In this document: positions 1-64,000 of the stretch, in pieces
Layout of the letters: the number at the start of each line of letters is the position of its first letter
Numbering within the stretch: position 1 is the first letter of the stretch
From: Emcibacter sp.
Lineage (GTDB): Bacteria; Pseudomonadota; Alphaproteobacteria; Sphingomonadales; Emcibacteraceae
Direction of reading: 5' to 3'
NCBI GenBank assembly: GCA_021774785.1
Contig: JAJFIQ010000023.1
Location: forward strand, 1-64,000
Length of the DNA: 64,000 nucleotides
The notes under the pieces: model-generated
What the model was told of the DNA's origin: nothing
Seen by the model: only the letters and a program-made list of their open reading frames with translations
Database searches by the model: none
Made by a program: the position numbers and the translations under genes

Positions 1-409
1 TAAAAAACGGCTGACATTCATGGCATGATCTCGTGACTTTTTCTGTTTGGCGATGGATAAAATCACAAAATGCCATGAATGTTGCTAACTCTCCTAACCT
101 ATTCTATTGTTTTAACTATATTTTTCGTGGGGATTCGTCAGACACTGACCCCATTGATTACCATTGGTGATTTTCCGCAACCACCGCGGCCTCAACGGTA
201 GCGGGGTGTTTATGGATCATCCCCTTCACTTTTACGAAGCAATCCCAGTTCATTGAATCAAAATATCAGATAAAGAATGAGCAATATAAGTTCCTTTGAC
301 AATCCCTTTATGAGTTTGTGACCAGAATAAAAGTTGTTGTAACTTGAAAGGATGACATTGTAATATACCACGCGCCTCATATTTAAATCACTGATATAAA
401 AATAGAAAA
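1..409. other. gene-poor right part of an integrated island
   Basis: No gene can be supported here. The stretch holds a 13-base inverted repeat (14-26 with 70-82) and an imperfect palindrome beginning GGGGATTCGTCAGAC and ending GACCCC (129-152). On the minus strand a 28-codon reading frame runs from about 256 to 166; it could be the tail of a decayed transposase, but I do not recognise it. A further minus-strand frame runs off the left edge from about 76. The sequence lies inside the island that ends at the tRNA-Pro fragment near 1474. Confidence 0.4.
14..82. repeat. 13-bp perfect inverted repeat
   Basis: ACATTCATGGCAT at 14-26 is the exact reverse complement of ATGCCATGAATGT at 70-82, with 43 bases between. 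It could be part of a transposon end or a site recognised by an element-encoded protein. It does not match the core-site pattern of an integron attC site. Function unknown. Confidence 0.5.
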
Positions 410-1303
410 ATGAAGAAACTCACAATTATAATATTTCTAACGACTTTGCTGTTGAGTTGTAAAAATGGAATTGAAAATAGTAAAATGGTATTTTTAGTCA
501 ATGAAGTTCCAGATAACCACCCAATTGATTTCAAACAAGACTTGGTTCCTCAAAATAAATTAATTCACAAAGGAATGTTTTCTCCAAGTTTGGAAGAATA
601 TTATTATACTGTTTCTGATAAAAATTTTGAGCATTTTGATGTTTATGAAATACAAAAAGCAAACGGCAAGTGGTCCAAACCCAGGAAGGCTTTTTTTAAC
701 AGCGCGTATAACGAACATGGGATGAGTTTCTCACCTGACGGAAATTCACTTTATTTCAGTTCGACAAGACCTGTTGAAATTGAGGGAATTGCTCCAACTT
801 GGCATATATGGAAATCGGAAAAAATAAATGGGAAATGGAATGAACCCGAGTTTGTTGATATTCCAAATCTTAGGAAAAAATTGGTCTCTCATCCGTCAGT
901 TACAAATTCGGGAATAATTTATTTCCATTCGAGCAATTTGGATTATAGCGAAATGGATATCTATTATTCAAAACAAGTGAATGGTAAATTTAAGGGTGCA
1001 GAAAAACCAAAAATTTCAGAGAACCATAGTACGGGGAAAGCAACGCCATATATTTCTCCAAAAGAAGATTACTTGATTTTTGCCTCAATCGGGGGTCAAC
1101 TTGAACTAATGATAAGTTTTAATGACGGAAATGGGGGATGGAAAAATATGAGAAAGCTGAGTGATGAAATTAATTATTACGGACAAGGGAATCCATATGT
1201 AACGCCAGACAATAAATTTCTATTTTTTACAACTGGAAGGCATTTGGCAGATAGTTGGTCTGTAAAATGGGTTAATATAGAATCTGAATTGAGTAATAAT
1301 TAA
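410..1303 (+). CDS. PD40/TolB-type beta-propeller lipoprotein, probably foreign
   Basis: A 297-residue protein with a lipoprotein signal: charged MKK start, hydrophobic core and a lipobox LLSC with Cys17 as the lipidated residue. The body contains several PD40 (WD40-like TolB propeller) blades, seen as SFSPDGNSLYFSS, YISPKEDYLIFAS and YVTPDNKFLFFTTG. The fold is clear, but the ligand and role are unknown. Base and codon use differ strongly from the rest of the window: one 60-base line I counted (601-660) is only about 22% GC. There is no Shine-Dalgarno motif before the ATG, only A/T. Proteins of this type without a ribosome binding site are common in Bacteroidota, so transfer from that phylum is my inference. 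It lies inside an island bordered by a tRNA-Pro fragment. Confidence 0.8.
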   Translation: MKKLTIIIFLTTLLLSCKNGIENSKMVFLVNEVPDNHPIDFKQDLVPQNKLIHKGMFSPSLEEYYYTVSDKNFEHFDVYEIQKANGKWSKPRKAFFNSAYNEHGMSFSPDGNSLYFSSTRPVEIEGIAPTWHIWKSEKINGKWNEPEFVDIPNLRKKLVSHPSVTNSGIIYFHSSNLDYSEMDIYYSKQVNGKFKGAEKPKISENHSTGKATPYISPKEDYLIFASIGGQLELMISFNDGNGGWKNMRKLSDEINYYGQGNPYVTPDNKFLFFTTGRHLADSWSVKWVNIESELSNN

Positions 1304-1430
1304 TATCAGCAAGGTAATTAATAACAATAGCTTAAATGCCTAGGACTAAGTTCGTATAATACATGATTAAGTCTTTGATATGTCAATATACTTTTAGGAA
1401 AAATAACGAATGACATGTCTTTTCTTTTGC

Positions 1431-1474
1431 TGGGGGTGAAGGGGTCGCAGGTTCGAATCCTGTCATTCCGACCA
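1431..1474 (+). pseudogene. 3' fragment of tRNA-Pro (island attachment site)
   Basis: The sequence runs from within a Pro anticodon loop (TGGGGG) through the variable loop, a complete T arm (GCAGGTTCGAATCCTGT) and the acceptor 3' strand CATTCCG to ACCA, as in alphaproteobacterial tRNA-Pro. The matching 5' half, which should begin CGGAATG with a D arm, is not present upstream. Such 3' fragments are left at one end of elements that integrate into the anticodon loop of a tRNA gene through a tyrosine recombinase. I infer this is the att site at the right end of an island whose body lies to the left. Confidence 0.7.
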
Positions 1475-1480
1475 TATAAA

Positions 1481-1520
1481 AACCCGTTAGCTATATTCAG
1501 CTAGCGGGTTTTTTCTTTTT
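1481..1520 (+). terminator. rho-independent terminator of the former tRNA-Pro gene
   Basis: AACCCGTTAGCT (1481-1492) pairs with AGCTAGCGGGTT (1499-1510) with one G-T wobble, followed by TTTTCTTTTT. It stands directly behind the tRNA-Pro fragment and is most likely the native terminator of that tRNA gene. Its T-rich tail overlaps the 3' end of the convergent gene that follows. Confidence 0.8.
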
Positions 1521-2103
1521 AAATTTCCTGGCCTTTTTTGATGATTTTATTGTGAATATTTTCTTGGGTTGCGGAATCGCCACCACCGAACACAAATACA
1601 CCCGATGAGAATGTTGTGCCATACGTCCGTGCCAAAGATAATGTCTGTCCCAATCCTGAATAAAATTCTTTTTCCGTCAGGGCTGACAGGGGGTGGATAT
1701 AGGTGCTCCAGACTATTTTTTGGGCTATGGCGTATCTGGCATCAAGGGCAGATTCGAAATTTGCCTGCATTATCCGGTATAATTTAACTTTATCCAGTGA
1801 TTCCGCCTTGGCAATGCCGGTTACCATACGCATACGGTTTGCTTTTTCATCCGTAATGATCTGCACAGCATGGCCTTCAAATTTAACTTGCCAATTTCCG
1901 ACCCGTCCGGTTGGATTAGGATCAATGCGTTTGATAAGTTCCAGCAGTTTGGCATTTGTCATCTTCGTGATTTGATGTTCTGTACCATCCTCATTCTGAG
2001 ATTTTTCCTGCGCTTCCCCTTTCTCTTGATAGGCAAAGCCAGATAGGGCAGGGCTTCCCAGTATGATAAAAAGACTAGTGATAAATATGCTGAATCTCTT
2101 CAT
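1519..2103 (-). CDS. exported protein of unknown function
   Basis: A 194-residue protein with a Sec signal peptide (MKRF start, hydrophobic core to about residue 24, ending near GFAYQ), so probably periplasmic. A charged, low-complexity stretch (about 26-45) is followed by one alpha/beta domain with the features TGRVGNWQVKFEGHAV and ARTYGTTFSSGVFVFGGGDS. The pattern of a short helix, three strands and a long helix recalls the YbjN/type III chaperone-like fold, but this is only a guess. The ATG at 2103 has a good ribosome binding site (AGAGGA, eight bases upstream). It is the first native gene to the right of the island and runs towards it. Confidence 0.75.
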   Translation of the reverse strand: MKRFSIFITSLFIILGSPALSGFAYQEKGEAQEKSQNEDGTEHQITKMTNAKLLELIKRIDPNPTGRVGNWQVKFEGHAVQIITDEKANRMRMVTGIAKAESLDKVKLYRIMQANFESALDARYAIAQKIVWSTYIHPLSALTEKEFYSGLGQTLSLARTYGTTFSSGVFVFGGGDSATQENIHNKIIKKGQEI

Positions 2104-2476
2104 AATTTTTTCCTCTGTTGTGAGGCCTATAATAACGCATGAATTTTATTTGCGGATAAATTTATTGTGATGCTTTCGTAATGAATTCCATAGCAGTTTT
2201 TTAACAATAGAAGTAGGTTAGGCAAAAATGTGAATATTAAGGGATTTGTAATGCTTGACGATGAAAATCAGATATGGAAAGAAGTTGCAGATGTGGGGGA
2301 TGATTTGGATACGCATTTTCCTATAATAGGTCGTGAAATTATCAAAAAAGGTAACGTATCTCAATGAAATATAGGCAAAGCATTCTGTGGTTTGATGTCT
2401 AGCAAAGAATTGATTAATTTTTCTACAAACTATTTTAAAAATATTTTTGCTAAAACGGGTTAATGTCACAAGCTAT
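2104..2476. other. AT-rich intergenic stretch
   Basis: Between an exported protein and the amidase, both on the minus strand. The only thing I can support in it is a possible 38-codon plus-strand gene at 2251-2367. A longer minus-strand frame (2218-2469) reads as aromatic and cysteine-rich low-quality sequence and is probably not coding. Confidence 0.4.
2251..2367 (+). CDS. possible small acidic protein
   Basis: Thirty-eight codons starting MLDDENQIWKEVADVGDD and ending KKGNVSQ. It has an ATG with a ribosome binding site AAGGGA about seven bases upstream, and a composition (acidic helix, then a basic end) that looks more protein-like than the overlapping minus-strand frame. No family is recognised. 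It is too short to judge by codon use, so this is a weak call. Confidence 0.3.
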   Translation: MLDDENQIWKEVADVGDDLDTHFPIIGREIIKKGNVSQ

Positions 2477-3886
2477 TTAACTTTTCTTACGCGGTGTGGG
2501 CAGCGGGCCTTTGGCTTTTTGATAAATGTCGGCGATTTGTAAAAGCCTGACGTCGCTGTGCACTGGTCCATCAAACTCCAGTCCTAGCGGCAGCCCTGTA
2601 TCCGTCATCCCCATAGGCACGGAAACCCCGGGAATTCCTGCATTACTTGACGGGTCGGTATTATGGATATAGGCCGAAAAAGTTGGCACCTCTGTGCCAT
2701 TAATATCCACGGCTTCATCCTGCCCGATGGGGCGTGCCGGTATTTTTGTTGTCGGGAAAACCATGGCATCAAGGTTATGTTTTTTAAAATAATTCCGGTA
2801 AGCCTTTGTAAGTTTTGGACGATCTTCCTTTATCAATGCCAGATAGCCGTCCGATGTCACGGGTGGGTCCGTTCGGATTGCCTGATAAAGGCCCTTGACA
2901 TCGGGGCTGCCCATATCCGCTATCAATTGGTCAAAATTGAGCTCGGTTGTCTCTAAATAGTCGGTCATATCCGCTATGGCCTCATAAAGGCAGACCGGCA
3001 AGCTTACCGCTTCATTCAATGCGGAGAGATTTTCAATGTCAGCTTCAATAATCTCTGCCCCCAAGTCTGTCAGAAGTTCGAGGGCATGATCCGTTGCTTT
3101 TGCCACTTCCCTGTCCAGATTGTCATAAAAATATTCTCTTGCCACGCCAAGACGAATGCCTTTCAGGTCGGTGAGGGGCGGGCTGCCGCCCGTATCCATA
3201 ATAACCTGATCAATAAGTTGAATATCGGTCACGGTGCGGGCCATGGTGCCTATGGTATCTCTGGTATGGGAAATGGGGATGGCGCCTTCCGCACCATAAC
3301 GGCCTATGGTTGGCCGAAAACCGACGATACCGCATAGGGCCGGTGGAATGCGGGTAGATCCGCCGGTGTCGGTACCCACGGCAAAGGGTGACATGCGGGC
3401 GGCAACCGTAACCGCACTGCCGCCACTGCTGCCGCCTGCAATCATGTCAGGATTATGAGGGTTCTTCACAGGGCCGAAAACGCCGTTATTTGATGTGATG
3501 CCGAAGGCCAGTTCATGAAGATTTGTTTTGCCCAGAACCAGTGCCCCCTGATCCAGTAATTTTTGCAAGACAGGGGCATTGTGGTTTGGCTGGTGATTTT
3601 TTAAGGCACCGGTACCACCCGTGGTCACATAGTCGGATGTCTCAATATTATCCTTCACCGCAATAGGCAGGCCGAAAAGAAGGCCACAGTCGCCGCCTGC
3701 CTCCCTGTGGTGGTCAAGGGCCGCCGCCTGAGCCCGCAGGCGGAATTCATCAAAAGTAATGAAGGCATTCAGATCACTTTCAGCCTTAATTTGTGTGATG
3801 ATAATTTCCACATAATCTGAAACTTTCAGATCGCCGTTGCGCATGGATTTCACGGCTTCCACTGCAGTCAGGTCAAGAACGGTCAT
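2477..3886 (-). CDS. amidase signature family hydrolase
   Basis: A 469-residue amidase-signature enzyme, which hydrolyses a carboxamide to acid and ammonia through a Ser-cisSer-Lys triad. The triad is visible: Lys78 in AVKDNI, the cis-serine in GGSSGGSA (151-158) and the nucleophile Ser177 in GTDTGGSTR. Length is normal and the domain fills the protein. The sequence is closest in style to indoleacetamide/mandelamide hydrolases and aryl-amidases. It is not GatA, because no gatC or gatB is beside it. The ATG at 3886 follows GAGGAA. The gene runs the same way as the LysR gene 67 bases upstream, so that regulator may control it; the substrate is unknown. Confidence 0.9.
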   Translation of the reverse strand: MTVLDLTAVEAVKSMRNGDLKVSDYVEIIITQIKAESDLNAFITFDEFRLRAQAAALDHHREAGGDCGLLFGLPIAVKDNIETSDYVTTGGTGALKNHQPNHNAPVLQKLLDQGALVLGKTNLHELAFGITSNNGVFGPVKNPHNPDMIAGGSSGGSAVTVAARMSPFAVGTDTGGSTRIPPALCGIVGFRPTIGRYGAEGAIPISHTRDTIGTMARTVTDIQLIDQVIMDTGGSPPLTDLKGIRLGVAREYFYDNLDREVAKATDHALELLTDLGAEIIEADIENLSALNEAVSLPVCLYEAIADMTDYLETTELNFDQLIADMGSPDVKGLYQAIRTDPPVTSDGYLALIKEDRPKLTKAYRNYFKKHNLDAMVFPTTKIPARPIGQDEAVDINGTEVPTFSAYIHNTDPSSNAGIPGVSVPMGMTDTGLPLGLEFDGPVHSDVRLLQIADIYQKAKGPLPTPRKKS

Positions 3887-3953
3887 AAAAATTCCTCACA
3901 TGGTTTATCTAGGTCAATATATTAGCCATATTCAGCATAAAAGCCAGCGTCCC

Positions 3954-4841
3954 TTACAACCGCTTAAACCATGCCGCCGCATGGTCAACAAAAGTACGTA
4001 CCTTGGTGGCCAGATGGCGGCTATGGGGATAAATGATATAGACGCTGCGATCATAAGCCTCGAAATCCTGCAACAGGCGAACAAGTTTTCCTGATGCTAT
4101 TTTATCTTCCACAGTGGGCAACAGGCATAAGCCTATCCCCCGACCCGACAAAACCATATTGCAAATAGCGGCGTCAGCATTGACCCTTGCCCTTGGTTTG
4201 ACGGTAATATGCTTCCTTTTGCCATCAATGATAAATTCCCATTGGTTCGCGGGACTGATCACGGAATTCACAATGCAGGTATGTTGCGGCAGGCTAGTAG
4301 GATGTATAGGGGTCCCTGCCGCCGCCAGATAATCCGGCGAGGCACATATGACATAACGGTAATCGGCTATCCGCCGGGCGATCATGCTGCTATCGGCCAG
4401 CTTGCCAATGCGAACCGCAAGGTCAAATCCTTCGGCGACAATATCAACACTGCGTTCTTCCAAGGCCAGTTCTACAGTGACCTGATCATATTGACCTAGG
4501 AAGTCATTGACGCAGGAGGCGAGTACGGTTTCCCCCATCATACGGGGGCCGGCAATTTTAAGGTGACCGCGCGGCGTATGGGTTTGCAATTGAACCGCGT
4601 CTTCCAGTTCATCCACCCGTTCCAATATGCCAACACATTTTTCATAATAGGCGCGGCCCGCCTGAGTAGGGCTGACCTTGCGGGTAGTTCTATTGAGAAG
4701 TTGGGCATCAAGCCTGTCTTCCAGATGGGCGACATATTTACTGGCAAGGGCATTGGATAGACCAAGTTTCTTTGCGGCGGCGGTAAAACTCCCCCTTTCC
4801 ACAACATTGGTAAATACGCGCATGCAAACCAGAGTATCCAT
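3954..4841 (-). CDS. LysR-family transcriptional regulator
   Basis: A 295-residue LysR protein: N-terminal winged helix-turn-helix (residues 1-60, including FTNVVERGSFTAAAKKLGLS and LLNRTTRKVSPTQAG) and a C-terminal substrate-binding domain (about 90-295). The TQAG form and overall style place it in the CrgA-like subgroup, which often controls a divergent oxidoreductase or glutathione transferase. It is divergent from the glutathione transferase gene at 4971, with a palindromic T-N11-A box in the 129-base gap. By the usual LysR arrangement it probably controls itself and the 4971-7686 pair; the inducer is unknown. Confidence 0.92.
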   Translation of the reverse strand: MDTLVCMRVFTNVVERGSFTAAAKKLGLSNALASKYVAHLEDRLDAQLLNRTTRKVSPTQAGRAYYEKCVGILERVDELEDAVQLQTHTPRGHLKIAGPRMMGETVLASCVNDFLGQYDQVTVELALEERSVDIVAEGFDLAVRIGKLADSSMIARRIADYRYVICASPDYLAAAGTPIHPTSLPQHTCIVNSVISPANQWEFIIDGKRKHITVKPRARVNADAAICNMVLSGRGIGLCLLPTVEDKIASGKLVRLLQDFEAYDRSVYIIYPHSRHLATKVRTFVDHAAAWFKRL

Positions 4842-4861
4842 ATTACACCATTCTATTATAA

Positions 4862-4879
4862 ATATTATGTTGATAATAT
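4862..4879. promoter_or_regulatory. candidate LysR operator (T-N11-A palindrome)
   Basis: ATATTAT-GTTG-ATAATAT is a perfect 7-base inverted repeat in the gap between the divergent LysR and glutathione transferase genes. T4863 and A4875 satisfy the T-N11-A rule for LysR-type boxes. It lies 20 bases before the LysR start and 91 before the transferase start, as expected for a site controlling both directions. Confidence 0.55.
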
Positions 4880-4970
4880 GTTCTAAAATAGATGGATTAT
4901 CATCGTGGTGTCAATGGTCTATATCTTGCTTCACCAAAATTAATTTGAAAATCTAAACAGGAGACTACCA

Positions 4971-5585
4971 ATGATTAAATTTTACGGCTTTCCCCTTTCA
5001 GGCCATTCCCACCGTGTTGAATTGATGTTGAACCTTCTGGGGCTTCCCTTTGAGAATATTACAGTTGACCTTGCAAATGGTGCGCACAAAGACCCTAGCT
5101 TTCTTGCTCTTAATCCTTTTGGCACTGTTCCTGCACTTGATGACGATGGTGTTGTATTATCCGACTCAAATGCCATAATAACCTATCTTGCTAGAAAATA
5201 TGGTGGCGAGAAATGGTTGTCAAATGACCCGGCCAAGGCTGCTGAGGTGCAAAGCTGGTTATCAATTGCTGCCGGTAAAATAGCATATGGCCCTGCTGCG
5301 GCGCGTCTTGTAACCGTATTTGGTGCAAGTCTCGACCATGAAGGGGCAAAGTCGACAGCCAATGCGTTATTCGCTACAATGGATCACATTCTCAGCGATC
5401 GTCGTTTCCTTACGGGGAATGAAGTCACTATCGCTGATGTTGCGGGTTATAGCTATATCGCCCATGCTCCAGAAGGCGGTGTTTCGTTGGACCCTTATCC
5501 CAATATTCGGGCATGGCTCGGACATATTGAGAAACTGGATGGTTTCGTATCCATGCCAGAAACTAAAGTTGGTCTTGCTGCTTAA
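4971..5585 (+). CDS. glutathione S-transferase
   Basis: A 204-residue cytosolic glutathione transferase, of normal length. The N-terminal thioredoxin fold (1-80) shows the glutathione-binding features NPFGTVPAL with the cis-proline, then the DSNAI turn that holds the gamma-glutamyl group. The C-terminal helical domain (90-200) has the N-capping-box motif EVTIADVAGYSY. The ribosome binding site AGGAGA precedes the ATG. It is followed after 19 bases by the three-domain oxidoreductase and is divergent from a LysR gene, so the two enzymes probably act together. Conjugation or dehalogenation of an electrophile is possible, but the sequence does not name the substrate. Confidence 0.93.
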   Translation: MIKFYGFPLSGHSHRVELMLNLLGLPFENITVDLANGAHKDPSFLALNPFGTVPALDDDGVVLSDSNAIITYLARKYGGEKWLSNDPAKAAEVQSWLSIAAGKIAYGPAAARLVTVFGASLDHEGAKSTANALFATMDHILSDRRFLTGNEVTIADVAGYSYIAHAPEGGVSLDPYPNIRAWLGHIEKLDGFVSMPETKVGLAA

Positions 5586-5604
5586 TATATAAGGAAAATA
5601 CGCT

Positions 5605-7686
5605 ATGTCTGAATTAACAGAAATTGAAATGGCAACCCCATTCCACAGGGGTGAACTGGAAATTCAGGATCGGTTGGGCGTGCGAGAGCGGGTGCATTCT
5701 TATGCACCCCGCTTTATCCGCGATCATATGCCCACCGAACATAGCGAATTTTTTAATCACTTGCCGCAGCTTATCGTGGGGTCAGTGGATACTCTTGGGC
5801 GACCATGGGCTTCCATGATGGTGGCACGACCCGGATTTATATCTTCACCGGATCCAAAAGTTATGGCCGTAGCGGCACGCCCTCTTTACGGCGACCCTTT
5901 AAAAGAAAATTTGGTGGTTGAATCACCGCTGGGTTTTTTGGGTATTGAGTTTCATAGCCGCCGCCGTAACCGACTGAACGGGAAGATTACGGCATTAAAG
6001 GATAATGGTTTTGAAATCACCGTTGATCAGTCCTTTGGTAATTGCCCGCAGTATATTCAGGCCCGTGGTTTTGATGTGACCGATGCCCTGGATTACGGAC
6101 AAGTGGAACGTCCTGTCACCCGTAATCTAAGTTTGGGTGATGTGGAGTGCGCGGCCATTGAACGGGCGGATACATTCTTTATCGCGTCAGTATTTTCTGA
6201 AGACAGGGATGACCGTAGTCACGGTGTTGACGTTTCACACAGAGGCGGTAAACCGGGATTTGTTCAGGTTGTGGATGAAAGCACGCTGCTTTTTCCCGAT
6301 TTTACAGGCAATTTTCATTTTAATACCCTTGGTAATTTATCGCTCTACCCCAAGGCCGGACTATTATTTCCGGATTTTGAAACGGGCGATATGCTTTATA
6401 TTACGGGTGCCGCAGAGATTATCTGGGACGGCGAGGAACTGGATGCCTTTGTCGGAGCGGAACGTCTGGTACGCATAATCGTGGATGAGGTCATTCGGGT
6501 AGAGGAGAGTTCTCCGCTACGTTGGGATTTTAGGGATTATGCTCGTGATCTGGCCCGGACGGGTTCGTGGCAGGATGTAGCCGAAAAAGTCAAAGTGAAC
6601 CTTGATCGCGATAGCTGGCGCAACTACACGGTTGCCCGTATTGAAAGAGAGAGCGAAACGATCTCATCCTATTATTTAACACCTGAGGACGGCAAGGCCA
6701 TCGCCAGCTACAAAGCCGGACAATATCTGCCCATACGGTTGAATATTCCGGGACAGGATGTGCCCGTATTACGAACTTATACCGTGTCGGAAATGCCTAA
6801 CGGTGATTACTACCGACTGTCCATTAAGCGTGAGGCCGAGGGGCTGGTATCGCGATTTTTTCACGATACTATCAAGCCCGGGTCGGTGATAGAGGCCATG
6901 GCCCCAAGGGGAAAATTTTTCCTTGATGAGGATAGCGAGCGTCCCGTAGTCCTGCTGTCTGGTGGAGTTGGTATTACGCCAATGATTTCCATGATGAATA
7001 AACGGCTACTTGAAGCTGCACGCAGAGGAAAACTACGGCCCGTGTATTTTATTCATGGCACGCTGAACGGACAAGAACATGCCTTTGGCTCACATGTACG
7101 TAGATTATCAGAGCAGATAGAAAGCCTGGACGTACATATTCGTTACGCCAAACCACAAGAAAATGATACGGATTACGATAGTCACGGCTATATTGATGTG
7201 GATTTGCTGCAATCCCTGCTTCCGCTTGATGATTATGATTTTTATCTTTGTGGCCCACCCCCTTTCATGCAGGCACTTTATGAGGGGCTAACCCTGTTGG
7301 GTGTGGTGGAAAACCGAATTCATTATGAATCCTTCGGCCCCGCTATGGTCTTAAAACCAAGCGAGCAAGCTGAGAAGAAGGATGTCACCCCCTTTGAGCC
7401 GGTTCATGTCTGCTTCTCAAAATCAGCTATTGAAACCGAATGGAATCCCGCGAAAGGTACTTTGCTAGAGCTTGCCGAATCTGAAGGGTTAGCTCCTGCT
7501 TTTTCCTGCCGTAGTGGAACGTGCGGTTCCTGTGTGACCAAGGTGAAATGCGGTGACGTTGAATATCTGGAAGAGCCAATGGCGTCCCATGAAAGTGATG
7601 AGGTTTTGATCTGCTGTTCAGTCCCGAAGTCCGGACAAGGTGATGACACTTGTGGCGAGGAATACGGACTGATATTGGATATTTGA
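5605..7686 (+). CDS. PNPOx-like / FNR-like / 2Fe-2S ferredoxin fusion oxidoreductase
   Basis: A 693-residue fusion of three redox modules. Residues about 30-320 look like a pyridoxamine-phosphate-oxidase-type FMN-binding split barrel (twice VDTLGRPWAS-like and GFVQVVDESTLLFPDF-like strands). Residues about 335-575 are a ferredoxin-NADP reductase module: FAD motif RTYTVSE (390-396), NAD(P)-binding SGGVGITP around 453-459 and a CGPPPFM end. Residues about 595-693 are a plant-type ferredoxin with Cys635, Cys640, Cys643 and Cys670 or Cys671 as cluster ligands. The order implies electron flow from NAD(P)H through FAD and 2Fe-2S to an FMN or other substrate site, which is inference. It is cotranscribed with a glutathione transferase under a LysR regulator. 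The substrate is unknown. Confidence 0.88.
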   Translation: MSELTEIEMATPFHRGELEIQDRLGVRERVHSYAPRFIRDHMPTEHSEFFNHLPQLIVGSVDTLGRPWASMMVARPGFISSPDPKVMAVAARPLYGDPLKENLVVESPLGFLGIEFHSRRRNRLNGKITALKDNGFEITVDQSFGNCPQYIQARGFDVTDALDYGQVERPVTRNLSLGDVECAAIERADTFFIASVFSEDRDDRSHGVDVSHRGGKPGFVQVVDESTLLFPDFTGNFHFNTLGNLSLYPKAGLLFPDFETGDMLYITGAAEIIWDGEELDAFVGAERLVRIIVDEVIRVEESSPLRWDFRDYARDLARTGSWQDVAEKVKVNLDRDSWRNYTVARIERESETISSYYLTPEDGKAIASYKAGQYLPIRLNIPGQDVPVLRTYTVSEMPNGDYYRLSIKREAEGLVSRFFHDTIKPGSVIEAMAPRGKFFLDEDSERPVVLLSGGVGITPMISMMNKRLLEAARRGKLRPVYFIHGTLNGQEHAFGSHVRRLSEQIESLDVHIRYAKPQENDTDYDSHGYIDVDLLQSLLPLDDYDFYLCGPPPFMQALYEGLTLLGVVENRIHYESFGPAMVLKPSEQAEKKDVTPFEPVHVCFSKSAIETEWNPAKGTLLELAESEGLAPAFSCRSGTCGSCVTKVKCGDVEYLEEPMASHESDEVLICCSVPKSGQGDDTCGEEYGLILDI

Positions 7687-7763
7687 CCCACGTCAAAGCG
7701 TTGTTTCTGACTATCGTATAAGTTTTATCTTAATATCACATTTAACAAAATTTGGAGTGAAAG

Positions 7764-8246
7764 ATGAAACGAATTCAGGTTGTCACTGTGACGCTCGCAG
7801 GAATGGTGGCTTTATTGATGGCAAGTAATTCTGTCGCACAAATGGGACAGGGTCAGGGCAAAGGTATGGGTCAGGGCATGATAGACAGATTTTCCGTCAT
7901 GGATGCCGATGAAAATGGACTTATCACAGCCAAGGAATCCGCAGAATGGCAGGTTTCGGTTTTTACCGTCATGGATGCCGATGAGGATAACAAGCTAACT
8001 CGCGAGGAATATATGTCCGTTCAAATGGGTAAAGGTGCCGACCCCGATATGCGCGGTCCCCGATACGAACAAAAGCAAGCGGAAAAAGCCGCGCGCTTTA
8101 CAAAGATAGATACTGACAAGGACGGTGTTATCACGAAAGAACAGTTCTTGAGCGATGGCTCCGCGCGGTTTAAAGCAGCGGATCAAAGTGGCGACGGTGC
8201 ACTGTCGATGGCTGAGTTTCGTAATGCCCGTATGATGAAGCGTTAA
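7764..8246 (+). CDS. exported EF-hand calcium-binding protein
   Basis: A 160-residue protein with a signal peptide (cleavage near SVAQ, residues 23-26), then a Gly/Met/Gln-rich linker and four EF-hand loops: DADENGLITAKE, DADEDNKLTREE, DTDKDGVITKEQ and DQSGDGALSMAE. Each starts with Asp and has acidic residues at positions 3, 5 and 12, so calcium binding is likely for all four. The last residues are basic and methionine-rich. Small periplasmic EF-hand proteins of this kind are common in alphaproteobacteria, and their role is mostly unknown. GGAG stands before the ATG. It lies 77 bases behind the oxidoreductase gene and may have its own promoter. Confidence 0.88.
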   Translation: MKRIQVVTVTLAGMVALLMASNSVAQMGQGQGKGMGQGMIDRFSVMDADENGLITAKESAEWQVSVFTVMDADEDNKLTREEYMSVQMGKGADPDMRGPRYEQKQAEKAARFTKIDTDKDGVITKEQFLSDGSARFKAADQSGDGALSMAEFRNARMMKR

Positions 8247-8402
8247 GCGGTACCGAATATCATAACGAAAATGACGAATGCTTATTTGCTTCTCCGTTCC
8301 TAAATCTGTTCGGGATTCGGAATATTATCTGGTCTGGAATATGCGGCCACATATTTTCTGTATCAGAAGTTATTCTGGTTGCTCGCAATAAATTCAAAAT
8401 CG

Positions 8403-9833
8403 TTAGCCGAATAATTTTTCCATCAGCAGGTTTATATGCTCAATGGGGTCACCAAATATCATCATGTAGACCACGATACCAATGCCGATAGGGGCGATAT
8501 ATTTCGTGCTGAATTGCCAGATTAAAAATCCATTGCTACTTTGAGGATAGCCAATCTGTTCGCTGACCAGTTTGCGGGACATGGCCCAGCCCGCGAATAG
8601 GGCCAGCAGCAGAGCATTGATGGGCAGCATGATATTGGCCACAATAAAATCCATAATTCCGAATAAATTCTTGTCTGCCAGTGCGCCGATGAAACTGAGC
8701 GGTTTGAAGTCGGACAGCAAATTAAAGGACAGCAGCATTATCAGTCCGACCGCCCATGCGGCACCCCCAGTAGCCCAGGATGTCAGTGGTCTGGACATGC
8801 CCTTGTCTTCGAACCAGGCAATGGCTGGCTCCAACATCGCCAGTGATGAAGTAAAAGCCGCAAAGGTTAGTAACAGAAAGAATAAAATTCCGAAAATCAT
8901 ACCACCCGGCATTTGACCAAAAGCAATGGGCAGGGTGGCAAAGATCAGTCCGGGGCCTTCTCCGGGTACAAGGTTATACTGGAACACAATTGGGAAAATC
9001 ATAAAGCCGGCTAGTAAAGCGACGATAGTATCGGCCACAGCAATGATAGCGGCAGCTTTCGGTAGGGAGACATTGTCGGGTAGATAGGCCCCGTAAGTAA
9101 TCAAGGCACCGACCCCGACCGCAAGGGAGAAAAGCGCCTGACCCAAAGCCACCAGAACGGTTTGGGCGGTAATTTTGGAAAAATCCGGGCTGAACAGGAA
9201 GTTGAAGGCCTGTCTGCCTTCACCTGTGAACATGGCATAAGCCGACAGAATAGCCAGCAGTATAAATAATCCCGGCATCATGATTTTAACCGTTGATTCC
9301 AGTCCCGCCTTAACACCCAATGAAACGACAATAATCACCGAAACCATATATAAACTATGCCATATTGTCAGCCGGGGCCAGCTTTCCAATAAGCCGTTAA
9401 ACAGGGCGCCGGACCCTTCTGCATCAATGCCAGAAAAACTGCCTGTGACCGCTTTTGTAATATAATCCAGTGACCATCCGGCGACCACACTATAATAGGT
9501 TAGTCCCATGAGCGGCACCAGAATACTAAGCCAGCCAATCATTTTCCAGACAGGATTATGTCCAGACTTAACCATTTTGGTCATAGTGCCTATGGCACTC
9601 ATTTTTCCGGCACGACCCAGAGCCAGTTCTGCCATGATCAGGGGAATGCCGAGTATGAGAACGAAGGCAATATAGATCAATACAAAAGCACCGCCACCAT
9701 TTTCACCGGCGATATAGGGAAATCGCCAGAGATTTCCAAGGCCAACAGCAGCTCCTATGGACGCCATTAAAAACGCGGAACGCGATGACCATTGGACGTG
9801 ATGTGCCTGTGATTGCTCCTGTGCCTCACTCAT
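8403..9833 (-). CDS. sodium-dependent transporter of the NSS/SLC6 family
   Basis: A 476-residue inner-membrane protein with about eleven or twelve hydrophobic segments. The first helix carries the family signature GLGNLWRFPYIAGENGGGAF, which forms the sodium and substrate sites in LeuT-type transporters. Family members couple Na+ to uptake of amino acids or related amines, and the short bacterial form fits here. No substrate can be named from the sequence. The gene stands alone on the minus strand, 88 bases downstream of the exported methyltransferase-like gene that runs the same way. Confidence 0.93.
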   Translation of the reverse strand: MSEAQEQSQAHHVQWSSRSAFLMASIGAAVGLGNLWRFPYIAGENGGGAFVLIYIAFVLILGIPLIMAELALGRAGKMSAIGTMTKMVKSGHNPVWKMIGWLSILVPLMGLTYYSVVAGWSLDYITKAVTGSFSGIDAEGSGALFNGLLESWPRLTIWHSLYMVSVIIVVSLGVKAGLESTVKIMMPGLFILLAILSAYAMFTGEGRQAFNFLFSPDFSKITAQTVLVALGQALFSLAVGVGALITYGAYLPDNVSLPKAAAIIAVADTIVALLAGFMIFPIVFQYNLVPGEGPGLIFATLPIAFGQMPGGMIFGILFFLLLTFAAFTSSLAMLEPAIAWFEDKGMSRPLTSWATGGAAWAVGLIMLLSFNLLSDFKPLSFIGALADKNLFGIMDFIVANIMLPINALLLALFAGWAMSRKLVSEQIGYPQSSNGFLIWQFSTKYIAPIGIGIVVYMMIFGDPIEHINLLMEKLFG

Positions 9834-9921
9834 TAGAAACTTCCCTTTTTTTTATTTTCAATATGAAAATACATACAATAGGCTGATTTCCAAAGCTTTT
9901 TTTATGGGTATATACTCACAA

Positions 9922-10704
9922 TTATTCAGGCTTATAGAATTTCACAGTAAAGCGGTCGGATTCGCCGATGGCCAGATATTTTGCCCTCTCATCGGTTAAG
10001 GGAAAGGAGCCGCTGAGCGTTGGCGGTAAAGACCAAACGCCTTTGGGATGGTTTTTTGTATCCTTGGGGTTTCTGTTAATACCACTTTCTGCCAGAAACT
10101 TAAATCCGGCTTCCAGAGCTATGCCGCGAAAGTGACTTTCATTGATATAGCCATTGTCACCCTCAGGGTCTTTGGACTGGGGGATGTTTTCATCACCGGC
10201 ATGATCGACAATTGCCATTACACCACCCGGTTTTAACATGGAATAGATGGTTTTGACATATTCTGATATAGCGGGTTTTTTCATTATAAACCCGTGGGCG
10301 CGGAAGATTAATACCATATCCACGTCGCCATAAGGGACGTGACCCAGATGTTCTGGAAAGTCCGACCTACTACGAACCGGAATATATTTACCCTTCTCTG
10401 CCAAATAAGGTTCCAAAATGGACCGATACCATCCGCCCTGACCGCCGGGCCAGATTTCAACGGCAGTCATATCTGGCTCAAGGCCAAAAAACTTAATGGT
10501 TTGTGCCGGATGGCGATATTTATCCCGCGCTTTGTGTTTATCGGAACGTCGATCGCTGGCGATCATTTTGCCCAGTAAGGCCTGACCTTCATCGCTTAAT
10601 TGATGATGAAGGGTGTTATCAGCAAACGCATTTGCCGTGAAGCTCAAACATAGGAATGAGATGGTAGTAATAAATATCAGGTGAGTTTTTCTAAATTTTG
10701 TCAT
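9922..10704 (-). CDS. exported methyltransferase-like protein (COG4798 type)
   Basis: A 260-residue protein with a clear Sec signal peptide (hydrophobic core about 8-26, then ANAFADN). The rest looks like a class I SAM-dependent methyltransferase fold: the motif I position reads AVEIWPGGQGGWYRSIL (about 80-96), followed by a DVDMVLIFRAHGF strand and GGVMAIVDH as motif III. The glycine loop is WPGGQGG rather than the usual ExGxGxG. A methyltransferase fold behind a signal peptide is odd, since SAM is not expected in the periplasm; this is known for the COG4798 family, whose function is not established. It may be a non-catalytic descendant. Confidence 0.8.
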   Translation of the reverse strand: MTKFRKTHLIFITTISFLCLSFTANAFADNTLHHQLSDEGQALLGKMIASDRRSDKHKARDKYRHPAQTIKFFGLEPDMTAVEIWPGGQGGWYRSILEPYLAEKGKYIPVRSRSDFPEHLGHVPYGDVDMVLIFRAHGFIMKKPAISEYVKTIYSMLKPGGVMAIVDHAGDENIPQSKDPEGDNGYINESHFRGIALEAGFKFLAESGINRNPKDTKNHPKGVWSLPPTLSGSFPLTDERAKYLAIGESDRFTVKFYKPE

Positions 10705-10804
10705 AGCAATTTTTATACTTTAACCTTCAGTTATGAGTGTTGTCATTGGTATGATAGTCATATTCTTCAATAAACAAAGACACAAAAACTTGATCAGATA
10801 CCTA

Positions 10805-10841
10805 AAACAAAAAAAAGCCACATCCCGCGAACAGGATGTGG
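10805..10841 (-). terminator. rho-independent terminator
   Basis: CCACATCC (10818-10825) pairs perfectly with GGATGTGG (10834-10841) around an eight-base loop. Read on the minus strand, the hairpin is followed by a run of U (the A-run at 10807-10816). It ends the transcript of the exported protein at 10875-11432. Confidence 0.85.
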
Positions 10842-10874
10842 TAGTAGGGATTAAATTGTCTGCCGAATAAGTTA

Positions 10875-11432
10875 TTAACGGCTCATTTTATTGTGTGAGG
10901 ATAGAGGCACCATTACATGAAATAGCGGAGTATCTCCCCACATGATATAGGGGCCACCGGCAAAGGGGTTATTCTTCAGGTCTTCCATCTGTTCTTTTGG
11001 CATCAGCAGCATCAAATGAGGGCCTTCCTTAACCCAGACTCCACCATCACATGGGTTTTTAGAGGCCGGGTCATCATTATTAACCGCACCATCACCCATC
11101 AGCATATATGAATAACCAATGGTTTCGGTAGAGAAGGGCTCATTATTCGCGGCCGCTTTCATCCATGCCATCCAGGTTGCATCATTGCACATGGGGAATT
11201 TGTTGCCGGGAATGAGCCGAACACCAGGCATACAGGTCCAGCCATTGGAGCCTTCGCGCAGGATCGCCCCGTCCAAATCCATAACGGTAGCCTTGTCAGA
11301 GATAGAGCCGGGAGCTGCAGATACGGCGCGGGCTATTTTTGTTTCTTTACTTTCCATATCACCGGCAAAAGCAATACCAGTGATACTCAGGCACAATAGT
11401 GACGTAATGGTTGCGATTTTCAATTTGATCAT
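10875..11432 (-). CDS. exported protein of unknown function
   Basis: A 185-residue protein with a signal peptide (MIKLK start, hydrophobic core to about 21, cleavage near AFAGD). The mature part has WTCMPG, FPMCND and NPCDGG cysteine sites and the motif DATWMAWMKA, and ends with a strand-rich region. I know similar exported proteins in marine alphaproteobacteria and bacteroidetes, but no function. The ribosome binding site AGGAGA is placed well before the ATG, and a strong terminator follows, so the gene is a single transcription unit. Confidence 0.8.
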   Translation of the reverse strand: MIKLKIATITSLLCLSITGIAFAGDMESKETKIARAVSAAPGSISDKATVMDLDGAILREGSNGWTCMPGVRLIPGNKFPMCNDATWMAWMKAAANNEPFSTETIGYSYMLMGDGAVNNDDPASKNPCDGGVWVKEGPHLMLLMPKEQMEDLKNNPFAGGPYIMWGDTPLFHVMVPLSSHNKMSR

Positions 11433-11690
11433 GATCTTCTCCTTTTTAACCCGCTGTTGTCGGGTCTATCATATTTTTGATTGAATATTCAAAACTAAAA
11501 GATACTATATTTACAGGGGAACCGGGGGGAATGTGATAATTAGCCTACTGGCATATATGCCTTAAGGATACTCCCACGCAATTTTCATTTCCTTAGGCAC
11601 GCACTGCAAAAGGAAAGACAGGTTAGCTATGAGTGCTAAACTTTATTTTTTTCAACAATACCACAGGTTTGCGTATTTGTTTAGTTAAAA

Positions 11691-12710
11691 TTAATAAGCC
11701 CTATTGATACAGAAATCTACAATATCGGTCAGGGCCTTGCGGTAATCGTCATCGGGGAAGATGGCGAGGGCGTCTTTGGCGATGGCGCCGTAATGGCGCG
11801 CGCGTTCCACTGTATCTTGGAGGGCGTTATGCTTGGTCATCAGATCAATGGCCCGGCTCAGGTCAATGTCATTCTGATCAAGTTCCTCAATAGTCCGGCG
11901 CCAGAAGTCTCTTTCTTCTGTATCGCCGCGACGGAAGGCCAGAACAATGGGCAGTGTGACTTTTCCTTCGCGAAAATCATCGCCAACGGATTTGCCCAGT
12001 TTTTCCTGCTCGGCAGAAAAATCAAGCACATCATCAATCAGTTGAAATACGATTCCTAAATTTTTGCCATAGCTTTTCAGGGCGTCCTGTTCGGCTCCGG
12101 GTCTTTCGGCAACCACAGCCCCTATTTCACAAGCCGCAGCAAAGAGCGCGGCTGTTTTGGCGACGATCACCTGCATATAGGAATCTTCGGTGGTATCCAT
12201 ATCATTGGCAGTGGTTAGCTGCATTACTTCGCCCTCTGCAATGACCGACGAGGCATTGGACAGAATTGTCAATACTTCCAGTGAACCATCGGCAGTCATC
12301 AGTTCAAAAGACCGGCTGAATAGGAAATCTCCTACCAAAACGCTGGCTTTATTGCCCCATACGGCATTTGCGGTTTCTAACCCGCGTCGAAGATCACTTT
12401 CATCAACCACATCATCATGAAGCAGGGTTGCCGAATGGATAAACTCGACACAGGCTGCTAGTTCCGCATGCCGCATGCCGCCGTATCCGCACATGCGGGA
12501 CGCGGCCAGTGTCAGCATGGGGCGCAGTCTTTTGCCACCGGATGCGATAAGATGTCCGGCCAATTGTGGAATCAGGGCCACAGGGCTTTGCATTTTCAGA
12601 ATAATAGTCTGATTGACCTTGTCCATATCATCGGCAACAAGGCTCTGCAGGCGAGCAAGGGCAGTTTCTGCCTTGGCCTGTTCTTCCTCAAACGATATGA
12701 CAACTCCCAT
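11691..12710 (-). CDS. ispB: long-chain polyprenyl diphosphate synthase
   Basis: A 339-residue trans-prenyltransferase that extends farnesyl diphosphate with isopentenyl units to make the quinone side chain (octa- or decaprenyl). The substrate-binding GGKRLRP (58-64), the first aspartate-rich motif DDVVD (99-103) and the second DDVLD (226-230) are all present. Length is typical of IspB rather than of the shorter IspA. Chain length cannot be read safely from the sequence. The gene is divergent from the DUF2007 / TrmN6-like / S49 peptidase group, a neighbourhood often conserved in alphaproteobacteria. Confidence 0.93.
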   Translation of the reverse strand: MGVVISFEEEQAKAETALARLQSLVADDMDKVNQTIILKMQSPVALIPQLAGHLIASGGKRLRPMLTLAASRMCGYGGMRHAELAACVEFIHSATLLHDDVVDESDLRRGLETANAVWGNKASVLVGDFLFSRSFELMTADGSLEVLTILSNASSVIAEGEVMQLTTANDMDTTEDSYMQVIVAKTAALFAAACEIGAVVAERPGAEQDALKSYGKNLGIVFQLIDDVLDFSAEQEKLGKSVGDDFREGKVTLPIVLAFRRGDTEERDFWRRTIEELDQNDIDLSRAIDLMTKHNALQDTVERARHYGAIAKDALAIFPDDDYRKALTDIVDFCINRAY

Positions 12711-12849
12711 ACCTAAACCTTATGTTGTATGATTGATCAGGACATTAGTAGTTTAATTCTTACGGCAAAATAGTCTTGCCCCACTATAAAGGTCAAGATA
12801 ACTTGGTCAATAATTGTATTTTTCCAGTTTATATAAAGGTCGAAAACGC

Positions 12850-13086
12850 ATGATTGAAATTTTTGCAACCGACAATAGTGTGCTAATATCTAGGATTTCT
12901 GCGCTTTTTTCTGCAGAGGAGGTTCCCTTTGTGGTATTAGGCAGTCATGCTAGTTTGCTGGGCGGCGGTATTATGGGCATCGGCCAAAGGGTGATGGTGA
13001 ATGAAGAATATATACCAAAAGCGATCCGGTTGATTCGGGAAAATGGTCTTAAAGGTGACGTAGATTTCGTCGAAGGCCTGGAATGA
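12850..13086 (+). CDS. DUF2007 family protein
   Basis: A 78-residue protein of the DUF2007 (putative signal-transducing) family, which has a small ferredoxin-like fold. The start MIEIFATDNSVLISRISALF and the later RVMVNEEYIPKAIRLIRENGL match the family pattern. I chose the ATG at 12850, with AAAGG upstream; a longer reading from 12814 lacks family support and a binding site. It is placed between ispB (divergent) and the TrmN6-like gene, 15 bases before the latter, and is likely cotranscribed with it. No biochemical role is known. Confidence 0.85.
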   Translation: MIEIFATDNSVLISRISALFSAEEVPFVVLGSHASLLGGGIMGIGQRVMVNEEYIPKAIRLIRENGLKGDVDFVEGLE

Positions 13087-13101
13087 GGGGGTTAATGTGA
13101 G

Positions 13102-13866
13102 ATGAAGGAAATAGCGGAAATGAGTCGGGATGACTTTCTGGGTGGGGCGATCCGTCTTTATCAGCCGGAAGAAGGCTATCGCATCGCCACAGATACGGTA
13201 TTTTTGGCAGCCAGCATAAATTATGACAAAAATGATCGCATTCTTGATATGGGCGCCGGCACAGGCGGCATCCTCAGTTGCCTCCTGTCCCGTACAGCGG
13301 AACAGGTAGCAGGAAATATATTTCATGGCATAGAGATGCAGGGGCAACTGCTTGACCTCGCTCGTCTTAATGCGCGGAAGAATGATTTTGGCGATAGGGT
13401 CGAATATTTTGCCGGTGATATTTCAAACCCACCCGTCATCTGCGAACCTAACAGCTATCATCAGGTGGTTTCTAACCCACCTTATCTGAAAAAAAATGAT
13501 GCTACCGCATCCCCTTATGAAACAAAGGCCATGGCTCATATGGACAGTCATATTGAGCTTGGGGACTGGGTTCGCCTGTGTCTTCGTATGTTAAAACCGC
13601 TGGGGTATCTCACCCTAGTTCATCGGGCGGACCGCATGGATGACATCATTGCAGCTTTGCACGGAAAAGCGGGTGATATTATTATTTTTCCGCTCTGGTC
13701 CACAAGGGAAAAGGATGCAAGACGAGTCATTATTCAGGCCAGAAAAGGCGGCAAAGGCATTATTGCCTTGAAACCCGGCCTGATTGTGCATACATCAGAT
13801 GGAACATTCACGCCAGAAGCAGAAGCCATCCTGCGTCATGGTGCAGCCCTAGATATAACGAAGTGA
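13102..13866 (+). CDS. tRNA1(Val) A37 N6-methyltransferase-like protein
   Basis: A 254-residue class I methyltransferase. Motif I is ILDMGAGTGGILSCLL (about 49-64), and the catalytic NPPY motif for N6-adenine methylation is seen in VVSNPPYLKKND. The start DFLGGAIRLYQPEEGYRIATDT is typical of the TrmN6/YfiC group, which modifies adenine 37 of tRNA1(Val) in gammaproteobacteria. The target in alphaproteobacteria is assumed, not shown. An internal ATG at 13123, with AAGGAA upstream, is an equally good start and would shorten the protein by seven residues. Followed after nine bases by the S49 peptidase gene. Confidence 0.85.
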   Translation: MKEIAEMSRDDFLGGAIRLYQPEEGYRIATDTVFLAASINYDKNDRILDMGAGTGGILSCLLSRTAEQVAGNIFHGIEMQGQLLDLARLNARKNDFGDRVEYFAGDISNPPVICEPNSYHQVVSNPPYLKKNDATASPYETKAMAHMDSHIELGDWVRLCLRMLKPLGYLTLVHRADRMDDIIAALHGKAGDIIIFPLWSTREKDARRVIIQARKGGKGIIALKPGLIVHTSDGTFTPEAEAILRHGAALDITK

Positions 13867-13875
13867 AATTAACTC

Positions 13876-14730
13876 ATGCTGAAAAAAATAAGACAACTGC
13901 TGGCACAGATTCCGCTGCCACTCTTTCAAAACCCTAGCCCTGTGGTCGCTATCCTGCCTTTGGAAGGGGTGATCGGGTCCGGTAGCCGTTTCTCGGCGGC
14001 TCTAAATCTGGCGGGGATCGAAGAAAAAATTAGTCAGGCCTTTGATGTTTATAACGTTAAGGCGGTGGCCCTTGCGGTAAATTCGCCTGGCGGATCACCC
14101 GTGCAGAGCGAATTGATCATGCGCCGCATACAGAAATTATCACAAGAAAAGAAAATTCCGGTCTATGCCTTTGCCGAGGATGTGGCGGCATCAGGTGGCT
14201 ATCTTATCTCATTGGCAGCGGAAGAAATTTATGCCCATGAAGCCTCCATCGTAGGCAGTATCGGTGTAATTTCTGCGGGCTTTGGCTTCAGCAAGGCCAT
14301 TGAGAAAATCGGCGTGGAGCGGCGGGTTTATGCGGCGGGTGATAATAAATCTATCCTCGACCCATTCCAGGCGGAAAAGGATAAGGACATCAAGCTGCTG
14401 AAAGAAATGCAGAAGGAAATCCATGAATTTTTCAAAAATCTGGTGAAAGAAAGCCGGGGCGACAAGTTGAAAGGCACACAAAAGGTCATGTTCTCCGGCC
14501 AGTTCTGGGCCGGGAAAGAAGCCGTGAAACTGGGCCTTGTTGATGGCATTGGTGATATTCATACGGTCATGAAGGAAAAGCTGGGCGATAAGACTAAATT
14601 CAAGCGGATTAAAGAAGAAAAAGGCTTGATTAAAACTATGCTCGGCATGAGTGTCTCAAAGCCTAAAATAAGTGAGGAAATCCTGGCTACTCTGGAAAAC
14701 CGTTCTCTGTGGAGCCGCTTTGGGCTATAA
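13876..14730 (+). CDS. S49 family peptidase (SppA/SohB-like)
   Basis: A 284-residue serine peptidase of family S49, the short single-domain form. The nucleophile is Ser106 in VAASGGYLI, and the catalytic Lys is most likely Lys158 in VYAAGDNKSILDPFQ. The oxyanion-forming NSPGG occurs at 69-73. There is no good signal peptide or strong membrane segment; a short hydrophobic stretch near 25-33 is the first strand of the domain, so the enzyme may be cytoplasmic or loosely membrane-bound. The family degrades signal peptides or membrane-protein fragments. It ends a group with DUF2007 and the TrmN6-like gene. Confidence 0.9.
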   Translation: MLKKIRQLLAQIPLPLFQNPSPVVAILPLEGVIGSGSRFSAALNLAGIEEKISQAFDVYNVKAVALAVNSPGGSPVQSELIMRRIQKLSQEKKIPVYAFAEDVAASGGYLISLAAEEIYAHEASIVGSIGVISAGFGFSKAIEKIGVERRVYAAGDNKSILDPFQAEKDKDIKLLKEMQKEIHEFFKNLVKESRGDKLKGTQKVMFSGQFWAGKEAVKLGLVDGIGDIHTVMKEKLGDKTKFKRIKEEKGLIKTMLGMSVSKPKISEEILATLENRSLWSRFGL

Positions 14731-14863
14731 AATTCATATATGCCAGATATTTGATTTTTATGGAATAGTTTAAATATTTTTGTGTTTTGATATATATGGA
14801 ACATTAGATAATATTTGTATTATGCATATATAACATCTCAAAGCTTTATATTTAGGATTTTAT

Positions 14864-16474
14864 GTGGCCAAGTTAGCAGTTTTTACGGGTGATTTGAACT
14901 TCTGTGTGATTAGAGGCATTTTTGATATTTTAGATGCTATGTCTGAAATTGAAAAAATCATTATTATTGAACAAAAACCAAAATTTTCGATTCATAAAAA
15001 AATTAAAAGTCAAAAATTTAATATCAAAAAAAATGGTTGGCGTTGGATATTCCATATTCTCGTAACCATGCTAAAATTTTTGATAATTAAAAAAAATATT
15101 CCGAATAATAGACGTTCGGGAGAGAAATATACTTTCGTAAATTTAACAAATCATCCGTCCGTTGAATATCATGCGTATACTTCAATTCATTCTGAGGCGT
15201 GCCTTTCTTTGATTGAAAATGAAAAGGTGGATTTAGGCATTTCACTTGCAGCGCCTATATTGAAAAAGGAATTATTTTCACTGCCGCTTCTTGGCACAAT
15301 AAATTTGCACAAAGGAAAATTGCCTAACTATAAGGGCATGCCCGCAGGATATTGGGAAATACATAATGGTGAATCTGAGGTCGGTGTAAGCGTCCATGAA
15401 ATAGTTGAGGGGCTAGATGCCGGAGATATTTTGTTGGAAGATGATATCCCGATTTTTAAATTTTCGACGGCAAGCGGTGTGCGGGTACAGCTAGATGAAC
15501 TAGGAATTCAGCTGGTAACCAATGCGGTTTCTAAAATACTTAATGGGGATGCCGTTTTTTCACAACAGGAAGGTTCGGGTAAGATTTACCGCAAACCCAC
15601 GTTGAAAGAATATTCGATCGAAAATAAAAGAATCCAAAAACTAGAAAATATTAATCTTAAAAAAGAATTTGCTAAAAAACATATTATGAATTTCTATGTT
15701 GCTTATAGAAATTTTTTAAAATTTTTTTTAAAAAAAGAAAGAAGGAATGCTGTTTCAATTCTATTGTTTCACCGTGTATCAGATGAGTTTAGAGATAGCG
15801 TAACTATTGGTGTGGAACAATTTGATTTATTAATAGGGTATTTGGCGAAAAATTATCAAATATTGACACTGGACGATATCCTTTCTCACAAACCGACTAT
15901 AGGTATTAGGCCCTATGTGGTTATTACTTTTGATGATGGCTATTTGGATAATTATTTAAACGCGGCACCCATATTGTTAAAGCACGGTGTGTCGGCAACT
16001 TTCTTTATTTCCACTGATAAAATTACTAACAATACCGCCTTTGATCATGATGTGAAAATGCTGGGAAGGGGGTTGGACAATATGAACTGGGATCAGGTGC
16101 GGAAAATGAAAGAATGGGGCTTTGATATAGGAAGCCATACCGTAACACATCCCCGTTTATCAAAATTAGATACTTCATCGCTTAAAATGGAATTGGAAAA
16201 ATCACAATTAACAATAAAAGAAGAACTGGGCATTAAAAATGTTAAATTTGCCTATACATATGGCGGGACTGAAGATTTCACCATGGAAGCTAGGAAAATG
16301 GCGGAAGAATTAAAATATACTTGTATTTGCTCTGCTTACGGTGGGGTAAATAATGTTCCTGTAAATCCATGGAATCTTAAGCGGTTTGGCGTAAATTTTG
16401 CGCTGAAAATTCATTCAGTCGATGCAAAAATAGCGGGTTGGCAGGACAAAGAAAATAATCCGGGTTGGCTTTGA
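14864..16474 (+). CDS. formyltransferase / NodB polysaccharide deacetylase fusion
   Basis: A 536-residue protein with two catalytic modules. The N-terminal part (about 1-260) is a formyltransferase of the Fmt/ArnA/sugar N-formyltransferase group: the motif TINLHKGKLPNYKG gives the Asn and His, and GLDAGDIL gives the Asp of the catalytic triad. The C-terminal part (about 290-520) is a NodB-type deacetylase: LLFHRV, TFDDGY with the metal Asp pair, and SHTVTHPRLS with two metal His. The start is GTG at 14864 with AGGA upstream; the overlapping ATG at 14862 closes at once. The gene is far more AT-rich than its neighbours (about 20% GC at 14941-15000), so it was probably acquired. It likely edits an amino group on a surface sugar, by analogy with ArnA and ArnD. 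Confidence 0.85.
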   Translation: MAKLAVFTGDLNFCVIRGIFDILDAMSEIEKIIIIEQKPKFSIHKKIKSQKFNIKKNGWRWIFHILVTMLKFLIIKKNIPNNRRSGEKYTFVNLTNHPSVEYHAYTSIHSEACLSLIENEKVDLGISLAAPILKKELFSLPLLGTINLHKGKLPNYKGMPAGYWEIHNGESEVGVSVHEIVEGLDAGDILLEDDIPIFKFSTASGVRVQLDELGIQLVTNAVSKILNGDAVFSQQEGSGKIYRKPTLKEYSIENKRIQKLENINLKKEFAKKHIMNFYVAYRNFLKFFLKKERRNAVSILLFHRVSDEFRDSVTIGVEQFDLLIGYLAKNYQILTLDDILSHKPTIGIRPYVVITFDDGYLDNYLNAAPILLKHGVSATFFISTDKITNNTAFDHDVKMLGRGLDNMNWDQVRKMKEWGFDIGSHTVTHPRLSKLDTSSLKMELEKSQLTIKEELGIKNVKFAYTYGGTEDFTMEARKMAEELKYTCICSAYGGVNNVPVNPWNLKRFGVNFALKIHSVDAKIAGWQDKENNPGWL

Positions 16475-16650
16475 AAGCCATAAGAGTTCACTGTTTTTAC
16501 TCAAATATTATTTAGGAAAATGTAGGGGCCTTTATATGAAAGCGCAATACAGTTTCTTATATGTCGGATTCAATCCTTGACGGGCAGGGGTCCACCCAGT
16601 AATTTCCTGCTATAAAATGCATCTATAAGCGAAGAAAGAAACAAGGTCAG

Positions 16651-17547
16651 ATGGGTGGTTCACCACGAAATCAAAATGCGTTCCAGACGCTTATCCTGAA
16701 ACTACAACAATATTGGGCCGAACAGGGCTGCGTTATTCTGCAACCCTACGATCTGGAAATGGGTGCCGGAACCTTTCAGGCAACGACCACATTGCGTTCT
16801 TTAGGCTCGAAACCGTGGAAGGCGGCTTATGTGCAACCTTGTCGCCGTCCAACCGATGGCCGATACGGCGAAAACCCAAACCGACTGCAACATTATTACC
16901 AGTTTCAAACCGTCCTCAAACCATCGCCCGATAATATTCAGCAGCTTTATCTGGATAGCCTTGCGGTGTTGGGTATTAACGCGCTGGAGCATGACATCCG
17001 TTTTGTGGAAGATGACTGGGAAAGCCCGACGCTGGGCGCGTGGGGGCTTGGCTGGGAGGTTTGGTGCGATGGGATGGAGGTGAGCCAGTTTACCTATTTT
17101 CAGCAGGTCGGCGGCTTTGACTGCAAGCCTGTGACGGGGGAGCTGACTTACGGCCTGGAGCGGCTCGCTATGTATATTCAGGGGGTGGATAATGTTTATG
17201 ATCTGGACTGGAACGGTTTGCCAAAAGATCAAGGGGGCGTAACTTACGGCGATGTGTTCCTGCAGAATGAAAAAGAATTCTCCGCCTATAATTTTGAGCT
17301 GGCCAATACGGAAAGACTGTTTCAGCATTTCAAAGATGCCGAGGCTGAGTGTAACGACATATTGGAACAGGGCAATTATCCTCTGCCTGCTTATGACCAA
17401 TGTATCAAGGCATCCCATGTCTTTAACCTGCTGGATGCGCGCGGCGTGATCAGTGTTACCGAACGGGCGGCCTATATCGGCCGGGTGCGGGCACTGACAA
17501 AGGCTTGTTGCAAGGCCTATCTTATTTCTATTGGGGAAGCAGAATAA
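16651..17547 (+). CDS. glyQ: glycyl-tRNA synthetase alpha subunit
   Basis: A 298-residue alpha subunit of the bacterial alpha2beta2 glycyl-tRNA synthetase, the catalytic subunit that makes glycyl-adenylate. The start region [17 protein letters not shown] and the class II motif stretches [15 protein letters not shown] and [22 protein letters not shown] are all present, as is [11 protein letters not shown]. Length is normal. The ATG is preceded by AAGG. The stop codon overlaps the glyS start in TAATG, so the subunits are translationally coupled. The 176 bases upstream hold the promoter, and I see no T-box or riboswitch. Confidence 0.97.
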
Positions 17548-19646
17548 TGGCTGAGTTTTTATTAGAGTTGTTTTCCGAGGAAATTCCCGCCCGCATGCAG
17601 GCCAAAGCAGCCGATGATTTGAAACGCCTTGTCACGGGCAAGTTGAAAGACGCCGGCCTAAAGCATGGTCAGGCCGATGCCTATGTTACCCCGCGCCGTC
17701 TGTGCCTGCTTATTGCGGGCTTAGACAGCGAACAGCCGGATATTTCCGAGGAACGTCGCGGCCCCCGCGCCGATGCACCGCAGAAGGCGATTGAAGGTTT
17801 TCTGCGCGGCGCAGGTGTGACCCAAAAGCAGGTCGAAATCCGCGAAGAGAAAAAAGGCACTTTTCTTTACGCCATTATTGAGCGCAAAGGCCGGAAAACA
17901 TCAGACGTGCTGGCGGAATTTTTACCCGATATCATCAAAAATTTCCCTTGGCCCAAATCGCAACGTTGGGGTGAAAAGTCGCTGCGTTGGGTACGTCCCT
18001 TGCATAGCATCCTGTGTTTGATGGACGGTGAAGCCGTGTTTTTTGATCTGGGCGACGGATTGCAATCTGGCAATCAAAGTCAGGGCCATCGCTTCTTGGC
18101 CCCTGAAACATTCGTAGTATCCACCTTCGCCGATTATAAGGCACATCTGGATGCGGCAAATATCATGCTCAATCCCGCAGACCGGAAAATATTGATCAAG
18201 GCGCAAGCCATAAAGCTGGCGAAAGATGCCGAACTAAACCTATTGGAAGATGAAGGCCTGTTGAACGAAGTCGTGGGCCTCGCCGAATACCCCGTAGTGC
18301 TGATGGGGGAATTCGACAAAGAATTTCTCGACGTGCCACAGGAGGCCTTAACCAGTGCCATGAAAAGCCATCAGAAATATTTCTCTGTGGTGGACGATGA
18401 CGGCAAGCTCGCCAACAAATTCATCTTCGTTTCCAACATGAAGACGGATGACAAGGGTGCCAAGATCATCGACGGCAATGAACGCGTCCTCCGCGCCCGC
18501 CTAGCCGATACCAAGTTTTTCTGGGATCAAGATTTGAAGATAACCCTAGATGACCGCTTTCCGGCTCTTGAGGATATTGTATTTCATGCCAAGCTAGGAA
18601 CAGTTGGAGAGCGGGTCGAACGACTTGTAAAATTATCAGGCTACATTGCAGAAAAAATTGGTGCCGATGTGGAGCAGGCGAAACGTGCAGCCCAATTATG
18701 CAAGGCTGATCTGGTGTCTGGTATGGTAGGTGAGTTCGCTGACCTTCAAGGCCTAATGGGTAAATATTATGCTGAAGAACAGGAGGAAACTGATGTGGTT
18801 GCCAATGCCATTGCAGATCATTATTCACCTAAAGGACCACATGATCAATGTCCATCAAATTTGGTAAGTGTATCTGTAGCCTTAGCAGAAAAGTTAGATT
18901 CATTAGTTGGTTTTTTTGCGGCAGATGAAAAGCCGACAGGATCAAAAGATCCTTTTGCGCTACGCCGTGCAGCACTTGGAGTTGTTCGGTTAATACTTGA
19001 AAATAACATTCGGCTAGATCTTGTTGATGTTTTTTCTAAGGCCTATGATTGTTTCCTTAATCAAAAAATATTTAAGAATGGTGTGTATTCTATTTCAGAA
19101 ATTATCGAATTTTTACGAGATCGTATGAAGGTTCTTTTAAGAGATGAGGGAATAAGTCATGGGATAGCATCTGCGGTCTTAGAAGTTGAACAGAAACCTG
19201 ACCTTGTAAGGTTAATGAAACGAATTACGGCTCTTCAGAATTTTTCTATCGTAGATGAAGATGATAGTCTTCTAGAGGGATATAAACGGGCTGCATATAA
19301 ACACCTTCTAGTCGGATATAAAAGAGCGGCTAATATTCTCAAAGTTGAAGAAAAGAAAGATGGCCCTATAACAGGGGATGCTAGTGCTGGCACGATGCCG
19401 GAGGAAAAAGAATTGTTCGCACAGTTGACAAAAGTAGCAAACCTAACTGTGGTGAATATTGAAAGTGAAAATTTTGAAGGTGCCATGGGAAACCTTGCCA
19501 CATTGCGCACCCCCATTGATGCTTTCTTTGATAAGGTTACGGTGAATAGTGATAACGACGAAGAGCGGCAGAACAGATTGCGGTTGCTTGCACAAATCAG
19601 AAGTACAATGAACAGGGTTGCGGATTTTTCTAAAATAGAAGGCTAA
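17547..19646 (+). CDS. glyS: glycyl-tRNA synthetase beta subunit, mosaic composition
   Basis: The 699-residue beta subunit, which binds tRNA-Gly. It begins [18 protein letters not shown], holds the HD-like central part (MKSHQKYF, DGNERVLRARLADTKFFW, GKYYA) and ends in the anticodon-binding DALR domain (NLATLRTPIDAFFD). The start is the ATG overlapping the glyQ stop; an upstream frame to 17505 is spurious. Two oddities: GC falls from about 67% at 17761-17820 to about 33% at 18841-18900 and 28% at 19081-19140, then recovers near 19500; and a 12-residue stretch LLEGYKRAAYKH / LLVGYKRAANIL is present twice, where other GlyS proteins have one copy. The frame is intact and the gene is presumably functional. 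Confidence 0.95.
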   Translation: MAEFLLELFSEEIPARMQAKAADDLKRLVTGKLKDAGLKHGQADAYVTPRRLCLLIAGLDSEQPDISEERRGPRADAPQKAIEGFLRGAGVTQKQVEIREEKKGTFLYAIIERKGRKTSDVLAEFLPDIIKNFPWPKSQRWGEKSLRWVRPLHSILCLMDGEAVFFDLGDGLQSGNQSQGHRFLAPETFVVSTFADYKAHLDAANIMLNPADRKILIKAQAIKLAKDAELNLLEDEGLLNEVVGLAEYPVVLMGEFDKEFLDVPQEALTSAMKSHQKYFSVVDDDGKLANKFIFVSNMKTDDKGAKIIDGNERVLRARLADTKFFWDQDLKITLDDRFPALEDIVFHAKLGTVGERVERLVKLSGYIAEKIGADVEQAKRAAQLCKADLVSGMVGEFADLQGLMGKYYAEEQEETDVVANAIADHYSPKGPHDQCPSNLVSVSVALAEKLDSLVGFFAADEKPTGSKDPFALRRAALGVVRLILENNIRLDLVDVFSKAYDCFLNQKIFKNGVYSISEIIEFLRDRMKVLLRDEGISHGIASAVLEVEQKPDLVRLMKRITALQNFSIVDEDDSLLEGYKRAAYKHLLVGYKRAANILKVEEKKDGPITGDASAGTMPEEKELFAQLTKVANLTVVNIESENFEGAMGNLATLRTPIDAFFDKVTVNSDNDEERQNRLRLLAQIRSTMNRVADFSKIEG
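19269..19340 (+). repeat. 36-bp tandem duplication inside glyS
   Basis: Copies at 19269-19304 and 19305-19340 both begin CTTCTAG and share GGATATAAA at the same offset; they have since diverged. The result is an extra 12 residues with the GYKRAA motif repeated. It lies inside the low-GC block of the gene. Confidence 0.7.
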
Positions 19647-19652
19647 AATATC

Positions 19653-22313
19653 ATGACAAATTGGGTCTATTCATTCGGGGATGGCAAAGCCGAGGGCGAT
19701 GCTACAATGAAAAACCTCCTCGGAGGCAAGGGCGCCAACCTTGCGGAGATGTCAAATATTGGGCTTCCTGTGCCGCCCGGCTTTACCATCACCACCGATG
19801 TCTGTACCTATTATTATGCCAACGATGATACCTATCCCGATGATTTAAATGCACAGGTATTGGCGTCTCTGGCCGAAGTGGAAAAAACAGTCGGGGCCAG
19901 ATTTGGCGATAGTGATAATCCTTTGCTGGTATCTGTCCGGTCCGGGGCGCGGGTCAGTATGCCAGGCATGATGGATACGGTATTAAACCTTGGCCTTAAT
20001 GATGTCACGGTTGAGGGCTTGGCCCGTCAAAGCGGCGATGCGCGTTTTGCCTATGACAGTTACCGCCGTTTCATTCAGATGTATTCCGATGTTGTGTTGG
20101 GCGTAGATCATTATAACTTTGAAGAAATTCTGGAAATTCTTAAAGAGGAAAAAGGTTATATTCTGGACACGGAGCTTGACGCCGATGACTGGAAAGAGGT
20201 GGCGCAGGCTTTCAAGAAAACAGCCGAGGAGGCACTCGGTTATCCCTTCCCGCAGGATGTACATGAACAGCTGTGGGGGGCGGTCAATGCGGTCTTTGGA
20301 TCATGGATGATTGACCGGGCGAAAACCTATCGCCGCATTCATAATATTTCCGGTGATTGGGGCACGGCGGTTAATGTGCAGAGTATGGTATTCGGCAATA
20401 TGGGTGAGACGAGCGCCACAGGCGTGACCTTCACCCGCGATCCGTCCACTGGCGAGAATGCCTATTACGGGGAATTTCTGATCAATGCACAGGGCGAAGA
20501 TGTGGTGGCGGGGATACGCACGCCACAAAATCTGACCAAGGTTGCCCGTGAGAAAGCCAGTTCTGACAAGCCATCCATGGAAGAAGCCATGCCGGTGGTT
20601 TATGGTGAACTGGCCGATGTCTTTGTTAAACTCGAAGCCCATTACCGTGATATGCAGGACATCGAATTCACCGTACAGAAAGGCAAATTGTGGATATTGC
20701 AGACCCGTTCCGGTAAACGTACCGCCAAGGCGGCGCTGAAGATTGCGGTGGATATGGCTGATGATGATATTATCACGCGTGAGGAAGCCATTATGCGGGT
20801 AGAGCCAGCGGCTCTTGATCAGCTTTTGCATCCGACCCTTGACCCGAACGCAAAACGTGATGTGCTGACCATTGGTTTGCCTGCCTCTCCCGGTGCGGCT
20901 TGCGGAATTGCTGTTTTTACGGCGGATGAGGCCGAAGAGCTGGCCAAGGCAGGCAAGCGAGTCATTCTGGTACGGCAGGAAACCAGCCCCGAAGATATTC
21001 ACGGTATGCATGCGGCAGAGGGTATCCTGACCAGCCGCGGTGGCATGACGTCACATGCGGCGGTGGTTGCGCGCGGTATGGGCCGCCCCTGTGTCTCCGG
21101 GGCGGGAGCTTTGCGTATTGATATGGAAAATCGGGTAATCAATGTTTTGGGCCGCCGGATAAATAACCATGAGATTTTGACCATTGATGGCTCAACGGGG
21201 GAAGTGATGGCTGGCGAAGTGGCAACTATTCAGCCGGAATTGAGCGGTGATTTTGGCAAGCTTATGGGCTGGGCCGATAAAATTCGCGACCTTAAAGTCA
21301 GGGCTAATGCGGAAACACCGCTGGATGCGCGCACGGCACGGGAATTCGGAGCCGAAGGCATTGGCCTGTGCCGTACAGAACATATGTTCTTTGATGCGGA
21401 CCGTATCGTGAATGTCCGCCATATGATCTTAGCTGAAGATATGGCTGGTCGTGAAACAGCCCTTGCCAAGCTATTGCCCGTGCAGAAACAGGATTTTATT
21501 GATCTGTTCAACATTATGCGGGGGCTACCAGTGACAGTGCGGCTTCTGGACCCGCCATTGCATGAATTTTTGCCGCAAAAGCAGGAAGATTTTACTTCCG
21601 TGGCGGCGGCAATGGGCAGTAGTGTCGAAAAGCTTAAATTCCGGGCCGATGCCCTGTATGAAACCAACCCTATGCTTGGTCATCGCGGCTGTCGTCTGGG
21701 AATTTCCTATCCGGAAATATATGAAATGCAGGCACGGGCAATTATTGAGGCCGCTTTGGAAGTCTCCGGCAGTGATGGTGACCCTATCGTACCGGAAATT
21801 ATGGTTCCTCTGGTCGGCAGCCGCAAAGAACTGCAAATCCTGAAAGAAAAAATTTCTGCCGTGGCCGAGGGGATCATTGCCGCATCTGGTGCAAAACTTG
21901 ACTATATGGTCGGCACAATGATTGAGCTGCCCCGTGCGGCATTGCAGGCCGGGGAGATCGCCAATGAGGCTGAATTCTTCAGCTTTGGCACCAATGACCT
22001 GACCCAGACTACCTATGGTATCAGTCGTGATGACAGCGCCAATTTTCTGGATGATTATATCCATGCGGGGATTTTTGAGCAGGACCCCTTTGTCTCTCTG
22101 GATCAAGATGGCGTTGGCGAGCTGATTAAAATTGCTGTGGAGCGGGGACGCGACACACGCGCCGATATCAAGCTTGGTATTTGCGGCGAGCATGGCGGTG
22201 ATCCGGCTTCGGTTGAATTCTGTCATGGGTTGGGACTGGATTATGTTTCCTGTTCGCCTTACCGGGTGCCAATTGCGCGTCTTGCAGCAGCTCAGGCAAA
22301 ATTGAAAGACTGA
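19653..22313 (+). CDS. ppdK: pyruvate, phosphate dikinase
   Basis: An 886-residue PPDK, interconverting pyruvate, ATP and phosphate with phosphoenolpyruvate, AMP and diphosphate. The N-terminal ATP-grasp part starts with GGKGANLAEMSNIGLPVPPGFTI-like sequence (residues 25-47). The central swivelling domain carries the phosphorylated His468 in GGMTSHAAVVARGMG. The C-terminal PEP/pyruvate barrel ends with Cys844 in CGEHGGDP and SPYRVPIARLAAAQ. Length matches the family. In alphaproteobacteria it commonly follows glyS, as here with six bases between, and provides gluconeogenic PEP or a reversible glycolytic step. An OsmC gene follows after two bases. Confidence 0.97.
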   Translation: MTNWVYSFGDGKAEGDATMKNLLGGKGANLAEMSNIGLPVPPGFTITTDVCTYYYANDDTYPDDLNAQVLASLAEVEKTVGARFGDSDNPLLVSVRSGARVSMPGMMDTVLNLGLNDVTVEGLARQSGDARFAYDSYRRFIQMYSDVVLGVDHYNFEEILEILKEEKGYILDTELDADDWKEVAQAFKKTAEEALGYPFPQDVHEQLWGAVNAVFGSWMIDRAKTYRRIHNISGDWGTAVNVQSMVFGNMGETSATGVTFTRDPSTGENAYYGEFLINAQGEDVVAGIRTPQNLTKVAREKASSDKPSMEEAMPVVYGELADVFVKLEAHYRDMQDIEFTVQKGKLWILQTRSGKRTAKAALKIAVDMADDDIITREEAIMRVEPAALDQLLHPTLDPNAKRDVLTIGLPASPGAACGIAVFTADEAEELAKAGKRVILVRQETSPEDIHGMHAAEGILTSRGGMTSHAAVVARGMGRPCVSGAGALRIDMENRVINVLGRRINNHEILTIDGSTGEVMAGEVATIQPELSGDFGKLMGWADKIRDLKVRANAETPLDARTAREFGAEGIGLCRTEHMFFDADRIVNVRHMILAEDMAGRETALAKLLPVQKQDFIDLFNIMRGLPVTVRLLDPPLHEFLPQKQEDFTSVAAAMGSSVEKLKFRADALYETNPMLGHRGCRLGISYPEIYEMQARAIIEAALEVSGSDGDPIVPEIMVPLVGSRKELQILKEKISAVAEGIIAASGAKLDYMVGTMIELPRAALQAGEIANEAEFFSFGTNDLTQTTYGISRDDSANFLDDYIHAGIFEQDPFVSLDQDGVGELIKIAVERGRDTRADIKLGICGEHGGDPASVEFCHGLGLDYVSCSPYRVPIARLAAAQAKLKD

Positions 22314-22315
22314 TC

Positions 22316-22738
22316 ATGGAAAAAAATATTACCGTTAAATGGGCTGGAAAAACGACCTTCATAGGCGAAGCGGCATCAGGCAATACGGTTACTATGGACG
22401 CCGGGGCGGGCAATGGCGGTCTTGGCCTTGGTCATAGTCCCATGGATTTGCTACTTATGGGGGCTGGGGGCTGTGCCAGTATTGATGTGGTTATGATCCT
22501 GAAGAAAGGCCGTAATAATATCGCCGATTGTGTTGTTCAGGTTTCCGGCAAGCGGGCGGATGAAATGCCAAAGGTCTATACGGATATTCACATGCATTTT
22601 GTGGTGGCGGGAACTGAGTTGAAAGAATCGGCTGTGGAACGGGCTGTGAAGCTGTCCATGGACAAATATTGCTCGGCCTCAGCAACGCTCGCCAAGGCCG
22701 CGACACTGACCTACGATTGGGAGGTCACTGAAGCTTAA
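22316..22738 (+). CDS. OsmC family protein
   Basis: A 140-residue OsmC/YhfA-type protein. The two cysteines that form the peroxidatic pair in the family are present, in GAGGCASIDV and DKYCSASATL, and the family start VKWAGKTTFIGE and PMDLLLMG are clear. Members reduce organic hydroperoxides with a dithiol; the YhfA branch is less well characterised, and the true substrate here is uncertain. It starts two bases behind ppdK and is most likely cotranscribed with it. A LysR gene converges from the other side with one base between. Confidence 0.9.
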   Translation: MEKNITVKWAGKTTFIGEAASGNTVTMDAGAGNGGLGLGHSPMDLLLMGAGGCASIDVVMILKKGRNNIADCVVQVSGKRADEMPKVYTDIHMHFVVAGTELKESAVERAVKLSMDKYCSASATLAKAATLTYDWEVTEA

Positions 22739-22739
22739 T

Positions 22740-23603
22740 TTATGAATTTCCTTCTAAAAGTTTGCGGTGGCTTTTAATAGCGTCTGCGATGAAATCTTTG
22801 AATACCCGGATACGGGCGTTGGTGCGGGTATCAGGATGGGTTAATAGCCATAAATCAAAATTTACGTTTGGTTCAGGGGCTGATATTCGCTGCAAAGCGG
22901 GTTCAGGGTCGCCCAGAAAACACGGCAACATGCCAATACCCATACCCCTTTTACAAGCCTCCAATTGCACCATTAGGCTGACAAACTTTCCTTTCACGGG
23001 AATGTTAGGGAATTGACTTTTTTTCACCCAGTCATGAGGACCAAAACCAATCCAGCGGGCTTTTTCGGGGGTGCTCAGGTCGTGTTGGCCCAAATATTCC
23101 TGCGATGCGTAGGCTGCTGTGCTGCATGTAATCATACGTCTGCCGATCAGTAGTTCCGGTGGATTTTGCGAAAATCGTATGGCAACATCTGCTTCGCGGT
23201 TGCTTAAATTGGCGGTGTCATATGTGACATCAATCTCTAGGTCAATATCAGGATATTTTTCGGTGAATTCGGTCAGATGGGGCATGAGAAGCCCTGCGGC
23301 CAGCGCATCAACCATGGTCACCCTGATTCGCCCGGCAAGTTTATGATCATGACCCAATATTCGCCGTTCAAGTCCGCCAAGGTCTGTTTCAACCTGCTCT
23401 GCGACTTTTAACATATCCTCGCCCACGGGGGTCACAATATAACCGGAAGGCAGGCGGTCGAACAAGCGCACGGAAAGTTTTTGTTCCATGGCCTCAATCC
23501 GACGGGCGACTGTGGAATGGCTAACCCCCAGTTTCTCCGCTGCTGTGCGAACGGTGCCCGTTCTCATAAGAGCGAGGAAAATCTTTATATCCTCCCAATC
23601 CAT
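22740..23603 (-). CDS. LysR-family transcriptional regulator
   Basis: A 287-residue LysR protein: helix-turn-helix domain MDWEDIKIFLALMRTGTVRT (1-20) with AAEKLGVSHSTVARRIEAME, then a substrate-binding domain with AGRIRVTMVDALAAGLL. I take the ATG at 23603 because it gives the standard family N-terminus; reading from 23639 adds 12 residues without a binding site. The MxWEDIKIFLAL start is typical of a subgroup widespread in alphaproteobacteria. It is divergent from the membrane-bound thioredoxin-fold gene at 23714, which it may control. A short palindrome AATGC-A-GCATT (23659-23669) in the 110-base gap is a possible operator. Confidence 0.92.
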   Translation of the reverse strand: MDWEDIKIFLALMRTGTVRTAAEKLGVSHSTVARRIEAMEQKLSVRLFDRLPSGYIVTPVGEDMLKVAEQVETDLGGLERRILGHDHKLAGRIRVTMVDALAAGLLMPHLTEFTEKYPDIDLEIDVTYDTANLSNREADVAIRFSQNPPELLIGRRMITCSTAAYASQEYLGQHDLSTPEKARWIGFGPHDWVKKSQFPNIPVKGKFVSLMVQLEACKRGMGIGMLPCFLGDPEPALQRISAPEPNVNFDLWLLTHPDTRTNARIRVFKDFIADAIKSHRKLLEGNS

Positions 23604-23713
23604 TTTGTGTCTCAATTTTGCACCATAGCCAATTAACATTAAAGGTTGATGTAATGATAATGCAGCATTTATACTGGCTGTATCAAGTGTAATTTTTTTG
23701 TTAGGAACATAGT

Positions 23714-24583
23714 ATGAATTTTTTTAAATCGATGTATATCAGCAGTTATTTGATGGTTGCCATGGGCATTATGGGATACGCAGTATGGATGCTTTATCAG
23801 GGGGCAGACACTATTGCTTGGGGGGGTGTATTTCTGACCACGGCACCAATTATGATGATGATTGGCAGATTGATGATGTTTAAGAGTGTCGCCCGTACGA
23901 GCGCGCGTTTTCCTATCATAATGGGGCTTGCTGTTATCGGTTTTATAATGTCAATTCTGGCGTGGTCAGATAATAAGGTTGATATATTGGCACCAGCGCT
24001 TGCGGCAATTGGTTTGATAGGATTTCTTATTTATTCATATTGGTATTCCAGTTTTGGCAGGAAGGCCAGTGATAAGATTAGGGTTGGTGATCAATTGCCG
24101 GATTTTACGGTTTTAGACACCCACAATAATTCCGTTAGTGCGAAGCAATTAACCGCCCGACCAGCGGTTCTGATTTTCTTTCGAGGTAACTGGTGTCCTT
24201 TATGTGTGGCTCAGATCAAAGAATTGGTGAAGCAATATGATGAAATTAAATATATGGGTGTACGCATAGCTTTTATTTCTTCTCAACCCCATAAAAACAC
24301 GATAGCCCTTGCCAAGAAGTTCGGCGTCGAGCTTGAATTCATGACGGATGAAGGAAATAAAGCGGCTCGAATACTTGGTATTGACAACCCCCATGGTCTG
24401 CCAATGGGTATGCAAATGCTGGGCTATGATAGCGAGACTGTGATGCCAACTGTTATTATCACGGATAAAGGCGGCAGGGTCGAATGGACCCATGAAACTG
24501 ATAATTACCGTATTCGCCCGGAACCTTCAGTATACCTTGAGGTATTGCGGAACAGTGGCATTATTGTACCAGAAACAGAATAA
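23714..24583 (+). CDS. membrane-anchored AhpC/TSA-type thioredoxin-fold protein
   Basis: A 289-residue protein with about four transmembrane segments (roughly 7-28, 35-55, 66-86 and 92-112), then an AhpC/TSA redox domain from about 122. The active-site region reads FFRGNWCPLCVAQIKEL, with a CPLC pair in place of the common peroxiredoxin TPxxC or thioredoxin CGPC motif. The domain probably faces the cytoplasm or periplasm depending on the segment count, which I cannot settle. It probably has a thiol-redox or peroxide-reducing role at the inner membrane. AGGAAC precedes the ATG. It is divergent from a LysR gene. Confidence 0.85.
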   Translation: MNFFKSMYISSYLMVAMGIMGYAVWMLYQGADTIAWGGVFLTTAPIMMMIGRLMMFKSVARTSARFPIIMGLAVIGFIMSILAWSDNKVDILAPALAAIGLIGFLIYSYWYSSFGRKASDKIRVGDQLPDFTVLDTHNNSVSAKQLTARPAVLIFFRGNWCPLCVAQIKELVKQYDEIKYMGVRIAFISSQPHKNTIALAKKFGVELEFMTDEGNKAARILGIDNPHGLPMGMQMLGYDSETVMPTVIITDKGGRVEWTHETDNYRIRPEPSVYLEVLRNSGIIVPETE

Positions 24584-24657
24584 TTTTGTCTCATTTTTGA
24601 ACCTTTAGTTATCAAAAATGGTAATTGTTCTTCAAAATTAATACATTATATTCCTTA

Positions 24658-24691
24658 TGACAAGCACAGCAACCTGCTGTGCAAACTGTCA
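24658..24691. promoter_or_regulatory. nested palindrome in a leader
   Basis: GCACAGCA (24664-24671) and TGCTGTGC (24675-24682) form a perfect 8-base inverted repeat with a 3-base loop, enclosed by a second inverted pair TGACA (24658-24662) and TGTCA (24687-24691). It lies 27 bases before the ATG of the exported protein at 24718. No U-run follows, so it is more likely an operator or leader hairpin than a terminator. Confidence 0.5.
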
Positions 24692-24717
24692 TTTGAACAA
24701 AATTAAAGGAAATAATA

Positions 24718-25122
24718 ATGCGTAAATCAATTTTGAGAATATTTTTTATTACGATGGTATCTGCCATCACGTCACTGTCATTTGGTGCCACATCAGCAAT
24801 GGCTGATGGTAAGGGATACTTCATTGACCTTCTATATTTACAAGATGGTAAAACGGCTGCTGATGCCAATGTTTATTTTGATAAAGTCCTCCCGATCATT
24901 GCGAAACATGGCCTTCGCCGGATCACACCAGGTTTTGAAGTTACCATGAAAATGTCAGGGGATGTTAACCCTAATCTGATTAATGTATGGTCTGTTGGTG
25001 ATCTTCAAAATACGATGAATGATATTTTTGCCGACCCGAAATATCTTGAAAATGTGCCCCTGCGTAATAGCATATTTGATATGAAGCGTTCGCATATGTT
25101 CATGATGAGAGACACTAAATAA
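24718..25122 (+). CDS. small exported protein of unknown function
   Basis: A 134-residue protein with a signal peptide (MRKSILRI start, hydrophobic core to about 24, cleavage near AMADGK). The mature domain of about 105 residues (FIDLLYLQDGKTAADANVYF and later PNLINVWSVGDLQN) resembles a dimeric alpha/beta-barrel such as the DUF1330 or NIPSNAP groups, which is inference from the strand and helix pattern. AAAGGA stands upstream of the ATG. A palindrome sits in the leader. Its 3' end overlaps the convergent AlkC-like gene by eight bases. Confidence 0.75.
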   Translation: MRKSILRIFFITMVSAITSLSFGATSAMADGKGYFIDLLYLQDGKTAADANVYFDKVLPIIAKHGLRRITPGFEVTMKMSGDVNPNLINVWSVGDLQNTMNDIFADPKYLENVPLRNSIFDMKRSHMFMMRDTK

Positions 25123-26218
25123 CCAGTTCAAAATCTTTACTGACCAGTGACACGCCATTAACGAAAATTTCCACGTGATGTTGGCCGGGGTAATAAACCC
25201 GAGTGGTGATTTTTTTGATGGCGTGTTTCTTTGTGGCTTTGAGCGTTGCCAAGGGTTTAAGTGAAATCACATTCCATTTAAAAATTTTAGCAGAGGTCGA
25301 TCCATTGGCTTTGCGATGATGAATGGCATAATCGATAATTAGATTCTGGGGCAGGTCAGAGAGTGATGTCAGCGTCATATCAAAGACAAGTGCCGTGCCA
25401 AAATTCACAGAAGGTGTTTGAATTTCCAGTTTCTCAACTATTACATGGGGCGTTTCATACCCCAGTGCTTTCAGCGTTGCCTTATGACCATTTTTAATAA
25501 GGGTACGGCAGGCGTGACGCACAAGTCGTACGGTGTTTTTATTTGCCCCTTTTAACCATCTCTCAGCGATTTTTGCTACAATATCAGGATGATCCTTGGC
25601 AATATCATTAAGGTTATTGGCAACCGAACGACGGACATATTCCGCCTCATCGTCCTTTAGGGCTTCAAGCAGGGGAAGGATGGGTGTGGGGTCTGCCACA
25701 AATTCTGGCAATTGCATACCCCAGGGTAAGCGAGGGCGGGTTCCTTCCGAAATTAACCGTCGCACATGATGATCGGGATCGTTAAGCCATGTTTTCAGAA
25801 TAGCAAGCGTAGGCCCCGCTTCTGTAATGAGGAAATATCGGATACCAAATTCTGAACTAAAATGCTTGGTCATTTCTTTAAACAAAGTCATGGAAAAATC
25901 AAAATTTTCAAGCCCATACAGGCCAACATAATCAACCATGGGCATTATGCCCCAACCCATAATACCATCCTCACTTTCACTATCGCTAGCTAAACTCTCT
26001 AACATGATAGTGCCGGCACTTTTAAAATCATCGGGCAGAAAAATGGTCATGGCTTGTGTTATTTGGGCTGATCGTTCTTTAAGCTCCAGACGGTCAAGGT
26101 TTTTCATGGCTTCTTTGGTGAAGCCGATAGTATCAAATTCCGGCCAAGCCCTGACAAAATGACGGCCCATACCCATAATGACTTTTTCATTAAACTGATT
26201 TTTAAATGGTTCAGGCAT
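25115..26218 (-). CDS. DNA alkylation repair protein, AlkC-like
   Basis: A 367-residue protein. Residues about 1-250 are HEAT-like helical repeats of the AlkC/AlkD DNA glycosylase type (MVDYVGLYGLENFDFSMTLF; HHVRRLISEGTRPRLPWG; EYVRRSVANNLNDIAKDHP). Residues about 270-367 form a beta-rich domain (TALVFDMTLTSLSDLPQNL to VYYPGQHHVEIFVNG), which fits the immunoglobulin-like C-terminal domain known from one AlkC subgroup. Such enzymes excise 3-methyladenine and related lesions. The RPRLPWG segment is typical of this family. The gene is single and convergent with the small exported protein. Confidence 0.88.
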   Translation of the reverse strand: MPEPFKNQFNEKVIMGMGRHFVRAWPEFDTIGFTKEAMKNLDRLELKERSAQITQAMTIFLPDDFKSAGTIMLESLASDSESEDGIMGWGIMPMVDYVGLYGLENFDFSMTLFKEMTKHFSSEFGIRYFLITEAGPTLAILKTWLNDPDHHVRRLISEGTRPRLPWGMQLPEFVADPTPILPLLEALKDDEAEYVRRSVANNLNDIAKDHPDIVAKIAERWLKGANKNTVRLVRHACRTLIKNGHKATLKALGYETPHVIVEKLEIQTPSVNFGTALVFDMTLTSLSDLPQNLIIDYAIHHRKANGSTSAKIFKWNVISLKPLATLKATKKHAIKKITTRVYYPGQHHVEIFVNGVSLVSKDFELVI

Positions 26219-26368
26219 AATCGTCTTTCCGGAAAAATAATATGGATATAATTTATGATTTTATGATCAAAATAGCGATAGAGTTTAAAGGGAAGATATT
26301 ATATTATTTAAAAATACTGGATAGACGAAGATATAGAATAAACACAATTTAGCTAAGGGGTAAGGTCA

Positions 26369-28483
26369 ATGCATAGATTTGTTTTCTGTTTGGCGACAGT
26401 AATGGTTGCTTTGATTACGGGCAGTTGCAGTGAACAAGCAAACATATCTGATAAAACAGCCGGCTGGATAGATCATGACCGTTTGAAGAATCTTGCAAAT
26501 GAGCCCGGTAGCTGGCTGACAGGTGGCCGCGATTCAGGTCAGACGCATTATTCCCCCCTTGAACAGATCAACGATAAAAATGCTGAACAGCTAGGCTTTG
26601 CCTGGCAGTATTTCACAGATACGCACCGGGGTCTTGAAGCAACGCCCATATTTGTGGACGGGGTTCTTTATGTCACCGGGAATTGGGGGATTGTTTTTGC
26701 CATTGATGGTAAAACGGGTGAGGAAATCTGGACTTTTGACCCGGAGGTTCCCGGAAAATGGGCGCGCAATGCCTGTTGTGACGTGGTATCGCGTGGCCTG
26801 TCCGTATGGAAGGGCAGGGTTTATGCGGCTTCTCTTGATGGGCGTCTTTTTTCCCTTGATGCCGCAAATGGAAATGTGATTTGGCAGGTTGATACTTTTA
26901 CCGATAGGACAATTCCCTACACCATAACCGGCGCACCTAGAATTGCGGGCAAAAATGTTGTCATCGGTAATAGCGGTGCGGAATATGGCGTGCGGGGATA
27001 TGTAACCGCCTATGATCTGGAAACCGGAAAGCAGTCATGGCGCTTTTATACGGTCCCGGGTGACCCCAAAAAACCGTTTGAGCATCCTGAACTTGAAATG
27101 GCGTCCAAGACATGGGATCCCAACAGCCGCTGGGACGTTGGCGGCGGAGGTACGGCCTGGGATGCCATGGTCTATGATCCTGAGCTTAATCTGTTATATG
27201 TGGGAACTGGCAATGGTAGCCCCTGGGTCCAGACGGAACGCAGTCCGGGCGGGGGTGACAATCTGTTCCTGTCCAGCATTCTGGCCATAAACCCTGATAA
27301 CGGACGGCTGGCATGGCATTATCAGACCACACCCGGGGATAATTGGGATTATACTGCGACGCAGCCCATTATCCTGACGGACCTCACGATTGACGGAAAG
27401 AAGCGTAAAGTACTCATGCAGGCCCCAAAGAATGGCTTTTTTTATGTTCTTGATCGCGAGAGTGGGGAATTATTATCCGCAGAGAAATATGCGGCTGTCA
27501 CGTGGGCTAGTCATGTGGATATGACGACCGGCAAGCCACAGGTTTTGGCACAAGCCTATTATGATGATGAACAGAAGCTTATTCTTCCCAGTCCGGCTGG
27601 GGCGCATAACTGGCAACCTATGGCCTATAACCCCAATACGGGGCTTGTCTATATTCCGGCGATGAATGATCCGGCGATTTTCAAAAAGCGGGAGAATTTT
27701 GAATTTATCAAAGGGATAAATAATCAGGGGGCGCATTTTTCCGAGGGCACGATAACATCAGAAATTGGTGACTTTGATGCGGGGGAGGCTGGGGGATTTC
27801 TGCTGGCATGGGATCCGGTGAAGGCAGCCCCCGTTTGGAGGCATAGGTTAGGTGATTTCATATTCCATGGTGGCGTACTGACAACGGCGGGCAATCTGGT
27901 GATACAGGCAAGGGACGATGGTTTACTTGTGGTATATGCGGCTGATACGGGACAGGTTTTGCATAAAATACAGACCGGAAGCAGTATTCTGGCCGCTCCG
28001 CTTACATATACCATGGATGGCGAGCAATATATTGCGGTTATGGCAGGTTATGGCGGTGGGCCGTTCGGATATTTTCCGGTTGGTTCAGCGGTAGAGAAAT
28101 ATGGTAATGAGGGACGATTGATTGCCTTTAAAATAGGCGGGGGGGCCGTGCCGTTACCGGAAGAATTAGACCCCCTTGGCCCGATTCCCGAACCGCCTGT
28201 ACAAATCGTAAGGAAAGATTTTTTGGACGAAGGTGAAAAATTATTTGTTAAGGCATGCGGTGAATGTCATTGGAATATTAACGGTGGCTATCCCGATCTG
28301 CGGCGCATGTCACCGGAAGTTCACACTGCTTTCAAGGATATTGTTTTACATGGGCAGCGCGAGGACTTAGGCATGGCGGGTTTCGCAGATATACTTAGCG
28401 AGGAACAAGTTGAGGCCATATATTCATATCTCATCGAACTTTCAAACATATCTTACAAGAAACAGCAGGCTACTACCGATTAA
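26369..28483 (+). CDS. PQQ-dependent alcohol dehydrogenase with cytochrome c domain
   Basis: A 704-residue quinohaemoprotein. A lipobox-like ITGSC at the end of the signal sequence suggests a lipid-anchored periplasmic enzyme. Residues about 35-590 form the eight-bladed PQQ propeller, with the vicinal cysteine pair in ARNACCDVVSRG and the calcium/catalytic GDNWDYTATQP. The C-terminal cytochrome c carries Cys630, Cys633 and His634 in the haem motif CGECH. It oxidises an alcohol in the periplasm and passes electrons through haem c to the respiratory chain. The substrate is unknown, and PQQ synthesis genes are not in view. It ends overlapping the convergent truncated haemoglobin gene by eleven bases. 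Confidence 0.93.
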   Translation: MHRFVFCLATVMVALITGSCSEQANISDKTAGWIDHDRLKNLANEPGSWLTGGRDSGQTHYSPLEQINDKNAEQLGFAWQYFTDTHRGLEATPIFVDGVLYVTGNWGIVFAIDGKTGEEIWTFDPEVPGKWARNACCDVVSRGLSVWKGRVYAASLDGRLFSLDAANGNVIWQVDTFTDRTIPYTITGAPRIAGKNVVIGNSGAEYGVRGYVTAYDLETGKQSWRFYTVPGDPKKPFEHPELEMASKTWDPNSRWDVGGGGTAWDAMVYDPELNLLYVGTGNGSPWVQTERSPGGGDNLFLSSILAINPDNGRLAWHYQTTPGDNWDYTATQPIILTDLTIDGKKRKVLMQAPKNGFFYVLDRESGELLSAEKYAAVTWASHVDMTTGKPQVLAQAYYDDEQKLILPSPAGAHNWQPMAYNPNTGLVYIPAMNDPAIFKKRENFEFIKGINNQGAHFSEGTITSEIGDFDAGEAGGFLLAWDPVKAAPVWRHRLGDFIFHGGVLTTAGNLVIQARDDGLLVVYAADTGQVLHKIQTGSSILAAPLTYTMDGEQYIAVMAGYGGGPFGYFPVGSAVEKYGNEGRLIAFKIGGGAVPLPEELDPLGPIPEPPVQIVRKDFLDEGEKLFVKACGECHWNINGGYPDLRRMSPEVHTAFKDIVLHGQREDLGMAGFADILSEEQVEAIYSYLIELSNISYKKQQATTD

Positions 28484-28838
28484 GAACAGGATTGCGCAGG
28501 CCTTCTACAGCGCCAAGTATCTGAGCGATGAAATTTCCCGGTACATTCAATTCTTCCAGTGTTTCTTTCAATAACTGTCCGACTGTATCAAAATGACCGT
28601 CGTTTAGACCTCTTTCCGTGAGATGGGAATGAGAGCTGCGCATATAGTCAGATGAGTTTCCGGCCTGACCCGTCATCAGGAGTGTTAGAAATTTCTTCAT
28701 CTTACTCCGCTGTTTTGGCATATCAATATCCTCGAAGAATGGGTCGAGTGAGTTTTCATGGGAAATTTTAGTATAAAAGAGGTCAACCGCAGCATTTACA
28801 GCAGGCTCACCACCAATATCGGAGTATAATGTTTTCAT
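28473..28838 (-). CDS. group 1 truncated haemoglobin
   Basis: A 121-residue group 1 (trHbN-type) globin: MKTLYSDIGGEPAVNAAVDL, then FFEDIDMPKQRSKMKKFLTL and the proximal-His region MRSSHSHL, which should contain the haem-ligating His. The likely role is O2 or NO binding and detoxification. I take the ATG at 28838, which has GAAAGG eight bases upstream; the reading five codons longer uses a TTG inside that binding site. The gene is single and convergent with the PQQ dehydrogenase. Confidence 0.93.
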   Translation of the reverse strand: MKTLYSDIGGEPAVNAAVDLFYTKISHENSLDPFFEDIDMPKQRSKMKKFLTLLMTGQAGNSSDYMRSSHSHLTERGLNDGHFDTVGQLLKETLEELNVPGNFIAQILGAVEGLRNPVLNR

Positions 28839-28974
28839 GTCACAACCTTTCAATAAATTAATATTAGTTATATATAATTTAGAAATTTTTAATAAAAGGT
28901 TAAGTTGTATAAAAATATTTTAAAACGCAATAGTTGAATAATATTTTGAGGAACATTAGCCTGCTTTGTGAAGA

Positions 28975-29014
28975 GCAATAAAGAAAACGCGCCGCAGTTT
29001 CACCGCGACGCGTT
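28975..29014 (-). terminator. rho-independent terminator of the cold-shock gene
   Basis: On the minus strand a 12-pair stem (two wobbles) with loop TGAAA (29014 to 28986) is followed by a T-rich tail TTCTTTATT. It lies 64 bases behind the cold-shock gene. Confidence 0.85.
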
Positions 29015-29077
29015 CTTTAAATAAACGCCTCTATAATAAATCTAGAGGGACGAAAGAGCAATAAAGACGATTAGTCT

Positions 29078-29284
29078 TTAGTCAACAAGCTGAACGCTTG
29101 CTGCTGCTTCTTTGCCTCTGTTTTCTGCTACTTCGTAGCTGACTTTTTGTCCATCATCTAATTGACGAATGCCGGATTTTTCCAGTTCTGTGATGTGTAC
29201 GAATACATCTTTGCCGCCTTCATCTGGTGCGATAAAGCCATACCCTTTATTTGTGTTAAACCATTTAACTGTGCCAGTAGCCAT
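29078..29284 (-). CDS. cold-shock domain protein
   Basis: A 68-residue single CSD protein with both RNA-binding motifs: KGYGFIAP (RNP1) and VFVHI (RNP2). Start MATGTVKWFNTNKGYGFI and length match CspA-type RNA chaperones that bind single-stranded nucleic acids and melt RNA structure. GGAAG lies before the ATG. A leader of about 150 bases with hairpins stands upstream, as in cold-induced csp mRNAs, and a strong terminator follows, so the gene is its own transcript. Confidence 0.95.
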   Translation of the reverse strand: MATGTVKWFNTNKGYGFIAPDEGGKDVFVHITELEKSGIRQLDDGQKVSYEVAENRGKEAAASVQLVD

Positions 29285-29469
29285 TTTTAAGCTTCCTTAG
29301 TGTAGTGTCTGTATATAATTTCCCTGGGTTCTTACCCAGGACATTCAAGAGTTCGTAAAGTCCGGTCATTGAAGCTCTAGAAACAGACAGTAGGAACCTA
29401 TTAGCGGCCCAACCCCTAAAAGGGGCTCTGTGAAGAATTCTATTTTATATCCTCAAAAAGGAGAATCAA
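29285..29469 (-). promoter_or_regulatory. cold-shock gene promoter and long structured leader
   Basis: On the minus strand, TTGATT (29469-29464) and TAAAAT (29447-29442) with a 16-base spacer form a plausible sigma70 promoter, putting the RNA start near 29436 and the leader near 150 bases. The leader contains the hairpins CCCCTTTTAGGGG near 29411-29424 and CCTGGGT-AAGA-ACCCAGG (29340-29323). The same length and layout as the E. coli cspA leader suggests temperature-controlled RNA folding. From here to 29603 I see nothing else. Confidence 0.5.
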
Positions 29470-29603
29470 CGTAACTCAATATATGCTTGTATGTTAGATG
29501 TGCTAAAAAATCAATCTAATATTTTGAATTTGTTGCTGAAATTAGGTTTACGAGTAGTTTTTCCGAACTTTGTACAGTCTAACTAAGTAATATATAAACC
29601 AAC

Positions 29604-30776
29604 TTACAGGGAAGACCAGTTCTTCATCCAGCCTTCTATTTCTCTTGCGGGCATTGGTCTTCCCATCCAGTACCCTTGTCCTTGATCGCAGCCCAGTTCG
29701 CACAGGATGTTCCATATATTTTTGTTTTCAATACCTTCAGCTACAACATGCATCCCAAGCTTATGGGCCAGCAGAATAGAAACCTCTACGATAGTACGAC
29801 ATTCTTGATCCCGGTCCAGTTTGCTGACAAATATCCTGTCAATCTTTAGTTCTGAGAAGGGCGCCCGTACAAGTTGCTGGAGTGAGGAATGCCCTATTCC
29901 AAAGTCATCTATGGCTAGGTTAAAGCCTTTCATGCGCAGACGGGCGAGAATATCCATATATCGTGTGACATCGGACATTATGGCTGTTTCTGTAACTTCT
30001 ATCATGATTTTTGATATGTCAGCGCCCATTTCAATGGTGTAAGTCGCCATTTTTTTTGGTAAATCAAGATCATCGAATATTTTTGGTGAAAAATTAATGG
30101 ACATTTGCAAGTCAAGGCCATCGCGTTTCCATATGCCCAGTTGTTTGATGGCTGCTTTGGATGTATAAACAGTAACATCATTTATCAGGTCACTCGTCTC
30201 GGCCAAGGGAATAAAATAACTGGCTGGTATCTCTCCTTTGGTGGGATGTTTCCATCTTAGAAGTGCTTCTACGCCGATGACTTTGCGACTGGTAAGGTTT
30301 ATTTGCGGCTGATAAACCACAGAAACATCTTCATTCTCCAGAGCTTGACGTAATTCGTCCTGAGAGGGTAAATCATGCTTTTCGGTATCTTTGGTGTCTG
30401 ACCGTAGGATATGACGTGACAGAACTGTTTCTAGTTCTTCTGCCCGAAATGGCTTTTGAAGTATTCCTAGCACTGTCATGCCTTGCTGTAGAGCAAGTTT
30501 TTGAGCCGAATGAAGCACGCTTGTGTCCTTACCACTCATGAATATTATTGAAGCATGACTTTCGTTTTCATAGAGGAAACGCAATAACTCTATGCCATCA
30601 ATGCCAGGCATGAATAAATCAAGCACTATGACATTAATATCAATATTGTATAACATGGCAAATTCTTCGGAGTTATCTGTAGATAACACCTCGAAATCCA
30701 TTTGTTCAGCCACTTCTGCCACAAATTCCGCAAAATCGGTTTCATCATCAACAACCAGAAGCTTTATCCTATTCAT
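29604..30776 (-). CDS. response regulator with EAL phosphodiesterase domain
   Basis: A 390-residue REC-EAL protein. The receiver domain (1-120) has the acidic pair at D10/D11, the phosphorylation site Asp53 in VIVLDLFMPG and Lys108 in LQKPF. The EAL domain (about 140-385) has EALLRW (170-175), SINFSP, EVTETAIM, AIDDFG, LKIDRIFV, VVAEGIE and CDQGQGYWMGRP, so the metal- and substrate-binding residues needed to hydrolyse cyclic di-GMP appear complete. It starts three bases behind the hybrid histidine kinase gene and is almost certainly its output partner, adjusting c-di-GMP according to the kinase signal. Confidence 0.93.
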   Translation of the reverse strand: MNRIKLLVVDDETDFAEFVAEVAEQMDFEVLSTDNSEEFAMLYNIDINVIVLDLFMPGIDGIELLRFLYENESHASIIFMSGKDTSVLHSAQKLALQQGMTVLGILQKPFRAEELETVLSRHILRSDTKDTEKHDLPSQDELRQALENEDVSVVYQPQINLTSRKVIGVEALLRWKHPTKGEIPASYFIPLAETSDLINDVTVYTSKAAIKQLGIWKRDGLDLQMSINFSPKIFDDLDLPKKMATYTIEMGADISKIMIEVTETAIMSDVTRYMDILARLRMKGFNLAIDDFGIGHSSLQQLVRAPFSELKIDRIFVSKLDRDQECRTIVEVSILLAHKLGMHVVAEGIENKNIWNILCELGCDQGQGYWMGRPMPAREIEGWMKNWSSL

Positions 30777-30779
30777 GGC

Positions 30780-33700
30780 CTAGTCCTCATCATCCAGTGT
30801 TTCCCGAATTCGATTGGCTAGCTCAAAACCACGGTAAGGTTTCGTGATCATTTTTTTACCCCATTTCTCTAATTCATCAGAGTTCTGCATTTTACCGGCA
30901 AAACCGGACGTCAATAATATTTTCACTTCTGGGTGAGTCTTGCTTATGGTATCCGCTAAATCAAAACCATTGAGTGACCCTGCCATGACTATATCTGAAA
31001 ACAGGAGATCAATGTTATTATGCTCAAGAATTTGAAGTGCTTCGTCTGAATTATAAGCGCAATTTGTAGTGTATCCTAATTCCTCCAAAATATTCTTTGC
31101 AATAAAGGTCAGTTCCTCTTCATCATCTACGATCAAGATATTCTCTGTACCGCCTTGTATCACTTCGTCAACTTTGGCGGCATGTTCCATTCGTTCTGCC
31201 ATACTCAGTGACCGGGGCAGGTATATTCTGAAGGTAGTGCCGATTCCTACTTCCGAGTAAACGGAAATATGTCCTTTGGTTCTTTGGATGAAGCCATATA
31301 CCATCGCCAATCCAAGGCCGGTGCCTTTATCTTTTTCTTTAGTTGTAAAAAAGGGATCAAAGATTTTTGCTGTAACATTTTTCGCCATCCCGATACCCGT
31401 GTCGCTTATGGTAATTTCCACATATTCACCCGGCTCAAGCTTGTCTTCATACTCTGTAATAGATCGATTAATTATCTTATTCTGGGTTTCAACGATTAAG
31501 CGCCCCCCATGTGGCATAGCGTCGCGGGCGTTGAGCGAGAGATTGATCAGCATATCCTCAAAGTCACCGGTATTAAGTTCCACCATCCACAGGTCATCGG
31601 CCAGAACTGTCTCCAGCGTAATTTTGCTGGTCAGTGACTTACCCACCAAATCTTCCAGACCTTTGATAACTTTGTTGACATTGGCAGGACTGCCGACTTC
31701 TGGTGCCTGATGGGAAAAATTTAACAGCCGACGCGTTAATGAAGACCCACGAAGAGCAGCGTTTTGTGCTTTTTCCAATAGGCTCTGTAGCTTGCTTCCC
31801 TCTTCGACCTTACGCTTCATCAGGTCAAGATTGCCGATAATGACACCTAGCAGATTGTTAAAATCATGGGCAATACCGCCAGCTAATTCACCGACAGCTT
31901 CCATTTTATGTGATCTGCGCAAATGGTCTTCAAGTTGTTTACGTTCCGTAATATCTTCCTTGGCTGCTAGAAAATGGGTGATCGTACCGTCTTCAGCCGT
32001 GATGGGTGAAATGGAAGCGGATTCCCAGAATAGGCTGCCATCTTTTTTTCTGTTATGGAAATCGCCACGCCATTCCTTGCCAGCGGTAATGGTATTCCAT
32101 AGGTCTGTATATTCTTCGTTTGAGGTATAGCCTGTTTTTAGAAAGCGGGGGTTTTTGCCCATAACTTCTTTTGCGGAATAACCGGTGGTATGTTCGAATT
32201 TCGGATTGACATATTCTATGGCGCCTTTGGTATTTGTAATTACGATGGAAGCTGGACTTTGTTCCACGGCACTTGACAGTTTTCTTAATTCATCCTCAAT
32301 CAACTTATGTTTGGTGATATCCTGAACCATGGAGGCTGCGCCAATTGAATGACCATTTTCATCAATTAACGGGGTATTGAACCATTCGCAAATGATGATC
32401 CGGCCATCCTTAGTCACATTTTCATTGATACTATGGGTACCCCCGGTCTGCAGCATCAATTTTTTGACAACTTCGGACATTTCACTGCTGAGCTTTTTAG
32501 AGACCAGTAGTTCTACCCCGTGTTTCCCCAACGCTTCTTTTTGTGTATAGCCAAAAATTTCTTCAGCAGCGGGGTTCCACTGTATGCAGGTCATATTATT
32601 ATCCCATGAGATAACACCAAGGGGTGACCTTTCTTGATGCAGGGAAAGACGTTCTTCGCTCTCTCTACGGGCTGTTTCTGCCATTTTAAGTTCAGTGATA
32701 TCAATGATGCTTACGGGGACATTTTTAAAGTCTTCATCCGTTTCCGGTATTTGAAAAGTGATGATGGCATTAATGGGTTTACCATCAAGTGTTTGAAAAT
32801 CTGCCTCAGACCGAAATACTTTCTTTTTATCCCAAATGGCGCATAATTCATCGGTGAAAATTTTAATGGCGTTTTCGCCGAATGTTTTGTTGATATCATT
32901 GATAAATGAGTCGCCTGTTTTTGCACCAAACAAATCCAACGTAGCCTTGTTGACTTGAATCACCTTAACCAGTGCCGTCATATCCCAGGCTAATTTCTCG
33001 TTATCTTCCAGATATTTGGAAAGATCCTTCACACCATCTTTACGTAATTTGTTCAGGGCTGCTACAACTTCCGTCAAATCTTCGTTCCATATGGAAACTT
33101 CTGCATTTTCGAATAAACTTTTAAAGCGGCCTTCACTATGCCTTAGTTCATTTTCTGTTTCTTTTAGGTCAGTGACATTCATTATGCTGAATGGGATGCT
33201 TTTGAAATCTTCTTTTTTTTCAGGTATTTGAAATGAAATAATTACATCAATGCTTTTGCCTACGGGTGTAATGTAATTGACTTCGGAGCGGAAGACTTGT
33301 TCTTTATCCCAAATGGCACATAACTCGTCAATGAAAACGTCTATGGCTCCAGGTCCAAAGGTATCACGGACAGGGCCGAAGAAATTTTTAAGTTTTTTGG
33401 TGCCAAATAGCGTCAACATGGCATCATTGACATGAATGACCTTAACCAGGTCTGCCAAGCTCCAGGCTGCTTCTCTATTATTCTCCAGATACTCACGAAG
33501 GTTTGTTACGCCCCTATCACGCAATTCGTCCAGTTCCCTTATAACTCCGGATAAGTCTTCATTGCACATGGCAACTTCGGCATTTTCGAAAAGTCCTTTG
33601 AAGCGCTCTTCACTCTCGTATAGTGATTGTTGTATAGCATAATCTTTGGTGACATCACGAAATACAAGAACCACACCGGTAATATCGCCATCATCATCCC

Positions 33701-34919
33701 GAATAGGAGCGGCAGAGTCAGAAATTTGATGTTCATCACCATGCTTTGCAATCAGAATAGTGTGATTGGCAAGACCTACGACCCTACCACTTCCAAGTAC
33801 GGTGTTTACCGGGTTGTGTGTCGTTTCTCTTGTGGTGGCATTTATGATATGGAACACTTGGTTTAGTGGCTTGCCTTCTGCGTCAGCTATTTGCCAACCA
33901 GTCAACTTTTCTGCAACGGGATTCATGCGTGTCACATTGCCGTAGATATCGGTTGCAATAAGCGCATCACCGATAGAGTTCAGGGTAGTTCGAAGACTTT
34001 GCTCGTTATTTTTTAATTCAAATTCAATCTGAATTCTGGCCTCAACCATTTGGTTAAAAGCTTCATTCAGATTTCCAATCTCGTCGCCCCTTTCAACAAT
34101 AGCGCGTTGATTTAATTCACCCTGCAGAATTCGTTGTGTGATATTCGATAGCGATACAATTGGTTTGACGAATTTTATTCTGAAATAGAAGAACGTCATC
34201 AGGCAAAAAACTATCGTTGCACCGATCAAAAGAGAGGTAATCGTCCAGTATAATTTTTCTTTAGCTTTATTCTCATTTATTAAATTCAGTATTCGCTCAT
34301 TGATCAGTTGGTTGAACTCTCTTAAGGGCCGCATTATTTCTGCTTTGGCTACATGGTATTGCGGGTTATGGAGTATTTCATGGGCGAACACAGGGTCTGG
34401 GGTGCGGTGAATGGTAAGTTCACCAGCCTCATCCACAAATAACCCTTTCATAGCTCCAAAGGCAATTTTCTCTACATTAGAGAGCGTATCTGACCGTAAC
34501 TTAGCCTGTTTTAATATATTCAATTCCTGATCACTTATGCCCGCCTGTTTCATCAGGGTCAAAAGCGAAACAGCATCCCCAACAGGTGATTTATTATTTT
34601 CTTTTGCGGTCACGAAGTCCCAGTATGAAACTTCATAATTTGTTGGGCGTGGTTTTTCCCCATTCCTAATGGCTAGAATTTCGTAATAATATTGTTCGTA
34701 AATAGTATCGCCGGTTATTACATAGGTTCTGGCCATTCTGGTCAAATCATCGGACGTGTTGCGCAGTTGATTGGCAAGTTTGTATGACTGATGTAATTGT
34801 TTTTCTGCCTCTAGGATTTGTTTTCGGCTGTTGGCTAAATAGTTCATTGAGACGACAATTGCGCAGAGCAGACTGAAGATTATAAAAAAAATAAAAAAGA
34901 TACGGGTGGCTATATTCAT
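30780..34919 (-). CDS. hybrid sensor histidine kinase with five PAS domains
   Basis: A 1379-residue inner-membrane kinase. Order: membrane segment (about 7-27), a periplasmic sensor of about 200 residues, second segment (about 229-250), HAMP (about 252-305), PAS1 (SLRTTLNSIGDALIATD), PAS2 (from about 433), PAS3 (from about 596), PAS4 (from about 753) and PAS5 (from about 880), then HisKA with GGIAHDFNN (His near 1016), HATPase (NLSLNARDAM, DTGIGM, GTGLGLAMVYG) and a C-terminal receiver with SDIVMAG (Asp near 1310). PAS2 and PAS3 are duplicates of each other (RFKGLFENAEVA and RFKSLFENAEVS starts). The intramolecular receiver passes phosphate through a phosphotransfer step or competes with the REC-EAL partner. 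AGAGG precedes the ATG. Confidence 0.93.
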   Translation of the reverse strand: MNIATRIFFIFFIIFSLLCAIVVSMNYLANSRKQILEAEKQLHQSYKLANQLRNTSDDLTRMARTYVITGDTIYEQYYYEILAIRNGEKPRPTNYEVSYWDFVTAKENNKSPVGDAVSLLTLMKQAGISDQELNILKQAKLRSDTLSNVEKIAFGAMKGLFVDEAGELTIHRTPDPVFAHEILHNPQYHVAKAEIMRPLREFNQLINERILNLINENKAKEKLYWTITSLLIGATIVFCLMTFFYFRIKFVKPIVSLSNITQRILQGELNQRAIVERGDEIGNLNEAFNQMVEARIQIEFELKNNEQSLRTTLNSIGDALIATDIYGNVTRMNPVAEKLTGWQIADAEGKPLNQVFHIINATTRETTHNPVNTVLGSGRVVGLANHTILIAKHGDEHQISDSAAPIRDDDGDITGVVLVFRDVTKDYAIQQSLYESEERFKGLFENAEVAMCNEDLSGVIRELDELRDRGVTNLREYLENNREAAWSLADLVKVIHVNDAMLTLFGTKKLKNFFGPVRDTFGPGAIDVFIDELCAIWDKEQVFRSEVNYITPVGKSIDVIISFQIPEKKEDFKSIPFSIMNVTDLKETENELRHSEGRFKSLFENAEVSIWNEDLTEVVAALNKLRKDGVKDLSKYLEDNEKLAWDMTALVKVIQVNKATLDLFGAKTGDSFINDINKTFGENAIKIFTDELCAIWDKKKVFRSEADFQTLDGKPINAIITFQIPETDEDFKNVPVSIIDITELKMAETARRESEERLSLHQERSPLGVISWDNNMTCIQWNPAAEEIFGYTQKEALGKHGVELLVSKKLSSEMSEVVKKLMLQTGGTHSINENVTKDGRIIICEWFNTPLIDENGHSIGAASMVQDITKHKLIEDELRKLSSAVEQSPASIVITNTKGAIEYVNPKFEHTTGYSAKEVMGKNPRFLKTGYTSNEEYTDLWNTITAGKEWRGDFHNRKKDGSLFWESASISPITAEDGTITHFLAAKEDITERKQLEDHLRRSHKMEAVGELAGGIAHDFNNLLGVIIGNLDLMKRKVEEGSKLQSLLEKAQNAALRGSSLTRRLLNFSHQAPEVGSPANVNKVIKGLEDLVGKSLTSKITLETVLADDLWMVELNTGDFEDMLINLSLNARDAMPHGGRLIVETQNKIINRSITEYEDKLEPGEYVEITISDTGIGMAKNVTAKIFDPFFTTKEKDKGTGLGLAMVYGFIQRTKGHISVYSEVGIGTTFRIYLPRSLSMAERMEHAAKVDEVIQGGTENILIVDDEEELTFIAKNILEELGYTTNCAYNSDEALQILEHNNIDLLFSDIVMAGSLNGFDLADTISKTHPEVKILLTSGFAGKMQNSDELEKWGKKMITKPYRGFELANRIRETLDDED

Positions 34920-35094
34920 ATATACCTCTGATATTATTTTAAGGTGACCCTGATAGTATGTCCATGATCATGCCAGTGGCATTGATAAAAAACACGGGTC
35001 AACGTATTATTTCAAGTAAAATGCTATACGTGCCGATTTCATTATCATATAGAAAAAAATAAACTTAAGGAAAAAATATAGAATAATGCGTAAT

Positions 35095-36285
35095 TTAATG
35101 CATTGCTCTATTGATAAGAAGGCGATGGCTGACCCAGCTAGCTATTCCCATCAGGCAAATGCCGATAGCCATGGGAAGCTGTGTCATGTTGAAACTATGG
35201 GCAACCATAAGGCCGACAAAGGCAGCAAAGCTATTTTGGCCAAATCCAGCCAGTGAGGAGGCAGCTCCAACCATCTTGGGAAATGGACCAATTAACCCCG
35301 CCAATGCGCTTGGAAAGGCCATTCCCAATCCTATCATATAGAGGATCATTGGCCCTAAAATAGCCGCCACCTGAGTTGCGGATAATATCGCCAAAACCAG
35401 CATTATAATGCCAGCTACGGCACATGTTATTGTTCCGGCACCGACGATACGGACTATGCCGATCGTCCCTACAATACGCCCCCCCAATTGAGTTCCGATC
35501 ATATAACCTGCAACGGCGGCGGCAAAGCAATAACCAAACTGATCTGCGCTTAGACCCAATATATCGATAAAAACAAAAGCAGATCCGGAAATGAAGGAGA
35601 ACAGCCCACTATAGCTAAAGGTCGCAATCAACAGATAGCCGGTATAGTGGCGATCCTTTATAAGAGTAGCAAAATTGCGCAATGTCTGTCTTGGGTGGAT
35701 GGCATGGGGGTCTTTATGGTGATTGGTTTCCTGTAATATGAATATTATGCCAAGGACGCATAGGCCACCAAATATTGCCAATATGGCGAAACTGGCCTGC
35801 CAGCCGTATATGATCGTCAAATAGCCGCCAATGATCGGACCCAATGCCGGGGCTACAGCCATAGCGGTTCCCATGTAAGACAGGATTTTAGCTGAGCGTG
35901 ATTGCCCGTATATATCCCGAACCATGCTCCGTGCCAGAATAACGCCGGCACATCCACCAATGGCCTGTAAAACGCGGCCCGTAATTAAAATTTCAATCTC
36001 TGGCGCAATTAGGCACACAACAGATCCGAATAAATAAATTAACGTACCAATGAGAATAATTGGTTTGCGGCCAAAACGATCAGACAGCGGTCCATAAAAA
36101 AGCTGACATACGGCAAATACCACCATGTAAACGCTGAGTGTGAGCTGTACGGTAGGCACATCAGTATGGTAGAAAGCCTGAATAGAGGGCAGGGCGGGCA
36201 GATATAAGTCTGTTGTAATTGGACCAAGAGCCGTCAGCATGGTTAACAAAATAACCACAATCAATGTATCAGGCCTCAAACCCAT
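35095..36285 (-). CDS. Bcr/CflA family multidrug efflux transporter
   Basis: A 396-residue major facilitator of the Bcr/CflA (DHA1) group with about twelve membrane segments. The start MGLRPDTLIVVILLTMLTAL, the segment 1 signature GPITTDLYLPALPSI and the loop 2-3 motif GPLSDRFGRKPIIL are characteristic. Members export antibiotics such as bicyclomycin, or sulfonamides and small metabolites. I use the ATG at 36285, which gives the usual family length; a GTG at 36354 would add 23 residues without family similarity. Neither start has a strong binding site. It is divergent from rhlE. Confidence 0.9.
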   Translation of the reverse strand: MGLRPDTLIVVILLTMLTALGPITTDLYLPALPSIQAFYHTDVPTVQLTLSVYMVVFAVCQLFYGPLSDRFGRKPIILIGTLIYLFGSVVCLIAPEIEILITGRVLQAIGGCAGVILARSMVRDIYGQSRSAKILSYMGTAMAVAPALGPIIGGYLTIIYGWQASFAILAIFGGLCVLGIIFILQETNHHKDPHAIHPRQTLRNFATLIKDRHYTGYLLIATFSYSGLFSFISGSAFVFIDILGLSADQFGYCFAAAVAGYMIGTQLGGRIVGTIGIVRIVGAGTITCAVAGIIMLVLAILSATQVAAILGPMILYMIGLGMAFPSALAGLIGPFPKMVGAASSLAGFGQNSFAAFVGLMVAHSFNMTQLPMAIGICLMGIASWVSHRLLINRAMH

Positions 36286-36451
36286 AAAATTAATCCACTT
36301 TTCTGACGTGTCAAAATATGCCCTAATTAATACATGTTTGAGTATGAAGGACACTTGCCACTCTTGATTCCCTCGTATATATACCCCTGTATGTCAAAGG
36401 AATGCATTATAATTATGCATTCACGGCCTTACAGACTGGAAAATATACATA

Positions 36452-37780
36452 ATGAGCAAATTTACGGAACTCGGTCTTCGGGAAGCCATCCTTCGTGCTG
36501 TGGAAGAGGGTGGGTATGAGAATATGACCCCAATCCAAACCCAGGCCATACCCAATGTCCTCAAGGGCAACGATCTGATTGCAGTAGCACAGACAGGCAC
36601 CGGTAAAACGGCGGCTTTTTCCTTGCCTATTATCCAGATGTTGCTGAAAGGCGAAGGCAAGCGCAATCCAAAGGTTGCCCGCTCCTTGATCCTTGCCCCG
36701 ACCCGCGAATTGGCGGTTCAAATTGCCGAAAATATTCGCGCTTATGCCAAATACCTGCATTTGCGCATAGCTCTGGTTTATGGCGGCGCGTCTTCCAAGC
36801 CACAAATCAAGTCAATGTTGCCGGGTGTTGATATCCTGATTGCCACACCGGGACGATTGCTTGATTTGACCAATCAGCGGCATATTGATCTCGGTCAGGT
36901 TGAATATCTGGTGCTTGATGAGGCAGACCGTATGCTGGATATGGGCTTCATTCGTGATATTAAGAAGATTATCGCTTATCTGCCTAAAAAGAGACAGACG
37001 CTCATGTTTTCCGCCACCATGCCTGCTAGTGTGGAAAAATTAGCGGGAAGCATTTTGTATAAACCATTTCGAATTGAGGTTGCACCGGCAGCAACCACAG
37101 CGGAAAAGGTTGATCAGCATGTGCTCATGGTGCCTAAAAGCCGCAAACGTGACCTGCTAACACATATGCTCAAGGATGAAAAAATTAGGCGGGTATTGGT
37201 CTTTACCCGTACAAAGCACGGGGCCAACCGGGTAGCAAAACATCTTGATAAACTGGGAATTGCTTCCGGTGCTATTCATGGCAACAAGTCACAGAATGCC
37301 CGTCAAAAGGCCCTGAATGAATTTCGTTCCGGACAAATCAGGGCTTTGATTGCTACTGATGTGGCAGCGCGCGGAATTGATGTGGATGGTGTGACCCATG
37401 TGATCAATTTTGATCTACCCAATGAACCGGAGAGCTATGTTCATCGTATCGGGAGAACTGCACGGGCAGGGGCCACCGGAATATCACTTTCTTTTTGTGA
37501 TCATGAAGAGCGGGCCTATCTGCGGGATATTGAAAAGATCATTCGCCAGAAGGTACCGCTGATGGTGGATCACCCATATCACTTTGAGGGCATGGAAGCG
37601 CCGGTACATGGCAGTGCTGACGAAGATTCAAAAGGCAAGATGCGACGGGGTGTCCCAAAACGGAGGACTAATTCAGGTAAACACAAGCCTAACCGCCGTT
37701 TAAATCAGCCTAAATCACATGGTGCCGGATCTGGGGGGAATCAACGAAAGGGTCGTTCAGCAAAACAGAGGGCACGGTAA
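36452..37780 (+). CDS. rhlE: DEAD-box RNA helicase, RhlE type
   Basis: A 442-residue ATP-dependent RNA helicase. The Q motif region TPIQTQAIP, motif I AQTGTGKT (46-53), motif II DEAD (156-159), motif III SAT and motif VI HRIGRTARAG are present. The C-terminus (about 380-442) is a basic, glycine- and arginine-rich tail, typical of RhlE proteins, that helps bind RNA. Such enzymes assist ribosome assembly and mRNA turnover, often at low temperature. It forms its own unit between the divergent transporter and the dehydratase gene. Confidence 0.93.
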   Translation: MSKFTELGLREAILRAVEEGGYENMTPIQTQAIPNVLKGNDLIAVAQTGTGKTAAFSLPIIQMLLKGEGKRNPKVARSLILAPTRELAVQIAENIRAYAKYLHLRIALVYGGASSKPQIKSMLPGVDILIATPGRLLDLTNQRHIDLGQVEYLVLDEADRMLDMGFIRDIKKIIAYLPKKRQTLMFSATMPASVEKLAGSILYKPFRIEVAPAATTAEKVDQHVLMVPKSRKRDLLTHMLKDEKIRRVLVFTRTKHGANRVAKHLDKLGIASGAIHGNKSQNARQKALNEFRSGQIRALIATDVAARGIDVDGVTHVINFDLPNEPESYVHRIGRTARAGATGISLSFCDHEERAYLRDIEKIIRQKVPLMVDHPYHFEGMEAPVHGSADEDSKGKMRRGVPKRRTNSGKHKPNRRLNQPKSHGAGSGGNQRKGRSAKQRAR

Positions 37781-37817
37781 AAGTTTTTGTGTTATTGTGA
37801 CTGAGTAAGGAAGCATA

Positions 37818-38816
37818 ATGACAGAAAAAGCACCATCCATCGAAGCCATGCGCGTTGCGGGACAGCGTTTATCGCCCTATATTATGGAAACGCCTATAGT
37901 TGAATTCAAGTCCGTTCATCTAAAAGATTTAATAGATTGTGGATTTGTCGCCAAGCTGGAATTATTACAGCATACTGGAACCTTCAAAGCCCGTGGTGCG
38001 GTCAATACCGTTATGGGGCTTGGTAGTCACGCTCAGAGGATAACGGCGGTAAGTGCCGGTAATCATGCGGTAGCTGTTGCTTATGCGGCCCATGTTCTTG
38101 GCTCTGATGCCAAGGTTGTAATGCAGGATACGGCCAACCCTTACCGTATTGAACTGGCAAAATCTTACGGGGCTGAGATTGTTCTGGCTCCACCGGGGCA
38201 TGCAGCTTTTGACAAAGTCAGGGAAATTGAACGGATGGAAGGACGGGCCTTTATCCATCCCTTTGAAGGCTATTCCATTACAGAGGCAACGGGTGGTGTC
38301 GGATTAGAATTCATGGAACAGGACACAGCACTTGATGCAGTCATTGTTGCTGTTGGTGGCGGTGGCCTTGCCAGTGGTGTGGCGTCTGCGGTAAAGCAGA
38401 TAAATCCCGATTGCCTTGTCTTTGGCGTTGAACCGGAGGGGTCCGCGGTGATGAGTTTAAGCTTTGCAAAGGGTGAGGCCAGCACATTGGACAATATGTT
38501 AACAATCGCAGATAGTTTGGCCCCGCCAATGACGACGCCCTATGCATTTTCCATGTGTAATCAGTATATTGACGAGCTTGTTACGGTGACGGATGATCAG
38601 ATCGCCGCCGCTGTTGCAGTTCTTTTTTATGACTTGAAGTTGGCCGTTGAACCTGCCGGTGCCGCTGCTCTTGCGGGTGCCATGGGTCCCCTCCGTGAAA
38701 GACTTTCAGGCCTTCGGGTTGGATTTATTATCTGTGGTGCGAATATTGACAGATCCGGTTTCAATCTCTTGCTTGAGCGAGGCTCATCTGTGCTCAAGGA
38801 AAATAAAAGCCGCTAA
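37818..38816 (+). CDS. threonine/serine dehydratase (PLP fold type II)
   Basis: A 332-residue pyridoxal-phosphate enzyme. The PLP lysine is Lys57 in GTFKARGAV, the phosphate-binding loop is VGGGGLASG (about 178-186), and SAGNHAVAVAYAA (substrate Asn) is present. There is no C-terminal ACT domain, so this is the short, catabolic type, deaminating threonine to 2-oxobutanoate or serine to pyruvate. A racemase or diaminopropionate-type activity cannot be excluded. GGAAG precedes the ATG. It lies 37 bases behind rhlE and may share its transcript. Confidence 0.88.
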   Translation: MTEKAPSIEAMRVAGQRLSPYIMETPIVEFKSVHLKDLIDCGFVAKLELLQHTGTFKARGAVNTVMGLGSHAQRITAVSAGNHAVAVAYAAHVLGSDAKVVMQDTANPYRIELAKSYGAEIVLAPPGHAAFDKVREIERMEGRAFIHPFEGYSITEATGGVGLEFMEQDTALDAVIVAVGGGGLASGVASAVKQINPDCLVFGVEPEGSAVMSLSFAKGEASTLDNMLTIADSLAPPMTTPYAFSMCNQYIDELVTVTDDQIAAAVAVLFYDLKLAVEPAGAAALAGAMGPLRERLSGLRVGFIICGANIDRSGFNLLLERGSSVLKENKSR

Positions 38817-38917
38817 AATCAGATTGTTGGCCTTGATTCATGAATAATGGCTCTATTTTTATCATTTATTAAGGTTACTATTATAATATATCATTGTTTC
38901 GTGATATAGTGGAATTA

Positions 38918-39262
38918 ATGGAAGTAAGAATGAAAGACGATGAAATGACCGGAATGGGTGTCAGATCAGTGCTGAATACTATGCGGAAGCATAACAGAAG
39001 AACCGTTATTCAAGCAGCAACCATAAGAGTAGGTAGTTATGATTTTGAATGTACGGCATATGATGTTTCCTTAGGCGGTATACGATTGAAAGTTGATGTG
39101 CCAATAGAACAGGGAACAAATGTCTTCGTTCAGTTAAAAAACAAAATTAAGCAGACGGCTAAGGTTATTTGGTCTGCGGATGGGTTTATGGGACTTCGCT
39201 TTCTGGAAAATACTGAAAAAGTGAGAATTGGTTTAGGAACCCTAGCAAATGGTTTAAGTTAA
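38918..39262 (+). CDS. PilZ domain protein 1 of a tandem pair
   Basis: About 114 residues, mostly a PilZ domain. The c-di-GMP-binding residues are in place: RKHNR (RxxxR) at the domain start, then DVSLGG (DxSxxG). I start at the ATG at 38918; the ATG at 38930, with GGAAG five bases upstream, is as likely, and an upstream TTG at 38894 is not needed. It is a clear paralogue of the gene at 39451. The domain probably relays c-di-GMP levels, perhaps those set by the REC-EAL protein at 29604, to motility or envelope processes; the partner is unknown. Confidence 0.85.
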   Translation: MEVRMKDDEMTGMGVRSVLNTMRKHNRRTVIQAATIRVGSYDFECTAYDVSLGGIRLKVDVPIEQGTNVFVQLKNKIKQTAKVIWSADGFMGLRFLENTEKVRIGLGTLANGLS

Positions 39263-39296
39263 GGCCTCTGTAAGCTATTGAAATGATGTTATATTT

Positions 39297-39331
39297 AAGG
39301 CGGCGCAATGGATTATGTACCGCTTTTTTTT
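39297..39331 (+). terminator. probable terminator behind PilZ gene 1
   Basis: AAGGCGG (39297-39303) pairs with CCGCTTT (39320-39326) with one wobble over a 16-base loop, continuing into a run of T. It would separate the two PilZ transcripts. The stem is short. Confidence 0.5.
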
Positions 39332-39450
39332 ATGATATTTAACCCTGTTAAAATAATTTTCTTTGGTATAAGAGGATTGCAATCGTTATATATGTTGCGT
39401 TATAGTCCGGAAATATTTTTTACTTTCTTTGATAAAATTGGATGATATGT

Positions 39451-39774
39451 ATGAGTAAAGTCAACAAAGAAGACAGTGGGGAAGTGCGCCGACGGTTCGC
39501 ACGACAGCATGTATTATTGAAAGCTGTGCTGGATACAGGCGTATATGAATTCGAGTGTGTTGCCTACGATTTGTCTCTGACCGGTGTCAGGGTTAAACTT
39601 GATCTTCCGCTAAAGACCGAATGTGAAGTATGGCTGATGGTAAAAGACTGTCCCCATATTCCTGCAAAAGTTGCCTGGACCAGAGAAGGTTATGTCGGCC
39701 TTAAATTTTTGATGCCAACAGGTCAGGTTGCTGACTCGTTAGGCTCCGTTGGTGAGCGGCTACCAAAATCATAA
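39451..39774 (+). CDS. PilZ domain protein 2 of a tandem pair
   Basis: A 107-residue PilZ protein. RRFAR (RxxxR) and DLSLTG (DxSxxG) keep the c-di-GMP ligands. It aligns with the preceding PilZ protein along its length (YEFECVAYDLSLTGVRVKLD against YDFECTAYDVSLGGIRLKVD), so the two come from one duplication. The start is the second ATG (39451), the nearer to GGA; an in-frame ATG at 39442 adds three residues. The gene is 188 bases behind its partner and seems to have its own promoter region. It stands immediately before the dcw cluster. Confidence 0.85.
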   Translation: MSKVNKEDSGEVRRRFARQHVLLKAVLDTGVYEFECVAYDLSLTGVRVKLDLPLKTECEVWLMVKDCPHIPAKVAWTREGYVGLKFLMPTGQVADSLGSVGERLPKS

Positions 39775-39795
39775 ATATCAATAAAATCTGATAAT

Positions 39796-39827
39796 CGGGT
39801 GTCATATTGTTGAAATATGACGCCCGG
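39796..39827 (+). terminator. hairpin terminator behind PilZ gene 2
   Basis: A 13-pair stem (39796-39808 with 39814-39826, one wobble) and a short loop, followed by GTTTGCATATT. The stem is strong but the U-tract weak. It separates the PilZ genes from the dcw operon. Confidence 0.6.
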
Positions 39828-40020
39828 TTTGCATATTATTATTTATTATCTGATGTGTTTCTTCCGATTCTAATCGGTTGACCATCGTCATTTTCTGCAA
39901 ATTTCCATGTTTTCCCATAAGAATCTCACAACATGAATATTTTTCTTATTCTGAGGGGTTATTGATCCGTGCTGGATAAATAACTCTATCTTGTTAAAAA
40001 ATAAGACAAAATTCCCCCTG

Positions 40021-40104
40021 TTAATAGCGTTTAACATGTTGTTAACTATAAAGAAGTACCATGTTATCCCATTGACTACCCATACAATACCATGTTATCC
40101 CATT
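40021..40104 (+). promoter_or_regulatory. mraZ control region: CtrA-like box and 17-bp direct repeats
   Basis: The 390 bases from 39775 to 40164 have no gene. TTAA-CATGTTG-TTAA at 40031-40045 is an exact TTAA-N7-TTAA CtrA box. Behind it TACCATGTTATCCCATT occurs twice (40057-40073 and 40088-40104), with a period of 31 bases, close to three helical turns. Read on the minus strand these contain TGGGA, and a third TGGGT lies between; the TGGGN units fall at offsets 0, 11 and 31, resembling the MraZ boxes that autoregulate dcw operons. Binding is inferred only. Confidence 0.6.
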
Positions 40105-40164
40105 AAGCTATGCAAAGGGACGCTTTTTACTTGATCGCACAATAACATATTATCGGGGCTGGAA

Positions 40165-40581
40165 ATGCCATTATTTTCGTCGACATACACCAATAAGGTG
40201 GATAAGAAAGGCCGGGTATCCGTACCGGCTTCTTTCCGTTCGACGTTGCCTGACGATGATCAGTCTATTGCTATCTTGCCATCACTTGTAAGCAAGGCGA
40301 TAGAAGGTTTCGATTATTTGTATCTGGAGAATATCAGTGAGCGGTTGAATAATTTTGATATGCTGACCTCGCCAAGTTTGGCTCAGGACCCGGCAGCAAA
40401 AATTCTGTCCAGAAGTATGACCATATCATTTGACAGTGATGGTCGTATTGTCCTGCCTCAGGAATTCATCAAGCATGCAGGCATTACGGACCGTGCGTTA
40501 TTCGTCGGTTTGGGGCGCACTTTTCAAATCTGGGCACCAGAAGAATTTGACGCGGCTATGCTGCAAGGTGGGGGGGCATAA
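40165..40581 (+). CDS. mraZ: transcriptional regulator MraZ
   Basis: A 138-residue protein with two SpoVT/AbrB-like halves. The first has FSSTYTNKVDKKGRVSVPASF (residues 4-24), the second SMTISFDSDGRIVLPQEF (about 93-110), as in MraZ, which forms rings and represses the dcw operon through TGGGN boxes. It opens the cluster. Repeats compatible with such boxes lie upstream. rsmH follows after four bases. Confidence 0.95.
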   Translation: MPLFSSTYTNKVDKKGRVSVPASFRSTLPDDDQSIAILPSLVSKAIEGFDYLYLENISERLNNFDMLTSPSLAQDPAAKILSRSMTISFDSDGRIVLPQEFIKHAGITDRALFVGLGRTFQIWAPEEFDAAMLQGGGA

Positions 40582-40585
40582 TGTG

Positions 40586-41596
40586 ATGGCAGAGCCGGCC
40601 CATGATCCCCGCCATTCCCCCGTTATGCGGGACGAGGTATTAGGCATGGCCGCCCCCAGAGATGGTGAGATATTTGTGGACGGCACTTTTGGTGCCGGTG
40701 GATACAGTAGGGCATTATTGGAAACGGCAAATTGCATTGTTTATGCCATTGATCGCGACCCATCAGTAGGGGCAACGGCGTCTGCCATGGCTGCGGAGTT
40801 CTCAGGCCGCTTTCATTTGTTGCCGGGGTGTTTTTCCCAAATGGATAATCTGGTCAGTGAGCAAGGTGTAAAATCAGTAGATGGTGTTGTATTAGATATT
40901 GGTGTTTCCTCAATGCAGTTTGATGATGCGGAGCGGGGTTTTTCTTTTCAGAATGATGGCCCCCTCAGTATGCGCATGAGCGATCACGGATTAAGTGCCG
41001 AGGATGTTGTGAATGATTATGAGGAAGGCGATCTGGCCGACATCATATATCAATATGGTGAAGAAAAAAAATCCCGTCGCATCGCCAAGGCGATTGTGTT
41101 GGCCCGCTCCCAAGGGCGTATTACTCGCACGGCGGCGCTTGCCAGCATAATTGAAAAGGCCGTTGGTTATAAGCGTTATATCCGGGGCAAGAAACAGATA
41201 CATCCAGCCACCAGAACATTTCAGGCTCTGCGTATATATGTCAATGATGAACTGAGCGAGCTTGCCCGCGGTTTGGCGGCGGCGGAAAATATTCTGGCCC
41301 CCGGCGGGCGACTGTGTGTGGTTTCCTTTCATTCACTGGAAGACAGGATTATCAAGAAATTCTTTAAACAGAGAAGTGGGGAACAATCACGGGGTTCCCG
41401 CCATCTACCACAGGCCTTGGACAATACGGGCTTAGGCGAAGATGCCCCCTCATTCAAAATGATTGCAAAGGGGGCCGTCAAGCCATCCAAAAAGGAAATT
41501 GAGCAAAATATTCGTTCCAGATCGGCAAAACTTCGCGGAGCCAGCAGAACTGATGCCGCCCCAAGCCCCCGTCCTAAAACCGGAGATGAAAAATGA
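40586..41596 (+). CDS. rsmH: 16S rRNA (cytosine-1402 N4)-methyltransferase
   Basis: A 336-residue RsmH (MraW). Begins MAEPAHDPRHSPVMRDEVLG, has SAM motif I FVDGTFGAGGYSRALLE and the family stretches VDGVVLDIGVSSMQ and VVSFHSLEDRIIKKFF. It methylates N4 of C1402 in the ribosomal P site. I use the ATG at 40586, with the G-rich AAGGTGGGG upstream; the longer open frame from 40430 overlaps mraZ and is not family-like. The end overlaps ftsL by ATGA. Confidence 0.95.
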   Translation: MAEPAHDPRHSPVMRDEVLGMAAPRDGEIFVDGTFGAGGYSRALLETANCIVYAIDRDPSVGATASAMAAEFSGRFHLLPGCFSQMDNLVSEQGVKSVDGVVLDIGVSSMQFDDAERGFSFQNDGPLSMRMSDHGLSAEDVVNDYEEGDLADIIYQYGEEKKSRRIAKAIVLARSQGRITRTAALASIIEKAVGYKRYIRGKKQIHPATRTFQALRIYVNDELSELARGLAAAENILAPGGRLCVVSFHSLEDRIIKKFFKQRSGEQSRGSRHLPQALDNTGLGEDAPSFKMIAKGAVKPSKKEIEQNIRSRSAKLRGASRTDAAPSPRPKTGDEK

Positions 41597-42075
41597 TCAA
41601 AATAGTTGCAAGTTTTTTTGTGCTGATGGTGATGATTTCAGCAGGCACTGTATATAGCCTGAAAGAAACAACAGAACGTCTTGAGGCTCGGAAGACGCAA
41701 CTTTCTGCCAAGATATTGAAGGACCGAGCGGCTATAAAAGTGCTCAGGGCCGAAATGGCCTATCTTTCGCAACCGGAACGCCTGCAAAAATTAAGTCGGC
41801 GGTTTCTTGCTCTGTCCCCGTCACGATCCTATCAGATGGCCGATAATATTACATCCATTGCGGGTCGCGAAAATTTTAAACTGGCCGCATTTCCTGTGGA
41901 TGAGTTCCCTGTGCTGATGCCACAGGAGAAACCAACTTTTCAGAAAAAGAAATATAACACCCAGGTGACACTGGCTTCTTATCCTGAAAAAAAGAAAATG
42001 AAAATAAAAAATTCACGCCTTAAAGAAGGTAATTTCTATGAGCGTATTTCGCTTAAATTGGGGGTGGATGAATGA
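41593..42075 (+). CDS. ftsL: cell division protein FtsL
   Basis: A 160-residue single-pass membrane protein: short cytoplasmic end, membrane segment (about 4-22) and a coiled-coil heptad region (KETTERLEARKTQLSAKILK to RLQKLSRRF). The last 60 residues are basic and poorly conserved, as in alphaproteobacterial FtsL. It links FtsQ and FtsB to FtsW-FtsI in the divisome. The assignment rests on position, between rsmH and ftsI with ATGA overlaps on both sides, and topology. Confidence 0.88.
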   Translation: MIKIVASFFVLMVMISAGTVYSLKETTERLEARKTQLSAKILKDRAAIKVLRAEMAYLSQPERLQKLSRRFLALSPSRSYQMADNITSIAGRENFKLAAFPVDEFPVLMPQEKPTFQKKKYNTQVTLASYPEKKKMKIKNSRLKEGNFYERISLKLGVDE

Positions 42076-43778
42076 GGTCAGTTGACCTTCATATTGAGGG
42101 CTCGAAATCCGAAGCTATTGAAGTGGCCCGGAACAGGCTGATTGTGCCCGTTTTTCTTTTTGTCCTCGGTTTTTCAGTATTGATTGTCAGGCTGGTGTCC
42201 ATTGGGTTATTTGAAGATATTTCGGATCAGATTGTTCAGGTTCATTCTGTGAATGTGGAAATAGTACGGGAAAGAGTTGATATTCTGGATCGTAACGGAG
42301 CCGTTATGGCAACCAATTTGCCAGCACCATCGTTGGCAGTGAGGCCCAGACTGATTACGGATGCCCAGGAGACTGTAGATAAAATTATAGCGGTCTTGCC
42401 GGAATTAAATCGTTTAACTGTTTTAAATAAGCTTAAATCATCACGGCATTTCCTTTATATCAAGCGCAATTTGTCACCAAAGCAAGTATGGAAAATCAAT
42501 GCGCTAGGCTATCCGGGGCTTATTTTGGAGCAGGCGGAGAAAAGAGTTTATCCTCAGGGAAAACTGGCATCCCATGTATTGGGCTATGTGGATATGGATA
42601 ACAAACCACAGGCGGGTGTAGAAAAATTCTTTAATGATCATTTGTCAAATCCTGTGCGTTCCAACGACCCGCTGTATCTATCACTTGATTTGAGGGTTCA
42701 GCATATCGTGCGACAAGAACTTAAATTTGCCATGGACCGCTTTTCAGCAAAAGCTGCCGCCGGAATTGTTATGGATGTAAAGACGGGTGAAATTCTGGCG
42801 ATGACCTCTTTACCGGACTTTGATGGCAATGGTTCCATCCATCCAAATGCACCTGAAATGAAGAATCGCAATATTCTGGAGCCCTATGAAATGGGCAGTG
42901 GGTTCAAGACATTCACCGTTGCTATGGCACTGGACTCAGGTGTTATAAAACTATCGGACGAAATTGATGCCACTATCCCTTTAAAGGTAGGTCGGCGGAC
43001 TATTCATGATGATCATGCCAAGAACAGATTTCTGTCTGTGCCAGAGGTTTATACATATTCCTCTAACATCGGGGCCTCACTGATTGCCCGGCGCGTGGGC
43101 ATTGATTATCAGAAAGCTTATCTGGAACGATTAGGTATGTTTGACAAGCCGGTCATAGAGCTTTCCGGACGCTCCCGGCCCATTTTACCCAATAGGTGGG
43201 GTGAAATTCAATCTATGACAGTGTCTTATGGTCATGGTATTGCGGTAACCCCCCTACATCTGGTCACGGGAATTGCGGCTGTGGTCAATGGCGGACGCCT
43301 TATTCCTGCCACCTTGATTCGTAAAGATAGTGATCTGGACAGCGAGTCATATGGCATGTCCACATTTTCCCATGAAGATGATTATCCAAGGGTTATATCT
43401 GCTGAAACCAGTGGGAAAATGCGTCATTTGATGCGGCTCGCCGTGCAATATGGCAGTGGCGGCAACGCCCAGGTTGAGGGTTACCGGGTTGGCGGCAAAA
43501 CGGGAACCGCTGAAAAAGTAGTCAATGGTGTTTATAGCCGTGATGAAAAGATTACCTCCTTTGTTGGTGTATTTCCCATGGATAATCCGAAATATGTGAT
43601 TTTTGCCATGCTGGATGAACCACAGGGTATCGAGGAAACCTTTTATAAGGCCACGGGCGGCTGGGCTGCAGCCCCCGTGGCTGGACAGATAATCAGCCGG
43701 ATTGGTCCCATGCTTGGTGTGGTGCCACATAAAAACATTGAAACAAAATATCAGGATTTGATATTAGTGAAGAACTAA
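42072..43778 (+). CDS. ftsI: peptidoglycan transpeptidase FtsI (PBP3)
   Basis: A 568-residue class B penicillin-binding protein that cross-links septal peptidoglycan. Membrane segment about 26-48, pedestal domain (VNVEIVRERVDILDRNGAVM) and a transpeptidase domain with SxxK at Ser276-Lys279 (GSGFK), SxN at Ser330-Asn332 and KTG at 476-478. All catalytic motifs are intact. The start overlaps ftsL by ATGA and murE follows after five bases. Confidence 0.96.
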   Translation: MRSVDLHIEGSKSEAIEVARNRLIVPVFLFVLGFSVLIVRLVSIGLFEDISDQIVQVHSVNVEIVRERVDILDRNGAVMATNLPAPSLAVRPRLITDAQETVDKIIAVLPELNRLTVLNKLKSSRHFLYIKRNLSPKQVWKINALGYPGLILEQAEKRVYPQGKLASHVLGYVDMDNKPQAGVEKFFNDHLSNPVRSNDPLYLSLDLRVQHIVRQELKFAMDRFSAKAAAGIVMDVKTGEILAMTSLPDFDGNGSIHPNAPEMKNRNILEPYEMGSGFKTFTVAMALDSGVIKLSDEIDATIPLKVGRRTIHDDHAKNRFLSVPEVYTYSSNIGASLIARRVGIDYQKAYLERLGMFDKPVIELSGRSRPILPNRWGEIQSMTVSYGHGIAVTPLHLVTGIAAVVNGGRLIPATLIRKDSDLDSESYGMSTFSHEDDYPRVISAETSGKMRHLMRLAVQYGSGGNAQVEGYRVGGKTGTAEKVVNGVYSRDEKITSFVGVFPMDNPKYVIFAMLDEPQGIEETFYKATGGWAAAPVAGQIISRIGPMLGVVPHKNIETKYQDLILVKN

Positions 43779-43783
43779 AAAAG

Positions 43784-45256
43784 ATGAAGCTTTCAGAACT
43801 GTTAAAAGATAAAGCATTGAGCCGTGATGTTAACATCACTGGCTTGACCGCTGACAGCAGGGCAGTGAAGGCCGGATTTCTTTTTGCCGCCCTTCCCGGA
43901 ACGCAGGTTGATGGGGCCAAATATATTGACGATGCCATAAAGGCGGGGGCCGTTGCTATCCTATGTCGCCCAGATGCAGTTCAGGATGATAAGAATATTA
44001 TCTGGATCAAGGAGCAGATACCGGCACGCCTTTTTGCTCATATCGTTTCCGGTTATTTTGACAGACAACCGGAAACAGTTGTCGCTGTAACCGGTACCAA
44101 TGGTAAAACTTCTGTAGCCTCCTTTACCAAGCAGATTTGGGAATATATGGGGCATAAGGCGGGAATGGTCGGAACGCTAGGGGTTAGTGCACCGGGGGTT
44201 GCCAAACAAACAGGGCTGACGACACCGGACCCTGTAACGCTTGCTTCGGCCATGAGCGAAATATGTGATGCGGGTGTTGACCATGTTGTTTTCGAAGCTT
44301 CCAGCCATGGGCTGGCACAATATAGGCTTGATGGTATTAATGTTTCCGTAGCGGCTTTCACTAATCTTACTCGTGATCATTATGATTATCATGGTAGTGT
44401 GGAAAACTATTTTTATGCCAAGGCACGACTGTTTGGTGAGGTCATGAAACCGGGTGGTGTAGCGGTTTTAAATGCGGATAGTTCGGTGGTGATGGAAGTT
44501 GCCGATATTTGCTGGGCGCGGGGCCACCGGGTTATAACCGTGGGTCATCATTCGGGCGATATCCGGCTACTTCGCCAACGGACTTCGGAAATTGGCCAGG
44601 AAATTACCATAAATTATAAGTCAGAAATTTATGATTTAACCTTACCCCTGATTGGGTCTTTTCAGGCAATGAATGCGTTGATGGCGGTTGGTCTGGTTAT
44701 TGGTAGCGGCGGTGATGTGATCAAAGCCTTTAAGGCATTGTCGTATCTAAAGGCGGTGCCGGGCCGGATGGAGCAGGCGGGACGCCATGGGTCCGGGGCT
44801 AGAATTTATGTGGATTATGCTCATACACCGGATGCATTGGAAACTGTTCTCAAGGCCATCAGGCCCCATACAAAAGAAAAATTATCAGTTGTTTTTGGCT
44901 GTGGTGGCGACAGGGATATGGGCAAACGAAAAATCATGGGTGAAATTGCTGCGAGACTGGCAGACCGGGTATATGTCACCGATGATAACCCCCGTAGTGA
45001 AGATGCCGCTTTGATCCGTTCTCAAGTAATGGATAGCTGTCCGCAAGCTATTGAACTTGGTGACCGGGCTGATGCCATCAAGGCCGCTGTTGCGGCTTTG
45101 GGCAAAGGTGATATTTTACTTGTGGCTGGCAAAGGGCACGAGCAGGGACAGATTATCGGCGACACCGTCCGCCCCTTTGATGACAGATCAGAAATTCGTT
45201 CTGCAATAGCGTCAGACTCCCATGGACGACCTTCGGACAGGAGGGCCAGAGCATGA
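43784..45256 (+). CDS. murE: UDP-MurNAc-L-Ala-D-Glu:meso-diaminopimelate ligase
   Basis: A 490-residue Mur ligase adding the third residue of the stem peptide in the cytoplasm. ATP loop GTNGKT at 104-109, the carbamylated lysine region further on, and DNPR at 401-404, the motif that selects meso-diaminopimelate rather than lysine. Length is normal. The end overlaps murF by four bases. Confidence 0.96.
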   Translation: MKLSELLKDKALSRDVNITGLTADSRAVKAGFLFAALPGTQVDGAKYIDDAIKAGAVAILCRPDAVQDDKNIIWIKEQIPARLFAHIVSGYFDRQPETVVAVTGTNGKTSVASFTKQIWEYMGHKAGMVGTLGVSAPGVAKQTGLTTPDPVTLASAMSEICDAGVDHVVFEASSHGLAQYRLDGINVSVAAFTNLTRDHYDYHGSVENYFYAKARLFGEVMKPGGVAVLNADSSVVMEVADICWARGHRVITVGHHSGDIRLLRQRTSEIGQEITINYKSEIYDLTLPLIGSFQAMNALMAVGLVIGSGGDVIKAFKALSYLKAVPGRMEQAGRHGSGARIYVDYAHTPDALETVLKAIRPHTKEKLSVVFGCGGDRDMGKRKIMGEIAARLADRVYVTDDNPRSEDAALIRSQVMDSCPQAIELGDRADAIKAAVAALGKGDILLVAGKGHEQGQIIGDTVRPFDDRSEIRSAIASDSHGRPSDRRARA

Positions 45257-46674
45257 TGCCATTATGGACAGATCAGGAAATTGCAAAAATACTTTCTACC
45301 GTGGTTAAGGATCACTGGCAGTGTCAGGGTATTTCCATTGATAGCCGTACTGTAGAGGAAGGCGATTTATTTTTTGCCCTGATCGGGCCAAATTCTGATG
45401 GTCATGATTATGTTAAAATGGCTATTGCCAAAGGGGCGGTTGCAGCTATTGTCAGTAAACCGGTAGAAGGTCTTGATCCCAAATTTTTGGTAATAGTGGA
45501 AGACGTCAAAGTTTCTTTGGAGGTTCTGGCTCAGGCAGCAAGGGCGCGGGTGGATATTCCGATCATTGCCATCACGGGCAGTGTGGGCAAGACCGGCACC
45601 AAGGAAGCATTGAAAAACGCCCTGTCTCGTAATAAAAAAATTCATGCCAGTGTGCTCAGCTATAATAATGATATTGGGGTTCCCCTGTCTTTGGCAAGAA
45701 TGCCACAGGATGCAGATTATGGAATATTTGAACTGGGTATGAACCATGCCGGTGAGTTGGGGCCGTTATCCCGAATGGTCAGACCTCATGTGGCGATAAT
45801 CACAACAGTAGAACTGGCCCATAGTGAGTTTTTCAAGGATGTTGAGGAAATTGCAGATGCCAAGGCGGAAATTTTTGAAGGACTGGAACCCGGCGGTACG
45901 GTAGTGCTTAATCATGACAATCGGCAATATGGTCGTCTGTATGATAAAGCCTGCGAGTCTGGCATTAAAAATATCATTTCGTTCGGTTCGGATACCAATG
46001 CCCATGTTCATGTTCTCAGGCAGGTATTTCATGATACCTGTAGCTGCGTTATTGCCAGCGTCATGGGGCAAGTTATGACGTTCAAGGTTGGCATGCTTGG
46101 TCATCACTGGGTCATGAATAGTTTGGCTATTCTGGCTGCGGTGGAGGCATCGGGCGGTGATTTGGGTCTGGCAGGACTTGGGCTGGCGGAGATGAAGCCC
46201 CTCAAAGGTCGTGGACGACGTCATCAGATTTTTCTGGATATGTCAGGGGAGTCATCAATCCTGTTGATTGACGAAAGTTATAATGCTAATCCCGCGTCAA
46301 TGCGGGCGGCTATTGAGACGTTGGAGCAGACATCAAAACAGGAAAAAGTCCGCCGTATTGCTGTTCTCGGTGATATGGCAGAACTGGGTGAGAAAAGTGA
46401 AGACCTGCATGCCGCTTTGGCTGATGTGGTGAAGGAAAAGAATATTGACCGGGTTTATATGGTTGGCCCTCATATGAAGAAATTATCTGATCAGTTAGCG
46501 GGGTTTCGTAATGGGGGACATTTTGATGAAAGGTCTGCGCTGGAGGCTATTTTGACTCGTGATCTGCGACCGGGTGATGTGGTTATGGTAAAGGGCTCAA
46601 ATGCCAGCGGCATGAATAAAGTCGTTAATAAAATTTTGGACATGGAAGTGCCAGTCGTACAACAAGCTGTGTGA
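45253..46674 (+). CDS. murF: UDP-MurNAc-tripeptide:D-Ala-D-Ala ligase
   Basis: A 473-residue Mur ligase that completes the pentapeptide. The ATP loop is GSVGKTGTKEAL (109-120); Thr-Gly after the lysine, instead of Thr-Thr, is common in alphaproteobacterial MurF. The middle domain has YNNDIGVPLSLARMP and the C-terminal DESYNANPASMRAA is a family marker. It overlaps murE by ATGA and is followed by mraY after 13 bases. Confidence 0.96.
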   Translation: MMPLWTDQEIAKILSTVVKDHWQCQGISIDSRTVEEGDLFFALIGPNSDGHDYVKMAIAKGAVAAIVSKPVEGLDPKFLVIVEDVKVSLEVLAQAARARVDIPIIAITGSVGKTGTKEALKNALSRNKKIHASVLSYNNDIGVPLSLARMPQDADYGIFELGMNHAGELGPLSRMVRPHVAIITTVELAHSEFFKDVEEIADAKAEIFEGLEPGGTVVLNHDNRQYGRLYDKACESGIKNIISFGSDTNAHVHVLRQVFHDTCSCVIASVMGQVMTFKVGMLGHHWVMNSLAILAAVEASGGDLGLAGLGLAEMKPLKGRGRRHQIFLDMSGESSILLIDESYNANPASMRAAIETLEQTSKQEKVRRIAVLGDMAELGEKSEDLHAALADVVKEKNIDRVYMVGPHMKKLSDQLAGFRNGGHFDERSALEAILTRDLRPGDVVMVKGSNASGMNKVVNKILDMEVPVVQQAV

Positions 46675-46687
46675 AGGAAGAGGCTAA

Positions 46688-47776
46688 ATGCTTTATCATT
46701 TTTTGTATCCTTTAAGTGATGATTTTGGGATATTCAACCTTTTCAGGTATTTGACTTTCCGCGCTGGCGGGGCATTGATGACGGCTTTTCTGATCAGCTT
46801 TCTATGTGGCCCATCGGTGATTGGAATGTTGAAAAGGAAACAAAAAAAAGGCCAACCTATAAGACTGGATGGACCGGAAGGTCATCTCCTGACCAAACAG
46901 GGAACACCGACTATGGGTGGATTTCTTATCCTTCTGGGGTTGACGGTGGGAACTTTATTGTGGACGGATCTGTCCAACCAATATGTCTGGGCCTGCCTTG
47001 TGGTTACCACTGGTTTTGGTCTGATCGGCTTCCTTGATGATTATCACAAAATTACCAAATCCAGTTCCGCCGGGGTGTCGGGCAGGGTGAAACTGTTGAT
47101 GGAAATTATAGTTTCTATTATTGCGGTCCTGATCATTATGGATAAAGCCGGGGATACCATTGGCAGTCATCTTGCCATCCCTTTGTTGAAGAATGCCCTA
47201 ATAGATTTGGGCTGGTTCATGATACCTTTTGCCATATTTATTCTGGTTGGTGCTTCCAACAGCGTTAATTTGACGGACGGCCTTGATGGTTTGGCGATAA
47301 TGCCTGTGATCATAGCAGCGGGTACTTTTGCCCTCATCGCCTATCTGGTGGGTAATAGTGTTTTTTCTGAATATCTTCAAATAACCTATGTCGCTGGCGC
47401 TGGGGAGTTGGCTGTATTTTGTGCTGCGATGATTGGTGCGGGCCTTGGTTTCCTATGGTATAACGCGCCGCCCGCTATGATATTCATGGGTGATACGGGA
47501 AGCTTGGCTCTGGGCGGGGCACTTGGGGTGGTCAGCGTTGTTACCAAACATGAAATTGTTCTGGGTATTGTTGGCGGGCTTTTTGTCTTGGAAACCGTGT
47601 CTGTCATAGTACAGGTCATATCATTCAAGCTGACTGGCAAGCGCGTGTTTCGTATGGCCCCTATCCATCATCATTATGAGAAAAAAGGCTGGGCAGAACC
47701 TACCATCGTTATTCGTTTCTGGATCATTGCCGTTTTGTTGGCCTTGGTTGGACTTGCCACATTGAAATTAAGATAG
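46688..47776 (+). CDS. mraY: phospho-MurNAc-pentapeptide transferase MraY
   Basis: A 362-residue integral membrane enzyme with about ten segments, making lipid I from UDP-MurNAc-pentapeptide and undecaprenyl phosphate. The Mg-binding FLDDYHKI, the [10 protein letters not shown] loop, the [12 protein letters not shown] loop and the MAPIHHHYE motif are all present. The next gene is ftsW only ten bases on; murD, which normally lies between them, is absent. Confidence 0.96.
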
Positions 47777-47786
47777 GATGGTGTGA

Positions 47787-48931
47787 ATGACAGTTTTTTC
47801 TAGAACCGATACTAGCCTACTCAGCAATTGGTGGTGGACTGTGGACCGTTGGTTGTTGCTTGCCCTTGCGGGTTTGATCGGTTTTGGTATTGTTATGACA
47901 TTCGGTGCCAGTCCGGCCATCGCGGAAAAACTTGGACTGGACCCATTTCATTTTGTCAAACGGCAACTGGCGTTCCTGTGCCTGGCTTTGACGACCATGT
48001 TCGGGGTGTCCTTGCTTCCTAGCATCTGGGTGCGGAGACTGGGCGTTGTGCTGTTTCTGATTTGTCTTCTGTTACTGACACTGACCATGGCCATAGCACC
48101 GGAAGCCAAGGGTGCACGTCGTTGGCTGCGCATCGGCAGTTTTACCCTTCAGGCATCAGAATTCCTGAAACCGGCTTTCATAGTATTTTCGGCCTGGGTA
48201 TTCTCTGAAGTTCATAAAAATCCTAAATTTAAAGGCTGGACCATTTCCATAATTGCTTATCTGATTGTGGTGACCTTTCTGATCGCACAGCCAGATTTAG
48301 GGCAGGCAATCCTGATCTCTATGGTCTGGGCAACCCAGTTTTTCATGGCGGGGCTGCCTATGATATGGGTGCTGGGTTTTGCGGGGCTTGGTATGGCGGG
48401 GATTTTTCTGGCCTATATGTTCCTGCCCCATGTGACCAGCCGTATTGATCGTTTCATGTTTCCGGAAACGGGTGATACTTATCAGGTGGATACAGCCCTT
48501 AATGCTTTTCGCAGTGGCGGGATGTTTGGTCGGGGTCCTGGGGAAGGGGCGGTAAAGAAAATTTTACCTGATGCCCATACTGATTTTATTTTTGCCGTTA
48601 CGGGTGAGGAATTTGGCATTATTCTGTGCTTGATATTGGTTTGTCTGTTTGCCGTCATCGTTGTTCGCAGTCTGATCAAACTGATGAAAGAAACCGATCT
48701 CTTTGTCTTTCTTGCCGTATCCGGTTTGACCATACAATTTGGCCTGCAGGCGTTTATTAATCTTGGTGTTAATCTTTCGCTCTTGCCCAGTAAGGGAATG
48801 ACCTTGCCTTTCATCAGTTATGGCGGCTCTTCCATGTTGTCCATTGCTATTGCTATGGGTATGGTATTGGCCCTCACCAGAAGCGGCAGTAGTGATAATC
48901 TGGAAAACCTCAATTCAGCATGGAGGCATTC

Positions 48932-48935
<4 letters not shown>
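47787..48935 (+). CDS. ftsW: lipid II polymerase FtsW
   Basis: A 382-residue SEDS protein with ten hydrophobic segments that polymerises lipid II at the septum together with FtsI. Clear family stretches: KGARRWLRIGSFTLQASEFL, FIFAVTGEEFGII and SLLPSKGMTLPFISYGGSSM. The start follows mraY by ten bases, and the end overlaps the murG start. Confidence 0.96.
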
Positions 48936-50153
<1,218 letters not shown>

Positions 50154-50161
<8 letters not shown>

Positions 50162-51581
50162 GGATATTCAGCCGGTGAAAATTGGTCATCCCATCAATAT
50201 TGGTATTCTGCATTTTGTCGGTATTGGCGGCATTGGCATGAGCGGTATCGCTGAAGTCATGTATAATTTTGGTTATAAAGTTCAGGGCAGTGATATTGGC
50301 GAGAGTGCCAATGTGGAACGTCTACGCGCATTGGGCATAAAAGTAATGATAGGGCAGCGGTCTGAAAATCTGGAAGAGGCATGGGGCATTGTCTGTTCTT
50401 CTGCCATTAAACCTGATAATCCGGAAGTTATCGCAGCGCGCGCGGCCAAAATGCCGGTGATCCGGCGGGCAGAAATGCTGGCTGAGCTGATGCGGCTTAA
50501 ATGGTGTGTGTCCATTGCCGGAACCCATGGTAAAACCACAACCACATCCATGGTGGCCGCAGTATTGGATGAGGGCAATTATGATCCAACTGTGATCAAC
50601 GGCGGTATTATAAATGCTTATGGCACCAATGCACGCCTTGGGGACGGGGACTGGATGGTGGTGGAAGCGGATGAATCCGACGGTACCTTCGTTAAAATTC
50701 CGTCTACAGTGGCAGTGGTGACCAATATTGATCCGGAACATCTGGATTTTTATGGTGATTTTGAAACGGAGAAAGAAGCCTTTCGTACCTTTGTCGAAAA
50801 TGTACCTTTTTATGGTTTTGCGGTCATGTGTATTGATCATCCCGAAGTGCAGGCTTTGATCGGGCGAATTACCGACCGCAAGATTGTTACCTATGGTTTC
50901 AGTCCGCAGTCGGATGTGCGATGCTCAGATCTGCGCTTTAAAGATGGTAGTGCCATATTCAACGTTGAGATTATCAACCGCGAGGAAGATAGCCCTGAAG
51001 TTCTAACCGAAATCACCCTGCCCATGCCGGGACGTCATAATGTACTCAATGCCCTGGCCGCTATAGCGGTTGCCCATGAAATGGGTCTTAAGGCGCAGGT
51101 GATCCGAAATGCTTTCGCCAAATTTTCCGGCGTAAAAAGGCGCTTTACCAATATTGGAAAAATGGGTGGTGTCACGATAATTGATGACTATGCCCATCAC
51201 CCGGTGGAAATTGCGTCGGTGTTAAGTGCCGCCCGTGAAGCTTATCAGGGCCGCGTTATAGCAGTGATGCAGCCCCACCGTTATTCCCGGCTTGAAAGTC
51301 TGTTTGCTGAATTCTGTAGTTGTTTTAATAATGCGGATGTGGTGATTGTCTCACCCGTTTATGAGGCAGGGGAACAGCCTATTGAAGGCATTAACCGGGA
51401 TAGTCTGGTGGACGGCATTCGCGCCGTTGGTCATCGCAATGTCATTGCATTGGACGGGCCGGAACAGTTGGCGGAACAGATAGCCCAAGTTGCAGAAGAC
51501 GGTGATATTGTAGTCTGTATGGGAGCCGGAACCATTAGCGGCTGGGCCTATGATCTGGTTACAAGTCTGGAAAAGAAATGA
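50154..51581 (+). CDS. murC: UDP-MurNAc:L-alanine ligase
   Basis: A 475-residue Mur ligase adding the first stem residue. The N-terminal UDP-binding [16 protein letters not shown], the ATP loop GTHGKT (123-128), [10 protein letters not shown] and the end GAGTISGWA are as expected. It overlaps murG by eight bases and murB by ATGA. Confidence 0.96.
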
Positions 51582-52495
51582 TGGTAGCAGCACAAGTAGA
51601 TGCTCTGCCATCCGTCAGAGGAAAATTTGAGGTGAATGCCCCGCTCGACAAATTAACCTGGTTCCGGGTTGGTGGTCGGGCCGATATTCTTTTTACACCA
51701 GAAGACTCAACTGACCTTTCAGCTTTTTTAAAACAAATATCAGACGATATGGCCATAACACCCCTTGGCGTGGGTTCAAATCTTTTGATCCGTGATGGGG
51801 GCATAGCAGGGGCTGTGATCCGTTTTGGCAAAAAATTTTCAAGCATAGCCATAGAGGGTAATGAAATCATAGCCGGGGCTGGTGCGCCGGATATAGCCGT
51901 CGCCGGGGCTGCTAGAGATGCGTATTTGGCTGGGCTTGAATTTCTGCGTGGTATTCCGGGCACTATTGGCGGGGCGGTCAAGATGAATGCTGGCGCATAT
52001 GGTGCCGAAATATCCGATATTCTGATCTCGGCAGAAATTATGGATCGTAATGGTGATATCCATGAACTGACACCTGATGATTTGCAGTTCTCCTATCGTC
52101 ATTCATCTATAACCGATGACATGATTTGTCTATCCGTTCGCCTTAAAGGCACACCCGGAGAGAAAAATGAAATAGCAGACAGGATGCAGGCTATTGCTGA
52201 TGCCCGTGAGGAAAGCCAGCCACTCAGAACCAGAACAGGGGGCAGCACATTTAAAAATCCTGAAGGGGATAAGGCGTGGTCGCTCATTGACGGGGCGGGA
52301 TGTCGGGGGCTTAAGGTCGGTGGCGCTATGGTGTCGGAAAAGCATTGTAATTTTCTGATCAATACCGGTGATGCCACCGCAGATGATATTGAAGAACTGG
52401 GCGAAGAAGTTCGTCGCAGGGTGATGAATAATTCCGGTGTCGATCTGAAATGGGAAATCCGTATTATGGGCCGCAAGGGGAATACGCATGACTAA
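51578..52495 (+). CDS. murB: UDP-N-acetylenolpyruvoylglucosamine reductase
   Basis: A 305-residue FAD-dependent reductase, type I or II, forming UDP-MurNAc. [17 protein letters not shown], the FAD-binding [32 protein letters not shown] and the late SGGSTFKNP-like stretch [11 protein letters not shown] (proton donor region) are present. It overlaps murC by four and ddl by eight bases. Confidence 0.96.
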
Positions 52496-53402
52496 ACATG
52501 TTGCCGTTCTGAAAGGCGGCTGGTCCGCTGAGCGCGATGTGTCCCTGACCAGTGGGGCCGCCGTCGCTAAGGTTTTGCGTGAGGAAGGTTTTCAGGTGAC
52601 GGAGGTTGATGCCACACCTGAGATTGCTCAAAATTTGATGGCGCTGAAACCTGACGTGATTTTTAATGCGCTTCATGGTAGATGGGGAGAAGATGGTTGC
52701 ATACAGGGTCTGTTGGAAATTATGAATATTCCCTACACGCATTCGGGCGTTGGGGCTTCATCCGTCGCCATGGATAAAATTCTGGCCAAAAAATTATTCA
52801 AAACGGTGGATATCCCCTGTGCCGAGGACAGAATGGTGAATGCACAAGAGCTTTTTGCCAAAGACCCGCTGCCGCGTCCTTTTGTGGTGAAACCCTATAA
52901 TGAGGGGTCAAGTGTGGGCGTTGTGATTGTAACTTCAGATTATAACCTTAGCCGCGGTCAACCCGGCCCGTGGCAGGATACCGATAAATTGATGGTGGAA
53001 GCTTATCTGCCGGGACGTGAGCTAACCGTATCCGTTATGGATGGCAGGGCATTGACCGTAACGGAATTAAAACCGCATGATGGCTTCTATAATTATGAGG
53101 CCAAATATCAAGACGGTATGACGGATCATATCATTCCGGCTGAATTGGGCAGTCAAATGTTAACCCAGATAATGGGTCATTCTGAACGCGCCCATAAAGT
53201 TCTTGGTTGCCGTGGCGTAAGTCGGTCGGATTTTCGTCTGGATGATAGTGCGACCGGAGATGGCGTGCCTTATATTCTGGAGGTTAATACCCAGCCTGGC
53301 ATGACGCCTTTGTCACTGGTGCCGGAACAGGCACTATTTTGTGGCATGACATTTGGTCAACTGGTTCGGTGGATGGTGGAGGATGCTTCATGTGGCCGTT
53401 AA
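52488..53402 (+). CDS. ddl: D-alanine:D-alanine ligase
   Basis: A 304-residue ATP-grasp ligase producing D-Ala-D-Ala for MurF. The start [20 protein letters not shown], the ATP-grasp FVVKPYNEGSSVGV and the end EVNTQPGMTPLSLVPEQA are typical. Length matches DdlB. It overlaps murB by eight and ftsQ by thirteen bases. Confidence 0.96.
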   Translation: MTKHVAVLKGGWSAERDVSLTSGAAVAKVLREEGFQVTEVDATPEIAQNLMALKPDVIFNALHGRWGEDGCIQGLLEIMNIPYTHSGVGASSVAMDKILAKKLFKTVDIPCAEDRMVNAQELFAKDPLPRPFVVKPYNEGSSVGVVIVTSDYNLSRGQPGPWQDTDKLMVEAYLPGRELTVSVMDGRALTVTELKPHDGFYNYEAKYQDGMTDHIIPAELGSQMLTQIMGHSERAHKVLGCRGVSRSDFRLDDSATGDGVPYILEVNTQPGMTPLSLVPEQALFCGMTFGQLVRWMVEDASCGR

Positions 53403-54274
53403 ATAAAACAAAGACAAAGAAGAAGGTTCGGCCCAAAAGAGGGGCGAAGCAAGCAATTAGCCTGAAACGACGTCGTCGCCTTGATCTGTTCATGCGAGGA
53501 GCATCACTGGTATTTGTCTGTGTTGGGGTGATTGCTACGGCCTATCTCTGGAAAAGTGGTTTGTTTCAGGAATGGGTGACTGAAGCCAACGATACAGTCG
53601 ACCGGAAAATAGCCAATGCGGGTTTCAGCGTCGGTGAGGTCCGGATAACCGGACAGCAGAATACGGAATTGAAACAGATACGCTATGCACTTGCGCTGTA
53701 TGATGGTCAGTCAATTGTCTCCCTTGATTTGGAAAATATGCTGTCTCGTGTAGAAGCCTTGTCTTGGGTGAAAAAGGCAACCATCGTCAAAATTATACCC
53801 AATGCGCTGGAAGTCACTATAACAGAACATCAGGCTGCTGCCCTGTGGCAGGAAAGTAGCAAGCTTTATCTGGTAGATAAAGATGGCTTGGTTATTACTA
53901 GCGAAGGGCTGGAAAAATATGCGGAACTTCCTCACGTTGTCGGGGTCGGAGCAAATAAAAATTTAACAAGTCTTTTGGATATGAAAAATAAATATCCCGA
54001 ACTTTTTGATCACGTGAAATCATCAGTCTGGGTTGGTAAACGTCGGTGGGACTTAAATTTAACCAACGGCATCAAAATAAAATTACCTGAACGGGGGCCG
54101 GATTTAGCTTGGGATAGATTATATGAATATGAAACCGTCCAGAAAATCCTGACCAAGGAAGTTTTAATCATTGATTTTCGCCAACATGGGAAGACGATTG
54201 TGCGTCTGACTCCAGAGGAGGCGGAGCGACGCAGGCTGCTGACTAAATCAGGCAAAAAAGAAGAGAGTATATAA
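53390..54274 (+). CDS. ftsQ: cell division protein FtsQ
   Basis: A 294-residue bitopic protein. A basic cytoplasmic end (TKKKVRPKRGAKQ, RRRR), a membrane segment about 37-54, a POTRA domain (GFSVGEVRITGQQNTELKQI) and the FtsQ beta domain follow. I use the ATG at 53390, with GGAGGA upstream inside the ddl end; a longer frame from 53339 is spurious. Its role is to hold FtsB and FtsL in the divisome. ftsA follows after four bases. Confidence 0.94.
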   Translation: MWPLNKTKTKKKVRPKRGAKQAISLKRRRRLDLFMRGASLVFVCVGVIATAYLWKSGLFQEWVTEANDTVDRKIANAGFSVGEVRITGQQNTELKQIRYALALYDGQSIVSLDLENMLSRVEALSWVKKATIVKIIPNALEVTITEHQAAALWQESSKLYLVDKDGLVITSEGLEKYAELPHVVGVGANKNLTSLLDMKNKYPELFDHVKSSVWVGKRRWDLNLTNGIKIKLPERGPDLAWDRLYEYETVQKILTKEVLIIDFRQHGKTIVRLTPEEAERRRLLTKSGKKEESI

Positions 54275-54278
54275 TTAT

Positions 54279-55544
54279 ATGCGAGAGCAGATTATCGCCG
54301 CATTAGATGTCGGGACCAGCAAAGTTTGCTGTTTTATAGCCCGCGTTCGTGAAGGGGAGAGCAGACCCAGAGTGATCGGTATTGGGCATCAGATATCCAA
54401 CGGGATTAAATCCGGCACTGTGGTAGATATGGAAGAAACCGAAACCTCAATCCGTGCCGCTGTGGATACTGCGGAGCGCATGGCAGGCGGCAGTCCCATA
54501 CAAGACGTTTATATTAATATTTCTGCGGGTCAGCCCAAATCCCGGATTTTTTCTGTGGAAGTTGATGTGGCGGGCCATGAAATAAGCCAGCTTGATATTG
54601 ATCATGTGTTGGCGGTGGGACAGGATATTTTACAGGATGAGGACCGTTTTGTCATCCATTCCCGCCCGATCAGTTTCAGTATAGACGGGGTTGCCGGTGC
54701 CAAAAGACCGTTGGGCATGTTTGGCGAAAAACTGGGTGTGGAAATTCACATGTCTAGCGTGGCGATCAGTCCCTTGAAGAATATTCAAATCTGTCTCAAC
54801 CGTTGCCATCTTAATTTAAAAGGGGTTGTCCTGACACCTTATGCCTCTGCCTTGGCGGCCTTGGTTCCAGACGAGCGGGAGCTTGGTTCTATTTGTATTG
54901 ATATGGGGGGTGGCTTAACCAGCATTTCAGCGTTCCGGGACAATGAGCTGGTTTTTGGCGATATTATTCAGGTCGGGGGCAATCACGTCACCCGCGATAT
55001 AGCGCAAGGCTTGTCCGTACCGGAAGCAAAAGCCGAAAAGCTCAAGATAAAATATGGTAACTGCCTGATGGATAGTGTTCCTGTGCGGGATCAAATTGAT
55101 ATTATTCAAGTGGGAGAAGACGGACAAGAGCATGCCATGACCATTCCCAGAGCTATGCTGACGTCAATCGTCAGTCCCCGAGTTGAGGAAATACTGGAAC
55201 TGGTAAGGGACCGGATTATTGAAACGGGGCTTGCCGATATGGTGGGCCGCCGGATCGTATTCACCGGAGGTGCCAGTCAGATTGCAGGACTTGAGGAGTT
55301 GGCCAGAAAAATATTTTCTGTCAAGACATCGCCGGAACTTCGGGGAGACTTTTACGTCAGGGTTGGAAGGCCGATCAGTGTGGATGGATTAGCCGATGCC
55401 GCCGTGGGGCCTGTTTTCTCAACCTGTGCCGGACTATTAAATTACGGCTCAGTAATGCCGGATGAAGTTCATGCCATTTCAGTTGAAAAACCAAGAGAGA
55501 GTGTCTTTTCACGATTTGGTGGTTGGATGAAGACTAATTTTTAG
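54279..55544 (+). CDS. ftsA: cell division protein FtsA
   Basis: A 421-residue actin-like ATPase that tethers FtsZ to the membrane. Begins IIAALDVGTSKVCCFIARV (phosphate 1), with CIDMGGGLTSISAF (phosphate 2) and VFTGGASQIAGLEELA (adenosine motif). The end VFSRFGGWMKTNF is the expected amphipathic membrane-targeting helix. It closes the long overlapping run; a 163-base regulatory gap precedes ftsZ. Confidence 0.96.
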   Translation: MREQIIAALDVGTSKVCCFIARVREGESRPRVIGIGHQISNGIKSGTVVDMEETETSIRAAVDTAERMAGGSPIQDVYINISAGQPKSRIFSVEVDVAGHEISQLDIDHVLAVGQDILQDEDRFVIHSRPISFSIDGVAGAKRPLGMFGEKLGVEIHMSSVAISPLKNIQICLNRCHLNLKGVVLTPYASALAALVPDERELGSICIDMGGGLTSISAFRDNELVFGDIIQVGGNHVTRDIAQGLSVPEAKAEKLKIKYGNCLMDSVPVRDQIDIIQVGEDGQEHAMTIPRAMLTSIVSPRVEEILELVRDRIIETGLADMVGRRIVFTGGASQIAGLEELARKIFSVKTSPELRGDFYVRVGRPISVDGLADAAVGPVFSTCAGLLNYGSVMPDEVHAISVEKPRESVFSRFGGWMKTNF

Positions 55545-55566
55545 GAAAAATTGATCAAAAACGGGC

Positions 55567-55675
55567 AAAAACGACTCGAAAGTGAAAAAAAACGACTCGG
55601 GACGCATTTTTTTAAAGACAGCGCGAATCACATGATGTAAATTATAGTTAACATATTGTTACGACTTATTGAATC
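55567..55675 (+). promoter_or_regulatory. ftsZ control region with GANTC sites and CtrA-like box
   Basis: In the 163 bases between ftsA and ftsZ: a 12-base direct repeat AAAAACGACTCG (55567-55578, 55588-55599; period 21, two helical turns), four GANTC sites (55573, 55594, 55625, 55671) and TTAA-CATATTG-TTAC (55648-55662), one mismatch from the TTAA-N7-TTAA CtrA box. By chance about 0.6 GANTC sites would be expected. In Caulobacter, CtrA represses and CcrM methylation with GcrA activates ftsZ; the same logic is inferred here. Confidence 0.6.
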
Positions 55676-55707
55676 GCGTATTAGCATCAGGCCGGATGGA
55701 GGGCGCA

Positions 55708-57399
55708 ATGACCATAGAATTTACGACTACTGAATTAACTGAACTGACACCTAAGATTACCGTATTCGGTGTCGGGGGCGCAGGGGGGAATGCAGTTAAT
55801 AATATGATCAATATGGGCCTTGAAGGGGTCGATTTTGTGGTCGCTAATACTGATGCGCAGGCGCTCGCCTATTCCAAGGCGGAACAGAAAGTTCAACTTG
55901 GTGCGAAGCTCACACAGGGGCTTGGTGCAGGCGCGAGACCAGAAGTCGGACGCGCGGCAGCAGAAGAAACCATGGAGATGATCCGGGAACATCTTCGCGG
56001 TTGTCATATGACATTCATCACGGCAGGTATGGGCGGCGGCACGGGAACCGGTGCGGCTCCGATCATTGCCCAGACTGCCCGTGAAGAAGGTATCCTCACC
56101 GTTGGTGTTGTCACCAAACCGTTTCAATTTGAAGGTAACCGCCGGATGGCTCTTGCGGAGCAGGGTATTAAGGAACTGGCGGAATTTGTCGATACATTGA
56201 TCATCATTCCAAACCAGAATTTATTTCGCATCGCCAACGAGCGGACCACATTTGCCGATGCTTTTGCCATGGCAGACGAGGTGCTGCATTCCGGTGTGCG
56301 TGGCATCACTGATCTTATGGTTCTGCCGGGTCTGGTAAATCTTGATTTTGCCGATGTGCGCACGGTTATGTCTGAAATGGGCAAGGCCATGATGGGAACC
56401 GGTGAGGCAGAAGGCGATAATCGCGCACTTGAAGCGGCAGAAGCCGCTATTTCCAATCCGCTTCTGGATGAGGTTTCCATGAAGGGTGCCAATGGTGTTC
56501 TGATTAATATTACCGGTGGTATGGACCTGACCCTGTTTGAGGTTGATGAAGCGGCAAATCGAATTCGGGGTGAGGTAAATCCTGAGGCCAATATTCTGGT
56601 GGGTTCGGCTCTTAATCCTGATCTGGATGGCAAGATGCGGGTTTCTGTTGTGGCTACGGGCATTGAATCTGATGGTCAGCCCCGACGTGAGGAGCCGCGA
56701 AAAACATATACTTTTGACTCTAAATCTCAGGTCGAAACCAAACCGGATACCAGTGAAAAACCTGACGCGGGATGGGATGAGCCAGTTGCCGTTCGCAAAA
56801 CTCTTGTAGAGACGGCCATGGATGCTGTCGCTACTGAGCCAGTGGCTACAGAAGTAAAGGAAGAGCCGTTAGATCTGGTTAATGAGGTAGAAAATATAAC
56901 ACAAGTCGTTACTGATAACATTCGACAAGAAACGGAAAGTCTTTTGGCACAATTGGCTGAAGGTATAGTTCAGAAGTCAGAGCCGACAGTTGAAGAATCT
57001 ATATCACCTGAATTAACCGCGAGCCGTGAAGAGCCGTTCATTTCTGCTGCTCCGGTGATGCCACAAAAACGCATGGCACCGTTGGTGGACCAGGCCGATC
57101 CTTTTGCAGAGGCAGCGATGGCCAATGGTCCGGTGGTCGAAAAAACACCGCAAAAACGTAGTCTGCTTGGTATTTTTGGCGGTCGCCGCAAGGAAGCCGC
57201 AAAAAAACAGGTCGTCTTACGTCAGGCAGATATGCTGAATCCGGAAGCAGACATTGCGTTAGACCAGGCCAAAGAAGAACCTGTTGCTGTAGCCCCTAAA
57301 TCAGTGGTTGTTGAAGAGCAGAATGTTAAGGCGGCACCAGATGCTAAAGAGGACGATCATCTGGAAATACCAGCTTTTTTGAGACGGCAGGCCAACTAA
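55708..57399 (+). CDS. ftsZ: cell division protein FtsZ
   Basis: A 563-residue tubulin-like GTPase that forms the Z ring. The signature loop GGGTGTG is at 109-115 and the globular core ends near 325. It is followed by a long acidic, Val/Glu-rich linker of more than 200 residues and the conserved end peptide [12 protein letters not shown], which binds FtsA. I use the ATG at 55708, with GGAGGG upstream; the TTG at 55669 is not needed. The linker is longer than in most FtsZ proteins but normal for alphaproteobacteria. Neither lpxC nor any other envelope gene follows in this window. Confidence 0.96.
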
Positions 57400-57508
57400 A
57401 GCAACTTAAGTTAAGTAAATAAAGAAAAAATAAAGTAATTAACAACTAATTAATTCATATTTGATATTTTGCTTAATGTTGTAATGATTATTTGTAATTA
57501 GTTTTCGG

Positions 57509-57624
57509 TATAATGGATATAATAATAAAGTAGAGTAGTAGAGTTAGTGTAACAGGCAATGGGAAGTCGTAAGACAGTATATTCCCCAAAACTGGATAAA
57601 GGCAGGTTTACCTGCCTTTTTTCT
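57509..57624 (+). ncRNA. possible small RNA between ftsZ and DUF1491
   Basis: The 276-base gap between ftsZ and DUF1491 contains TATAAT at 57509-57514 (and again at 57518-57523), and about 80 bases on a strong terminator, AAAGGCAGG-TTTA-CCTGCCTTTTTT (57598-57621). This layout would give an RNA of about 90-100 bases. No convincing -35 box is seen and no known RNA family is recognised. The terminator could instead serve ftsZ. Confidence 0.3.
57598..57624 (+). terminator. rho-independent terminator behind ftsZ
   Basis: A perfect 9-pair stem AAAGGCAGG / CCTGCCTTT with a TTTA loop, followed by TTT. It ends the ftsZ transcript or a short RNA started near 57520. Confidence 0.85.
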
Positions 57625-57675
57625 TTCTAATTTTCCTTAAAATATAGTCCTAATTAAGAGAAATAATTTTAGCAT

Positions 57676-58005
57676 ATGTTTGATGAAGGAATAAAAACAT
57701 CATTTTGGGTTTCTGCGGAAATTAGAAGATGTGATGAACTTTTTCTGCCCATGACAATCCTGCATCGGGGTGATGAGGGTCGGGGTCTTGTTTTGATCAA
57801 ACAATATATTGCTGGGCGAGGCTGTATTATATATACCCGAAGCCGGGATATGGATGGTCGGCTGAGCTGGCAAAACCCTCTGGGGCGTGAGGTTGTCGAT
57901 GAGCCAAAAGCCGACGAATATATTGCCCGGCAACGAAAATATGACGAAGATCTGTGGGTGCTGGAAGTGGAAGATCCCAGACAACAATATTTACCCGTGA
58001 CCTGA
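57676..58005 (+). CDS. DUF1491 family protein
   Basis: A 109-residue protein of the DUF1491 family, which is confined to alphaproteobacteria. It starts with KTSFWVSAEIRRCDELFLPM and has the middle RGLVLIKQYIAGRGC and the end ARQRKYDEDLWVLEVEDP, all family-like. No function is known. It lies between the terminator behind ftsZ and the groE promoter, as a single gene. The binding site is weak (AGAGAAAT upstream of the ATG). Confidence 0.88.
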   Translation: MFDEGIKTSFWVSAEIRRCDELFLPMTILHRGDEGRGLVLIKQYIAGRGCIIYTRSRDMDGRLSWQNPLGREVVDEPKADEYIARQRKYDEDLWVLEVEDPRQQYLPVT

Positions 58006-58072
58006 TTTTCATTTCTTTTTTGATATAAGTTCCAGTTTTTGAGTTTTTTTATACTTTTTCTTGGCTTAGCCC

Positions 58073-58139
58073 TTGACTCTTTCTCCTTGAAGATTATCTC
58101 TTGCTGTAGTTGTTAGCACTCTATCTTTGTGAGTGCTAA
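58073..58139 (+). promoter_or_regulatory. groESL promoter with CIRCE operator
   Basis: TTGACT (58073-58078), 16 bases, TATCTC (58095-58100) form a probable vegetative promoter. Just behind the expected RNA start lies a perfect CIRCE element, TTAGCACTC-N9-GAGTGCTAA (58113-58139). The HrcA repressor binds CIRCE and is released on heat stress. Confidence 0.93.
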
Positions 58140-58177
58140 GAGGGAAATATTTTAACAAAACAGAAGAGGTCTATGAA

Positions 58178-58465
58178 ATGGGTTTTCGTCCTTTACACGA
58201 TCGTGTACTTGTGCGCCGCATTGAAAGTGAACAAAAAACTGCCGGTGGCATTATCATTCCTGACAGTGCACAGGAAAAACCAAGCCAGGGTGAGATCATT
58301 GCCGTGGGCAGCGGTGCCAAAGCCGAAGATGGCACAGTGACAGCATTGGATGTAAAAGCCGGCGATACCATATTGTTTGGTAAATGGTCCGGTACTGAAA
58401 TCAAGATTGACAATGAAGATCTGTTGATCATGAAAGAATCCGACATCATGGGTATTATCGAATAA
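58178..58465 (+). CDS. groES: co-chaperonin GroES
   Basis: A 95-residue co-chaperonin that caps the GroEL cage. Start [19 protein letters not shown], then the mobile loop TAGGIIIPD and the end [13 protein letters not shown] are typical. I use the ATG at 58178 with GAGG upstream; a frame from 58133 begins inside the CIRCE element. groEL follows after 55 bases. Confidence 0.97.
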
Positions 58466-58499
58466 TTCTCCCTCCCGTGATATTAAATTTCTGGAATAA

Positions 58500-60182
<1,683 letters not shown>

Positions 60183-60212
60183 GCCATATTTCCTCACGCT
60201 ATATTTTATGAG

Positions 60213-60246
60213 AAGGGCCGGAGATTAATCTCTGGCCCTTTTTTTT
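60213..60246 (+). terminator. rho-independent terminator of groESL
   Basis: AAGGGCCGGAGA pairs with TCTCTGGCCCTT over a TTAA loop with a single mismatch, followed by TTTTTT. Confidence 0.9.
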
Positions 60247-60310
60247 GTTTTTGTATGCCTTAATTCTGCTATATAAAATTATCAGTGATATTTACAAACG
60301 AGACCTCATA

Positions 60311-60763
60311 TTGTCCGAGCAAGAAAAATTATTTGATATTAGTGATTGGGTACCCTACCAGCTTTGGCGTCTGTCTCAGGAAGCGGGTTATATCCTCGAA
60401 GATAATTATTCCCTGAAATATAATATCAACGGTGACAGTTGGCGTTTTATGGCTATGTTGGCCAGTTCCGCGCCCATATCGGCCAAGAAGCTGGGGGAAA
60501 CGCTGGATATGGATCAGGTGCAGGTCACCCGCGCATTGAATAAGCTGTTGGATAACGGCTATATCAGCCGTCGAACCGACCCTCGCGATCGGCGCAAGGT
60601 TATCCTGAATCTGAGCAAGAACGGGGCTGAAGTCTATCAGGCCATTGCGACCATGGCCAAAGATTTGGAGACCAGACTATTGTCGAAAGTACCCAAGGAC
60701 GCGCAGGAAAATTTCCGGAGAACTCTGAAGGATTTGTTGAATACGGTGGAACAGATGCGTTGA
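60311..60763 (+). CDS. MarR-family transcriptional regulator
   Basis: A 150-residue winged-helix regulator: start region SEQEKLFDISDWVPYQLWRL, the DNA-binding helices ISAKKLGETLDMDQVQVTRALNKL (about 58-81) and the wing RRTDPRDRRKVILNLSKNG. No good ATG is present upstream; I use the TTG at 60311, which gives the family length. An open frame from 60245 starts in the groE terminator. It is convergent with the metallopeptidase gene, nine bases apart. Target and ligand are unknown. Confidence 0.88.
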   Translation: MSEQEKLFDISDWVPYQLWRLSQEAGYILEDNYSLKYNINGDSWRFMAMLASSAPISAKKLGETLDMDQVQVTRALNKLLDNGYISRRTDPRDRRKVILNLSKNGAEVYQAIATMAKDLETRLLSKVPKDAQENFRRTLKDLLNTVEQMR

Positions 60764-60772
60764 TTACTGACC

Positions 60773-61528
60773 TCAGTAGCCAGCCAGTTCATAAATTTCT
60801 TTTACACTTAACTTACTCAGTTCAAGGATATCTTTTCCAGATGAAGTCATGGCCTTTTTCACCAGATATGCACCGGTTCTATAGCCGACGGCTTTACGAC
60901 CATCGGGTAGGGCGAACATCCATTCACCGTAATTAGCGTCTTTTGGTAAGGACATGATTTCTTTTGTCCATGCATCAAAATCAACTGTATCTGAGTAATC
61001 ATTTGGGGGCTGTCCGGACTGAATTTCAGAAAAAACATCGGCCAAACCTTCGTTGATTGCGGCGATGGCGATGCCCTGACCAAATTTGTTATTATATATT
61101 GTCCAGCCCCGAACAGTATGATGTAATTCATGGAGCACCGTTAATGCCAGACCGTCCTTGATTGCTTGGTCAAGTCCACCTTCTTGAACAGATGAAAGAT
61201 AGATTTCAATTTCGTTTGCTCTGTCTGCGCGACCTGAAACGCCACGTACCGTGGACAGGTCCCAATCGACGATGTTCAGCGTAAACTGAATAGTTTTAGC
61301 CAGTTCCGGCATCAATTCTCGCACGCGAAAGATTGTCTTTTCGGTGATGGTTTTGATGGCCTCTTTTTGGTGTGGCAGGAAATGGGCATTATTAGTTGTT
61401 TTAAAGTTGTAGGTTGTGACTGATGGATTGTCCGTACCTACTGATGCTGATACCTGTAGAACAGAAGCTACACAAAAGGCTATAGAAAATATGGCTATTT
61501 TCAATCTGTTAGCTATTAATCTTTCCAT
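60773..61528 (-). CDS. exported zinc metallopeptidase (DUF2268-like)
   Basis: A 251-residue protein with a signal peptide (hydrophobic core about 10-28). The zinc motif HELHH (133-137) has the two His and the catalytic Glu134, and Glu160 in INEGLADVF can be the third ligand, giving an HExxH...NEGLAD gluzincin-like site. The end GYRTGAYLVKKAMTSSGK is typical of the DUF2268 group of predicted zinc proteases. Substrate unknown; periplasmic action is expected. Single gene, convergent with the MarR gene. Confidence 0.85.
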   Translation of the reverse strand: MERLIANRLKIAIFSIAFCVASVLQVSASVGTDNPSVTTYNFKTTNNAHFLPHQKEAIKTITEKTIFRVRELMPELAKTIQFTLNIVDWDLSTVRGVSGRADRANEIEIYLSSVQEGGLDQAIKDGLALTVLHELHHTVRGWTIYNNKFGQGIAIAAINEGLADVFSEIQSGQPPNDYSDTVDFDAWTKEIMSLPKDANYGEWMFALPDGRKAVGYRTGAYLVKKAMTSSGKDILELSKLSVKEIYELAGY

Positions 61529-61620
61529 GATATTGCTTCCTTTTTCTTAGACATCTTTGAGCTTTCATTTTTCATATCAGCATAATCGTCTAATTTCAAA
61601 GATAAATATCTATCTATAGA

Positions 61621-61650
61621 CGGACCTCGGCTCGGGAGCCGGGGTGACGT
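61621..61650. repeat. REP-like palindrome
   Basis: CCTCGGCTC and GAGCCGGGG flank a one-base loop and run into GTGACG. This resembles the GTCACCCCGGC... palindromic repeats scattered through many alphaproteobacterial genomes. It lies 26 bases behind the ornithine aminotransferase stop and may also act as a transcription end. Confidence 0.5.
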
Positions 61651-61675
61651 GTGTGGGGAGGGTGTGAAGGGACGG

Positions 61676-62881
61676 TTAATCCTTCAGCACATCCGAAATC
61701 TGGTCAACCATCCATTCAATTTGCTCATTTTCAATGACCAGAGGTGGAGCAAGGCGGATGACATGTTCGTGAGTTTCTTTGCATAAGATACCCTTTTTCA
61801 TCAGAGCCTCGCAGTAGGAACGCGCACCGCCCAGTGATTTGTTCAGTTCAATGCCGATAAACAGTCCTTTGCCACGAATTTCAGCTATTTTATTGGTCTG
61901 TATATTCTGAAGCTTGCGCATCAGGTAGTCCCCTAGAAGATGGGAGCGTTCGGCAAGTTTTTCGTCCTCGATCACTTTCAGGGCCGCAAGTCCGATGGCG
62001 GCACCCAGAGGATTGCCGCCAAAGGTACTGCCATGAATGCCGGGCGTGAAAACGTCCATAATTTCGTCAGAGGTAAGAATGGCTGATACCGGATAAACGC
62101 CGCCGCTTAACGCCTTGCCCACAATCAGAATATCGGGTGTGGCATTTTCTTCATGTTGAAAACAGAATAGCTTGCCTGTGCGGCCAAGGCCGGTTTGAAT
62201 TTCATCCAGAACGAACAACACATTATTTTGTTTGCATATTTTATGGGCATTGGTGAGAAAACCTTCGTCGGGAATGATGATACCGGCTTCGCCCTGTATA
62301 GGTTCCATGATCAGGGCAACTGTGTTGGGCGTAATCGCCTGCTCCAATGCGGTGAGGTCATTATAATCAATCAGTTTGAAACCGGGGGTGAAGGGGCCAA
62401 AATTCCTCCGGTAATCCGGTTCGGATGACATGCTGACGGTAGCAATGGTCCTGCCATGAAAATTATCCCGCACCACAATAATCTCAGCCTTATCATCTTC
62501 AACGCCTTTTACCTCATAGCCCCATTTACGAACCGCTTTTATGGCCGTTTCAACGGCTTCGGCACCCGTATTCATGGGTAGTGCTTTGTCCATCTTTGCC
62601 ATCTGGCACAGCTTTTCAAGGAAAGATCCCATCTGGTCATTATGGAAAGCGCGTGAGGTCAGGGTGATTTTTCCAGCCTGTTCTATCATCGCTCCTATGA
62701 TTTTCGGGTGGCAATGTCCCTGATTTACTGCTGAATAGGCACTGAGACAGTCCAGATATCTATTGCCGTCCGTATCCCATACCCATATGCCTTCGCCTTT
62801 TTCCAAAACCAGCGGCAGTGGGTTATAGTTATGGGCGCTACGGCGGTCGGTCTGATCTATGATCTGTTGTTGGCTATTCAT
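61676..62881 (-). CDS. rocD: ornithine aminotransferase
   Basis: A 401-residue class III aminotransferase converting ornithine and 2-oxoglutarate to glutamate semialdehyde and glutamate. The start [20 protein letters not shown], substrate-related [15 protein letters not shown], the [15 protein letters not shown] loop and the PLP lysine in [13 protein letters not shown] are present. I use the ATG at 62881, four bases behind the arginase stop, which gives the length of B. subtilis RocD; the ATG at 62932 lies inside rocF. It forms the second step of arginine breakdown with the arginase. Confidence 0.93.
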
Positions 62882-62885
62882 AATA

Positions 62886-63821
62886 TTATTTTTTCCGATT
62901 ATGGTTATGGGGTGGGAAGATTTGCCGACCAAACAGGCTGGCGGTCAGTTCAATGGCAAGTTTCGCCGTACTGTTCTGAAAATCCAGAGCAGGGTTCACC
63001 TCCATAAGATCGAGCGAGATCATTCGACCTGAATCATGGATCATTTCCATACATAGCTGTGCTTCGCGGTAAGTCAGTCCACCGGGTATGGTTGTGCCAA
63101 CACCGGGGGCTATGGTCGGGTCAAGGCTGTCCACATCAAAGCTTACATGAATATAGGCGTCCTTTTCATCCACATCTTTCAGGATTTGCACCATGGCTTC
63201 GCGCATGCCGATCTCATCAATGCAGCGCATGTCATAGGCGACAATGCCCGCATCCATCACAAGCTGTTTTTCGGCGGCATCAACGGACCGGATACCGATC
63301 TGGTATATATCCGTAGCCTCCAGCATGGGAACCGCATGGCCAATTGATAATAATTCTTGTGGACCATATCCGGCGGCAACCGCCACCGGCATACCGTGAA
63401 TATTGCCTGATGGGCTGGTTTCACAGGTGTTAAAATCAGAATGAGCATCTATCCAGATCATGCAGAGTTTTTTCTTGATAGAAGCACAATAGCGGGCAAC
63501 GGCGGCGATTGAGCCGATGGACATGGCATGGTCACCACCCAGCATAACAGGCAGGTTGTCTTGGCTGATCTCGTTAAAGATAGCTTCCTGAACATTCTTG
63601 CACCAGATCACATTTTCCCGTAAGTGGCGATAGCCATCAACAGCTTGGTTTTCAGGGTTTTTTGGCCCGAATAAATTCCCGGTATCTTTGACGGTCAGCC
63701 CAAGTTTTGTCAGCGTGCCGGCAATGCCAGCAACACGCAAAGCCTCCGGTCCCATGGTAGCACCCCGGTCCCCGGCACCAATATCACTGGGTACACCGAT
63801 CAGTGAAATGTTTTTAGTCAT
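62886..63821 (-). CDS. rocF: arginase
   Basis: A 311-residue ureohydrolase splitting arginine into ornithine and urea. The manganese ligands are seen in [18 protein letters not shown] and SFDVDSLDP, and IHGMP is the substrate loop. The start [24 protein letters not shown] is characteristic of RocF-type arginases rather than agmatinases. GAGG stands about ten bases before the ATG. It is the first gene of an arginase-ornithine aminotransferase operon supplying glutamate and nitrogen. Confidence 0.94.
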
Positions 63822-64000
63822 GTAATAATAAACCTCTATTCATCTTGATTCCGCATGTTTTGAATAGTTTTACATGGAAAGGAGAAAATGAAATTTCTAA
63901 TTTAAGAAATGCGCCGAATATTATGCGGAGAACTTGATTATTGTGATAGATTGTTTTAAATTATTGAAAAACAATAAGTAAAGTAAAAGACTAACCTACG
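63822..64000. other. leader and promoter region of the arginase operon
   Basis: AT-rich sequence upstream of rocF on the minus strand. I see no gene. A regulator gene and operator may lie beyond the window edge; no clear box is visible here. Confidence 0.4.

Follow-up and report, generated by a model that had tools for sequence, protein, structure and literature searches.

A rare fusion of a formyltransferase with a NodB deacetylase domain in Emcibacter and its possible role in N-acyl exchange

Sugar N-formyltransferases, among them the ArnA domain, TDP-3-aminoquinovose N-formyltransferase, VioF, WlaRD and PseJ, use amines made by an aminotransferase, and the usual account of N-formyl sugars is the formylation of such an amine, with 10-formyl-tetrahydrofolate as the donor known for the formyltransferase family. 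In the pathway for 4-amino-4-deoxy-L-arabinose, the amine is masked by the formyltransferase of ArnA, a protein that also carries a fused dehydrogenase, and is set free again at a later step by ArnD. The aminotransferase account leaves unexplained those N-formyl groups whose nitrogen derives from GlcNAc, as does the N5 of 5-N-formyl-legionaminic acid. This sugar is documented in Halorubrum together with a proposed formyltransferase (PMC6137143); the main text of that paper proposes no deacetylase, and the word "deacetylase" occurs nowhere in it. As far as that text goes, 5-N-formyl-legionaminic acid is a precedent product for acyl exchange, the replacement of N-acetyl by N-formyl. Flagellin glycosylation islands also contain formyltransferases, and the word deacetylase is absent from the available text of the two papers concerned (PMC4875605, PMC5109656). 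A search of open-licence PubMed Central papers found no description of an acyl-exchange route to N-formyl sugars. Papers on Helicobacter canadensis and on rhizobial siderophores in which both terms occur were, in their available parts, unrelated to the fusion described here.

The window analysed here is a stretch of 64,000 nucleotides from an Emcibacter genome (contig JAJFIQ010000023.1), and it carries a gene that joins a formyltransferase and a NodB deacetylase (Table 1). We consider it moderately probable that the product works in the cytosol as a bifunctional N-acyl exchanger. Its NodB domain, at the C-terminus, would deacetylate the nitrogen of an amino sugar, the likely substrate being a nucleotide-activated or lipid-linked precursor, and the N-terminal domain would formylate the freed amine from 10-formyl-tetrahydrofolate, so that an N-formyl sugar would be made with no aminotransferase devoted to it. 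In contrast to the described sugar N-formyltransferases, whose amine is made by an aminotransferase, the amine would here arise by deacetylation. We infer the order of the reactions, the substrate, the donor and the membrane contact raised below, as well as the cytosolic location, the last because no signal sequence is evident by eye.

Table 1. Features of the fusion gene and its flanks, in window coordinates.
Feature	Coordinates	Strand	Remarks
S49 peptidase gene, left flank	13876..14730	+	Pfam
Upstream part of insert	14731..14863	.	133 bp, 19.5% GC
Formyltransferase-NodB fusion gene	14864..16474	+	536 aa, GTG start, single ORF without internal stop
Formyltransferase half, residues 1-255	14864..15628	+	Pfam match at residues 107-220
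Basic amphipathic stretch, residues 56-76	15029..15091	+	Hydrophobic moment 0.56; gapped in Fmt-like alignment rows
Motif N147-x-H149	15302..15310	+	Formyltransferase triad
D185	15416..15418	+	Formyltransferase triad
H303, motif 5, N-terminal end of domain (NodB2 order)	15770..15772	+	His in 84/86 rows, gaps in 2
NodB (Polysacc_deac_1) match, residues 350-487	15911..16324	+	Pfam
D357 D358, motif 1	15932..15937	+	86/86 rows
H425 and H429, motif 2 metal ligands	16136..16150	+	76/86 (Gln in 10) and 86/86 rows
T465, motif 3 (AYTYG)	16256..16258	+	Pro in 83/86 rows
Conserved glyQ promoter-like block, right-hand limit of insert	16570..16610	+	Present at empty sites too
glyQ, right flank	16651..17547	+	Named in an earlier note and by eye; one matching unit in the relatives

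The fusion gene and its two halves

An earlier note on this DNA had described a formyltransferase and a NodB deacetylase, normally separate, joined in one protein with both active sites intact. One open frame does hold both domains, each above its curated Pfam cut-off: Formyl_trans_N (E 5e-14, 52.8 bits against 26.1) and Polysacc_deac_1 (PF01522; E 2e-24, 86.5 bits against 23.1). A counterpart that is 72% identical was found in one other genome of 60 (own included), the same-genus MAG G012 (NVVY01000048.1, NORP51), and the GTG start codon stands at the same position in both. An AlphaFold model of the fusion, built on a two-row alignment, reached a mean pLDDT of 31.

The formyltransferase half matches solved sugar N-formyltransferases, with which it shares the Formyl_trans_N domain and the triad Asn-x-His ... 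Asp (N147-H149-D185). It differs from them in an extra basic stretch, and the C-terminal formyltransferase domain was not found in the window protein with Pfam. Residues 1-106 lie outside the Pfam match and include this amphipathic stretch, which may possibly make contact with the membrane. With 66.1 bits against a cut-off of 201.5 for TIGR00460, the Fmt equivalog, the protein is not Fmt by cut-off; NF005998 (ArnA) gave 53.2 bits, under its cut-off of 777, and the dehydrogenase domain is absent.

Of the residues that mark the NodB2 (PgaB-like) group, the deacetylase half has a motif 5 His before motif 1, the Asp pair, the two motif 2 His residues and an Arg (R507), and it departs from the group at the Pro of AYPYG, which is replaced by T465. 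The topology in which the motif-5 His precedes motif 1 is set out in a passage on motif order in PMC10967932. The best NCBIfam matches of this half were the PgaB and IcaB models, both under their equivalog cut-offs (TIGR03938, 50.3 bits against 321.9; TIGR03933, 42.1 against 248.35). It resembles the NodB2 poly-N-acetylglucosamine deacetylases PgaB and IcaB in its N-terminal motif 5 and its AYxYG motif, and is set apart from them by scores far below the cut-offs, by its place behind a formyltransferase domain and by the motif-3 Thr. Among the 86 aligned rows that Thr occurs only in the window protein and its relative, the relative being counted twice. Thus the claim that both active sites are intact stands for the metal, acid/base and catalytic Asp/His residues, and has to be qualified at motif 3 of the deacetylase, where the substitution could impair or redirect the enzyme.

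Both halves are under purifying selection. Between the window and G012 copies, dN/dS (NG86) was 0.105 over residues 1-255 and 0.073 over residues 354-535, and the flanking genes gave 0.058 (S49), 0.063 (GlyQ) and 0.078 (methyltransferase), all of these being rough estimates at a dS of 1.0-2.1, near saturation, with residues 256-352 and GlyS without a dS value. These figures bear on the reading that T465 has abolished or altered the activity of the deacetylase half, leaving a protein that would effectively be a formyltransferase. The conservation of Pro in nearly all aligned rows, with Thr confined to the two fusion copies, speaks for it; the low ratio over residues 354-535 and the retention of every metal and acid/base residue speak against it, and we hold it to be quite improbable.

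Deacetylase partners of related formyltransferases

All genome searches and counts reported here cover the window's own phylum. Full-protein searches of overlapping sets of 60, 385 and 246 genomes (own included), with matches listed at E <= 1e-15 for the 385 and 1e-14 for the 246, showed the fusion only in the window genome (G000) and, as a split copy, in G012. The one further listed match that spanned both halves, in G149, was rejected as another fusion and is two genes. No plasmid record reached 80% query coverage among 885 matching of 72,556, nor did any phage record among 24 matching of 50,697; viral contigs yielded no relative with profiles A1 and A2, and profile A5 found four NodB-like loci there at 23-27% identity.

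The two enzymes are indeed normally separate, as the earlier note had it, and the separate genes are often adjacent. Formyltransferases were collected with profile A1, seeded with the window, G012, G140 and G149 sequences (two of these seeds are paired, and one was chosen for its adjacency). Across 385 genomes of the class and 398 of the phylum (own included) the profile found 56 distinct loci. Leaving out the three seed loci L103-L105 gives the 53 non-seed loci counted here; matches with no assigned locus, each weaker than 1e-20, lay outside the partner scan and were likewise left out. A NodB gene lies adjacent to or overlaps the formyltransferase in G139, G109, G067, G102, G371, G595, G517 and G584, and the seeds G140 and G149 are likewise paired, giving 10 pairs in all; in G741 the formyltransferase stands with a NodB of the DUF3473 type. 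Counting the YdjC fusion of G117 described below, a deacetylase partner was present at 9 of the 17 loci with E <= 1e-20 and at 1 of the 36 weaker ones (Fisher p 5e-5), and outside the clade of NulO-type pairs at 3/9 against 1/36 (p 0.02); these p values are descriptive only, since the rows are related. ArnA loci count as unpaired because the NodB scan does not see ArnD. The unpaired members of the 17 are G434, G163, G178, G192, G726, G679, G532 and G490, the last with a neighbour that matches DUF7033 only. In G434 and G163, close relatives of the NulO-type formyltransferases, no NodB, PIG-L or YdjC was found within 18 kb (134 ORFs).

The formyltransferase tree has long branches and groups the window sequence weakly with G584 (91/83), which carries Ser at the catalytic Asn; no single origin of the pairing can be claimed from such a tree. 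These pairs contain the same two domain families as the window fusion, in genes that are adjacent or overlapping, and differ from it in being two proteins and, in several cases, in lying in nonulosonic-acid-type clusters. The G149 pair is accompanied by DegT aminotransferase, epimerase, cytidylyltransferase, NeuB and GNAT genes, and NeuB-like ORFs (by eye) occur at G139, G109 and G067 as well as at the unpaired G434 and G163. The G140 pair stands alone beside flagellar hook-like genes (by eye). The fusion protein is real, under selection and rare, and its two enzymes are elsewhere often neighbours.

Deacetylases of other families take the place of NodB at some loci. On an Antarctobacter plasmid, a PIG-L gene overlaps a formyltransferase with an intact triad. 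The window's own genome holds, on contig C22 (L176:15626-19116), overlapping genes for a UDP-GlcNAc 2-epimerase, a formyltransferase, a PIG-L protein and NeuB, this formyltransferase having Gly at the catalytic Asn. On contig C83 of G117 (L227:5503-7353), YdjC and a formyltransferase with an intact N-H-D triad form one chain of 616 aa within a glycan-type cluster. Like the window protein, the G117 chain joins a deacetylase-family domain to a formyltransferase; it differs in the deacetylase family, in its opposite domain order and in its position inside a cluster.

Pfam places NodB, PIG-L and YdjC in separate families, and the fold of PIG-L differs from that of NodB. ChbG we take to be YdjC-like. 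The de-N-acetylase role of the three families is read from their names and, for ChbG, also from a passage of PMC10967932, which gives ChbG a NodB-like fold; on that passage YdjC is remotely related to NodB, and so is not a fully independent partner.

Other joined formyltransferases were of different kinds. One ORF of G040 (L232:2621-4336) combines an Fmt-like formyltransferase, complete with C-terminal domain, and a tRNA pseudouridine synthase, and in G165 (L230:2301-4109) and G044 (L233:1822-3543) a formyltransferase-like N-terminal half, recognised by our own profile and without a Pfam formyltransferase match, precedes a GINT1_N glycosyltransferase domain.

Reaction order and a possible general route to N-formyl sugars

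The earlier note had called the NodB half ArnD-like and had set two orders side by side, formylation followed by deformylation, as in the trapping of lipid-linked aminoarabinose, and deacetylation followed by formylation. The likeness to ArnD did not hold: NF011923 (ArnD) scored 440 bits with a real ArnD as positive control and gave no match to the window protein at E <= 1. Six of the ten pair NodBs tested also failed to match it (searched to 1e-5), their best models being PgaB or IcaB for five and PdaB for that of G517. ArnD itself belongs to another NodB group than the window half and, by the name of NF011923, deformylates.

In an Arn-type trap, the formyltransferase would mask the free amine of a nucleotide sugar, to be unmasked by the NodB half after transfer to lipid. 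Genes for a formyltransferase and a NodB-fold enzyme do stand side by side in the Arn pathway too, the ArnA and ArnD genes of G656 overlapping by one base (ArnA and ArnT assigned by eye, ArnD by NF011923), so that adjacency alone cannot decide the reaction order; moreover, basic amphipathic stretches offer the protein a possible means of reaching the membrane. However, the NodB half is PgaB/IcaB-like and leaves the ArnD model unmatched, BLASTP with an ArnD aligns 15 residues only (E 0.018), and a search of the window genome for ArnT and ArnD gave no match at E 0.001. PIG-L and YdjC are de-N-acetylase families by name, and a single chain that carried both opposing activities would be prone to futile cycling. 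We regard the Arn-type trap as unlikely, and the lipid-trapping reading of the earlier note was not borne out. The coupling of formyltransferases to three deacetylase families, together with the lack of an ArnD or ArnT match, instead favours the other order that it had put forward, deacetylation and then formylation, as an exchange of N-acetyl for N-formyl.

Another reading gives each half its own target, a separate amine or a separate sugar of one glycan, with the fusion serving co-expression only. Some pairs do lie in diamino-sugar-type clusters (NeuB-type nonulosonic acids), whose products have two nitrogens and possibly different acyl groups; yet a fusion and overlapping genes that involve three deacetylase families suggest consecutive steps, and we think separate targets rather unlikely.

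The preferred reading, N-acyl exchange by consecutive deacetylation and formylation, might extend beyond this protein. A general route to N-formyl sugars could consist of acyl exchange by a formyltransferase and whichever de-N-acetylase is available (a NodB of the PgaB kind, NodB/DUF3473, PIG-L or YdjC), encoded in an operon or as a fusion; such a generalisation is close to an even call, leaning slightly towards doubt. Nor would we go further than this same tentative grade in holding that the route concerns nitrogens descended from GlcNAc and that the window protein is its one-chain NodB form. For the N-formyl groups that the aminotransferase account leaves aside, a deacetylase-formyltransferase module would be an answer from two ordinary enzymes. 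The fusion points to a single-protein device that would exchange one sugar decoration for another, allows acyl-exchange coupling to be tested directly on one purified protein, and leads to a rule for genome mining, by which a formyltransferase beside NodB, PIG-L or YdjC predicts an N-formyl sugar.

The S49-glyQ site and the age of the fusion

The insert runs from the stop codon of the S49 gene to the conserved promoter-like block of glyQ. Since the fusion gene is alone at this locus, its neighbours reveal no substrate. The earlier note had given the region about 20% GC in part, which fits the gap upstream of the gene and the lowest 200 bp (22%); it does not fit the coding halves, at 36% and 34% GC against 48-52% in S49 and glyQ. 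A promoter scan found 10 candidates against 9.1 expected.

The S49 orthologue was found in 27 of 32 family genomes, of which 25 are informative for the site, G014 and G022 having been excluded as their contigs end too early. The site is without a recognised gene in 14 of the 25: eight genomes of the genus (G009, G008, G006, G001, G015, G003, G007 and G010), five further short-gap sites (G016, G019, G023, G025 and G018), and G017 (L213:1006-1500), where the gap of 495 bp (59% GC) has an inverted repeat towards its ends and resembles a small repeat element. The 11 occupied sites hold the fusion in G000 and G012, NodB and a sulfotransferase in G013, a G013-like NodB in G024, G029, G027 and G021, NodB and a glycosyltransferase-like ORF (by eye) in G020, where glyQ lies beyond the fetched stretch, a sugar-transfer ATP-grasp gene with unknown genes in G005 and G011, and a methyltransferase-like ORF (by eye) in G026. 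The gap between S49 and glyQ (window 14731-16570) is a hotspot for varied glycan-related genes. A tie between the fusion and the G013-type NodB of the hotspot was considered and rejected, the two being 26-30% identical and the G013 gene lying on the opposite strand.

The earlier note had taken the gene for a recent acquisition. This was not upheld: the G012 copy (L036 and L037) has the same S49 and glyQ neighbours as the window copy, and because the relative shares the locus a recent transfer was rejected. The dS of the fusion is near saturation and within the range of the flanking genes, and the fusion gene is most likely older than the divergence of the two species.

In G012 the frame is interrupted at the TFDDG motif by an inserted sequence. 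A 95-base end of this insertion matched G012 in 10 places, one of them incompletely, and in 8 of the 10 the match stopped at the very end of a contig; G000, G009 and G013 gave no match. The sequence that breaks the copy is a multicopy insertion element. The earlier note had named a fusion that is always silent as grounds for refutation; the copy in the window genome is intact, and the sole relative found is the one disrupted by this element. The element lies at the end of L038, at the start of L037 and at nine further places in G012, and its two ends have in common an inverted repeat of the AGACTC type.

Further along the window, at about 18900-19500, a stretch within glyS is AT-rich (37% GC) and highly variable; this internal part of the glycyl-tRNA synthetase beta subunit has few conserved columns in five congeners, whereas glyQ is about 90% identical between the window and G012.
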